From NCBI GenBank assembly GCA_015058955.1, contig SVBJ01000021.1, positions 1 to 33,926 on the forward strand: DNA of 33,926 nucleotides. Direction: 5' to 3'. Source of the DNA: Erysipelotrichaceae bacterium. GTDB taxonomy: Bacteria; Bacillota_I; Bacilli_A; Erysipelotrichales; Erysipelotrichaceae. The notes under the pieces were generated by a model. The model saw only the letters and a list, made by a program, of their open reading frames with translations. It had not been told where the DNA came from and did not search any database. Positions 1 to 33,926 of the stretch are shown in pieces (the stretch's first letter is position 1; each line of letters opens with the position of its first letter). The position numbers were made by a program, and so were the translations under genes.

Positions 1-9
1 CATAACCGT

Positions 10-31
10 GATAGACCGGTTAATGTCTATC
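10..31. repeat. Short inverted repeat upstream of the first gene
   Basis: GATAGAC at 10-16 is exactly complementary to GTCTATC at 25-31, with an 8-base spacer. No T-run follows on either strand, so it is more likely a protein site or an RNA element than a terminator. It lies 10 bases upstream of the larger operator-like repeat. Confidence 0.4.
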
Positions 32-40
32 TAGAAAAAA

Positions 41-70
41 TAGTAGTGAACACTATTTCACTACTATAAT
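41..70 (+). promoter_or_regulatory. Promoter with overlapping operator-like palindrome
   Basis: TAGTAGTGAA (41-50) and TTCACTACTA (57-66) form a perfect 10-bp inverted repeat around CACTAT. The right arm runs into a consensus -10 box, TATAAT at 65-70. No good -35 is visible at the right distance; it would fall inside the repeat. A protein bound here would block polymerase, so this reads as a repressor operator for the 87-557 gene and those after it. The regulator is not in the window. Confidence 0.6.
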
Positions 71-86
71 ACGAGGGAGGTAAACC

Positions 87-557
87 ATGAAGAAACTGCT
101 TATGGTAATTGTTACGGCATTGGTTTTATTCAGCCTTATTGGCTGTCAGAAACACGAGAATAAGCCATATGAGCCTGACAGCCCGGCTCCTGATCCTCAT
201 ACCGGTGTCTTCAGCTGTGAATACGGCAGGATGGAATTCAACGGAGACGGCAAGACCGTAATCTGTGATTTCACTGAGGAATTAGCCAGACTGACCGGCT
301 TACCGCAGGGTAAAACAGAAGGGACATATGTCTTTCTTTCCGGCAATCTGCCGCCACATGGAAGTGTAGATGTCCGTTATGATGTGGCTCATGAACTGAA
401 ACTGACCCTTAATGGAAGCAGTACCGTAGTTGAACTGGGCATTGCTTCTTCTGACGGCAAGACCGCTATGGTCGGTGTCGGCATGGTAACGGATAAACGA
501 ATTCCGGTTCTGTTAAGAATTGACGGCAAAAATGTCACGGCAATGTTTGAAAAATAG
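87..557 (+). CDS. Predicted lipoprotein of unknown function
   Basis: This 156-residue protein has a lipoprotein signal: MKK start, hydrophobic core, and lipobox LIGC with the lipidated cysteine at residue 20. The mature part should be anchored on the outer face of the membrane. It has no domain I recognise; alternating polar and hydrophobic residues suggest a small beta-rich fold. The start is fixed by a strong GGGAGGT ribosome site just upstream and by the signal peptide. It is the first gene after the operator-like promoter at 41-70 and is followed 17 bases later by a zinc-ribbon protein, then an aldo/keto reductase, probably as one operon. Confidence 0.8.
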   Translation: MKKLLMVIVTALVLFSLIGCQKHENKPYEPDSPAPDPHTGVFSCEYGRMEFNGDGKTVICDFTEELARLTGLPQGKTEGTYVFLSGNLPPHGSVDVRYDVAHELKLTLNGSSTVVELGIASSDGKTAMVGVGMVTDKRIPVLLRIDGKNVTAMFEK

Positions 558-574
558 TTTGCGGAGGTAAGAAT

Positions 575-835
575 ATGCACTGTAGAAAATGCGGAAAGCT
601 AATTCCTGAAGATGCCCGGTTCTGTCCTTATTGCGGTACGGAGGTAATAGTACCTGAAGAGGAAGTCAGGTTCGTTGAAGACGGCAAAGGCGGTCTGATC
701 ATTGAGGCACCTGAAGGGAGTACGGTAACCATCAGTGATGGTGTAACGGTCAGAGAAGACGGTAAGGGTGGTCTGATTTTTGATGTACCGGAAGGTACGA
801 CAGTTACGATAAGTGATCCTGAAAAGGAGGACTGA
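575..835 (+). CDS. Zinc-ribbon protein with two tandem beta repeats
   Basis: This 86-residue protein starts with a zinc ribbon: C3-x2-C6 and C17-x2-C20, in the CxxCG form seen in many small Bacillota proteins. The rest is two 21-residue repeats (about 35-55 and 61-81), each built on EDGKGGLI, a PEG turn and TVTISD, so it probably forms a short repetitive beta structure. There is no signal peptide or membrane segment, so it is likely cytoplasmic. A GGAGGT site precedes the ATG. Its last codons contain the ribosome site of the next gene, which starts 2 bases after its stop, so the two are likely translated together. Partner and function are unknown. Confidence 0.8.
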   Translation: MHCRKCGKLIPEDARFCPYCGTEVIVPEEEVRFVEDGKGGLIIEAPEGSTVTISDGVTVREDGKGGLIFDVPEGTTVTISDPEKED

Positions 836-837
836 AG

Positions 838-1953
838 ATGTCTGAATATTTTGGAAAAGAAACTCCAAAGCTGGGTTTTGGATTAATGAGACTGCCGCGA
901 AAGGGCATTGTTACGGATGTTGAACAGGTTAAGAAAATGGTTGACCTGTTCATGGAAGCAGGGTTTACCTATTTTGATACGGCTTATGTGTATCCGGGAT
1001 CGGAAGCTGCCATTAAGAAGGCGCTGGTTGAAAGATATCCGCGTGATTCCTATACCCTGGCTGATAAGATCAATGCCTTCATCCTGGCCCCGACGGAAAA
1101 GGCCTGCAAGAAGCAGTTCTATACCTCACTGGAAAGAACCGGTGCTGGGTATTTTGACTATTATCTGCTTCATTCAATAATGGAAAATAACTACGCCAAA
1201 TACGATAAATTCCATATCTGGGACTTCGTCAGGGAACTGAAGGAAAAAGGATTGGTAAAACACTTTGGCTTCTCATTCCATGCGGGACCGCAGTTATTGG
1301 ATAAGCTGTTGACGGAACATCCGGAAGTAGATTTCATTCAGCTGCAGATCAATTACGCTGACTGGGAGAGACCTTCAGTCACTTCCAGAGCCAATTATGA
1401 AGTGGCGAGAAAGCATGGTGTTTCCATTACCGTAATGGAACCTGTCAAAGGTGGTACCTTAGCCAATCCTCCTGAAGCCGTAAAGAAGCTTTTTAAGGAT
1501 TACCATCCAGACATGTCATATGCCTCCTGGGCCATCAGATTCGTCGCTTCTCTGGATGGCATCATCACTGTGTTGTCAGGCATGTCAAATATTGAGCAGA
1601 TGAAGGATAATCTGTCTTACATGAAGGATTTCCAGCCTCTGAATGAAGAAGAACAGAAGATCATTCAGGAAGCCCAGCGCATTCTGGGTCATTCCGCAGC
1701 GATTCCTTGTACAGCCTGCAGTTACTGTACCAAGGGCTGTCCGATGACAATCAACATCCCCGAGATCTTCAAGGCTGCCAATAAGCAGCTGGGAAACGGC
1801 CAGCTGGCCCAGGCCAGGGAAGCATATGCGATTGCGGCACCGGAGGGACACAGGGCTTCTGACTGCATTAAGTGCAGGCAGTGTGAAAGAGCCTGCCCGC
1901 AGCATCTGCCAATCACTGATTTATTGCAGCAGGCCCGGGAAATGATGGAATAG
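838..1953 (+). CDS. Aldo/keto reductase with C-terminal 4Fe-4S ferredoxin domain
   Basis: Residues 1 to about 275 form an aldo/keto reductase barrel. Candidate catalytic residues of the family are visible: Asp47, a Tyr at 50-52, Lys77 and His112 (YYLLHS). Residues 285-371 add a two-cluster ferredoxin region: C291-x2-C-x2-C-x3-CP and C343-x2-C-x2-C-x3-CP. This is a known architecture of anaerobes; such proteins probably pass electrons between an organic substrate or NAD(P)H and an iron-sulfur partner, but the substrate cannot be read from sequence. The ribosome site AAGGAGGA lies in the tail of the preceding gene. Length (371) is normal for the fusion family. It is cytoplasmic and likely co-transcribed with both flanking genes. 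Confidence 0.93.
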   Translation: MSEYFGKETPKLGFGLMRLPRKGIVTDVEQVKKMVDLFMEAGFTYFDTAYVYPGSEAAIKKALVERYPRDSYTLADKINAFILAPTEKACKKQFYTSLERTGAGYFDYYLLHSIMENNYAKYDKFHIWDFVRELKEKGLVKHFGFSFHAGPQLLDKLLTEHPEVDFIQLQINYADWERPSVTSRANYEVARKHGVSITVMEPVKGGTLANPPEAVKKLFKDYHPDMSYASWAIRFVASLDGIITVLSGMSNIEQMKDNLSYMKDFQPLNEEEQKIIQEAQRILGHSAAIPCTACSYCTKGCPMTINIPEIFKAANKQLGNGQLAQAREAYAIAAPEGHRASDCIKCRQCERACPQHLPITDLLQQAREMME

Positions 1954-1985
1954 ACATTATTGTTTGTCAATAGAGGTTTCACTGT

Positions 1986-2441
1986 ATGAACATGAAGAAA
2001 ATCGGTCAGCAGATGAGTCTGTTAATGGGACTGTCAATGAGCTGTGTCCTGACCCTGGTTGGCCTTCTGTCAGCCGGAAAATTTACCGTACAGGGTTTTC
2101 TGAGCGGTTTTGCGGTAAGCTTTGTCGTCAGCATGATCATCGGTCTGATCATTCCAATGAAAAAGGTCAGTGATGCCGTGACCGGCAGGTTTAACCGGTT
2201 ACCGGGGACCTTAAAAGCCAGATTGCTGGAAGCACTGGTTTCAGATGTTCTTTATTCACCATTAATGACGTTCATCATGGTTTACATTGCCTGGCGCCAG
2301 GCAACTGCTCACGGTGCCATGATTCCATGGGGACCAATGCTGCTGAAGTCTGAGATCATCAGCTTCATAGCTGCCTACATTCTGAGCTTTGTTCTCACTC
2401 CGGTCTTCATGAACATGCTGATGAGAAAGAACAGACCTTAA
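1986..2441 (+). CDS. Four-helix membrane protein, DUF2798-like
   Basis: This 151-residue protein has four hydrophobic segments, at about residues 10-30, 34-55, 88-106 and 125-146, with a basic loop in the middle, so it is an integral membrane protein. Layout and length resemble the uncharacterised DUF2798 family; this is a pattern-level match only. An AGAGG site precedes the ATG; the second Met at 1992 is also possible. It follows the aldo/keto reductase by 32 bases and is ended by a strong terminator, so it is probably the last gene of the first operon. No function is known. Confidence 0.75.
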   Translation: MNMKKIGQQMSLLMGLSMSCVLTLVGLLSAGKFTVQGFLSGFAVSFVVSMIIGLIIPMKKVSDAVTGRFNRLPGTLKARLLEALVSDVLYSPLMTFIMVYIAWRQATAHGAMIPWGPMLLKSEIISFIAAYILSFVLTPVFMNMLMRKNRP

Positions 2442-2454
2442 TGACTTGAAGTAC

Positions 2455-2479
2455 AAACACATCTCTGATGTGTTTTTTT
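2455..2479 (+). terminator. Rho-independent terminator
   Basis: ACACATC (2457-2463), loop TCT, GATGTGT (2467-2473), then a run of T to 2479; outer A-T pairs can extend the stem. It closes the 87-2441 operon. Confidence 0.85.
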
Positions 2480-2509
2480 GTTGTTTTATCATAAACAGAG
2501 ATTATTTCA

Positions 2510-2518
2510 TGTTATAAT
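2510..2518 (+). promoter_or_regulatory. Extended -10 promoter of the lipase gene
   Basis: TGTTATAAT is a perfect TGnTATAAT extended -10. No good -35 is seen. It lies 52 bases before the lipase start. Confidence 0.7.
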
Positions 2519-2570
2519 CAAATCAGGAATACCTCATAATTGAGGAAATAATAATGGAGGATAATATATC

Positions 2571-3338
2571 ATGAAGAAAAGCATGAGATTACTGACAGCC
2601 ATACTGGCGGTTCTGTTGGTTCTTTCGTCATTCGCATCCGGCTTCACTGTTGATGCAGCAGATAAGCACACCTATTCAAATGCTGCTGAAGTAGCACAGC
2701 TGGTAGATGCCGGTTATAATCAGGGAACAAAGGGCCCTATTACCATTACCAGAGGCACTCTGAAGAAGACTTTCTCCAGCAAGGAAGTATATTTCATTAC
2801 TCTGTCAGGAACTGAACTCGTCTTCAATCAGTCAACTGAAGTACTGACGGACCTGTTCTCAGGTTTCAACCTCAAGAATGCTTACTACTATAATGTGGTT
2901 AACGTAATTCTCAATAATATCCCTAAGGGTGCCAATCTGTTCCTGGCCGGACATTCTCTGGGCGGCATGATCTGTCAGCAGGTAGCTGCCGATGCAACAA
3001 TTAAGGCACGCTATAATATTCTCAATGTTGTTACATTCGGTTCACCGTTACTGGCAGCCGGTTTCCGCGAGGGAACCATAAAGCGTCTGGGAGACATCAA
3101 TGACGTGGTACCTCTGCTTTCCAGCAACCTGTTTGTTACTCCTATCAGAGCCATTCTGGGACTTAACCGTGAAAATGGGGGATACTATCTCAGACCGGTC
3201 AGTGCCCATACTGACTGCTATGTCCGTGAAGATGTCTGGGGCAGATATGATGTCACCGGAACCAAGTACGGCAGTGCCAGACTTGAACTTGATCTGGATA
3301 CCAGAAAATTCTACAAGTCACCGATAATCGACTGGTAG
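2571..3338 (+). CDS. Secreted class-3 lipase-like alpha/beta hydrolase
   Basis: This 255-residue protein has a Sec signal peptide (MKKSMR, hydrophobic 7-23, likely cleavage near residue 30). The mature part carries the nucleophile elbow GHSLGG with Ser129, then TFGSP (155-159), DINDVVP with candidate Asp178 and a late His213, in the order of the Ser-Asp-His triad of lipase class 3 (Lipase_3). It therefore probably hydrolyses an acyl ester of a lipid or glycolipid outside the cell; the real substrate is unknown. It is single-gene: own extended -10 promoter upstream and a terminator at 3361-3386. The ribosome site is ATGGAGGAT. The larger lipase-like protein at 12164-14812 is a second member of this broad fold in the window. 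Confidence 0.85.
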   Translation: MKKSMRLLTAILAVLLVLSSFASGFTVDAADKHTYSNAAEVAQLVDAGYNQGTKGPITITRGTLKKTFSSKEVYFITLSGTELVFNQSTEVLTDLFSGFNLKNAYYYNVVNVILNNIPKGANLFLAGHSLGGMICQQVAADATIKARYNILNVVTFGSPLLAAGFREGTIKRLGDINDVVPLLSSNLFVTPIRAILGLNRENGGYYLRPVSAHTDCYVREDVWGRYDVTGTKYGSARLELDLDTRKFYKSPIIDW

Positions 3339-3360
3339 TATTATCCAAACAAACTGAATC

Positions 3361-3386
3361 ATCCCATCTGCATAGATGGGATTTTT
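3361..3386 (+). terminator. Rho-independent terminator after the lipase
   Basis: ATCCCATCT (3361-3369), loop GCAT, AGATGGGAT (3374-3382) and a T-run. Perfect 9-bp stem. Confidence 0.9.
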
Positions 3387-3398
3387 CTTGTTGTGATA

Positions 3399-3407
3399 TG
3401 ATAGAAT
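3399..3407 (+). promoter_or_regulatory. Extended -10 promoter
   Basis: TGATAGAAT matches TGnTATAAT with one change. It stands directly behind the lipase terminator and 29 bases before the DUF2200 gene. Confidence 0.6.
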
Positions 3408-3436
3408 AAGAATAACTTCAAAAAGAGAATACAGCC

Positions 3437-3769
3437 ATGAGACAGAGCATATTTGACATGAAATTCAGCACAATCTATCCGCTTTACCTTCAGAAAGCCC
3501 AGAGAAAGGGCAGAACCAAGGAGGAAGTGGATGAAATAATAAAATGGCTGACCGGCTATGATGCTGAACGGTGGGATCCGGAGGCTACAAACCGTGAATT
3601 CTTTGATAATGCTCCAGAAATGAATCCGAATGCTTCTATGATAAAGGGCACGGTATGCGGGATAAAGGTGGAAGAGATCGAAGATCCCCTGATGCAGAAG
3701 ATCCGCTGGCTGGATAAGCTGATTGATGAGCTTGCCAGAGGAAAGGCAATGGAGAAGATATTAAGATGA
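3437..3769 (+). CDS. DUF2200 family protein
   Basis: This 110-residue cytoplasmic protein has the DUF2200 pattern: an N-terminal stretch with F[16 protein letters not shown], EEVDEII-WLTGY near 35-50, and the middle motif [13 protein letters not shown] around 60-72. The family is widespread in bacteria and has no known function. The ribosome site is weak (AAAAGAGAAT). The stop overlaps the start of the next gene by 4 bases (ATGA), so the pair is almost surely translationally coupled. Confidence 0.88.
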
Positions 3770-4377
3770 AATATGAATATGATACTGTACTGCAGGTCAT
3801 GGATGATGGCGGTGGCTATGTTGTTTTTCCCTGGGATGTAAAGAAGGAATTCGGCAAGGGACGTGTAAAGGTTCATGCTGAATTTGACGGTATTCCCTAT
3901 GACGGCAGCATTGTCAACATGGGAGTAAGGAATCCTGACGGATCGGTATGCTATATGATAGGAGTACTGAAATCAATAAGAAATACACTGAAAAAAGGCA
4001 ATGGAGATATGATCCATGTCTGCATTGAGCAGCATGAAATGACGATTCGGGAATACATAGCTAAACAGGATGAGGAGATAAAACCTCGTTTAGTTCAAAT
4101 ATATGAAACGATAAGGAATGCCATCCCGGATGTTGAAGAACGATACTCGTATGGGATGCCGACTTTCTGGAAAGGGCATAACATCATTCACTTCGCGACA
4201 ATGAAGAATCACACAGGCATTTATCCGGGTCCGGAGGCTATCGAAGCTTTTAGTGATAAGCTTGGCAGCTATAGTACCAGCAAGGGAGCAATTCAGTTTC
4301 CAAATGACAGAGAGATTCCTCTGGAACTGATAGCTGAGATAGCGACCTGGTGTTACTTGAAATATGGAAAACAGTAG
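3766..4377 (+). CDS. DUF1905-DUF1801 two-domain protein
   Basis: This 203-residue protein joins two small domains. Residues 1 to about 88 look like DUF1905 (beta-barrel; [14 protein letters not shown] and the [17 protein letters not shown] end). Residues 90-203 look like DUF1801/YdhG ([20 protein letters not shown], then [10 protein letters not shown] and the late [13 protein letters not shown]), a frataxin-like fold. Both are uncharacterised and often occur together or in small operons. The start overlaps the DUF2200 stop and has an internal GGAGAAG site. I know of no established role. Confidence 0.85.
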
Positions 4378-4408
4378 TGTAAATGTAAATGGCAAATAAA
4401 TATGGCAA

Positions 4409-4424
4409 TACTTTAAGTAAAGTA
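4409..4424. promoter_or_regulatory. Palindrome upstream of the MATE transporter gene
   Basis: TACTTTA (4409-4415) and TAAAGTA (4418-4424) form a 7-bp inverted repeat with a 2-base centre. It lies in the 96-base gap before the MATE gene, upstream of a possible -10 (TATAAC, 4447-4452) with no clear -35. Symmetry and position fit a repressor site. Confidence 0.4.
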
Positions 4425-4473
4425 AAAAATCGTATTTATGGCCAACTATAACAGATAATTTCAGGAGCAGATA

Positions 4474-6240
4474 ATGGAGAGAAACAATCTTGAGATCACC
4501 AGAAGAATAATGCTGACACTGCTGCCGATACAGGTCATTTTAGCCATGGCCGGGGCTGTTAACGGGCTGGTATCCAGCTACTTTGCCAGTAACTTTGTCG
4601 GAATCGAAGCCATGAGTGCGGTTGGTCTCTATGGCCCTGTCAGTATGTTTGTGGGCGCCATCGGTACCCTGACGGCAGGAGGATGTGCCATCATCTGCGG
4701 CAAGTATCTGGGCGCAAACCAGTTTGATAAGCTGCAGGAGATGTTTTCACTTGACCTGCTATTGGCCTTCATTGCTTCCGCTGTGCTGACCGGGTTGTTT
4801 GTCTTTCTGGGAATCAGCGATCTGACCGGCATCTTTACTCAGGACGCGACTCTTCGTCCGGTCTTCAATCAGTATCTGTTAGGACAGACGATCGGTATCA
4901 TGCCGCAGATGTTTGCCAGTCAGCTGCCGATGTTTCTGACCATGCAGAACAAGGGAAAGAATACAATGAGAGCCAGCGTTGTCTACATCATTGTCAATCT
5001 GGTCCTGAATTACTATTTTGTGGAAGTAAGAAAAATGGAAGCCTTTGGTCTGGCCCTGGCTTCTTCCCTGGGAATGTGGGTCTTCTTCATCATGGAACTG
5101 TATTATTTCCTGACTCCGGGTTCACAATTGAGGGTCAGACTGATGAAACCGGACTGGTCAGAAGCGAAAAGGATAATAACTACTGGACTTTCCGGGGCTT
5201 CCGGGTACATTTATCAGACTTTCAGAGGACTGGCTGTCAACAAGCTTCTGGAAATCCACGTCGGCAGCATGGGCATATCAGCCTTTGCTGCGGCCAATAA
5301 CCTGCTGGGGATCTTCTGGGCCATTCCGGGAGGAATGCTGGCTGTTTCCCGCATGCAGATGTCCGTGGCAGTCGGCGAGGAAGACCGTCAGACTCTGGGT
5401 GACATCACCCGTGTAATGTTCCGCACTTATCTGCCGATGATGGCAGCAGTGGTTGGGGGGATCATTCTTGGTTCAGGTTTCCTGTCAGGACTGTTCTTCA
5501 ATGGTCCTGAGATTGCAGCTTATGGAATGATGAAGGCATGTCTGCAGATAATTCCGCTGTGCATGCCGTTAAGTATCATCTGTGCTCATTTCAACTGCTA
5601 CGCTCAGATACTAGACAGGACGCGGTTTGGTGAGATCATGTCGGCACTGGACGGGCTGATCTGTGTTGCCGGTTTCTCCTGGCTGCTGACGGCCAGTATG
5701 GGAATCGCCGGTGTAGCCTGGGCCAATGTTCTTAATGGGATAGTTACGACTCTGTTTGTCATCGGTTATTCACGGTATCGCAACAGACACCTGCCGAAAA
5801 ACGTTGAAGAACTGATGGTAATACCTGAGGACTTTGGAGCCAGTGAAGATGAAAGAATGGACATTACCGTGGATACGATTGAAGAAGTGGTCCAGCTGTC
5901 ACAGCAGATCCAGCAGTTCTGCAGGGACAGGGGCATTGATGAAAAGCGTTCCTATCTTTCTGCCCTGGCTCTGGAAGAGATGGCCGGGGTCATTGTTCTG
6001 GAAGGGTTTGTCAAGGACAGTAAAAAGCATTCCATCTACGTACGAGTCGTGCATAAGGATGATAATGTGATCCTGCGCATCAAGGATGACTGTCAGCCTT
6101 TCAATCCTGAAGAAAGAAAACAGCTGACGGAAAACGAAGACATTACCAAGAACATCGGTATCAGAATGATATACAAGATTCTTAAGGACATAGATTACAG
6201 ATATCTGTTCGGCATCAATGTGCTGACAATGAAGATATAG
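4474..6240 (+). CDS. MATE-family transporter fused to a GHKL/anti-sigma-type ATPase domain
   Basis: Residues 1 to about 440 are a MATE (multi antimicrobial extrusion) transporter with about 12 hydrophobic helices; it probably exports a small cationic compound using an ion gradient. Residues 460-588 are a cytoplasmic HATPase domain of the anti-sigma-factor/serine kinase type (COG2172-like): LALEEMAG at 498-505, DDCQPFNP at 538-545, and the NIGIRMIYK lid around 560-568. This fusion recurs in clostridial-type bacteria. The N-box residue usually Asn is Val506 here, so nucleotide binding may be weak or lost. The ribosome site is CAGGAG. A methyltransferase follows after 19 bases. The substrate and the purpose of the C-terminal domain are unknown. 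Confidence 0.9.
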   Translation: MERNNLEITRRIMLTLLPIQVILAMAGAVNGLVSSYFASNFVGIEAMSAVGLYGPVSMFVGAIGTLTAGGCAIICGKYLGANQFDKLQEMFSLDLLLAFIASAVLTGLFVFLGISDLTGIFTQDATLRPVFNQYLLGQTIGIMPQMFASQLPMFLTMQNKGKNTMRASVVYIIVNLVLNYYFVEVRKMEAFGLALASSLGMWVFFIMELYYFLTPGSQLRVRLMKPDWSEAKRIITTGLSGASGYIYQTFRGLAVNKLLEIHVGSMGISAFAAANNLLGIFWAIPGGMLAVSRMQMSVAVGEEDRQTLGDITRVMFRTYLPMMAAVVGGIILGSGFLSGLFFNGPEIAAYGMMKACLQIIPLCMPLSIICAHFNCYAQILDRTRFGEIMSALDGLICVAGFSWLLTASMGIAGVAWANVLNGIVTTLFVIGYSRYRNRHLPKNVEELMVIPEDFGASEDERMDITVDTIEEVVQLSQQIQQFCRDRGIDEKRSYLSALALEEMAGVIVLEGFVKDSKKHSIYVRVVHKDDNVILRIKDDCQPFNPEERKQLTENEDITKNIGIRMIYKILKDIDYRYLFGINVLTMKI

Positions 6241-6259
6241 GAAAGCGTATTACAAGAAT

Positions 6260-6847
6260 ATGAATAAGAAAGCCGTCATTGAATTCTTTGATAAAATGGC
6301 ACCGGGATGGGACAGTCACATGGTGCGTAATGAAAGGGCAATCAGCCGTATTCTTGATAATGCCCGCATCAGAGAGGGCGTAACTATGCTGGATGTAGCC
6401 TGCGGTACCGGTGTGCTGATCCCTGACTATCTTAACAGAGGTGTTCTGAGTGTTACCGGAATAGACATTACTCCGGCCATGGCCCGGATTGCCCGGAAGA
6501 AGTTTGCGGATGATGACAGAGTAAGAATCATCTGCGGTGATGTCATGGAATACAGACCTGATGATAAGTTTGACTGCATCATGGTCTATAATGCCTTACC
6601 GCATTTCAGAAGCCCTGAAGAGCTGATAAAGGCTTTATCAGGCATGCTCAGGAAAGGCGGAACTCTCAGCATTGCCCACGGGATGAGTTTTGAAGGAGTG
6701 AACAGACATCATGAAAACGTTTCATCGGAAGTAACCAATCCACTGACTGCGGCGGAAAGACTTGGTGAGATAATGTCAGGCTATCTGGAGGTTACGGCAG
6801 TAATATCTGATGATGAAATGTATCAGGTTGCCGGAATTAAGAAGTAA
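6260..6847 (+). CDS. Class I SAM-dependent methyltransferase
   Basis: This 195-residue Rossmann-fold protein has motif I MLDVACGTG (residues 43-51), the acidic end of beta-2 in VTGIDIT (about 67-73), CGDVMEY (about 94-100) and FDCIMVYNALPHF as motif IV (about 107-119). It is a small stand-alone methyltransferase of the UbiE/Methyltransf_11 type; the acceptor is unknown. It starts 19 bases after the MATE-ATPase gene with only a weak ribosome site and shares its terminator at 6859-6879, so the two are probably one transcription unit. A role in modifying a substrate of the transporter is possible but only inferred from position. Confidence 0.85.
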   Translation: MNKKAVIEFFDKMAPGWDSHMVRNERAISRILDNARIREGVTMLDVACGTGVLIPDYLNRGVLSVTGIDITPAMARIARKKFADDDRVRIICGDVMEYRPDDKFDCIMVYNALPHFRSPEELIKALSGMLRKGGTLSIAHGMSFEGVNRHHENVSSEVTNPLTAAERLGEIMSGYLEVTAVISDDEMYQVAGIKK

Positions 6848-6858
6848 TATAACAGAGT

Positions 6859-6879
6859 AAAGGGCTCAGCCCTTTTTTT
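6859..6879 (+). terminator. Rho-independent terminator
   Basis: AAAGGGC (6859-6865), loop TCA, GCCCTTT (6869-6875), T-run. It ends the MATE-methyltransferase unit. Confidence 0.9.
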
Positions 6880-6892
6880 ACAGACGGTTTTT

Positions 6893-6921
6893 TTGAAATA
6901 ATCCGGCAAATGGGGCATAAT
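6893..6921 (+). promoter_or_regulatory. Sigma-A type promoter
   Basis: TTGAAA (6893-6898), a 17-base spacer and CATAAT (6916-6921), just behind the previous terminator. The start of transcription is expected near 6928, only about 20 bases before the ATG at 6948. Confidence 0.75.
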
Positions 6922-6947
6922 ATCATGGTAGGAAAAAGGTGAATCAG

Positions 6948-8207
6948 ATGGTTACAGATCAGATCAGTAAAAAACTTCTGCGGATGGCAGAAGAATCAGA
7001 TGAAGTACTAAAGAATGTTTATGATGAAATAGACAGAGTATGTCTGGCAAATTCAGACAGAATACTGTCAGCTTTCATTGAGAATAAGGTTTCATATACC
7101 GATTTTGCCGACATTAACGGATACGGTAACTACGATACCGGAAGAGACAAGCTGGAAAGGATCTTTGCGACGGTTCTGGGCTGTGAGGATGCTCTGGTAC
7201 GTCCGCAGATCATGAGCGGTACCAATGCGCTGTTTCTGGCTTTTTCAGCCCTGCTGAAGCATGGTGATACCATGATCTCCCTGACCGGTACCCCTTATGA
7301 TTCCCTGCAGGAAATGATCGGCTTATGCGGTAATTCCAGCCAGTCATTGAAAGCCTATGGGGTTAAGTATGAACAAATCGATCTGATCAGCAATGAGTTT
7401 GATGAAAAGACCATAATTGAAAGAATAGGCAGAAAAGACGTGAAACTTGCTGAAATTCAGAGATCACGCGGTTATTCTGCCAGAGCATCTCTGGATCTGG
7501 ACAGGATCCAACATCTGATTAGCGAAATCAGAAAGGTGAACAGTGAGGTCATCATCATGGTCGATAACTGCTATGGTGAACTTGTTGAGGACAGGGAACC
7601 GGGACATGTCGGTGCGGATATTGTGGTCGGATCCTTAATGAAGAATCTGGGCGGTGGCGTTGCCTCAACCGGCGGTTATGTTGCCGGAAGAAGTGATCTG
7701 ATCCAGATGGTGGCTGAAAGACTGACAGCTCCGGGAATCGGCAAGGAGCAGGGGGCTAATTTCAATCAGAACAATAACTTCTTCAAGGGATTGTTCATGT
7801 CTCCTGGCGCCGTAAGAAGTGCATTAAAAACAGCGGTATTCTCCGCTTACATGATGGAAAAGCTGGGGTTTAAAAACGTATCTCCGCGCTATGATGAAAA
7901 ACGTACGGACATCATTCAGACCGTGGAACTGGGCAGTGAGGAAAACCTGGTCAGATTTACCCAGGGGATCCAGGAATCTTCACCGGTTGATTCCTTTGTC
8001 AGAGTTCTGCCGGCACCGATGCCTGGTTATCCGTTTGATGAAGTAATGGCCTGCGGAGCCTTCACTCAGGGTTCAACGATTGAACTGAGTGCCGATGCCC
8101 CGGTCATACCTCCATATACACTGTTCATGCAGGGTGGCTTATCACTGGAATACGGTAAGCTGTCCATCCTGCTGGCCTTATCAAAAACATTAAAGGAAGC
8201 TGACTAA
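6948..8207 (+). CDS. Methionine gamma-lyase / aluminium-resistance family PLP enzyme
   Basis: This 419-residue protein is a fold-type I PLP enzyme of the YnbB/Alum_res family, annotated as methionine gamma-lyase family protein. Visible marks are DINGYGNYDTGRDKLE near the N-terminus, RPQIMSGTNAL (about 85-95), the Asp of VDNCYGE, and the PLP lysine in GSLMKNLGGG (about Lys232). The reaction would be cleavage or transfer at a sulfur amino acid, but biochemical proof for this family is thin. I chose ATG 6948 because AAAGGTGA sits 5 bases upstream; a GTG at 6939 is possible. In other Firmicutes this family often lies near glutamine synthetase; here it stands alone with its own promoter and terminator. 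Confidence 0.88.
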   Translation: MVTDQISKKLLRMAEESDEVLKNVYDEIDRVCLANSDRILSAFIENKVSYTDFADINGYGNYDTGRDKLERIFATVLGCEDALVRPQIMSGTNALFLAFSALLKHGDTMISLTGTPYDSLQEMIGLCGNSSQSLKAYGVKYEQIDLISNEFDEKTIIERIGRKDVKLAEIQRSRGYSARASLDLDRIQHLISEIRKVNSEVIIMVDNCYGELVEDREPGHVGADIVVGSLMKNLGGGVASTGGYVAGRSDLIQMVAERLTAPGIGKEQGANFNQNNNFFKGLFMSPGAVRSALKTAVFSAYMMEKLGFKNVSPRYDEKRTDIIQTVELGSEENLVRFTQGIQESSPVDSFVRVLPAPMPGYPFDEVMACGAFTQGSTIELSADAPVIPPYTLFMQGGLSLEYGKLSILLALSKTLKEAD

Positions 8208-8220
8208 CAGCTTCCTTTTT
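8192..8220 (+). terminator. Terminator embedded in two overlapping convergent stop codons
   Basis: AAAGGAAGCTG (8192-8202), loop ACTAA, CAGCTTCCTTT (8208-8218) and more T. The loop carries the stop codons of both the plus gene ending at 8207 and the minus gene ending at 8204. The strong T-run is on the plus strand. Confidence 0.85.
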
Positions 8221-8950
8221 GTCCTCCGTCTATTCTTATGATGGTGTTATTTATGTAAGCGGCCTGATCGGAAATCAGGAAGGCAACCAGATGGGCAACT
8301 TCTTCAGGTTTACCGTAACGTCCGACCAGGATCTTTTCGCATTCCTCCTGCAGGAACTGCTCGTCATATCCTTCCAGTTCCTTTTCGGTCCCGATGAATC
8401 CCGGAGCAATGGCATTGACATTGATGTATGGGGCATACTGCATGGCCAGATTATGAGTCAGGCTTAACAGGGCTGCCTTGGAGGCATCATAGTCAAAGCA
8501 CATTGGAAAATAGGTGTTGATGCCGTTGGTGGAAGAGATGTTGATGATCCTGCCGTATTCGTTATCCAGCATGTGTCTGCTGACACGTCTTGCACAGTTA
8601 TAGGCTCCTACGACATTGACATCCAGGACTCTGCGGAATTCTTCCGCGTTTTTCAGATTAAAGAGGTTAGGCATGTCAACGGCCGCATTGTTTATCAGAA
8701 TGTCGATACCGCCCAGTTTTTCCTCGATTTCACTTACCATCCGGTCAACTTCTTCTTCCTTAGATACATCTGCTTTAATGGCCAGACATTCGATACCAAA
8801 TTCACTTGTCAACTGTTTCTGCAGCCTGAGAGCTTTATCCCGGGAAGTAAGGTAGTTGATCACGATGTTATAGCCGTCTTGCGCCAGTTCCATGGCGATG
8901 GCCCGTCCGATGCCCTGAGCGCTGCCGGTAATCAGTACTGTTTTTGCCAT
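8204..8950 (-). CDS. Short-chain dehydrogenase/reductase (SDR)
   Basis: This 248-residue classical SDR has the NAD(P)-binding TGSAQGIG (8-15), NNAA (87-90), Asn112, Ser139/140 and the catalytic YDASK with Tyr154 and Lys158. Length and motifs match the FabG-like group; the substrate is not readable. Its start is unusual: no ribosome site precedes the ATG, and a full terminator hairpin for efp (8954-8978) ends 4 bases before it. The start is still secure because the Rossmann fold begins immediately. Expression would depend on readthrough from efp or on an unseen promoter inside efp. Its last codons lie in the shared hairpin at 8192-8220. Confidence 0.9.
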   Translation of the reverse strand: MAKTVLITGSAQGIGRAIAMELAQDGYNIVINYLTSRDKALRLQKQLTSEFGIECLAIKADVSKEEEVDRMVSEIEEKLGGIDILINNAAVDMPNLFNLKNAEEFRRVLDVNVVGAYNCARRVSRHMLDNEYGRIINISSTNGINTYFPMCFDYDASKAALLSLTHNLAMQYAPYINVNAIAPGFIGTEKELEGYDEQFLQEECEKILVGRYGKPEEVAHLVAFLISDQAAYINNTIIRIDGGQKGSC

Positions 8951-8953
8951 AAT

Positions 8954-8978
8954 AGAAAAAGAGCTTTATTAAGCTCTT
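8954..8978 (-). terminator. Terminator after efp, abutting the SDR start
   Basis: Reading the minus strand: AAGAGCTT (8978-8971), loop AATA, AAGCTCTT (8966-8959) and then TTTTTCT. The efp stop codon overlaps the loop region, and the T-run ends just before the SDR ATG. Confidence 0.75.
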
Positions 8979-9526
8979 GAGGAATACTTTCCGTCAGCGG
9001 AGGTAACCAGTACCTTTTCGCCTTCTTCAATAAACTGAGGAACCCTTAATGTAAGGCCTGTTTCGGTAACAGCTTCCTTTGTCTGAGTTGTCGGAGCACC
9101 CTTAATGCCAGGGCTTGTTTCCGTAATAGTCAGTTCAACCTTATCAGGTACTGAGATATCGAGTAAATCGCCTTCAAAGAACATCAGAGTTACTTCCATT
9201 GATTCGATCAGGAAATACTTGTTGAAGCCGATGTGCTCTTCATTAAGCTCATAGGTTTCATAGGTTTCCATGTCCATGAAATAGTAAGTATCATCTGCTG
9301 AATATGAATACTGAGCTGCTTTTCTCTCGATAGTAGCAGGATCGAACTTTGTGCTTGCGTTAAAGTTTCTTTCCTGAGTTGAACCTGTCTTCAGGTTCTT
9401 CATTTTTGTTTTCAGAATTGCAGCGCCCTTGCCAGGTTTTACATGCTGGAAATCCAGTACTACCCATGGGTCGCCGTCAACGATAACTGTTAATCCTGTT
9501 CTGAAATCGCCTGCTTCAATTGCCAT
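8969..9526 (-). CDS. efp: Translation elongation factor P
   Basis: This 185-residue protein aligns through its whole length with EF-P: three beta-barrel domains, with the conserved loop HVKPGKGAA placing the modified residue at Lys33, and the C-terminal TETSPGIKG and VPQFIEEGEKV motifs. EF-P binds ribosomes stalled at consecutive prolines and promotes peptide bond formation. The -PGKGAA loop is like that of B. subtilis, where the lysine carries a 5-aminopentanol group, so this organism need not use the EpmA/B lysylation system; no modification gene is seen here. Ribosome site AAGGTGG, own extended -10 promoter at 9575-9583, terminator at 8954-8978. Codons are biased as in a highly expressed gene. 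Confidence 0.97.
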   Translation of the reverse strand: MAIEAGDFRTGLTVIVDGDPWVVLDFQHVKPGKGAAILKTKMKNLKTGSTQERNFNASTKFDPATIERKAAQYSYSADDTYYFMDMETYETYELNEEHIGFNKYFLIESMEVTLMFFEGDLLDISVPDKVELTITETSPGIKGAPTTQTKEAVTETGLTLRVPQFIEEGEKVLVTSADGKYSSRA

Positions 9527-9574
9527 AAATAAACCACCTTCTATTTAACTAATTTATTTTAACAAAAATAACTT

Positions 9575-9583
9575 ATTATATCA
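9575..9583 (-). promoter_or_regulatory. Extended -10 promoter of efp
   Basis: On the minus strand TGATATAAT is a perfect TGnTATAAT, about 50 bases upstream of the efp start; no strong -35. Confidence 0.65.
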
Positions 9584-9620
9584 ATCAGAACTGAATCAGC
9601 CTGAACTGACACTTCAAATG

Positions 9621-9642
9621 AAAACAGGACTTTCTGTCCTGT
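9621..9642 (-). terminator. Terminator of the PnuC-like gene
   Basis: Minus strand: ACAGGAC (9642-9636), loop AGAAA, GTCCTGT (9630-9624), then TTT. It lies 5 bases after the stop codon. Confidence 0.75.
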
Positions 9643-9647
9643 CTGCA

Positions 9648-10877
9648 TCAGAATAATGATGGTTTTTCCTCGCGGTGTGACTTTATGTATCTGCTCCACT
9701 TGATGTAGCCGTAAGTCGTATTGGTAAAGTAACCAAGCTTGAGGATCAGCAGTACATACTGTCCGGAGATCACGTTGATGATGGCTTCCAGCAGGGCACA
9801 GGCATACCAGGCGATCCACTGTTCTCTTAAGCGGAAGAAGATGAACAGACCGTTGGCAACACCGACGGCTGAAGCACAGGCATCGATGTAGATTACGGCT
9901 GTTTCCAGTGACTTCGTATTGAAGAAATCGGTTCTGATGTCAAGTCCGCTGAGGAAGTATCCCACGACAAGAGTCCATACGGCGATCCCGGCCAGTACCA
10001 GCAGTTCCTGCCAGCCTTTCAGTCTTCTGACCATTGTCAGCTCATCCTCGTTGTCATCCAGATGCCTGGTCCAGTTGATGTAGCTGAGAATGTCGATAGG
10101 CAGCCAGAAGAACAGGGTAGTAACCATGGTGGCAAATCTGTACATCAAGACAATGCAGATGACGATCTCAGTGATCTCAACCAGCACGGATACTAAGAAG
10201 TTGTAGCGTGACTGCTTGGAAATCAGCAGTTCACACAGAATGTTCAGGAAGGTATCCAACAGATACAGCAGCATGATGACAACACCGTTGACACCGTTGG
10301 CGCTTTCCTCCGGGAACAGCACCGCGAATATGGTTGCCAGAACCATGATCGAGACAAACCATACCTTTTCATAGGTTGTAAAGAAAGTTGAAAACAGAGT
10401 TACGATCGCAACGGAGAGTACCAGTATGATCAGGGCGTTTCCCAGATTGAATACCGGCATCATCTTTTCAGCCTGAACATTGCGGTAGGTGGCCGTTATC
10501 TGCTGAAGTGACGGGTCACTCTGCGGGAAAAACAGCCTGGTTCCGTCAGAGGTTTCATAACCGTAGGCGGTAATGCTGTCAGATTGGAGCTGTTCGTATT
10601 CTTCATAACTGTAGGAGACAGTCAGTGAATCCTCACCGTTGGTGTAAATTACGTCACATACGGTATAGTCCTCATCATAGTCTTCCCGCTGGCGGTCTCT
10701 AACCATTTCAATGCTTCCAAGTGAACGTATGTCTCCCGGCTTGCGGTTGAGCTGGGAAAGACCGGTTATGAAACTGAACAGGATCCCGGCCCGTAACAGA
10801 AACAGTACAGCTGTTTCAGCTGTACGGATCTTCTTATTCGGTTCAATAAAAGACTTAATGCGTTCGGTAATATTCAT
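9648..10877 (-). CDS. PnuC-like vitamin/nucleoside transporter with N-terminal extension
   Basis: This 409-residue membrane protein resembles PnuC (NMN/nicotinamide riboside transporters) from about residue 165 on: FFWLPIDILSYINW (256-269), REQWIAWYACALLEAI (351-366) and NTTYGYIKWSRY (386-397). Usual PnuC length is about 200-260 residues. Here about 140 extra residues come first: one helix (21-40), a polar region of about 100 residues (41-140) rich in acidic and aromatic residues, and another helix (142-162). The ATG at 10877 is chosen because GGTGG lies just upstream and a good promoter (10890-10918) sits directly before it; a longer reading frame to 10931 would begin upstream of that promoter. 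Substrate uncertain. Confidence 0.75.
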   Translation of the reverse strand: MNITERIKSFIEPNKKIRTAETAVLFLLRAGILFSFITGLSQLNRKPGDIRSLGSIEMVRDRQREDYDEDYTVCDVIYTNGEDSLTVSYSYEEYEQLQSDSITAYGYETSDGTRLFFPQSDPSLQQITATYRNVQAEKMMPVFNLGNALIILVLSVAIVTLFSTFFTTYEKVWFVSIMVLATIFAVLFPEESANGVNGVVIMLLYLLDTFLNILCELLISKQSRYNFLVSVLVEITEIVICIVLMYRFATMVTTLFFWLPIDILSYINWTRHLDDNEDELTMVRRLKGWQELLVLAGIAVWTLVVGYFLSGLDIRTDFFNTKSLETAVIYIDACASAVGVANGLFIFFRLREQWIAWYACALLEAIINVISGQYVLLILKLGYFTNTTYGYIKWSRYIKSHREEKPSLF

Positions 10878-10889
10878 TTTCACCACCAT

Positions 10890-10918
10890 ATTGTAATGAA
10901 AAAACAGTACATATTCAA
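10890..10918 (-). promoter_or_regulatory. Sigma-A promoter of the PnuC-like gene
   Basis: Minus strand: TTGAAT (10918-10913), 17-base spacer, TACAAT (10895-10890). It decides the start codon of the gene at 9648-10877. Confidence 0.7.
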
Positions 10919-10935
10919 GGAAAAGCCTCACTCTC

Positions 10936-10944
10936 TGCTATAAT
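10936..10944 (+). promoter_or_regulatory. Extended -10 promoter
   Basis: TGCTATAAT is a perfect extended -10, 25 bases before the start of the 10970 gene. It diverges from the PnuC promoter about 20 bases away. Confidence 0.7.
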
Positions 10945-10969
10945 GAAATAAACATCAGGAGGTATCGGC

Positions 10970-11374
10970 ATGAAACATAAGGTTATGATAGGCAGAAATA
11001 ATGAGCTTTACGGACTGACTGGAGACATGTATGAAGAAGGTGAAAAAGTCACTTTCAGTTTTTATTACCGGACAGATACCAACTATCATGTTATTTCTCC
11101 TCAGGTAAGAATTGAATGTGAAGGTGCACAGCCAAACGGTAAACTGCAGTATTATTTTATAATGCCTGACTGCGATGTGACTGTTGATGTTGACTGGGAG
11201 AATTCCATGACCGCTCTGCCGACAACTCTGAAGAAGATGAAAAAACTGGAAAAAAACAAAATGGATCTTATCAGAGCCGTCCGAAAGGGAAACAGGGAAT
11301 ACTGCCCGGAATGCGGGTATCATTTTGAAGAACCCATGAAATTCTGTCCGGAATGCGGGCATAAGATGGATTAA
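10970..11374 (+). CDS. Protein with C-terminal zinc ribbon, function unknown
   Basis: This 134-residue protein has an N-terminal beta-rich part (1-80), a Lys-rich helical linker (85-105) and a zinc ribbon (CPECG at about 111-115 and again at about 126-130) near the C-terminus. There is no signal peptide. The ribosome site is CAGGAGG. It shares a short motif, GDMYE, in its first 25 residues with the next gene (residues 30-34 there), which may mean a common small domain. The next gene's ribosome site AAGGAG overlaps its stop, so the two are coupled. Confidence 0.8.
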   Translation: MKHKVMIGRNNELYGLTGDMYEEGEKVTFSFYYRTDTNYHVISPQVRIECEGAQPNGKLQYYFIMPDCDVTVDVDWENSMTALPTTLKKMKKLEKNKMDLIRAVRKGNREYCPECGYHFEEPMKFCPECGHKMD

Positions 11375-11388
11375 GGAGTAATGATTCA

Positions 11389-12027
11389 GTGAAAAGAATA
11401 GATACAAAGGGCATACAGTATTTGGAAGCAGTTGAAGGTACGGCTGAATGGTATTTTGCCATCAGCTATCTGGCTGGAGACATGTATGAGGCTGAAGAAC
11501 TGTATCAGGATGGCAGGGAAGTTGAAGGAACCGTACTGCTGCTGATTCACTATCCTGATGGGAAAGTATATCAGCCCGTCGAATGCAGAAAGAACCAGTG
11601 TCTGGGCCGACCGGTTTACAGTGATGGAAAACTGTGTTTTGCGGGAGTTGATTTCTATCTGGCTCAGGTAAGAGTATATGGATTTGATGGGAAAAATCAT
11701 GAGCTGACAGTACTTCATGAAATGCCGTTAAATGAGATAGAGAGCTGCTACAATCTGATGGTTCATGGCAGAACGCTGATGCTGAGCGGGCAGGGGCCGG
11801 GAAATGACTTTGAGATCTACTGGCCGGAAAGAAAGTCCTTTAACATCCAGATGAGTGAATCATTTTTCTACCGTGAAGGTAACCGTCTGTATTTCTCAGC
11901 GTGGTATGAAGACCCTGATTACAGGGAGGAACTGATAGTCAGGGATGTGGAAACCGGTGAAATCATTGAGCAGACTCCGGGTGACATGTTCATCATGCCA
12001 AACGGTGAAAAATGGTACGTAGGATAA
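11389..12027 (+). CDS. Uncharacterised beta-rich protein
   Basis: This 212-residue protein has no signal peptide or membrane segment. It is a series of short strands with turns such as YPDGK, YSDGK and FDGKNH, spaced like a partial beta-propeller or a phage-like beta protein; I do not recognise a family. It starts at GTG 11389: AAGGAG lies 10 bases upstream, and the nearby ATG at 11381 stops after three codons. It forms an operon with the zinc-ribbon protein before it and is ended by the hairpin that begins at its stop codon. Confidence 0.75.
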   Translation: MKRIDTKGIQYLEAVEGTAEWYFAISYLAGDMYEAEELYQDGREVEGTVLLLIHYPDGKVYQPVECRKNQCLGRPVYSDGKLCFAGVDFYLAQVRVYGFDGKNHELTVLHEMPLNEIESCYNLMVHGRTLMLSGQGPGNDFEIYWPERKSFNIQMSESFFYREGNRLYFSAWYEDPDYREELIVRDVETGEIIEQTPGDMFIMPNGEKWYVG

Positions 12028-12056
12028 GGCTGCAGAGACAGAAATGCAGCCTTTTT
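12026..12056 (+). terminator. Rho-independent terminator
   Basis: AAGGCTGCA (12026-12034), 10-base loop, TGCAGCCTT (12045-12053), TTT. The stem begins in the stop codon of the preceding gene. Confidence 0.8.
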
Positions 12057-12111
12057 AGGTAAATAAGTGAAAATATTTATGAATAATGTATTTTTTCCGT
12101 ATTTTTCCGTG

Positions 12112-12142
12112 TGCTAGAATATAAATAACGGAACAGTGTTCC
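12112..12142 (+). promoter_or_regulatory. Extended -10 promoter with downstream palindromic operator
   Basis: TGCTAGAAT (12112-12120) is an extended -10 with one change. Ten bases downstream, at the expected transcription start, lies a perfect palindrome GGAACA-G-TGTTCC (12130-12142). This placement fits a repressor of the TetR type. The spacing (N3 between GGAAC and GTTCC) differs from the Bacillus LexA box (CGAAC-N4-GTTCG). Confidence 0.55.
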
Positions 12143-12163
12143 ATTGTTTATTGTGTGTTTAAA

Positions 12164-14812
12164 ATGAAAAAAGCATTTAGTATCAGAAAAATACTGGCAG
12201 TAGTATTTGCCGTGCTGATCTGCATGAGCTCTTTCAGCATGAGAGCATTTGCCGAGGAACAGCCTGATGAGGATAAGGAAGGTTTCATCGTAGAAACCCA
12301 TTTTGACGTCAGTACGACCGGAAAACAGGGTACCTGGGACTTCAAGTACAATGACCGCTGGTTCAAGCAGTCAGCTACCGTTTACAACCATAATCTGGCC
12401 AGACTTTCCCTGGGCATGGCTCTGTCGGCATTCCGTCCGAATCTGGACCCGGATGGCAAGGAGAATCCGGCACTGCATCTGCAGAATTTCCTGAAGACCT
12501 GCCGTTTCAAGGATCTCAGAACGGATGACTATGACAAGAATCCGTCTCTGTATACCGTTTCAACCGTAATTGCCCACAAGCATCTTACTGATGATGAGGG
12601 TGATTTTGAACTGCTGGTTGTCGGTGTCTGCGGCGGTGGTTACCAGAATGAATGGATGTCAAACTTCAGCTGCGGTGATGACAGGATCCATCTTGGCTTC
12701 CTTTCCGCGGCTGAAGAAGTATATGACCGCCTGTTTGGCTACATTGCAGGTCATGGCCTGACCGGACAGCGCATCAAGGTCTGGGTATCCGGTTTCTCCC
12801 GTGCCGGAGCAATCACCAATATCTTCTCCAAGCTGCTGGTAGACAGCGATGTGCTTGACAGTGATTCGGTCTATGCCTATACCTTTGCAACCCCGAGAAC
12901 GACCAGAGAGCACATTGAAGGTGACTATCCTAACATTTACAACATCTGCGGCAAGATGGACCCGGTTCCTCAGCTTGCCTTCGCTGACTGGGGATTTGAC
13001 CGTTACGGTACGACTTTATACACCCCATCTCAGCAGACCGACAGTGATTACAACATCAAGTCTGCCAGAGCCAATCAGGTTCATGAGAAAAACTTCGGGC
13101 TGAAGTTCTTTAATAACGTAGAATGGGATACCAAGCTCAGAGTAATTCTGAACTACGTGCTCAAGATCGCTCCAACCAGCAAGATCTATAAGAACCACAT
13201 TCAGGACTATGCTGTCAGAATGTGGGAGAACAAGTCTCTTTCCAACATCATGACCTGTCTGATGGAACTGGCCGGTGATAAGGAACTGATCACTGACGAA
13301 AACAAAACGGAAGCCAACAGCATGCTGACATATCTGGCTTATACTATCTATGGCTTTGCGACCAAGTCAGACGTTGAATCGCAATATCGCAGTGATGATT
13401 CCACCCTTGTCGGTAACCTGGCCAGGGAGCATACACCGGAAGTTTATCTGTCCTGGATGTATTCAACCGATGATCCGGAAGAACTGTTCTCTGATTCAAT
13501 GAACTATGTCAGAATGGTCGTAGAAGGTGACGTGGATGTCGGAATAATCAGTTATGGCGTTAACTATGGCCTGGCCAAGTGCATGCTTGCTGACGGAACC
13601 ACAGCTAACGAGATGAAATACGGCACCGTGGAGATGGAAAAGGATGACCCGTTTGCTCCGGACATCTTCATGGCCCGAAACAAGGGACAGACCATCGTGC
13701 TGCTGCCAAAGGACCGCAACTACGGCATTGTCATCAAGTCTAATGCCAGTCAGAGAATTGAAGTGCACGGCATACCTCTGACGGTTGGCTTTACCAATAA
13801 CAATTTCAATAAGATGCATTATGCCAATCTGGAAAAGGATGAATATGACATCATTTTCTCGGCAGCCTCTGATTACATTTATACCAACGATGATAACAGT
13901 GATATTGTCACCGGAGATACCTTTGATGTTGTTGATGTTTCCATCGATACCTCATCAGAACTGGCTATCGCGTTGGAAAAGGTCAACTTCCTCAATCTGG
14001 GCTGGCGACCGCTGGTCATAATAACCTATACCATTCCAATTGTTCTGATCAATCTGCTGCTCTGTCTGATTGCCTGGGGCATCGGTTCCCATCGAATCAG
14101 CAGAAGAAAGAGGGCAGGACTGACGGCACAGCATGTCAGGTATGACCGCCGTCCGGCAGCCTGCATTTTCGCAGTATTTACTCTGTTCATGATTCAGGAA
14201 CTGATCTACTGGCTGATGCCTGACTACATGCATGAAAGAGCGATCATGAAGCTTGTCATAGGCGTTCTGTTAATGTATCTGTGCTATCGCGGTCTCTCCA
14301 GACAGCCGTCTGAACTCAGCACCAAGCTGCTGGTAGCCTTATGCATCTGCACTGCCGGTGACATGACCATCAACTTCAGCTTCGTGGGAAGCATGGTGAT
14401 GTTCGGGGCTGCGGAAGCCATATTGACTTATCAGTTCACCAGATATGAAAAACCGGAGAAATGGCAGTATGCCCTGTGGGCATTGGGCAGCTTTGCCGCT
14501 GTGGTGATCATCTATCTGAATACTGCTCTGAAAAATGACATGAAGTATTCCATGGTGGCCTACAGTGTCATTCTGATGGCCATGGTAGCAGCATCCCTGA
14601 CCATGCCTAAGAGGATCCGCTCCGGAGCTATTCTGATGGCTGTTTCCAATATTCTGCTGTTCATCAATGAAGTCTCTACCAAGAAACTGCTGATCCACAT
14701 ACTGTCATTAGGCATTTATTATCTGGCCATGGGTTTCTTTGCCTACGCTACCAGATATAAGGTGGTCACACCGGCCAAAGACGGTACGGCCGCAGAGGTC
14801 GAAGTTTCATAG
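12164..14812 (+). CDS. Lipase-like ectodomain fused to YhhN/TMEM86-like membrane domain
   Basis: This 882-residue protein starts with a signal sequence (1-30). Residues about 55-310 look like a class-3-type alpha/beta hydrolase: GFSRAG with Ser212, TFATPR, KMDPVPQL with Asp266, and His307 as triad candidates. Residues 310-590 are extracellular and unrecognised. From about 615 there are eight or nine helices; the last six (722-865) follow the YhhN/TMEM86 lysoplasmalogenase pattern with AGD (Asp733), AYSVILMAMVAASL, the GAI-x-MAVSNILLF segment and IYYLAMGFFAY. The usual SD of the second motif is SN here (Asn829). Neither ATG 12164 nor the upstream GTG 12155 has a ribosome site; I use the ATG since the signal peptide starts there. 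The YhhN call is a pattern match, not a computed one. Confidence 0.75.
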   Translation: MKKAFSIRKILAVVFAVLICMSSFSMRAFAEEQPDEDKEGFIVETHFDVSTTGKQGTWDFKYNDRWFKQSATVYNHNLARLSLGMALSAFRPNLDPDGKENPALHLQNFLKTCRFKDLRTDDYDKNPSLYTVSTVIAHKHLTDDEGDFELLVVGVCGGGYQNEWMSNFSCGDDRIHLGFLSAAEEVYDRLFGYIAGHGLTGQRIKVWVSGFSRAGAITNIFSKLLVDSDVLDSDSVYAYTFATPRTTREHIEGDYPNIYNICGKMDPVPQLAFADWGFDRYGTTLYTPSQQTDSDYNIKSARANQVHEKNFGLKFFNNVEWDTKLRVILNYVLKIAPTSKIYKNHIQDYAVRMWENKSLSNIMTCLMELAGDKELITDENKTEANSMLTYLAYTIYGFATKSDVESQYRSDDSTLVGNLAREHTPEVYLSWMYSTDDPEELFSDSMNYVRMVVEGDVDVGIISYGVNYGLAKCMLADGTTANEMKYGTVEMEKDDPFAPDIFMARNKGQTIVLLPKDRNYGIVIKSNASQRIEVHGIPLTVGFTNNNFNKMHYANLEKDEYDIIFSAASDYIYTNDDNSDIVTGDTFDVVDVSIDTSSELAIALEKVNFLNLGWRPLVIITYTIPIVLINLLLCLIAWGIGSHRISRRKRAGLTAQHVRYDRRPAACIFAVFTLFMIQELIYWLMPDYMHERAIMKLVIGVLLMYLCYRGLSRQPSELSTKLLVALCICTAGDMTINFSFVGSMVMFGAAEAILTYQFTRYEKPEKWQYALWALGSFAAVVIIYLNTALKNDMKYSMVAYSVILMAMVAASLTMPKRIRSGAILMAVSNILLFINEVSTKKLLIHILSLGIYYLAMGFFAYATRYKVVTPAKDGTAAEVEVS

Positions 14813-14823
14813 TTTACGATCTG

Positions 14824-14848
14824 GAACCAGGTTGCACTGGTTCTTTTT
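14824..14848 (+). terminator. Rho-independent terminator
   Basis: GAACCAG (14824-14830), loop GTTGCA, CTGGTTC (14837-14843), T-run. Confidence 0.85.
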
Positions 14849-14863
14849 CTTTAGGTTTGGGAA

Positions 14864-14872
14864 TGTTACAAT
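14864..14872 (+). promoter_or_regulatory. Extended -10 promoter
   Basis: TGTTACAAT, one change from TGnTATAAT, 25 bases upstream of the lipoprotein gene at 14897 and right behind a terminator. Confidence 0.6.
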
Positions 14873-14896
14873 GTACTTAAGAAAAAGAGATAACGT

Positions 14897-15862
14897 ATGA
14901 ACAGGAAGGGTTTGATCATTATGATGGTATTATTTGGACTGGCTTCCTTTTTTGGATGCGATAAGGGGAATAAAATAAAGCCCGATGAAAGCAGACTGGA
15001 ATCATTCAGCTACAGTTACAGCGGCACTTCCCGGGACAGCATTTACAGTTATTCCCTGAACCGAAGTGAAAACGGCGGTGCCGAGTTTGTCTATGAGACA
15101 CTGCGTTTTCAGGAAGAAGGGGAAATAACCGTTGAAGCGGATGCAGCCATCCTTGATCAGATACGGCAACTGTATCTGAAACATAAGGCTTACAGATGGA
15201 ACGGTTATAATAAGAGTAACAACAATGTCCTGGATGGCAGTTCTTTCACTCTGAGCATGTATTTCCAGGATGGCGGTTCCCTGAGTATCCATGGCAGCAA
15301 TTCTTGCCCTGACGGCTATGGCGCCTTTGAAAATGAGGTTGAAGAACTGATCAGGCCGCTGATTGAAAAAGCAGTTGATAAGGTCAATAACCGGAGAATG
15401 GAAAAAGGTGTTTCCGGTCCGCTGCAGTATGTCATGATAAACTTCATGCAGCACGGTGACAGCGGTGAAGACAAGTATGAAATACTGCTGTCTCATCAAA
15501 GAGAAGGCCGCAAGAACTTTGATGTCAGGATCTACTCCGTTTCCGGTGAATTCATTGAACCTGGCAAGTATAACTATTACTACGACATGCCTGACCGGGA
15601 CATCGGCTTTGATGAGATACAGGCCATTGTGGAAAAGCATGACCTGATTAAGTGGTACGGCTGGGATAAGAGTGCTGAGGACTATAACAACAGTGAATGG
15701 TTCCAGCTCAGTTTCTCCTTTGAAGAAGGAGACATCAGCGCCATGGGTACGGCTCACCCACAGGGTTATGATGAATTCCGCAGGGAAATTCTGGAATACA
15801 TTGTTCAGATGATAAAGGATGCTGAAGAAAAGCATTCCGACTTCCGCTCACGTGACATATGA
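14897..15862 (+). CDS. Predicted lipoprotein of unknown function
   Basis: This 321-residue protein has a signal sequence with lipobox FFGC (Cys21), so it is membrane-anchored outside the cell. The body seems to contain two related halves: each has a YSYS/YSVS-type strand, a long charged stretch, a DKSAEDYNNSEW- or NKSNNNVLDGSS-type turn followed by F-x-LSF/LSMYF, and a G-x-x-x-HGSN- or GTAHPQGY-type turn (about 105-145 and 250-290). This suggests an internal duplication. No family is recognised. The stop overlaps the start of the rhodanese lipoprotein by 4 bases. Confidence 0.8.
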   Translation: MNRKGLIIMMVLFGLASFFGCDKGNKIKPDESRLESFSYSYSGTSRDSIYSYSLNRSENGGAEFVYETLRFQEEGEITVEADAAILDQIRQLYLKHKAYRWNGYNKSNNNVLDGSSFTLSMYFQDGGSLSIHGSNSCPDGYGAFENEVEELIRPLIEKAVDKVNNRRMEKGVSGPLQYVMINFMQHGDSGEDKYEILLSHQREGRKNFDVRIYSVSGEFIEPGKYNYYYDMPDRDIGFDEIQAIVEKHDLIKWYGWDKSAEDYNNSEWFQLSFSFEEGDISAMGTAHPQGYDEFRREILEYIVQMIKDAEEKHSDFRSRDI

Positions 15863-16266
15863 CAGACATGAAGAAAACACTAATTTCAATTCTTATCCTG
15901 CTTATGATTGCCGTCATGACAGGATGCATAAATACCGAACAGATCACTTATAAGCAGATCAGTCAGGAAGAGGCTGCCGAGATGATGGCAAAAGATGACG
16001 GTCATGTCATCGTGGATGTCCGCCGCATGGATGAGTACATCGAAGGACACATCCCGGGAGCGATCTGCATTCCCAATGAAAACATAGATCAGGAAAAACC
16101 GGAAAAGCTTCCGGATACTGATCAGATCATCCTGGTCTATTGCCGCAGCGGTAACCGCAGCAAGCAGGCTGCGGAAAAGCTGGCTGCAATGGGCTACCGA
16201 AATGTCTATGAGTTCGGCGGGATCATTACCTGGACCGGTGAAACGGTCACCGGTGTAACGCCATGA
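15859..16266 (+). CDS. Rhodanese-domain lipoprotein
   Basis: This 135-residue protein has lipobox VMTGC (Cys23) and a single rhodanese domain from about residue 30 to 130. The active loop is CRSGNRS with the catalytic Cys95, and the usual VDVRRMDEYIEGHIPGA motif is at 52-68. Anchored outside the membrane, it could carry or remove sulfane sulfur from an extracellular thiol, or act in redox sensing; the partner is unknown. The start overlaps the stop of the previous gene (ATGA) and no ribosome site is seen, so translation should be coupled. A second Met at 15868 would also give a full signal. The next gene overlaps its stop as well. Confidence 0.9.
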   Translation: MTDMKKTLISILILLMIAVMTGCINTEQITYKQISQEEAAEMMAKDDGHVIVDVRRMDEYIEGHIPGAICIPNENIDQEKPEKLPDTDQIILVYCRSGNRSKQAAEKLAAMGYRNVYEFGGIITWTGETVTGVTP

Positions 16267-17222
16267 CGGAAGGAGGCAAATGCACGAAATATCTGATCCT
16301 TGATGTTGACACCGGCATCGATGATGCCCTGGCCATAGCCATGGTCTGCGGTAAGGAAGATACGGAAATAATCGGCATTACCACGGCGTTTGGCAATACT
16401 TATCTGGATTATGCAACCAGGAATACCCTGGATGTTTTATACCAGCTGGGATATGACTGTACGGATGTTTATCCCGGGGCAAAGTGTCCCTGGGGAAGTA
16501 ATGACTGGCCGGTGAGTGATCATCTGAAAGTCATCCACGGAAACAATGGTGTCGGTAATGTTGAATTCTCGCATAATCCGAAAAAAGCCCAGGAAACAAA
16601 GGCCTGGGACTTCATGGTTAGAGCATCTCTCAGATATCGTGAAAAGCTGACGATCGTATGTCTGGGACCGCTGACGAACCTGGCCAATGCCATAAAGGCG
16701 GACAGAGAAGCCATGGCTCAGTGCGGCAAGATCGCCATAATGGGTGGGGCCCTTACCGTCAGGGGAAACATAACTCCGTTTGCTGAAGCCAACATTTACA
16801 ATGACCCGAAAGCTGCTGGATATGTATTTGGAAGCGGGCTGCAGCTGACAGTCATCGGTCTGGATGTCACCCTGAAAACCATCATCATGGGAGAAGACAT
16901 CGCTTTCCTGAAGGAAATGAATACGGAGCGAAGCAGGTGTTTCCATGACATGGCATACTATTATTACGCCAATGAAACGGGAATAATAGGCGGAGCCATG
17001 CATGATCCGCTGGCCGTGGAAGCAGCTCTCAACCCTGACATAATCACTGAATGGCATGACATTAAACTTACCGTTGAACAGCAGGGAGAGGCCAGAGGAA
17101 GATTAATGACAACAGCCGATCTGCTGCTGGAAACGGACAGGAACGTTCATTATGCCCTGGATGTTGACAGTAGGAAATTCATGAAACTGTTTACCGGATA
17201 TCTGGCAAACGCCATGAAATAA
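16263..17222 (+). CDS. Inosine/uridine-preferring nucleoside hydrolase family protein
   Basis: This 319-residue protein is an IU-nucleoside hydrolase: the calcium-binding N-terminal motif DVDTGIDDALA (14-24; Asp14, Asp16, Asp20, Asp21), ITTAFGN (39-45), GPLTNLA (135-141), GGALTVRGNITPFAEANIYNDP around 161-182 and the late HDPLAV (247-252). It would cleave the N-glycosidic bond of nucleosides to base and ribose, here in the cytoplasm, since no signal is present. The ATG overlaps the rhodanese stop. A strong GGAAGGAGG lies inside its own first codons, followed by an out-of-frame ATG at 16280; the in-frame reading is nevertheless intact. The other in-frame gene neighbours share no obvious pathway. 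Confidence 0.92.
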   Translation: MTEGGKCTKYLILDVDTGIDDALAIAMVCGKEDTEIIGITTAFGNTYLDYATRNTLDVLYQLGYDCTDVYPGAKCPWGSNDWPVSDHLKVIHGNNGVGNVEFSHNPKKAQETKAWDFMVRASLRYREKLTIVCLGPLTNLANAIKADREAMAQCGKIAIMGGALTVRGNITPFAEANIYNDPKAAGYVFGSGLQLTVIGLDVTLKTIIMGEDIAFLKEMNTERSRCFHDMAYYYYANETGIIGGAMHDPLAVEAALNPDIITEWHDIKLTVEQQGEARGRLMTTADLLLETDRNVHYALDVDSRKFMKLFTGYLANAMK

Positions 17223-17240
17223 ATACCCCTAAAGCATGAT

Positions 17241-17274
17241 AAAACCCTGAGCAATAGCTGCGCAGGGCTTTTTT
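17241..17274. terminator. Bidirectional terminator between convergent genes
   Basis: CCCTG (17245-17249) pairs with CAGGG (17263-17267), with a small inner AGC/GCT pairing. A-run on the left and T-run on the right serve both strands. Confidence 0.7.
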
Positions 17275-18175
17275 ATCTGTTCAGGTATTCTCTTAAACTG
17301 TCCAGAGAGGCCAGGGCGTCATTGTAACCAAGCCAGTAGAGGTCACCGAGTTTTTCAATGTCGGATTCCACACGGCTGACCGTCACTTGCTGACTTGGAG
17401 CCATGACATACAGTCTGCCTTCCTTTTCCAGTACTTCCAGTTCATCACACTGGGCATTGTAGGCTGCCGGAGAATTATCCAGCTTTTCAGCAAAGGCCTG
17501 ATGATTGATATATATGCGGTGGGCCGGCTTTCGGTCGCTGACCTTTTTTCTGAAGCCGTTTTCACGGGTCTTGATGACCACTACCTTTTCATAGCCCTGA
17601 TCAAGAGCCCACTGATAAGGGATCTTGCAGCTGGATCCACCATCGAGACAGTAGATGCCGTCAACGTTGACCATCGGTGAAACAAACGGCATGGTAGCTG
17701 AAGCCTTAATGGCATCAAAGATGTTGCCGCAATAGTCTCTGTCAAAATAGAGAGTATCACCGTTGGAACAGTTGGTGCAGACCGCCACGAATCTTCTGCG
17801 TGGATCAAAGAACTTTCTGATGTTTATCAGTTCAATGGAATTATAGTCCTTTAACAGGAAATCCAGGTTGATCAGACTGTGAGCCTTTCTTACTGATTTG
17901 ACTCCGATGTAATAGGAATTGTGACGGTAGGTCAGATTGGCACGGGCACTGCGTCCGATGTTTCCGGACACGTAGTTCATTCCGGCCATGGCCCCCGCTG
18001 AGGTTCCCACGACGCATTGGAAGTTTATGTCATTAAGCATGAAGGCATCCAGAACTCCCTGGGTGTAAAGACCGCGGAAGGCACCGCCTTCCAGAACCAG
18101 ACATCCTTCGGTTATCTTGTCAGAAGCACTTCCGGCTGGAATTTTATCTATACCTGAATATACATTTGTACTCAT
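17273..18175 (-). CDS. Patatin-like phospholipase
   Basis: This 300-residue protein has the patatin fold marks: oxyanion loop GGAFRG (30-35), nucleophile elbow GTSAG with Ser59, and the dyad Asp178 in LDGG. It resembles the bacterial YjjU/RssA-type group and would be a cytoplasmic serine acyl hydrolase on phospholipids or lysophospholipids. No signal peptide is present. Strong ribosome site GGCAGGAGG; the same bases could pair in a short hairpin (TGCC/GGCA) in the leader. It is a single gene with its own extended -10 promoter and shares a terminator with the nucleoside hydrolase. Confidence 0.92.
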   Translation of the reverse strand: MSTNVYSGIDKIPAGSASDKITEGCLVLEGGAFRGLYTQGVLDAFMLNDINFQCVVGTSAGAMAGMNYVSGNIGRSARANLTYRHNSYYIGVKSVRKAHSLINLDFLLKDYNSIELINIRKFFDPRRRFVAVCTNCSNGDTLYFDRDYCGNIFDAIKASATMPFVSPMVNVDGIYCLDGGSSCKIPYQWALDQGYEKVVVIKTRENGFRKKVSDRKPAHRIYINHQAFAEKLDNSPAAYNAQCDELEVLEKEGRLYVMAPSQQVTVSRVESDIEKLGDLYWLGYNDALASLDSLREYLNR

Positions 18176-18206
18176 TTGCTTATCCTCCTGCCAGCAGGCA
18201 AACTAT

Positions 18207-18215
18207 ATTTTAACA
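18207..18215 (-). promoter_or_regulatory. Extended -10 promoter of the patatin gene
   Basis: Minus strand TGTTAAAAT, one change from TGnTATAAT, 31 bases before the start codon. Confidence 0.55.
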
Positions 18216-18309
18216 GTTATTGAAGGCTAAAAAAAGAAGTAATTTTATGTTACTTTCACTAATCAGTTTCTGTCATTAGGGTATAGGAAGATAACAGGAG
18301 GAATGGGAA

Positions 18310-19215
18310 ATGAAAAAGATAATGATTACCTTGTTATGCGCGGTTTTCCTGTTTGGCTGTGCCGCCGGGAAATCCGAGGACGTCTATGAAATGCCACGGT
18401 CTGAATACTACAGCATGGGCGGTGATTATGCGGCTGACGGTGACTCTTCATACAGTGTTGTTCAGCATAAGACACAGGCAAATGACAGCATGTCTGTAGA
18501 GGAAGAGAAACTGGTCTACCGCAGTTCCATCGTACTGGAAACCAAGGATTACGGTTCTCTTACCAAAGAACTGGAAGAAATCATGAAGCAGTACGAAGCC
18601 ATAACTCAGAGCATGAGAGAAAGCGGCGGTTCCGGCCGAACATTCCGTCTTACCGTAAGAGTACCGGCCAAACATTTTGATGAGTTCATTCAGAGCTTAA
18701 GAGACAGCTCCGGAAGCATAATTGACATCTCTACCAATGTCGATAACATTACCAGACAGTACAATAATAATGAAATAAGAATCGAAGCCCTGGAAACCCA
18801 GCATGCCAGACTGCTGCAGCTGCTGGCACAGGCTTCAAGTCTGAGCGATGTCATTCAGATTGAAGCCAGATTAAGTGAAGTTGAAACCGAGATCACTCAG
18901 CTGAAGTCATATAAGAACAGCATGGACGCTGATGTGGCTTATTCAACAATTGATCTGACCATCCGTGAAGTTCAGACTTATTCGGAAACAAGTTTCCTGC
19001 AGAAGCTGCTGAATGCCTGCAGCGGGTCACGGAGCAATTTCCTCAGAAATGCTGAAAAGCTGATAATCTGGGTCATTTACCGGTTACCGCAGCTCATCAT
19101 ACTGGCAGTTGCATTTGTCCTTTTAAGAAAGCCTGTAACAAACCTCATCAGCAGAATTTTCAGTAAGGAAAAGAAAACTGTCATGACAGTCAAAGAAAAC
19201 AATAACAACGGCTAG
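18310..19215 (+). CDS. DUF4349 lipoprotein
   Basis: This 301-residue protein is a typical DUF4349 member: lipobox FLFGC (Cys17), a linker rich in Ser/Tyr/Asp, LVYRSSIVLETKDY at about 68-81, RLTVRVPAKHFDEFI (about 112-126), a long helical region (about 150-205; RQYNNNEIRIEALETQ, coiled coil likely), an STIDLTI strand, then a membrane helix near 250-272 and a basic cytoplasmic tail. The lipid anchor and C-terminal helix put the middle outside the cell. The family role is unknown. Ribosome site CAGGAGG. The last codons (NNNG, stop) lie in the perfect palindrome at 19201-19226. Confidence 0.92.
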   Translation: MKKIMITLLCAVFLFGCAAGKSEDVYEMPRSEYYSMGGDYAADGDSSYSVVQHKTQANDSMSVEEEKLVYRSSIVLETKDYGSLTKELEEIMKQYEAITQSMRESGGSGRTFRLTVRVPAKHFDEFIQSLRDSSGSIIDISTNVDNITRQYNNNEIRIEALETQHARLLQLLAQASSLSDVIQIEARLSEVETEITQLKSYKNSMDADVAYSTIDLTIREVQTYSETSFLQKLLNACSGSRSNFLRNAEKLIIWVIYRLPQLIILAVAFVLLRKPVTNLISRIFSKEKKTVMTVKENNNNG

Positions 19216-19230
19216 CCGTTGTTATTTTTC
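19201..19230. terminator. Perfect 26-bp palindromic terminator covering two stop codons
   Basis: 19201-19226 reads the same on both strands (two halves of 13 bases, AATAACAACGGCT and AGCCGTTGTTATT). T-runs follow on the plus strand, and A-rich sequence precedes it for the minus strand. It ends both convergent genes, whose stops overlap at its centre. Confidence 0.85.
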
Positions 19231-19655
19231 AGTTTCTCATTAAGTTTCTGTTTCAGCAGGAGATATCTCTGATATTTCTCTTCTTTGGCAAAATGCATTT
19301 CGCGGAACTGTTCAGGATTGTTTTCATAGTTAAGGATCTGAGGCAGAAACTGCTCACTGGTAAGGTCAAATACCTGTCCTTCCACTTCATTATAACAGTG
19401 AACACTGCCGTCACTAAGCGGTACGCCATAGACCCTGCCGCCGAAAATGTCCTGGACCAGGAAGGCAGTTATCGAACACTGTCCCCAGGTGATGTTATTT
19501 TCATTCCAGTCCTTCTGCATGCGAGGAGCACAGGTTTCCCTGCACCAGATGGTTGACAGAATGTCATATAGTCTGAATGGATTAGTTATGCCCGGGTAAT
19601 CCGGGTTTTCCTTTGTGAAGTTAACGGTATCGTGGCCTATGAATCTGTATTGCAT
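19212..19655 (-). CDS. YunG-like protein with a possible Cys-His-Asp triad
   Basis: This 147-residue protein resembles B. subtilis YunG: DILSTIWCRETCAP (31-44), WGQCSITAFLVQD with Cys60, SDGSVHCYN with His87, and VFDLTSEQF with Asp97. The Cys, His and Asp order and spacing are like a minimal papain/transglutaminase-type fold, so a peptidase or amidase role is possible, but YunG itself is uncharacterised. No signal peptide. Strong GGGAGGA ribosome site. It ends in NNNG-stop, encoded by the palindrome shared with the DUF4349 gene. Confidence 0.8.
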   Translation of the reverse strand: MQYRFIGHDTVNFTKENPDYPGITNPFRLYDILSTIWCRETCAPRMQKDWNENNITWGQCSITAFLVQDIFGGRVYGVPLSDGSVHCYNEVEGQVFDLTSEQFLPQILNYENNPEQFREMHFAKEEKYQRYLLLKQKLNEKLKNNNG

Positions 19656-19704
19656 GCTGATCCTCCCGGTTGATTCTGTTAAGCTGGGTGTTATCCTGTT
19701 TTCA

Positions 19705-19713
19705 AGTATAACA
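19705..19713 (-). promoter_or_regulatory. Extended -10 promoter of the YunG-like gene
   Basis: Minus strand TGTTATACT, one change from TGnTATAAT. The -35 area falls in the left arm of the inverted repeat at 19720-19754. Confidence 0.6.
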
Positions 19714-19719
19714 TGTGAG

Positions 19720-19754
19720 ACTGATAAATTGTTCTCTTTTATGGATTTATCAGT
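19720..19754. promoter_or_regulatory. 10-bp perfect inverted repeat between divergent promoters
   Basis: ACTGATAAAT (19720-19729) and ATTTATCAGT (19745-19754) are exact complements around a 15-base spacer. The repeat covers the -35 zone of both the YunG-like gene (minus) and the transketolase operon (plus), so one bound protein could control both. Confidence 0.6.
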
Positions 19755-19775
19755 GAATTGTCAGATGTAATGGTC

Positions 19776-19781
19776 TATAAT
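19776..19781 (+). promoter_or_regulatory. -10 box of the transketolase operon
   Basis: TATAAT, 40 bases before the ATG at 19821. The -35 is poor, and the inverted repeat at 19720-19754 ends next to it, fitting activator control or repression. Confidence 0.6.
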
Positions 19782-19820
19782 GTATATAGCAGATATTATC
19801 TAATATATTGGGAGGTAATG

Positions 19821-20675
19821 ATGGATAAAGTAGAAAAGAAAAAGCTGGAGTTACTGGCAGCTAAGATCCGTTTGGATGTCATTGAACTGCTGAAGCATCG
19901 TGGCTATGGTCATCTGGGCGGTTCAATGTCAATCGTCGAACTTATGGCAGTACTTTACGGTAAGGTACTGCATGTTGATCCTGCCAACCCTCAGATGGAA
20001 GACCGTGACATGGTAGTTCTGTCTAAGGGACATTCAGGACCGGCCTGGTATTCAGCCCTGGCTGAAAGAGGATTCTTCCCTAAGGAATGGCTGATGACTC
20101 TGAATGATGGCGGAACAAAACTGCCTTCACATCCTGACAGAAGCAAGACTCCTGGTGTTGACATGACAACAGGATCACTTGGACAGGGAACAAGCTCTGC
20201 AGCTGGAATAGCCTTGGGACAGAGACTGAAAGGACAGAACCGTTTCACTTACATGATTGTCGGTGACGGTGAATTAAATGAAGGACAGTGCTGGGAAGCC
20301 TTCCAGTTTGTCGCCGCCAGAAAACTGAGCAACTGCATCGTCATCATTGACGATAACAAGCGTCAGCTGGACGGCTACACCAAGGATGTTCTGTATCCGT
20401 TTGACTATGTTAAGAAGATGGAAGCCTTTGGTTTCTATACACAGAAGGTAAAAGGTGATGACATTGAAGCCATCGCTGAAGCAATTGAGAAGGCTCAGGC
20501 TAATAAGGAAAGCGCAAACTGCATCGTATTGGACAGCATCAAAGGTCAGGGTGTCAAGTACTTTGAGGAACTCAAGAGCAACCATTCCGTCAAGTTCAAT
20601 AATGACGAAATCAACAAGGCCGCTGATGATGCCATGGCTGAGCTGAAGGAATTCATCGCAAAGGAGGAAGCATAA
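19821..20675 (+). CDS. Transketolase, N-terminal (TPP-binding) subunit
   Basis: This 284-residue protein is the N-terminal half of a split transketolase: HRGYGHLGGSMS (about 25-36), LSKGHSGPAWY (about 70-80), MTTGSLGQGTS (about 114-124) and the TPP/magnesium motif VGDGELNEGQCWE (about 152-164). It works with the next gene's product to move two-carbon ketol units between pentose and other sugar phosphates. ATG 19821 is chosen because GGGAGGT lies 4-5 bases upstream and a longer frame to 19758 would begin upstream of the -10 box; ATG 19818 is too close to the ribosome site. The stop overlaps the partner's start (TAATG). Confidence 0.95.
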   Translation: MDKVEKKKLELLAAKIRLDVIELLKHRGYGHLGGSMSIVELMAVLYGKVLHVDPANPQMEDRDMVVLSKGHSGPAWYSALAERGFFPKEWLMTLNDGGTKLPSHPDRSKTPGVDMTTGSLGQGTSSAAGIALGQRLKGQNRFTYMIVGDGELNEGQCWEAFQFVAARKLSNCIVIIDDNKRQLDGYTKDVLYPFDYVKKMEAFGFYTQKVKGDDIEAIAEAIEKAQANKESANCIVLDSIKGQGVKYFEELKSNHSVKFNNDEINKAADDAMAELKEFIAKEEA

Positions 20676-21631
20676 TGTTCAAGTTAACTGAAGAACGCAA
20701 CAAGAAGGGTACACCTTTAGCCAAGGTTGTAATGCAGACGATCTCTGATGTAATGAATACTGATGACAAGGTTGTCATGCTGGAAGCTGACCTGGCCGGT
20801 GCCAGCAGCTCAACAATCATAGAAAAAGCTCATCCGGACAGATATGTTCAGTGCGGTATTGCTGAAGCTGACATGGTTGGCATCGCTGCGGGTTTATCCG
20901 TACAGGGATTCAAGCCATTCATTCATACTTTCGGACCATTCGCTACCAGACGTGTATATGACCAGTTATATCTCTCCGGTGCCTATGCCTTCAATACCAT
21001 CAATGTTTACGGTTCCGACCCGGGCTTCACGGTAGGTCCTAATGGCGGTACTCATACTACCTGGGAAGACGTTGCCTTAATGAGAGCAATGCCTACCGCT
21101 GTTGTCTGCGATGCTGCCGATGCCGTTCAGCTGGAATGGATCGTCAGAGAATTCGCCAAGATGAAGGGTATTCATTATGTACGTGCCAACCGTAAGGATG
21201 TCCGCAATGTCTATGAACCTGGTTCAACATTTGAACTTGGCAAGGGCAATGTCATTAAGGAAGGCAAGGATGTTCTGATCATCACTGCCGGTCAGCTGGT
21301 ATCCGATGCTCTGGATGCTGCTGAAAAGCTGGAAGCGGAAGGAATTTCCACTGAAGTTATCGACATGTTCACCATCAAGCCTCTTGACGTGGAACTGGTA
21401 TTATCAGAAGTAAAGGGCAAGAAGGCCGTTGTTACTTTTGAAAACCATTCAATCATCGGTGGTCTGGGTTCAGCCGTTGCTGAAGTTCTTGCGGAAAACT
21501 GCATTGCTGTTCCATTCAAGCGTCATGGCTGCATGGATCAGTTCGGACAGGTTGGAACACCTGACTGGCTGCAGAAGGAATTCAAGCTTACAGCTGATGA
21601 TCTGGTAAATACAGTCAAGGGTTTACTGTAA
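20675..21631 (+). CDS. Transketolase, C-terminal subunit
   Basis: This 318-residue protein is the pyrimidine-binding and C-terminal half of a split transketolase. Landmarks are MLEADLAGASSS (about 31-42), YVQCGIAEADMVGIAAGLS (about 55-73) with the glutamate (EAD) that activates TPP, the GPFATRR loop (about 88-94), TVGPNGGTHTTWEDVALMRAMP (about 115-136) and the transketolase_C domain from about 195 (ITAGQLVSDAL). It overlaps the previous stop by one base, with AAGGAGGAAG as ribosome site, so equal amounts of the two chains are expected. The pair ends at a strong terminator. Confidence 0.95.
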   Translation: MFKLTEERNKKGTPLAKVVMQTISDVMNTDDKVVMLEADLAGASSSTIIEKAHPDRYVQCGIAEADMVGIAAGLSVQGFKPFIHTFGPFATRRVYDQLYLSGAYAFNTINVYGSDPGFTVGPNGGTHTTWEDVALMRAMPTAVVCDAADAVQLEWIVREFAKMKGIHYVRANRKDVRNVYEPGSTFELGKGNVIKEGKDVLIITAGQLVSDALDAAEKLEAEGISTEVIDMFTIKPLDVELVLSEVKGKKAVVTFENHSIIGGLGSAVAEVLAENCIAVPFKRHGCMDQFGQVGTPDWLQKEFKLTADDLVNTVKGLL

Positions 21632-21652
21632 AATCTAAATCATAATAATGAA

Positions 21653-21679
21653 AAAGAAGGATCGGATGATCCTTCTTTT
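21653..21679. terminator. Bidirectional terminator
   Basis: AAAGAAGGATC (21653-21663), loop GGAT, GATCCTTCTTT (21668-21678). A-run before and T-run after allow use by the transketolase operon and by the convergent C11 peptidase. Confidence 0.85.
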
Positions 21680-21706
21680 ATGTGCTTCAGTTACTGGATA
21701 TCAGCT

Positions 21707-23887
21707 TTACTCCATTGGAGTAGTCCAGTAGTTCTGCTGATAGATATCTCTGAACTGATAGGTTGACTTGGTCTTGTAGTCGGCAATGCTGACATCACCG
21801 AAATACAGTTTGTCCTTGAAGATGATTGAACCATCGAGTACATATGAAGCCTGGTAATTGCCATTGTAATCATAGTAACCGGCGATGAATTCGATCTTGT
21901 CGCCTTCAGTCAGTTCAGAAGTATACTTGGCTATTACATCGGCATCGTCATACCGGTAGTTTACACCGGCCAGTTCGATTCCCTCATCGTCCAGTTCCAG
22001 CAGCAGATTGGCTCTTTCTCCGTTGATCCTTGCCGGAATCTTGCCGACACTGTTAACGACCTTTTCGCCATCCTTTGTGCAGTAGAGATAGTAATAAGGA
22101 ATTACGATCCAGTTCTGACCGTCACCGGAAGCTGCCAGCCAGGTCTTGTCGGTTATCTTGAGCAGGTTGCCCTTGGCATCGATGTCATAGATGTTGTCAC
22201 AGCCCATGTCGATGTAGCCCTTGCCGTCATCAATGAACATGTTGACCTTGAGGTCATCAACCAGACTCCACTGTTCTTCGGTCAGCTTGATTTTGCCGTT
22301 CTTCCAGGTCAGATCAGCATCGAAGTGGTTCTCAGCGATGTAGTCAGCCAGACCTCTGCTGCCTCCCATCAGGCTCTGCAGCAACAGGTTGAGTCCCAGT
22401 TCCAGTAATGGGGAATAGTTGGACTGCTGCTGTACCTGCTGTGAACCTGAAGAGAACAGGTTAAGCAGATCGTAGATGCTGTCGCTGCTGTTCTGGGTCT
22501 GATAGTTCTGGGTATTGTAGGACTGGAAGGACTGGGTAGCGTTGTAGTTACCGCCTGAAGATACCTGGCCGCCGGTTGAATAAGCGGCGAAGTTGCGGAT
22601 GCACTGGGTATAGTCAGAGTTCATTCCGATCTTTTCATAAGTGTTGGTTACGGTCTTGAGATACTGACTTGATCTGTACGGGAAGTAGATTGACAGACCG
22701 TAGGAGTTGCTCATGGTGCTGGTGGTATTGTTGTACTTGATGCATTCCAGCAGTGATGAAACCAGGTCCTTGGCTTCAGGTGTATCAATGCTGCTGGCCA
22801 TGTCAACCAGGTCGATCAGGTCAACGTTAGCCTGACTGCCGAACTCTCTGGCTCCGCTTCTGGCAGCGGCAATGGTTCTGTATTCCTTGTTCGTTATCAT
22901 TGATGAAGCAGATTTTGAGAAGGCAGAGAGCTTATTGTCAACTACATCCTGTATTTCAGCGAGGTCTACTACTGAAAGGGTAGCAGGCTGTTTTGGTGTT
23001 CTTGTCTTGCATTCACTGACAAAGCTGTCAGCGATTGCCTTACCGATCTCAACGGTCGGCATTGAAGTGTTCTTGCTTAAGGCATTCAGCCAGTCTGTAT
23101 AATACCAGCCGATACCAGGTTCTGATTCTTCGGAAGCAATCAGATAGTCAGCATGTTCTGCCAGCATCAGGGCTGTTTCGGTGTTGCCCATTAAGCAGGC
23201 ATCAAAGCCGACAAAGTCAAACTTGACATCAGCATCGGTCAGAGCCTGGTCGATGCCGGCCAGGGACATTGAACCGTAGTTAGAATACTTTTCGTCACGG
23301 CCGTAACCGCCGATTGAACCTGAACCGTGGTCCCAGAGGATCAGTCCGTAACGGTCTGCCTTAAAGTTGGTTTCGCAGAATTCAATGAAACTTGTCAGGG
23401 TGGCAGGACTTACCATCGGAGCATTACCGGCATTTTCTACCAGCAGTCCCAACTGTCCCGGGAAAACCTGATAAATCGCATTGTTCTTGGTGCTTATCTG
23501 GTTAATGTGCCACTTGGTAGTTCCGCCTGTGTAAAGTATCAGATTGACGTTGGAGCTGAGGGCGGCACTGGCCATTTCCTGAATGTCGTAGGAACCCATG
23601 GCACCTCTTGACTCCAGGTCAGATCCGCACATGTAGACCATTAAGGTTACAACGTCTTTATTGTCACCGACGATCTTTGTATATTTTGGTCTGACGGTAT
23701 TTACGACTGATGAGTTTAACTTGCCGACATTGCTGCCGAGCTTCCATTGGGTCGTATATGTTGTGCCAGAAGGGTAATAGTAGTCAAATAATCCACGTTC
23801 CTGTGGCTTGCATCCGGAAACCGGAAGCAACATGCAGCAGGATAACAGAAGGATCAGTCCTTTGGTTAAAAACTTTCTTTTAAACAT
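21707..23887 (-). CDS. Clostripain-family (C11) cysteine peptidase lipoprotein
   Basis: This 726-residue protein has a lipobox VSGC (Cys26) and so is anchored outside the cell. The C11 domain spans about 75-430: TLMVYMCGSDLES (81-93), ILWDHGSG with catalytic His187, and GFDACLMGN with catalytic Cys230. Family members cleave after Arg or Lys, often after self-processing. A Gln/Asn/Ser-rich stretch (about 445-500) separates it from a C-terminal beta-rich part (to 726) with YIDMG, TWLAASGDGQNW and YDYNGNYQA motifs, whose role is unknown. A frame from TTG 23896 exists, but AAGG lies directly against it; with ATG 23887 the spacing is 9 bases. Last gene of an operon with a small basic protein and a DUF4428 protein. 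Confidence 0.9.
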   Translation of the reverse strand: MFKRKFLTKGLILLLSCCMLLPVSGCKPQERGLFDYYYPSGTTYTTQWKLGSNVGKLNSSVVNTVRPKYTKIVGDNKDVVTLMVYMCGSDLESRGAMGSYDIQEMASAALSSNVNLILYTGGTTKWHINQISTKNNAIYQVFPGQLGLLVENAGNAPMVSPATLTSFIEFCETNFKADRYGLILWDHGSGSIGGYGRDEKYSNYGSMSLAGIDQALTDADVKFDFVGFDACLMGNTETALMLAEHADYLIASEESEPGIGWYYTDWLNALSKNTSMPTVEIGKAIADSFVSECKTRTPKQPATLSVVDLAEIQDVVDNKLSAFSKSASSMITNKEYRTIAAARSGAREFGSQANVDLIDLVDMASSIDTPEAKDLVSSLLECIKYNNTTSTMSNSYGLSIYFPYRSSQYLKTVTNTYEKIGMNSDYTQCIRNFAAYSTGGQVSSGGNYNATQSFQSYNTQNYQTQNSSDSIYDLLNLFSSGSQQVQQQSNYSPLLELGLNLLLQSLMGGSRGLADYIAENHFDADLTWKNGKIKLTEEQWSLVDDLKVNMFIDDGKGYIDMGCDNIYDIDAKGNLLKITDKTWLAASGDGQNWIVIPYYYLYCTKDGEKVVNSVGKIPARINGERANLLLELDDEGIELAGVNYRYDDADVIAKYTSELTEGDKIEFIAGYYDYNGNYQASYVLDGSIIFKDKLYFGDVSIADYKTKSTYQFRDIYQQNYWTTPME

Positions 23888-23898
23888 GTTCTTCAACC

Positions 23899-24102
23899 TT
23901 ACTTCTTGAATAGGTCGGCAATCTTGGCCAAAAAGCCTTTCTTGCGTCCGGCACCTTTCATCTTGGCACTGGCTTGTGCCGTTGTGGCCAGTTCAGTTCT
24001 GGCATCTTTTACTGCTTCTTCAACAACTTCTTCAGTTCTGACTATTTTCTGAACATTTCCTTCAACCATGTGTTTTTTTCTGCCCTGTGAATTTGATTCC
24101 AT
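23899..24102 (-). CDS. Small charged protein between DUF4428 and C11 peptidase
   Basis: This 67-residue protein has a basic N-terminus (SQGRKKHM), a charged, probably helical middle (VQKIVRTEEVVEEAVKD), an Ala/Thr-rich section and a basic C-terminal amphipathic stretch (GRKKGFLAKIADLFKK). No signal, no membrane span, no family recognised. It is likely real: the ribosome site AGGAGGT overlaps the upstream stop region, spacing is tight (11 bases to the gene before, 11 to the peptidase ATG), and the reading frame is clean. The basic amphipathic tail could bind membrane or nucleic acid; this is only a guess. Confidence 0.7.
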   Translation of the reverse strand: MESNSQGRKKHMVEGNVQKIVRTEEVVEEAVKDARTELATTAQASAKMKGAGRKKGFLAKIADLFKK

Positions 24103-24113
24103 CAGTTTACCTC

Positions 24114-24674
24114 CTATTTCCTTTCCTTAAGCGCATTTACGTACTCGTAGGCCTGCTTCAAAGCCTGCTGATATTCTTCGCTGTCCCTGTTAAGGCAGCC
24201 GAATTCGTTTACCTGGAACTTCAGTGAACTGAACTGCGGATGTCTGAGTAATAACTGTACACAGACATCTGATCCGTCCTTATTCAGATACTTTCTTTCC
24301 ACGATGCGGACTTTTCTGATCTCATTGATGTTGAGTAAATCAGCGTTGTCCTGAACATAGTCTGAACGCTTACTGATGAGGAAGTCCTTGCTTTCATCAT
24401 CAATGAACAGACTGTATTTGCCGTCGACGACTTTGCTGCCCTTGAACTCGGCGAGCTTTTCCCGGTTTTCCTGACGGTAAGCCAGGTGTTCCCTGATCTG
24501 CTCTACGGTCATTTCGGCAAAGTCAGCGTCTTCAAGCCATTCAGAAGCGAGCTTGGCACAGTTGCGGCACAGCATACCGTCTTTAAGTACCTTGCTGCCG
24601 AATCTTGTCAGCTTGTTGCCACAGACAGAACAGTTTTCCTGTAAACCGTTCTCCCGTAACAGGATCTTTTCCAT
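24114..24674 (-). CDS. DUF4428 zinc-finger protein
   Basis: This 186-residue protein opens with a DUF4428-like zinc finger: CSVCGNKLTRFGSKVLKDG followed by LCRNC, giving C15-x2-C18 and C36-x2-C39. The next 140 residues are mixed helix and strand without a known domain; they recall the C-terminal SHOCT/PH-like tails of some DUF4428 proteins. It is cytoplasmic. Strong AAGGAGG ribosome site. It is the first gene of the operon that ends with the C11 peptidase. Confidence 0.82.
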   Translation of the reverse strand: MEKILLRENGLQENCSVCGNKLTRFGSKVLKDGMLCRNCAKLASEWLEDADFAEMTVEQIREHLAYRQENREKLAEFKGSKVVDGKYSLFIDDESKDFLISKRSDYVQDNADLLNINEIRKVRIVERKYLNKDGSDVCVQLLLRHPQFSSLKFQVNEFGCLNRDSEEYQQALKQAYEYVNALKERK

Positions 24675-24706
24675 ATTGTATTGCCTCCTTGCATTTTGTT
24701 AATTTT

Positions 24707-24712
24707 ATTATA
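24707..24712 (-). promoter_or_regulatory. -10 box of the DUF4428-C11 operon
   Basis: Minus strand TATAAT, 33 bases before the start. The only TTG-type -35 is 22 bases away, too far, so promoter strength is uncertain. Confidence 0.45.
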
Positions 24713-24768
24713 ATAGAATCATTTATCATTTTATACACAATATTTGCGGCAGAAGGGAAGATAAACAG

Positions 24769-24799
24769 AAAAAAGCCATCTGCAATACACAAATGGCTT
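24769..24799 (-). terminator. Terminator of deoC
   Basis: Minus strand: AAGCCATTTG (24799-24790), 7-base loop, CAGATGGCTT (24782-24773) with one mismatch, then T-run. Confidence 0.8.
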
Positions 24800-24824
24800 C
24801 GTTTATCCTTACTTAAGCAAGCCT

Positions 24825-25484
24825 TTATTTTGCTGCTTCGTAATCCTCCATTATCTTCTTGCCGGCACTGCAGCCTAATCTCTCAGCACCAGCCTCTATC
24901 ATCTTCTGAGCATCAGCTAAGCTTCTGATGCCGCCTGCTGCCTTTACCTTTAATCCGGCCTGGTGTACTGTATCATACATCAGCTTGACATCCTCAGGTG
25001 TTGCTCCCCCTGTTGAGAATCCCGTTGAAGTCTTGACGAAAGTTGCTCCCGCATGGATAGAACATCTGCAGGCTTCTACCTTTTCTTCATCTGTCAGTAA
25101 GCAGGTCTCAATGATCACCTTCACGGTCTTGCCATTGGCTGCCTTTACCACTGCGGCGATGTCATCGGTTACATAGTCGATGTTTCCGCCCTTTAAGGCT
25201 CCTACATTGATAACTGTATCGAATTCATCAGCCCCATCTGCCAAAGCTTCCTTTACTTCATACGCCTTGGCTACCGGATTCATGGCTCCTAATGGGAAAC
25301 CTATTACCGTACATACCTTGACATCAGTGCCTTCCAGTTCCTTCTTGCAGGTAGCTACCCAGCAGCTGTTGACGCATACTGAGGCAAAGTCATATTCCCT
25401 GGCTTCCTGGCACAGCTTGACGATCTGTTCTCTGGTGGCATCTGCCTTTAACAATGTGTGATCGATGTATTTATTCAATTTCAT
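24825..25484 (-). CDS. deoC: Deoxyribose-phosphate aldolase
   Basis: This 219-residue protein matches DeoC along its whole length: [11 protein letters not shown] (7-17), VIGFPLGA (60-67), [12 protein letters not shown] (87-98) with the general-acid Asp, FVKTSTGF with the Schiff-base Lys151, and VKAAGGIR with Lys181. It splits 2-deoxyribose 5-phosphate into glyceraldehyde 3-phosphate and acetaldehyde in deoxynucleoside breakdown. No deoA/deoD/deoB is nearby. Ribosome site GGGAGGA. It has its own promoter, whose spacer is filled by a CsoR/FrmR-type palindrome (25513-25541), although it lies only 68 bases behind the epimerase gene on the same strand. Confidence 0.97.
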
Positions 25485-25512
25485 AATTTATCCTCCCTTG
25501 ATTTACGTAATC

Positions 25513-25541
25513 AGTATACCCCTAGGGGGTATAATAGTCAA
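25513..25541 (-). promoter_or_regulatory. deoC promoter with CsoR/FrmR-type operator in the spacer
   Basis: Minus strand: -35 TTGACT (25541-25536), exactly 17 bases, -10 TATACT (25518-25513). The palindrome TATACCCCTAGGGGGTATA (25515-25533 on the plus strand; two 8-bp arms around TAG) fills the spacer and overlaps the -10. A/T-C4-5-G4-5-A/T palindromes like this are typical sites of the CsoR/CstR/FrmR/RcnR repressors. No such regulator gene lies in the window. Confidence 0.7.
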
Positions 25542-25552
25542 CATGTTTTAAA

Positions 25553-26227
25553 CTATTTGACAGCGTCTATTTCCTTTTTATAGGCATAGTACAGTTCTTC
25601 AAATCTGTCCGGTCCCTTCATCAGGGTGCTTGGCCCAACGATCAGTACGTCAGCACCGTTAAGGTACATCTGCTTGGCGTTATCGATGACGGTATTTCCG
25701 TCAATCAGGATCGGTATGTGTCTGTCACTGTGCTCATCAAGGAACTGACGCATTCTCTTTATCTTGTCCATTCCTCCCGGAACTATCTTCTGACCGCCGA
25801 AACCAGGATTAATGGTCATGTCCAGAATGAAGTCAGTTTCTATCAGCAGTTCTTCAATGTAGTGCAGTGACATTCCCGGTATTACAGCCAGACCGGCGGT
25901 TATACCTTTGCTGTGAAGGGCCTGCAGCAGTTTGAAGGCATGCTGTGAGGTTTCCGGATGGAATGCCACACGGTCCCCGGGCTGAACATCAAACATTTCA
26001 ATGTAATCCTCGGGATTGGTTACCATCAGATGGATGTCGATTGGAAGGTTAGTAATTCTCTTGATGTCCTTGTACTGCTGAGTACCCAGGGCACTGTTTT
26101 TAACATAATGTCCGTCCATGATGTCAAAGTGGATGAAAGGGCAGCCAACTTTCTCAGCCAGCTTGCAGTAATCATAGAATTCCTCAACTTTGGCACACAT
26201 TATTGAAGGTGATATCTGTATTGGCAT
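25553..26227 (-). CDS. Ribulose-phosphate 3-epimerase family (AlsE-like) protein
   Basis: This 224-residue TIM barrel belongs to the RPE family: SPSIMC (6-11), FIHFDIMDGHYVKN (31-44), DIHLMV (64-69), MTINPGFGGQK (about 137-147) and ILIDGN (about 173-178), so the metal ligands and catalytic aspartates are kept. RPE normally has VDGG; IDGN with the following NGADVLIVGPSTL is closer to D-allulose-6-phosphate 3-epimerase (AlsE). It would epimerise C3 of a pentulose or hexulose phosphate. Ribosome site AAGGAGA. A terminator-like hairpin lies between it and the aldolase gene upstream, so it depends on readthrough. Confidence 0.85.
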   Translation of the reverse strand: MPIQISPSIMCAKVEEFYDYCKLAEKVGCPFIHFDIMDGHYVKNSALGTQQYKDIKRITNLPIDIHLMVTNPEDYIEMFDVQPGDRVAFHPETSQHAFKLLQALHSKGITAGLAVIPGMSLHYIEELLIETDFILDMTINPGFGGQKIVPGGMDKIKRMRQFLDEHSDRHIPILIDGNTVIDNAKQMYLNGADVLIVGPSTLMKGPDRFEELYYAYKKEIDAVK

Positions 26228-26246
26228 GTTAATTCTCCTTTAGGTA

Positions 26247-26278
26247 TTAAAAAAGCTGCCACTATGAAATGACAGCTT
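26247..26278 (-). terminator. Intra-operon terminator between aldolase and epimerase genes
   Basis: Minus strand: AAGCTGTCA (26278-26270), 8-base loop, TGGCAGCTT (26261-26253; one G-T pair), then TTTTTT. It sits 19 bases before the epimerase start, with no promoter fitting in between. Confidence 0.7.
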
Positions 26279-26287
26279 CATTCATTT

Positions 26288-26977
26288 TTATCTCTTGGCG
26301 TTTAAAAGAGTAGCGCCTTCACCGTACATTGATTCCCAGTCCTTGGTGAAGTTTTCAATGGCCTTGTTGACGTTCTCGTTACCGAAGGTAGCCATCATCA
26401 TGTCAAGCGGAGCAGTAATGGCTTCGCAGCCGTTGGTGTAGGCTTCTCTTAACTGGCCTGCTGTATGGAAGCTGGCAGCAACTAACTTTGTAGGAAGTCC
26501 TTCGCGTTCGATCTTGTTCTGAACATCCTGATACAGCAGGTTAGGGTCAACACCATATGTGGTCATGCGGTTGGCATAAATGGCGATGTAGTCAGCACCG
26601 GCTGCCAGAGCATAGTAAGCCTGCATGGTATCATAGACGCCTGTTGCGGTTACGTTGTAGCCTTCCTTTTTCAGTCTGATGATGGTCTTCAGACCTTCCT
26701 TGGTAACAGGAACCTTGATGTAGACGTCTTCATCAACGTTTTCAACAAGAGCTTTGGCTTCCTTCATCATTGTGTCGCTGTCAGTGGCAACTACCTGAAC
26801 ATGCAGGGTACGTTCCTTGCCGATGATCTCTCTGATCTTTCTTACATGTGCAAAGAAATCGTCAGGATTGGCACTTTTCTTTACGATTGAAGGGTTGCAG
26901 GTTACTCCGGCGATTGGGAAATATTCGCAGGCAGTAGCAATGTCTTTTAAATTCGCGGTATCGACTAATAATTCCAT
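26288..26977 (-). CDS. Fructose-6-phosphate aldolase / transaldolase-like protein
   Basis: This 229-residue protein follows the short transaldolase/FSA subfamily: MELLVDTANL, PIAGVTCNPSIV (21-32), VYIKVPVTKEGL with the Schiff-base Lys88, the YANRM loop (about 138-142), VAASFHTAGQL (about 171-181) and GCEAITAPLD. E. coli FSA is 220 residues and has FKT where this has FHT. It either cleaves fructose 6-phosphate to dihydroxyacetone and glyceraldehyde 3-phosphate or transfers dihydroxyacetone as a transaldolase; sequence alone does not decide. Ribosome site CAGGAGG. It starts 19 bases after the membrane-anchored protein and is divergent from the PTS operon. Confidence 0.9.
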   Translation of the reverse strand: MELLVDTANLKDIATACEYFPIAGVTCNPSIVKKSANPDDFFAHVRKIREIIGKERTLHVQVVATDSDTMMKEAKALVENVDEDVYIKVPVTKEGLKTIIRLKKEGYNVTATGVYDTMQAYYALAAGADYIAIYANRMTTYGVDPNLLYQDVQNKIEREGLPTKLVAASFHTAGQLREAYTNGCEAITAPLDMMMATFGNENVNKAIENFTKDWESMYGEGATLLNAKR

Positions 26978-26996
26978 GATATCCTCCTGTCTTTTC

Positions 26997-27650
26997 CTAA
27001 TGGATTATTTTCTTGATTTCCTTTTCCAACGGGGAGCCCTTGACGTTGTTCTTGGCTTTTCTGAGCCACTTGTCGGCTTCCTTGGAATCACCCCGGTAAT
27101 GATACTGAATGCCCAGCAGGTATTCCAGCATTCCCAGCTGCTGATTCTTGGAATTGGAATCCTTTTCCTTTTCCTTCGCTTCAATCAGTTTGGTAACAGC
27201 TTCAATATCTTCGTGTTTCTGTTCGATCATTACGCGGTAGAGCATGTGGAAGTATTCCTTCTGTTCTCCTTCGGTGACATCATCAAGACGACTTAACAGT
27301 TTTGAACACATTTCTTCATCATGCAGTGACATGAAGTAGAAGAATCCGTTGCTGAAGATCTGATAGGCTTCATTCGGGGCAAACTTATCAGCCAGCCGGG
27401 CTTTTATGCGTTCCTTTACCTGCGGTGTGTCATTGCGGGAAATATAGAAACGCAGCAGATTCCATTTCTGGCTGTAGGCACCGAACATCATCTTGTAATA
27501 TGAACTGTTCAGTATCTTCAGGGCTTCTTCTTCCTTGTCCTGTTTCATGTACTTCAGGAAACGGTTCCAGATGGCCGTTCTGATGAACATAGGTATAGCA
27601 ACAGCTATCATAATGAGTACGACGATCGTACCCGCCATTTTCGGGGTCAT
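26997..27650 (-). CDS. Membrane-anchored TPR-like protein
   Basis: This 217-residue protein has one N-terminal membrane helix (about 6-23) followed by a soluble, almost all-helical part rich in charged residues. Pairs of helices with patterns such as KEEEALKILNSSYY, LGMLEYLLGIQYHYRGD and SKEADKWLRKAKNN resemble TPR units, so it may be a membrane-bound scaffold. No enzymatic motif is seen. GGAGG lies 8 bases before the ATG at 27650; the in-frame TTG at 27665 overlaps that site and is not used. It heads the transcript that goes on to the FSA-like aldolase. Confidence 0.75.
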   Translation of the reverse strand: MTPKMAGTIVVLIMIAVAIPMFIRTAIWNRFLKYMKQDKEEEALKILNSSYYKMMFGAYSQKWNLLRFYISRNDTPQVKERIKARLADKFAPNEAYQIFSNGFFYFMSLHDEEMCSKLLSRLDDVTEGEQKEYFHMLYRVMIEQKHEDIEAVTKLIEAKEKEKDSNSKNQQLGMLEYLLGIQYHYRGDSKEADKWLRKAKNNVKGSPLEKEIKKIIH

Positions 27651-27670
27651 AAACAATACCTCCAACTATT

Positions 27671-27676
27671 ATTATA
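27671..27676 (-). promoter_or_regulatory. -10 box for the TPR-aldolase transcript
   Basis: Minus strand TATAAT preceded by TG, 20 bases before the start codon. The -35 is weak. Confidence 0.5.
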
Positions 27677-27723
27677 CAGCGTTATGGACATAAATGAAGA
27701 AGTTTATTATAATGAAATTTAAC

Positions 27724-27752
27724 GTTCAGTTCTCATATGCTACAGAACGAAC
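27724..27752. promoter_or_regulatory. Inverted repeat in the divergent PTS/aldolase region
   Basis: GTTC-A-GTTCT (27724-27733) is complementary to AGAACGAAC (27744-27752) except for one bulged A, with a 10-base centre. It lies between the two divergent -10 boxes, 32 bases upstream of the PTS one, and so could be a shared regulator site. Confidence 0.45.
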
Positions 27753-27783
27753 AAATAATTCTTTTAATTCAACACATATGGTA

Positions 27784-27789
27784 TATAAT
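27784..27789 (+). promoter_or_regulatory. -10 box of the PTS operon
   Basis: TATAAT, 95 bases before the EIIA start, with no good -35. This leaves a leader of about 90 bases, long for this window. Confidence 0.5.
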
Positions 27790-27833
27790 GAAAGTATGAA
27801 ATAGCGTCAGAAAACGGATAAACAGCATGATTA

Positions 27834-27854
27834 CATAAAAAGAGGGTTTTTATG
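27834..27854 (+). promoter_or_regulatory. Hairpin in the PTS operon leader
   Basis: CATAAAAA (27834-27841), loop GAGGG, TTTTTATG (27847-27854) is an 8-bp perfect stem in the untranslated leader. AAAACG (27811-27816) could also pair with CGTTTT (27855-27860). T-rich sequence follows, then the ribosome site GGGGGAGG. It could be a weak attenuator or an antiterminator-protein target; stem energy is low as it is mostly A-T. Confidence 0.4.
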
Positions 27855-27884
27855 CGTTTTGGTTTTTGACGGGGGAGGTTATTC

Positions 27885-28334
27885 ATGATACAGGATTTAA
27901 TCAAAGTTGAAAATTGCGTTATTGTCGAGTCTGTTGAAGACTGGAAGCGGGCAATCCATCTGGCTCTGGAACCACTGGTAAAGGATGGTTGCTGCACAGA
28001 TGAATATGAAGAGGCTGTTCTGAAAATGACAGATCAATATGGCCCGTATTATGTTCTGACTGACCACATGGCTCTGATTCATGCTTCCAGCGAGGCCGGT
28101 GTTTCAAAGACACAGCTGGCATGTACCATTCTCAAGGAACCGGTAGCATTTACCGAAGAAAAGAATGACGTACGCTGCCTGGTAGCCTTATGTGCCGTGG
28201 ACCATACACAGCACATGTCTGGAATCGTAGCTGTTTCCAGCATCTTCGGAGATGAAGACAAGGAACAGCAGATACTGGCATCCACATCACCGCAGGAGAT
28301 ATATGACCTGTTTATCGAAAATGCGGAGATGTAG
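27885..28334 (+). CDS. PTS EIIA component (ascorbate/mannitol type, UlaC-like)
   Basis: This 149-residue protein is a type-2 EIIA (PTS_EIIA_2). The phosphorylated histidine is His66 in MALIHASSEAGV, after the typical PYYVLTDH strand; the usual Pro-His is Ile-His here. The later residues SPQEIYDLFI are typical of the C-terminal helix. It accepts phosphate from HPr and passes it to the EIIB at 29823-30131. Strong GGGGGAGG ribosome site. It is the first gene of the PTS operon; the EIIC follows after 40 bases. Confidence 0.9.
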   Translation: MIQDLIKVENCVIVESVEDWKRAIHLALEPLVKDGCCTDEYEEAVLKMTDQYGPYYVLTDHMALIHASSEAGVSKTQLACTILKEPVAFTEEKNDVRCLVALCAVDHTQHMSGIVAVSSIFGDEDKEQQILASTSPQEIYDLFIENAEM

Positions 28335-28374
28335 AGCATATAAAAATAGCAAATAATAAAAGAAAGGAGATTAT

Positions 28375-29772
28375 ATGCTAGATTTTATTCTTAACATTTT
28401 GGCAACACCTGCTATGTTAGTAGGTCTGCTGTCTATGGTAGGTTTGATCCTCCAGAAGAAGCCTGTTGAAGACGTTATCAAGGGCACTATCAAGACAATC
28501 GTTGGTTTCTTAGTATTAAGTGCTGGTGCTGGCGTCATTCAGACAGAATCATTAAACGCTTTCGGCGAACTGTTTAACTGGACATTCAATATGACTGGTA
28601 CCGTTCCGAACAACGAAGCTATCGTTGCTATGGCTTTAACTAAGTTCGGTCTTGATACTTCATATATCATGGTTATCGGTTTGATCCTGAACATTGTTCT
28701 TGCACGTTTCTCAAAGATGCATTACATCTTCTTAACAGGTCACCACAGCTTATACATGGCTTGCATGCTGGCAGTCTTATTAGGCCCATTAGGCGGCTTA
28801 AGCGGATTCACACTGTGGCTTGCCGGTGGATGCTTACTGGCATTCATTTCTGCATTCTCACCTTGGTTCCTGCATTCATCCATGGAAAAGATTGTTGAAA
28901 CTGATGAATTAGGTTTCGGTCACTTCGGTGGCTTCGGCTATTGGGTAGCAGCTCAGTGCGGTAAGTTATTCAAGGGCAGCAGGTCAACAGAAGAACTGAA
29001 CTTCCCTCAGCGTTTAACATTCTTACGTGACACCACTGTTTCAATCGGTATCACAATGGTAGTATTCTTCCTCGTTGTAACAGCAGTAGCTGTTGGCAAG
29101 GGAATCCTGAAGGAAGATCCAGCTCAGTTCGCTAACTTAGCAGAACTGATGGGCGCTGGCGACACAAAGACTCACTGGGCTGTATGGGCTATCAAGAGAG
29201 GCTTAAACTTCGCAGGTGCTGTATACATCATTCTGTCTGGTGTACGTCTGATCGTTGGTGAACTCGTTCCTGCATTCAAGGGTATTGCTGAAAAGCTCGT
29301 TCCAGGTGCTGTACCTGCAATCGACTGCCCAGTTGTATTCCCATATGCTCCTAACGCAGTTCTGATCGGCTTCTTAGTATCATTCTTAGGCGGCGTTGTT
29401 GGTCTGATCGTCCTGATCGCATTAAACAATGCAGGTATAGGCTTAGCACTGATTCTGCCAGGTGTTGTTCCTCACTTCTTCTGCGGAGCTTCTGCTGGTG
29501 TATTCGGTAACGCTGAAGGTGGTCTTAAGGGTTGCGTTCTCGGCTCATTCGTACATGGCTTGATCATTACATTCTTACCAGCATTATGTATGCCGGTATT
29601 CGATGCATTAGACAAGGGTTCAACATTCTCAGATGCTGACTTCTCATGGATGGCATTAGTGTTCGGTAATCTGGCAAAGGTAGTTAAGGGCATTCCATTA
29701 CTGATCATCTGCGTCGTTGTCTTCGCATTACCAATGGTCTTAAGCGGTTTCAAGAACGGCCAGGAAAAGTAA
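28375..29772 (+). CDS. PTS EIIC component (ascorbate family, UlaA/SgaT-like)
   Basis: This 465-residue integral membrane protein has the length and pattern of the UlaA/SgaT family: about 11 membrane helices, TMVGFLVLSAGAGVIQ-type start (here IKTIVGFLVLSAGAG), LTGHHSLYMAC (about 120-130), the SMEKIVETDELGFGHFG region (about 168-184), AIDCPVVFPYAPNAVLIGFLVS (about 315-336) and PHFFCGASAGVFGN. It moves a sugar while EIIB phosphorylates it. The family takes L-ascorbate in E. coli, but no ascorbate catabolic gene is in the window. Codon use differs from most neighbours, with many TTA (Leu), ACA and CCA codons. Ribosome site AAAGGAG. Confidence 0.92.
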   Translation: MLDFILNILATPAMLVGLLSMVGLILQKKPVEDVIKGTIKTIVGFLVLSAGAGVIQTESLNAFGELFNWTFNMTGTVPNNEAIVAMALTKFGLDTSYIMVIGLILNIVLARFSKMHYIFLTGHHSLYMACMLAVLLGPLGGLSGFTLWLAGGCLLAFISAFSPWFLHSSMEKIVETDELGFGHFGGFGYWVAAQCGKLFKGSRSTEELNFPQRLTFLRDTTVSIGITMVVFFLVVTAVAVGKGILKEDPAQFANLAELMGAGDTKTHWAVWAIKRGLNFAGAVYIILSGVRLIVGELVPAFKGIAEKLVPGAVPAIDCPVVFPYAPNAVLIGFLVSFLGGVVGLIVLIALNNAGIGLALILPGVVPHFFCGASAGVFGNAEGGLKGCVLGSFVHGLIITFLPALCMPVFDALDKGSTFSDADFSWMALVFGNLAKVVKGIPLLIICVVVFALPMVLSGFKNGQEK

Positions 29773-29822
29773 TTAATTAAAAAACAAATAGAATTTGCTT
29801 TACACAAGGAGGTGCAGTTGTT

Positions 29823-30131
29823 ATGGCAAAAATTCGTAAAATCATGTGCTGCTGCGGTTCAGGTTTAGGCAGCTCTCTGATGGTTCAGATGAACATCGAG
29901 AAGGCTCTGAAGAACCTTGGAATCGAGGGCGTGGAGGTTGATCATACTTCTCTGTCAGAGATCAGTGTCAGATCAGCAGACTTATTCGTCGTCGGAAAGG
30001 ACATTGCTCCTCGGATTAAGGACTATCCGCGTGTAGTTGTTTTAAACAAGATCATGTCAATGAAAGAACTCACGGAGAAACTTGAACAGGCATTTGCTAT
30101 TGAAGGCGACGAAATTCACATTGCCCGGTAG
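29823..30131 (+). CDS. PTS EIIB component (lactose/ascorbate type, UlaB-like)
   Basis: This 102-residue protein is an EIIB with the phospho-cysteine loop CCCGSGLGSS (Cys11 by position; Cys9 and Cys10 beside it), followed by the long first helix MVQMNIEKALKNLG, and the later strand DLFVVGKDIAPRI. It carries the phosphate from EIIA to the incoming sugar at EIIC. Ribosome site AAGGAGG. Last gene of the PTS operon, ended by the hairpin at 30151-30182. Confidence 0.92.
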   Translation: MAKIRKIMCCCGSGLGSSLMVQMNIEKALKNLGIEGVEVDHTSLSEISVRSADLFVVGKDIAPRIKDYPRVVVLNKIMSMKELTEKLEQAFAIEGDEIHIAR

Positions 30132-30150
30132 TATCATTTTATGAAAAAAG

Positions 30151-30182
30151 AAGGGTATGAATCTGATTCATATCCTTTTTTT
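30151..30182 (+). terminator. Terminator of the PTS operon
   Basis: AAGGGTATGAA (30151-30161), loop TCTGA, TTCATATCCTT (30167-30177; one G-T pair), then a T-run. Confidence 0.88.
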
Positions 30183-30197
30183 GTTGTTCTGTACTGA

Positions 30198-30226
30198 TTG
30201 CGAAAACCGCGAATAATGGATACAAT
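30198..30226 (+). promoter_or_regulatory. Sigma-A promoter
   Basis: TTGCGA (30198-30203), 17-base spacer, TACAAT (30221-30226). It shows that the following gene starts at ATG 30267 and not at the in-frame TTG within the -35 box. Confidence 0.65.
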
Positions 30227-30266
30227 AATAATGTTGATGCAATATCAGATTACAGGGAGTGTTTGT

Positions 30267-30752
30267 ATGAATGAGAAAAACTTTTTTGACCTGGTAGAGA
30301 AGCATGATGGTTTTGAATTTGTAATAGCCTATGCGGACAAGGTCGTATATATTGGCGGAAAGGGCAATAAGTGCTGGTATTTCATGGATAAAGGTGTCTA
30401 TGATGAGTACTATGTTGCTGATCTGGTTGAAGGCAAGTGGACTGACTGGTATTACGAATCCAGGGCCGGTCAGATCTCCGGTAAGGAAGCTGTTCCGGGA
30501 ACAACAGCCGGTTTCATCAGAGAACTGGCCTATGAACATCAGCACAATGTCAGACTCAATGAAGCCAGGATCTCCAAGATCATGGTAAAGGGCCATGAGA
30601 TCCTTCACTATGACTGCGAGTCATATTCTTTTGATGTACTGAGTGAATATGGTGTTACCGTTGGCAACAATGACAGCAGAAATCCGTCTGCATCCTACAA
30701 GTTCTGGGATGTCAGCACCGGTGATGCCGTGAGAATGCCTAACATCAGATAA
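30267..30752 (+). CDS. Uncharacterised protein
   Basis: This 161-residue soluble protein has no signal, helix span or motif I recognise. It is rich in aromatic residues (WYFMDKG, WTDWYYES), has an Asp/Glu-rich first half and a DVSTGDAVRMPNIR end. It could be a small alpha/beta domain. Start at ATG 30267, with GGGAG just upstream and the promoter at 30198-30226 immediately before. Single gene, with a terminator right after it. Confidence 0.7.
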   Translation: MNEKNFFDLVEKHDGFEFVIAYADKVVYIGGKGNKCWYFMDKGVYDEYYVADLVEGKWTDWYYESRAGQISGKEAVPGTTAGFIRELAYEHQHNVRLNEARISKIMVKGHEILHYDCESYSFDVLSEYGVTVGNNDSRNPSASYKFWDVSTGDAVRMPNIR

Positions 30753-30776
30753 TTAATCAGAGTTTTTAAAAAATGG

Positions 30777-30795
30777 GGCGCTTCGGGCGCCTTTT
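30777..30795 (+). terminator. Rho-independent terminator
   Basis: GGCGC (30777-30781), loop TTCGG, GCGCC (30787-30791), TTTT. Its position shows that the glycerate kinase start is downstream, at 30812. Confidence 0.7.
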
Positions 30796-30811
30796 GTGTA
30801 AGAGGATAAAG

Positions 30812-31888
30812 ATGAAGATACTTGTAATACCAGATTCCTTCAAGGGAACACTGTCATCCAGAGAAGCCGGCAGCATAATCAGAGAAACCATTCTGGCCGA
30901 ACATCCTGATTATGATGTTTTGGCCGTGGAGGTGGCTGACGGCGGTGAAGGTACTGTTGATGCCGTATTGCGGGGCAGAAAAGGTGAAAGGATACGGGTA
31001 GAAGTAAGCGGACCTTATCAGGAACCTCTGAAGGCTGAGTATGCCTGGTTTTCTGAAGATAATTCTGCCGTGATTGAGATGGCCAGCTGTGCCGGACTGC
31101 CTCTGGTAAAAGGAAGGATGAATCCGCGTCTTACCACGACTTACGGTGTAGGTCAGCTGGTAAAGGATGCCATCAACAGGGGAATCAACAACATCTTCAT
31201 CGGTTTAGGCGGAAGCTGTACCACGGATGGGGGTTGCGGTTATGCTGCTGCCCTGGGTACCAGATTCTTTAATGAAAAAGGCGAAGAGTTTGTTCCGACC
31301 GGCGAGACTCTTAAGGATATCTGCCGAATTGAACCCGCCAGATGTGATGCTTCAATAACAGCAGTATGCGATGTCAACAATCCTCTGTATGGTCTTTTGG
31401 GCGCCAGTTATGTCTTTGCCCGTCAGAAAGGGGCAGATGATGCTGACATTGCATACCTGGATGAAGGATTAAGACATCTGGCAGAAGTGGTCAGAAGGGA
31501 TCTTTCCATTGACATGGCAGAGACACCGGGGGCCGGGGCTGCCGGGGGTCTGGGCTATGGACTTATGGCGTTTACCAATGCCCGCGTGAAAAAGGGAATT
31601 GACATGATCCTGGACATCATTAACTATGAGAAACTGATCAAAGACTGTGACATCATCATAACCGGTGAAGGCCGACTGGATTTCCAGAGCTTTCACGGGA
31701 AGGTGATAGACGGCATAATCAGAAGATCACAGGGGAAACGAGTGATACTGGTTGTCGGCAGCCGGGATGAGGAAACAAGAAAAGGCCATGAAGTATACTC
31801 AACCATGGATAACGGAAGGGTATTCCCGCATGACCATAAGGAAGCTGTAGACAATCTGAAAGCTGCCGTAAAAGAGATAGCATTCTGA
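30812..31888 (+). CDS. Glycerate kinase (GlxK/GarK family)
   Basis: This 358-residue protein is a type-1 glycerate 2-kinase: IPDSFKGTLSS (6-16), VADGGEGT (41-48), EMASCAGLPLV (about 87-97), the phosphate loop GLGGSCTTDGGCGYAAALG (about 131-149), GAAGGLGYG and the late IITGEGRLD. It phosphorylates D-glycerate, usually to 2-phosphoglycerate, in glycolate/glyoxylate or sugar-acid breakdown. ATG 30812 has AGAGGA upstream; a longer frame to 30773 would pass through the terminator of the previous gene. No own promoter is obvious in the short gap, so readthrough past 30777-30795 is likely. It lies next to the PTS but in no clear joint pathway. Confidence 0.92.
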   Translation: MKILVIPDSFKGTLSSREAGSIIRETILAEHPDYDVLAVEVADGGEGTVDAVLRGRKGERIRVEVSGPYQEPLKAEYAWFSEDNSAVIEMASCAGLPLVKGRMNPRLTTTYGVGQLVKDAINRGINNIFIGLGGSCTTDGGCGYAAALGTRFFNEKGEEFVPTGETLKDICRIEPARCDASITAVCDVNNPLYGLLGASYVFARQKGADDADIAYLDEGLRHLAEVVRRDLSIDMAETPGAGAAGGLGYGLMAFTNARVKKGIDMILDIINYEKLIKDCDIIITGEGRLDFQSFHGKVIDGIIRRSQGKRVILVVGSRDEETRKGHEVYSTMDNGRVFPHDHKEAVDNLKAAVKEIAF

Positions 31889-31920
31889 AAAAAGACATAT
31901 CGCGATGATATGTCTTTAAT
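31888..31920. terminator. Bidirectional terminator
   Basis: AAAGACATATC (31891-31901), loop GCGAT, GATATGTCTTT (31907-31917). The minus strand has the better T-run (TTTTTT), for the adenosine deaminase homologue; the plus strand has TTTAAT. Confidence 0.8.
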
Positions 31921-31938
31921 TAGCCATAAAACGGTTTT

Positions 31939-32949
31939 TTACTTGAGATAGCTTCTCAGCTTTTCAATGTAAGCAGGTTTGTCTTCTTCCGGCATGAATG
32001 AGCATTCGATGGAATTGATGTTGCACAGGATCAGGTCATTGTAGGTAAAGCCCAGATCGTTGATGGCGTGATCATATTCATCTTCCAGGGTAATGTTGGA
32101 AATGCTCTGGTTATCAGTGTTGAAGGTAACCTTGACACCGGCGTCGTACAGTTTCTTCATTGGGTGCTCCTGATAGGAGTTTTCCGTACGGCACTGAATG
32201 TTGGAGGTAAGGCATACTTCCAGAGTAGCACCGGTATCAATGACCTTCTGCATGACGTCCTTGTCATACCAGCAGTGCTTGCCGTGTCCGATTCTGGTGG
32301 CACCCCAGTCAATGACTGTGGCAACATTCTGCGGAATGCCGTTATCTCCGGCATGAATGGTCATTGGCAGACCTTTTCTGTGATAATCAACGAACAGGTC
32401 AGCATAATGAGCCATAGGTACACTGTCCTCACCGCCGGCAAGGTCAATTCCGACAACACCTTTGCCAAGGTATTCTTCGGTAAGTCTGACTGTTTCCATG
32501 TTTTCCTCATGGTTGTCATATAATTCGATCATGCAGCATAAGATGATACCGACTTTGATTTCAGGGAAATCAACGGCTGCCTTTCTGACACCTTCAAGTA
32601 CAGCTTCAACAGCGTCGCGCTGAGTCAGCTGCTTTTCGCAATGAAGCTGCGGAGCAAATCTTATTTCGACATAGAACAGTCCCTCATCACGGGCTCTCTT
32701 AATTGTTGTATAGGTAATTCTGGTAAGGTGTTCCCTGGTCTGCATCATTTTGACGATCGGTCCGAACTTGGCCAGATATTCAAAGACATCTGTGCACAGA
32801 GGCGGTACTGTTGTCAGCTTGATGTAGTCTTCGTAGGTAGGAATGTCAAGGTCAACGCCTTCTTCCTGGGCAATCCGCCAGCCTACTTCCGGGACGATGG
32901 AACCATCCAGATGGAAATGCAGATCAACTTTTGGAAATGGATATTTCAT
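31939..32949 (-). CDS. Adenosine deaminase family protein with altered active site
   Basis: This 336-residue TIM barrel matches adenosine deaminase in length and order of motifs: DLHFHLDGS with zinc ligands His11 and His13, IHAG with His199, RIGHGKH with His222, SN in CLTSN, and NTD with Asp279. Two positions that are nearly fixed in ADA are changed: the proton-shuttle Glu of HAGE is Asp202 (HAGD), and the second Asp of TDDP, which contacts the purine, is Asn280. The DNA reads GAT and AAC at these codons. It may have a different substrate or low activity. Ribosome site AAAGGAG, own promoter at 32978-33006. Annotating it simply as add would hide these changes. Confidence 0.88.
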   Translation of the reverse strand: MKYPFPKVDLHFHLDGSIVPEVGWRIAQEEGVDLDIPTYEDYIKLTTVPPLCTDVFEYLAKFGPIVKMMQTREHLTRITYTTIKRARDEGLFYVEIRFAPQLHCEKQLTQRDAVEAVLEGVRKAAVDFPEIKVGIILCCMIELYDNHEENMETVRLTEEYLGKGVVGIDLAGGEDSVPMAHYADLFVDYHRKGLPMTIHAGDNGIPQNVATVIDWGATRIGHGKHCWYDKDVMQKVIDTGATLEVCLTSNIQCRTENSYQEHPMKKLYDAGVKVTFNTDNQSISNITLEDEYDHAINDLGFTYNDLILCNINSIECSFMPEEDKPAYIEKLRSYLK

Positions 32950-32977
32950 GTGTTAACTCCTTTCGTAATACACCTCA

Positions 32978-33006
32978 ATCTTATCATTGAAGCCGTTCAA
33001 AGTAAA
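32978..33006 (-). promoter_or_regulatory. Promoter of the adenosine deaminase homologue
   Basis: Minus strand: TTTACT (33006-33001), 17-base spacer, TAAGAT (32983-32978) with an extended TGa before it. It overlaps the divergent promoter of the 33024 gene. Confidence 0.6.
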
Positions 33007-33008
33007 TG

Positions 33009-33017
33009 TGCTATAAT
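33009..33017 (+). promoter_or_regulatory. Extended -10 promoter placed against the start codon
   Basis: TGCTATAAT is a perfect extended -10. Transcription would start at about 33023-33025, that is at the ATG 33024. Confidence 0.65.
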
Positions 33018-33023
33018 ATAGGC

Positions 33024-33839
33024 ATGGATGATGAATACCTGAGTGAATATCAGGAAAACGAAGAAACTGAAGAGGAAGAATTCGACGAACCGGAAGAAGC
33101 CAGAAAGAAGAGAAGGTTCGGTTTTTCCAATGTTCTGATCATAATCTACATGATTCTGCACATCGCTTATACAGGCTGGATGTTTACCGATAACTGGGTC
33201 CATGCCATGCTGTGGCTGCTTATTACCATCGTGGAACTGGCCATATTCTCGGTTATCCTGAAAGTACAGAATAAGGTATATCTGGCAGGCAGAGTTCTCT
33301 CGCTGATATTTGTTCTGACCCTGCTGCTTAACAGTGCCTTTTCCGGCTTCATGCTGTTGTCGGGTAATGATAAGAATACAGAAGGGGCAGATTATGTTCT
33401 GGTAATGGGTTTCGGTCTGGTTGATGATCAGATGGATGAGATCCTGAAAGCCAGATGCGATAAGGCAATTGAATACCTTCAGCAAAATCCCAATACCGTG
33501 GCAGTATTATGCGGGGGAATGACCAGAGGATCTTCAATTTCTGAAGCCCTGGCCATGAAGAATTACATCGTCAAGGCTGGAATCCCGGAAAGCAGACTGC
33601 TGCTGGAGGATGGTTCCACCAGTACCAAGACCAACATATCCTATGCCAAGGGGATGATCAATACCACCGGCAAGATCGTGGTCATCTCTTCTGATTATCA
33701 TCTTTTCCGCATCAGGGAAGTATGCCGCCAGGCAGGATTAAATGCCAGAAACCTTTCAGCCAGCACTCCGGTACTGCAGTTGCCTGATAAGCTGATGTGG
33801 GAAAAGATCAAGCTCATCGGTCTGTTAATGTCACAGTAA
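33024..33839 (+). CDS. DUF218 (YdcF/SanA-like) membrane protein
   Basis: This 271-residue protein has an acidic cytoplasmic N-terminus (1-28, ending in RKKRR), three membrane helices (about 32-52, 57-76, 88-110), then a DUF218 domain: ADYVLVMGFGL (about 123-133), CDKAIEYLQQNP, VLCGGMTRGSSISEALAMKNYIV (about 159-181), the EDGSTSTKTNISYAKGM motif (about 193-209) and VVISSDYHLFRI. The family is linked to envelope functions. The ATG sits 6 bases behind the -10 box with no ribosome site, so the messenger appears leaderless; the next in-frame Met is inside a helix. An earlier ATG at 33006 would precede the transcription start. Confidence 0.88.
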   Translation: MDDEYLSEYQENEETEEEEFDEPEEARKKRRFGFSNVLIIIYMILHIAYTGWMFTDNWVHAMLWLLITIVELAIFSVILKVQNKVYLAGRVLSLIFVLTLLLNSAFSGFMLLSGNDKNTEGADYVLVMGFGLVDDQMDEILKARCDKAIEYLQQNPNTVAVLCGGMTRGSSISEALAMKNYIVKAGIPESRLLLEDGSTSTKTNISYAKGMINTTGKIVVISSDYHLFRIREVCRQAGLNARNLSASTPVLQLPDKLMWEKIKLIGLLMSQ

Positions 33840-33850
33840 AACTCCCGTCC

Positions 33851-33926
33851 TGAACTAGTCAAGAAAAAGTAGACAGTTCATAAAAAAGGCCTAGAACCCC
33901 ATTTCAGATTTGAACTGAAGTGGGGT
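33851..33926 (+). mobile_element. Possible left end of an IS3-family element, cut by the window edge
   Basis: 33851-33875 begins TGAACT and ends AAAAGTAGACA, the form of IS150-group left inverted repeats (TGAACT...AAAAGTxAGACA). Twelve bases after the DUF218 stop, it is followed by a 12-bp hairpin (ACCCCATTTCAG at 33896-33907 and CTGAAGTGGGGT at 33915-33926), as expected for a barrier to outside transcription or an early IS structure. No transposase is inside the window, so this is a suggestion from the ends only. The hairpin might instead be a terminator for the DUF218 gene. Confidence 0.4.

Follow-up and report, generated by a model that had tools for sequence, protein, structure and literature searches.

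What does a bacterium gain by placing a lipase and a relative of the lysoplasmalogenases in the same polypeptide? This question is raised by an open reading frame at positions 12164–14812 (+) of the window, as we refer to the whole 33,926-nucleotide stretch of Erysipelotrichaceae DNA that was analysed. A sequence-only reading had interpreted the product as a secreted lipase-like domain fused to a YhhN/TMEM86-like membrane domain and had proposed two successive steps within one chain: the lipase would generate a lysoplasmalogen, which the YhhN domain would then cleave to release an aldehyde.

A lipase and a YhhN domain in one chain

The coordinates and reading frame assigned earlier are right: the frame begins with an ATG at 12164, its stop ends at 14812, and it encodes 882 aa, with an in-frame GTG located 9 bases upstream of the ATG. 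An intrinsic terminator (14823–14844, +) lies directly 3' of the gene, and a comparison of 21 loci yielded no conserved neighbour genes or operon partner. Based upon this terminator and the unconserved neighbours, the fusion gene looks like a monocistronic, single-gene unit. The start codon is preceded by a -10-like sequence and, between the two, by the palindrome GGAACAGTGTTCC (12130–12142), the sole perfect copy in the genome, which is absent from the checked relatives except for one near-identical uncultured Firmicutes MAG and is possibly an operator. Close to the fusion gene, a patatin-like phospholipase with DUF6363 is encoded at 17276–18175 (-); elsewhere in the window, 9651–10931 (-) encodes an NMN transporter (PF04973) in which approximately 220 residues without assignment precede the domain.

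When 273 genomes of the bacterium's family were searched, the fused protein was encountered in about 58 of them, mostly whole-length and without stops, and apart from the near-identical MAG these relatives are 29–62% identical to the 882-aa protein. In Pfam, Lipase_3 is matched by all 27 aligned fused proteins and YhhN by 25 of the 27. The proposed union of a secreted lipase with a YhhN membrane domain on a single polypeptide is real and conserved. In a few genomes (G076, G130 and G231), the halves are found on two frames or are cut by a contig end. A chance or miscalled fusion, a frameshift and an assembly artefact were all ruled out, as many independent assemblies carry the fusion. Its distribution is narrow: a profile search covering 316 order-level genomes found it confined to this family, and a phylum-wide sample of 392 genomes contained the lipase part in other places but no fusion outside the family. 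The architecture had been unfamiliar to the sequence-only reading, and we likewise found no paper in the searched literature that treats YhhN, lipase and fusion together. Both parts belong to known families; within the papers searched, their combination had no earlier description.

The exported portion and its putative catalytic triad

As proposed, the protein starts with an N-terminal signal. Residues 1–30 (MKKAF...AFA; 12164–12253, +) include a hydrophobic stretch at 10–28 and a model helix at 2–22, and the relatives start with the same type of signal sequence. A class-3 lipase alpha/beta-hydrolase domain with a helical insert comprises residues 40–445 (12281–13498, +), within which residues 170–274 match Lipase_3 (PF01764) in Pfam with 38.1 bits, above the curated cut-off of 22 and well past chance (E 1.7e-9). 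In the predicted structure (mean pLDDT 80.5), this domain matches PDB folds of fungal lipases and plant PLA1 (Z 15–16 over 212–256 residues, rmsd about 4), with the match extending to model residue 431–444. Lipases and A1-type enzymes make up most of its fold neighbours, among them phospholipases A1 and mono/diacylglycerol lipases. A beta-rich ectodomain follows at residues 447–596 (13502–13951, +; DSSP strands 447–591); it has no Pfam match and, with a mean pair identity of 23%, is the least conserved folded part of the protein.

Two of the three catalytic residues named earlier hold up in this comparison. Ser212, the nucleophile in a GxSxG-type motif (GFSRA; 12797–12799, +), is present in 59 of the 60 fused sequences that are readable at this column and also in distant lipases, while Asp266, the catalytic acid (12959–12961, +), is present in 61 of 61. 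The third, His307, is ruled out by conservation, since the position is Tyr in 24 of 31 aligned relatives; conserved instead is His423 of an H-T-P-E-x-Y motif (13430–13432, +), which is shared by all 61 fused sequences readable at this column and by almost every distant stand-alone lipase from other families. In fungal lipases and plant PLA1, the catalytic His sits towards the C-terminus of the fold, and the location of His423 at that end of the fold match provides positional support for its role. Ser212, Asp266 and His423 would constitute a conserved catalytic triad in fold order, and the triad columns are conserved in the fused sequences, one paralogue excepted.

Two further lipase-like proteins deserve mention. 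A 1149-aa paralogue from the same genus (L117:3162–6608, +; G226:C12) combines lipase-like and YhhN parts with a C-terminal HAD phosphatase-like domain, the latter a weak match, and its lipase Ser is changed to Gly (GYGRA). The genome under study also encodes a 2311-aa lipase (L036:1–6933, -; G000:C13) with BspA-type leucine-rich repeats and three CW_binding_2 repeats, which is an alternative mode of surface display.

Predicted topology of the membrane domain

In the second half of the proposed architecture, residues 693–856 match YhhN (PF07947) in Pfam with 49.2 bits, significantly (E 6.7e-13) and above the curated cut-off of 25.6. When predicted separately, the membrane part (pLDDT 92.6, pTM 0.87) consists of a long entry helix plus eight helices. 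The entry helix, TM0 (residues 614–651; 14003–14116, +), is predicted to run from outside to inside and leads into a K/R-rich cytoplasmic linker, after which the YhhN/TMEM86-like domain spans residues 663–861 (14150–14746, +), with support from Pfam, the predicted model and a profile-profile match to stand-alone YhhN proteins. Published YhhN proteins have eight helices (PMC9052158). The earlier estimate of eight or nine helices becomes a predicted nine in total, but the YhhN unit is a complete eight rather than the last six.

For M. tuberculosis YhhN, an N-in/C-in topology with substrate entry from the outside has been published (PMC9052158), and the eight-helix unit of the fusion is predicted to keep this orientation. 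The K/R-rich linker after TM0 and the loop charges, which agree with the predicted topology, place both the linker and the C-terminus inside. No solved structure matching the membrane domain by sequence was found. The matches from a fold search were all weak and rhodopsin/GPCR-like, with Z reaching 10 at most, and other families missing from these weak matches carry no evidential weight. The matches agree with the published YhhN model (PMC4602095) and may merely reflect a common helix arrangement.

Loss of two functional YhhN positions

If the membrane domain is a lysoplasmalogenase, its active site should be recognizable from TMEM86A/B, in which Ala substitution of eight conserved residues showed that every one except a glycine (G81/G87) matters: K43, D82, H104, G182, S189, D190 and Y213. 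TMEM86A D190A has <10% of activity left, and the His104 mutant is impaired too (PMC11994398). Mapped onto the fusion by alignment and profile-profile comparison, Lys43 and Asp82 are kept as Lys696 (14249–14251, +) and Asp733 (14360–14362, +), each in 59 of 62 fused sequences, and Tyr213 as Tyr852. Lost are His104 of helix 4, at whose position is Glu751 (14414–14416, +), and Asp190, at whose position is Asn829 (14648–14650, +): no fused sequence among the 62 has His at the former or Asp at the latter, where 51 have Gly, 9 Asn and 2 others. The sequence-only reading had already recognized Asn829 at the second conserved YhhN Asp and cautioned that the domain might have an altered chemistry or be no more than a lipid-binding anchor; with the Asp lost throughout the fused set and the helix-4 His as well, this caution has become its better-supported branch.

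The stand-alone relatives are intact in comparison, with the helix-4 His kept in 31/31 canonical and 13/13 fused-like proteins and the second Asp in all 43 that have a letter there, in a set picked by profile score where motif-lacking proteins may be under-represented. The family thus also has stand-alone YhhN proteins whose motifs are complete, two of them (L003 and L004) encoded by the genome under study. In the tree, the fused YhhN domains form one clade (99/96) adjoining stand-alone proteins with both residues, so a single loss is enough to account for the pattern; most simply, His and Asp would have been lost once, at or near the fusion. YhhN genes also occur in other settings. One contig (L106; G134:C121) has three separate YhhN genes within 5 kb (177–863, +; 2131–2886, -; 4148–4882, +), and L111:2446–3909 (-) joins a YhhN-like domain, a weak match that stays under the cut-off, to an aminoglycoside-nucleotidyltransferase-like domain (PF10706).

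It is conceivable that the altered domain still catalyses a reaction, by a different chemistry or on a different substrate, and acts in series with the lipase. Lys and Asp are retained together with a family-specific Glu679 and a nearly invariant His845, and 38 of the 62 fused sequences have a His located a helical turn ahead of the missing helix-4 His, for which it could substitute. This relocated His is missing in the 882-aa protein and its genus, however, and 61/62 fused sequences have no acidic substitute for Asp190 in the five residues around it. The 1149-aa paralogue, with its HAD phosphatase-like domain behind the membrane part, hints at multi-step processing, yet its lipase Ser is Gly, so the lipase does not act in series there. 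We consider such an enzyme decidedly unlikely.

Plasmalogens as a possible substrate

The loss of both the His104 and Asp190 equivalents in 62/62 also weighs against the two successive plasmalogen steps, even though the domains are of the right families. Furthermore, lysoplasmalogen formation needs sn-2 cleavage, whereas the lipase has fold neighbours that are largely lipases and A1-type phospholipases, and the genome already has stand-alone YhhN proteins with complete motifs. We also examined PF09989 as a proxy for PlsA-type plasmalogen synthase, for which the Lactococcus lactis and Thermotoga maritima controls match. It is absent from the genome carrying the gene and from eight congeners, nine genus genomes that are drafts and for which other plasmalogen routes are possible. 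Across the family it is present in 104/273 genomes, or 14/58 fused versus 90/215 other genomes (Fisher p 0.015, uncorrected for the genomes' kinship). Given that PF09989 is absent in the genus and rarer in fused genomes, self-made plasmalogens are unlikely to explain the fusion. Plasmalogens supplied by host or diet are a possible substrate, and the pocket seems to face the lipase side of the membrane, judging from the model, the loop charges and PMC9052158. Taking both sides together, a two-step plasmalogen enzyme appears very improbable.

Anchor, dock or sensor

What, then, does the membrane domain contribute? Its main rival to a lipid-pocket role is pure anchoring, in which any membrane segment would do and the pocket would have no role. 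This would be compatible with the two lost TMEM86 functional positions, with the display of another lipase of the same genome via cell-wall-binding repeats, and with a membrane domain that is less conserved than the lipase (mean pair identity of 36% vs 56%). However, the conservation that does exist is unevenly distributed. Among 27 sequences, entropy averages 1.95 bits over the YhhN domain, but is 0 at K696, H845 and Y853, 0.23 bits at D733 and Y800, and 0.38 bits at E679. Near-zero entropy at polar residues within the membrane is more than a plain anchor would need; these residues could also serve folding rather than ligand binding. Moreover, almost all relatives retain the full set of eight helices, with no shrinkage to one helix. 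An anchor and nothing else strikes us as rather unlikely.

We prefer, at slightly better than an even chance, an extracellular class-3 lipase/phospholipase tethered by a YhhN domain that is no longer a lysoplasmalogenase and serves as a lipid-binding or regulatory dock; both the lipase activity and the ligand binding are what we infer. The signal peptide would export residues 31–612, and Ser212-Asp266-His423 would hydrolyse a lipid acyl ester on the external surface of the cytoplasmic membrane. Through TM0 the chain would then enter the cytoplasm, such that the YhhN unit retains its N-in/C-in orientation. Without the helix-4 His and the second Asp, this unit would lack lysoplasmalogenase chemistry, whereas a polar pocket would be kept and partly re-made from Glu679, Lys696, Asp733, Tyr800, His845 and Tyr852/853, most of which are predicted to lie in the membrane half nearest the lipase. 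The unit would thus hold the lipase at the membrane and bind a lipid, be it substrate, released lysolipid/fatty acid, or a regulatory ligand. The membrane part descends from lysoplasmalogenases, and a remodelled mount for the lipase is a likelier role for it than that of a second enzyme. A more elaborate scenario, which we view as unlikely, is that the repurposed lysoplasmalogenase uses a GPCR-like lipid pocket of eight helices to sense or accept the lipase product and controls the lipase across the membrane. If true, the surface lipase would contain its own pseudoenzyme-type receptor or acceptor.

Comparison with known systems

With class-3 lipases (PF01764), such as Rhizomucor miehei lipase, mono/diacylglycerol lipases and the plant PLA1 AtDSEL (PDB 3tgl, 5xk2 and 7x0c), the fusion has in common the alpha/beta-hydrolase fold, the GxSxG Ser, the Asp and a late His, to which it adds a helical insert between Asp and His, the beta-rich domain and a C-terminal nine-helix membrane part. 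With YhhN/TMEM86 lysoplasmalogenases (PF07947; EC 3.3.2.2), as known from Legionella, M. tuberculosis (Rv1401) and human (TMEM86A/B), it has in common the eight-helix unit, the Lys of helix 2, the first Asp (helix 3) and the Tyr of helix 8, but it is without the helix-4 His and second Asp and is preceded by a secreted lipase and an entry helix. The nearest relatives of the fused membrane domain in the tree are stand-alone YhhN proteins of about 250 aa from the same family (L100, L103–L109 and others), which differ in that they are without a lipase and keep the His and both Asp. As such, the fusion represents a putative conserved surface lipase of one Bacillota family, and its approximately 60 members, with a YhhN active site altered apparently once, together with the lipase fusion, constitute a natural comparison set. 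This set should help to sort TMEM86/YhhN residues required for chemistry from those involved in lipid binding only. It likewise illustrates that a YhhN match alone should not lead to annotation as a lysoplasmalogenase.

Follow-up and report, generated by a model that had tools for sequence, protein, structure and literature searches.

A deoxyribose-phosphate aldolase gene (deoC) was found to be preceded by a promoter whose spacer is filled by a palindrome. This palindrome most likely represents a real and conserved CsoR-type operator, which would make deoC copper-inducible in one small lineage. We assign a probability of approximately 0.7 to the view that it is a CsoR operator and that deoC responds to copper; CsoR binding, repression by occlusion of the promoter, and induction by copper are what we infer here from sequence. 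In the following, the window is the whole stretch of DNA that was analyzed (33,926 nucleotides). It belongs to genome G000, which is of the Erysipelotrichaceae type, and G001–G008 are the other genomes of its genus (nine in all).

A Putative CsoR Operator in the deoC Promoter

The features relevant to this analysis are all on the minus strand of the window:

24772..24800 (-): predicted intrinsic terminator directly after deoC (z -4.81)
24825..25484 (-): deoC, deoxyribose-phosphate aldolase, 219 amino acids (TIGR00126, PF01791)
25492..25497 (-): ribosome binding site of deoC, GGGAGG, read from sequence
25513..25518 (-): -10 element TATACT, overlapped by the palindrome (promoter match)
25515..25533 (-): putative CsoR type-2 operator palindrome TATACCCCCTAGGGGTATA, TAC-N9-GTA core at 25517-25531 (sequence match to the consensus in PMC3902906)
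25536..25541 (-): -35 element TTGACT (promoter match)
25553..26227 (-): rpe, ribulose-phosphate 3-epimerase, upstream of deoC, with synteny kept in G001 and G008 (profile matches and synteny)
26288..26977 (-): gene of the transaldolase/fructose-6-phosphate aldolase family, upstream of rpe (profile matches)

The identity of deoC is supported by a TIGR00126 score of 280.5 bits (cut-off 117.3), and the closest named relative of its product is found in MAG RGIG2297 from goat duodenum (91% identity). Since deoC has its own ribosome binding site and terminator, the promoter should give a single-gene transcript, although some read-through from the upstream rpe is conceivable. Just past the deoC terminator, the window also encodes a DUF4428 protein with a zinc-ribbon-like N-terminus (24114-24674, minus strand).

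The deoC promoter, TTGACT-17-TATACT, has 10 of 12 promoter matches. Its 17-nt spacer is filled by TATACCCCCTAGGGGTATA, which also overlaps the -10 element; re-reading of the sequence showed that both the coordinates and the spacer length given in the original prediction were correct. The site thus has two features of CsoR-controlled promoters, an operator overlapping the core promoter and a TAC-N9-GTA type-2 palindrome with G/C tracts. Allowing three mismatches or fewer, TATACCCCCTAGGGGTATA matched one place in the 33.9-kb window (both strands) versus none in 100 dinucleotide shuffles. The single place matched in the 1.78-Mb genome G000 was again that at deoC, with no further copy at this threshold.

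According to PMC3902906, the consensus of Streptomyces CsoR is ATATACCCCTNAGGGGTATAT, and S. aureus, Listeria, and B. subtilis sites share a TAC-N9-GTA dyad with it. The type-2 operators of copZA/csoR systems (Streptomyces lividans and the three organisms above) resemble the deoC site in this dyad, the two G/C tracts, the AT-rich outer arms, and the position in the promoter. However, those systems control genes for copper efflux, chaperones, or storage, whereas here the target is a central-metabolism aldolase and binding is predicted.

Within the genus, the palindrome is present at deoC in three of the nine genomes (G000, G001, and G008). The best-kept parts of their intergenic regions are the palindrome-bearing promoter and the ribosome binding site. 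The center of the palindrome varies among the three promoters, while its symmetric arms are constant; the spacing is N9 in G000 and G001 and N8 (TAC-N8-GTA) in G008.

Association of the Palindrome with Copper Genes

We searched 272 genomes of the same family with the pattern ATACCCC-N1..4-GGGGTAT. The pattern was detected in 78 of them, and a backward-read control pattern in none. Altogether 96 sites were counted, and the surroundings of 95 were examined (one 18-bp copy in G258 was left out). The next genes were as follows, with tandem sites in one promoter counted separately and one large genus (g7) dominating, so that the numbers are sites and not independent events:

All sites (95): csoR 69, copA 7, HMA/CueP 4, deoC 3, rhodanese 2, other 10
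17-bp copies, N9 (81): csoR 65, copA 7, HMA/CueP 4, deoC 2, other 3
16-bp copies, N8 (11): csoR 4, rhodanese 2, deoC 1, other 4
15-bp copies (2) and 18-bp copy (1): all other

The csoR, copA, rhodanese, and deoC labels were assigned by BLASTP against sequences of this analysis (E <= 1e-4), and those of HMA/CueP and the G008 deoC by hand; the CueP label is backed by Pfam for one site. Copper genes (csoR, copA, and HMA/CueP) lie downstream of 76 of the 81 17-bp copies. The assignment of the palindrome to the CsoR family is therefore upheld, both by the fit of TAC-N9-GTA to the type-2 consensus and by the same palindrome marking copper genes across the family. Related palindromes are also found at rhodanese genes in this family, a point of similarity to the CstR persulfide regulon, but these are TAC-N8-GTA rather than the N9 of the window; this suggests that spacing may separate persulfide (CstR, N8) from copper (CsoR) sites.

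The placement of the palindromes in promoters was also analyzed. At 55 of 87 oriented sites (deoC, 3 of 3; copA, 5 of 7), the palindrome lies inside the 16–18-nt spacer of a sigma-70-like promoter, compared with 1, 0, 4, 1, 0, and 0 of 87 for six shifted-position controls. Here the start of the -10 element was free to vary between 1 nt before and 4 nt after the register, with equal freedom for the controls; a stricter promoter-register version gave 11 of 87. In G003, a member of the same genus, the copA palindrome is located within TTGAAA-17-TATACT, the same layout as at the window deoC.

The CsoR Gene and the copA Promoters of the Genus

Because the form of the operator alone leaves FrmR possible, the case for CsoR rests on the regulator gene and on the family-wide gene association. 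One CsoR-family gene (PF02583, DUF156) was detected in G000 (95% complete, 4.45% contamination). It begins at the end of copA, whose product is a copper ATPase of 845 amino acids carrying HMA domains at both ends. The best solved relative of this CsoR is 4m1p, a CsoR which we take to be from Geobacillus, and the two proteins align at the positions of the ligands (Y-C, His, and Cys). Multiple alignment of five CsoR sequences of the genus (G000, G001, G002, G003, and G005; that of G006 was left out) revealed that all of them have kept these positions. A copper-type CsoR with Cys-His-Cys ligands is thus encoded in the same genome as the deoC site. Similarly, one CsoR-family gene accompanies the deoC palindrome in G001 (97% complete); csoR was not found in G008, a 68%-complete genome.

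The palindrome does not precede the copA/csoR genes of G000 itself, a usual although not strictly defining feature of CsoR systems; copA of G003 does have it. Just upstream of copA in five of the nine genus genomes (G000, G001, G002, G005, and G006), it is replaced by an asymmetric sequence, ATAGGGTNNGGGGGTATA, which occurs once per genome and is arranged as TAG/GTA, its G runs all lying on the same strand. The G000 site is ATAGGGTGTGGGGGTATA (C24:21441-21458; L201, L004), and the others are L202, L203, L204, and L205. It is possible that ATAGGGTNNGGGGGTATA is an altered CsoR operator, and the resident CsoR may prefer a site other than the palindrome. Tan et al. found that a change in the GTA dyad abolishes binding by Streptomyces CsoR (PMC3902906), implying that the CsoR of this genus either tolerates asymmetric sites or has changed its preference. 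With an asymmetric site at copA and a palindromic one at deoC, it is the deoC palindrome, rather than the genome's own copA site, that more closely resembles the family CsoR operator. Our confidence in the CsoR reading was lowered to the value given above because copA carries the asymmetric site.

The same evidence bears on the idea that the deoC promoter is a captured relic, in which the palindrome was acquired as part of a copper promoter and control was lost as the CsoR of the lineage shifted to the asymmetric copA site. Both the asymmetric sites in five genomes and the single palindrome of G000 are consistent with such a history. However, the palindrome promoter and ribosome binding site being the best conserved intergenic parts in G000, G001, and G008, with arms kept while the center differs, argues for continued use of the site, and we consider a loss of control unlikely.

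Alternative Regulators

In the original prediction, an FrmR-like aldehyde sensor at deoC was considered attractive. This was dropped as the best reading, as no such gene was found in G000, whose only PF02583 gene follows copA, has the Cys-His-Cys ligands, and aligns best with the presumed Geobacillus CsoR. The NCBIfam models of RicR, RcnR, and FrmR all scored below their cut-offs on this protein (FrmR, 39.3 bits versus 133). In FrmR, Glu replaces the second Cys ligand of CsoR, a position occupied by Cys in the sole PF02583 protein of G000, and no FrmR- or RcnR-type gene was found in this genome. CstR is devoid of the His ligand, which the G000 protein retains, and a CstR gene with persulfide-handling genes was likewise not found in G000. 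Of the three kinds of homologs to be sought in the genome, CsoR was thus recovered while FrmR and CstR were not.

A second sensor could be absent from the G000 assembly, and a CstR-like persulfide sensor or an FrmR-like aldehyde sensor missed in this way might control deoC. Among the type-1 systems (FrmR and RcnR, responding to formaldehyde and nickel/cobalt), E. coli FrmR has sites of a similar ATAC-9-GTAT form; palindromes with N8 occur at rhodanese genes of the family, and the G008 deoC site is N8; moreover, DeoC chemistry involves acetaldehyde. On the other hand, FrmR sites are tandem, unlike the window site, no second PF02583 gene was found in G000 or G001 at their completeness of 95% and 97%, and the sites of both genomes belong to the N9 class, 76 of whose 81 family copies mark copper genes. 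A missing sensor therefore appears quite improbable. Use of the site by an unrelated factor, such as a MerR-type activator, is highly improbable: MerR-type operators also fill promoter spacers, but these are usually 19–20 nt instead of the ideal 17 seen here, and the site fits the CsoR consensus and is associated in the family with csoR/copA.

Distribution and Possible Origin of the Operator-Bearing deoC

Conservation of the site upstream of deoC in relatives, another point of the original prediction, held for G001 and G008 but not for G002, G003, G004, and G007, whose close deoC genes (70–79% identical) showed no such site in the flanking sequence retrieved. G005 and G006 have only distant relatives of DeoC, and the site is missing from these too. 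A composite pattern (palindrome, 36–66 nt, and IDHT codons) matched one of 395 genomes of the class and one of 392 of the phylum, G000 in both cases; these samples overlap, and G001 and G008 are in neither.

In G002, G003, and G004, deoC is located after a murE-like gene. A second deoC of G000 (C21:5609-6256; L130) overlaps the end of a murE-like gene and has no operator, and the two G000 copies share 97.1% DNA identity over 658 bp. In G001, murE runs straight into the lipoprotein gene that in G000 follows deoC; this junction indicates that deoC is missing there and that the sole close deoC of G001 is the operator-bearing copy. G001 also has more distant DeoC paralogs (35–41%). Comparison of these loci suggests that deoC may have moved from the murE-deoC locus to a copper promoter, and that the presence of both copies in G000 may reflect gene conversion or a duplication of recent date. 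There is a small residual chance that the two G000 copies stem from a mixed assembly (4.45% contamination).

Proposed Mechanism and Metabolic Role

Under CsoR control, apo-CsoR tetramers would cover the DNA that separates the -35 box from the -10 box, blocking RNA polymerase. On binding Cu(I) at its Cys-His-Cys site, CsoR would be released from the deoC promoter, and a short single-gene deoC mRNA would then be made, from the promoter to the terminator behind deoC. This follows the general mechanism outlined in PMC9470648, in which apo-CsoR blocks the promoter and Cu(I) releases it.

CsoR regulons are usually small and confined to copper handling. In S. aureus, only copAZ and copBL were shown to be CsoR-responsive in strain LAC (PMC10249872), and a CsoR site was undetectable at gapA (PMC6350627), though copper disturbs both glycolysis and the pentose phosphate pathway in this species. 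CsoR control of deoC was not reported in the literature searched, most subscription papers being outside it; in the papers examined for CsoR together with deoC, the matches were chance strings (Deochand, deocclusion, and Csordas) or came from an unrelated carbon-source context.

DeoC connects the pools of glyceraldehyde-3-phosphate and deoxyribose-5-phosphate. The purpose of copper control might lie in this link between glyceraldehyde-3-phosphate plus acetaldehyde and deoxyribose-5-phosphate, at a point where copper inhibits GAPDH (PMC6350627) and PRPP synthetase (PMC10249872) in S. aureus. A rather unlikely extension is that copper induces DeoC as a metabolic bypass. In this scenario, DeoC would work in the condensing direction when GAPDH and PRPP synthesis are blocked, consuming glyceraldehyde-3-phosphate and acetaldehyde and yielding the deoxyribose-5-phosphate needed for deoxynucleosides without recourse to PRPP or ribonucleotide reductase, and deoC would have moved from the murE locus for this use. 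If so, a metal sensor would rewire central carbon and DNA-precursor metabolism.

With regard to CsoR control itself, a DeoC gene under the switch of a copper pump suggests that copper stress might directly re-route sugar or DNA-precursor metabolism in a small number of gut bacteria belonging to a single genus. If true, such a direct CsoR target would mean that carbon metabolism can be placed under a copper sensor, and it would offer a testable explanation of how anaerobes of the gut tolerate copper, as in livestock fed copper supplements.

Other Palindromes in the Family

Several 16-bp palindromes with N8 spacing (L011, L183, L184, L185, L191, and L192) were found at genes for rhodanese, thioredoxin-reductase-like, disulfide-reductase-like, and small membrane proteins, the non-rhodanese names being assigned by eye.

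Two genomes of genus g28 (L189:1085 and L190:1028) have a CsoR-like palindrome in the promoter spacer of a gene for a small lipoprotein, which gave no Pfam hit for the piece that was searched and is a candidate new copper protein. Control of transketolase at these loci, an apparent parallel in the pentose pathway, was rejected: the promoter, TTGCAA-17-TATAAT, faces the other way, into the lipoprotein gene.

In genus g56 (L158, L163, L166, and L165), palindromes are located before short HMA-domain genes followed by genes for secreted CueP-like proteins, or before CueP itself.
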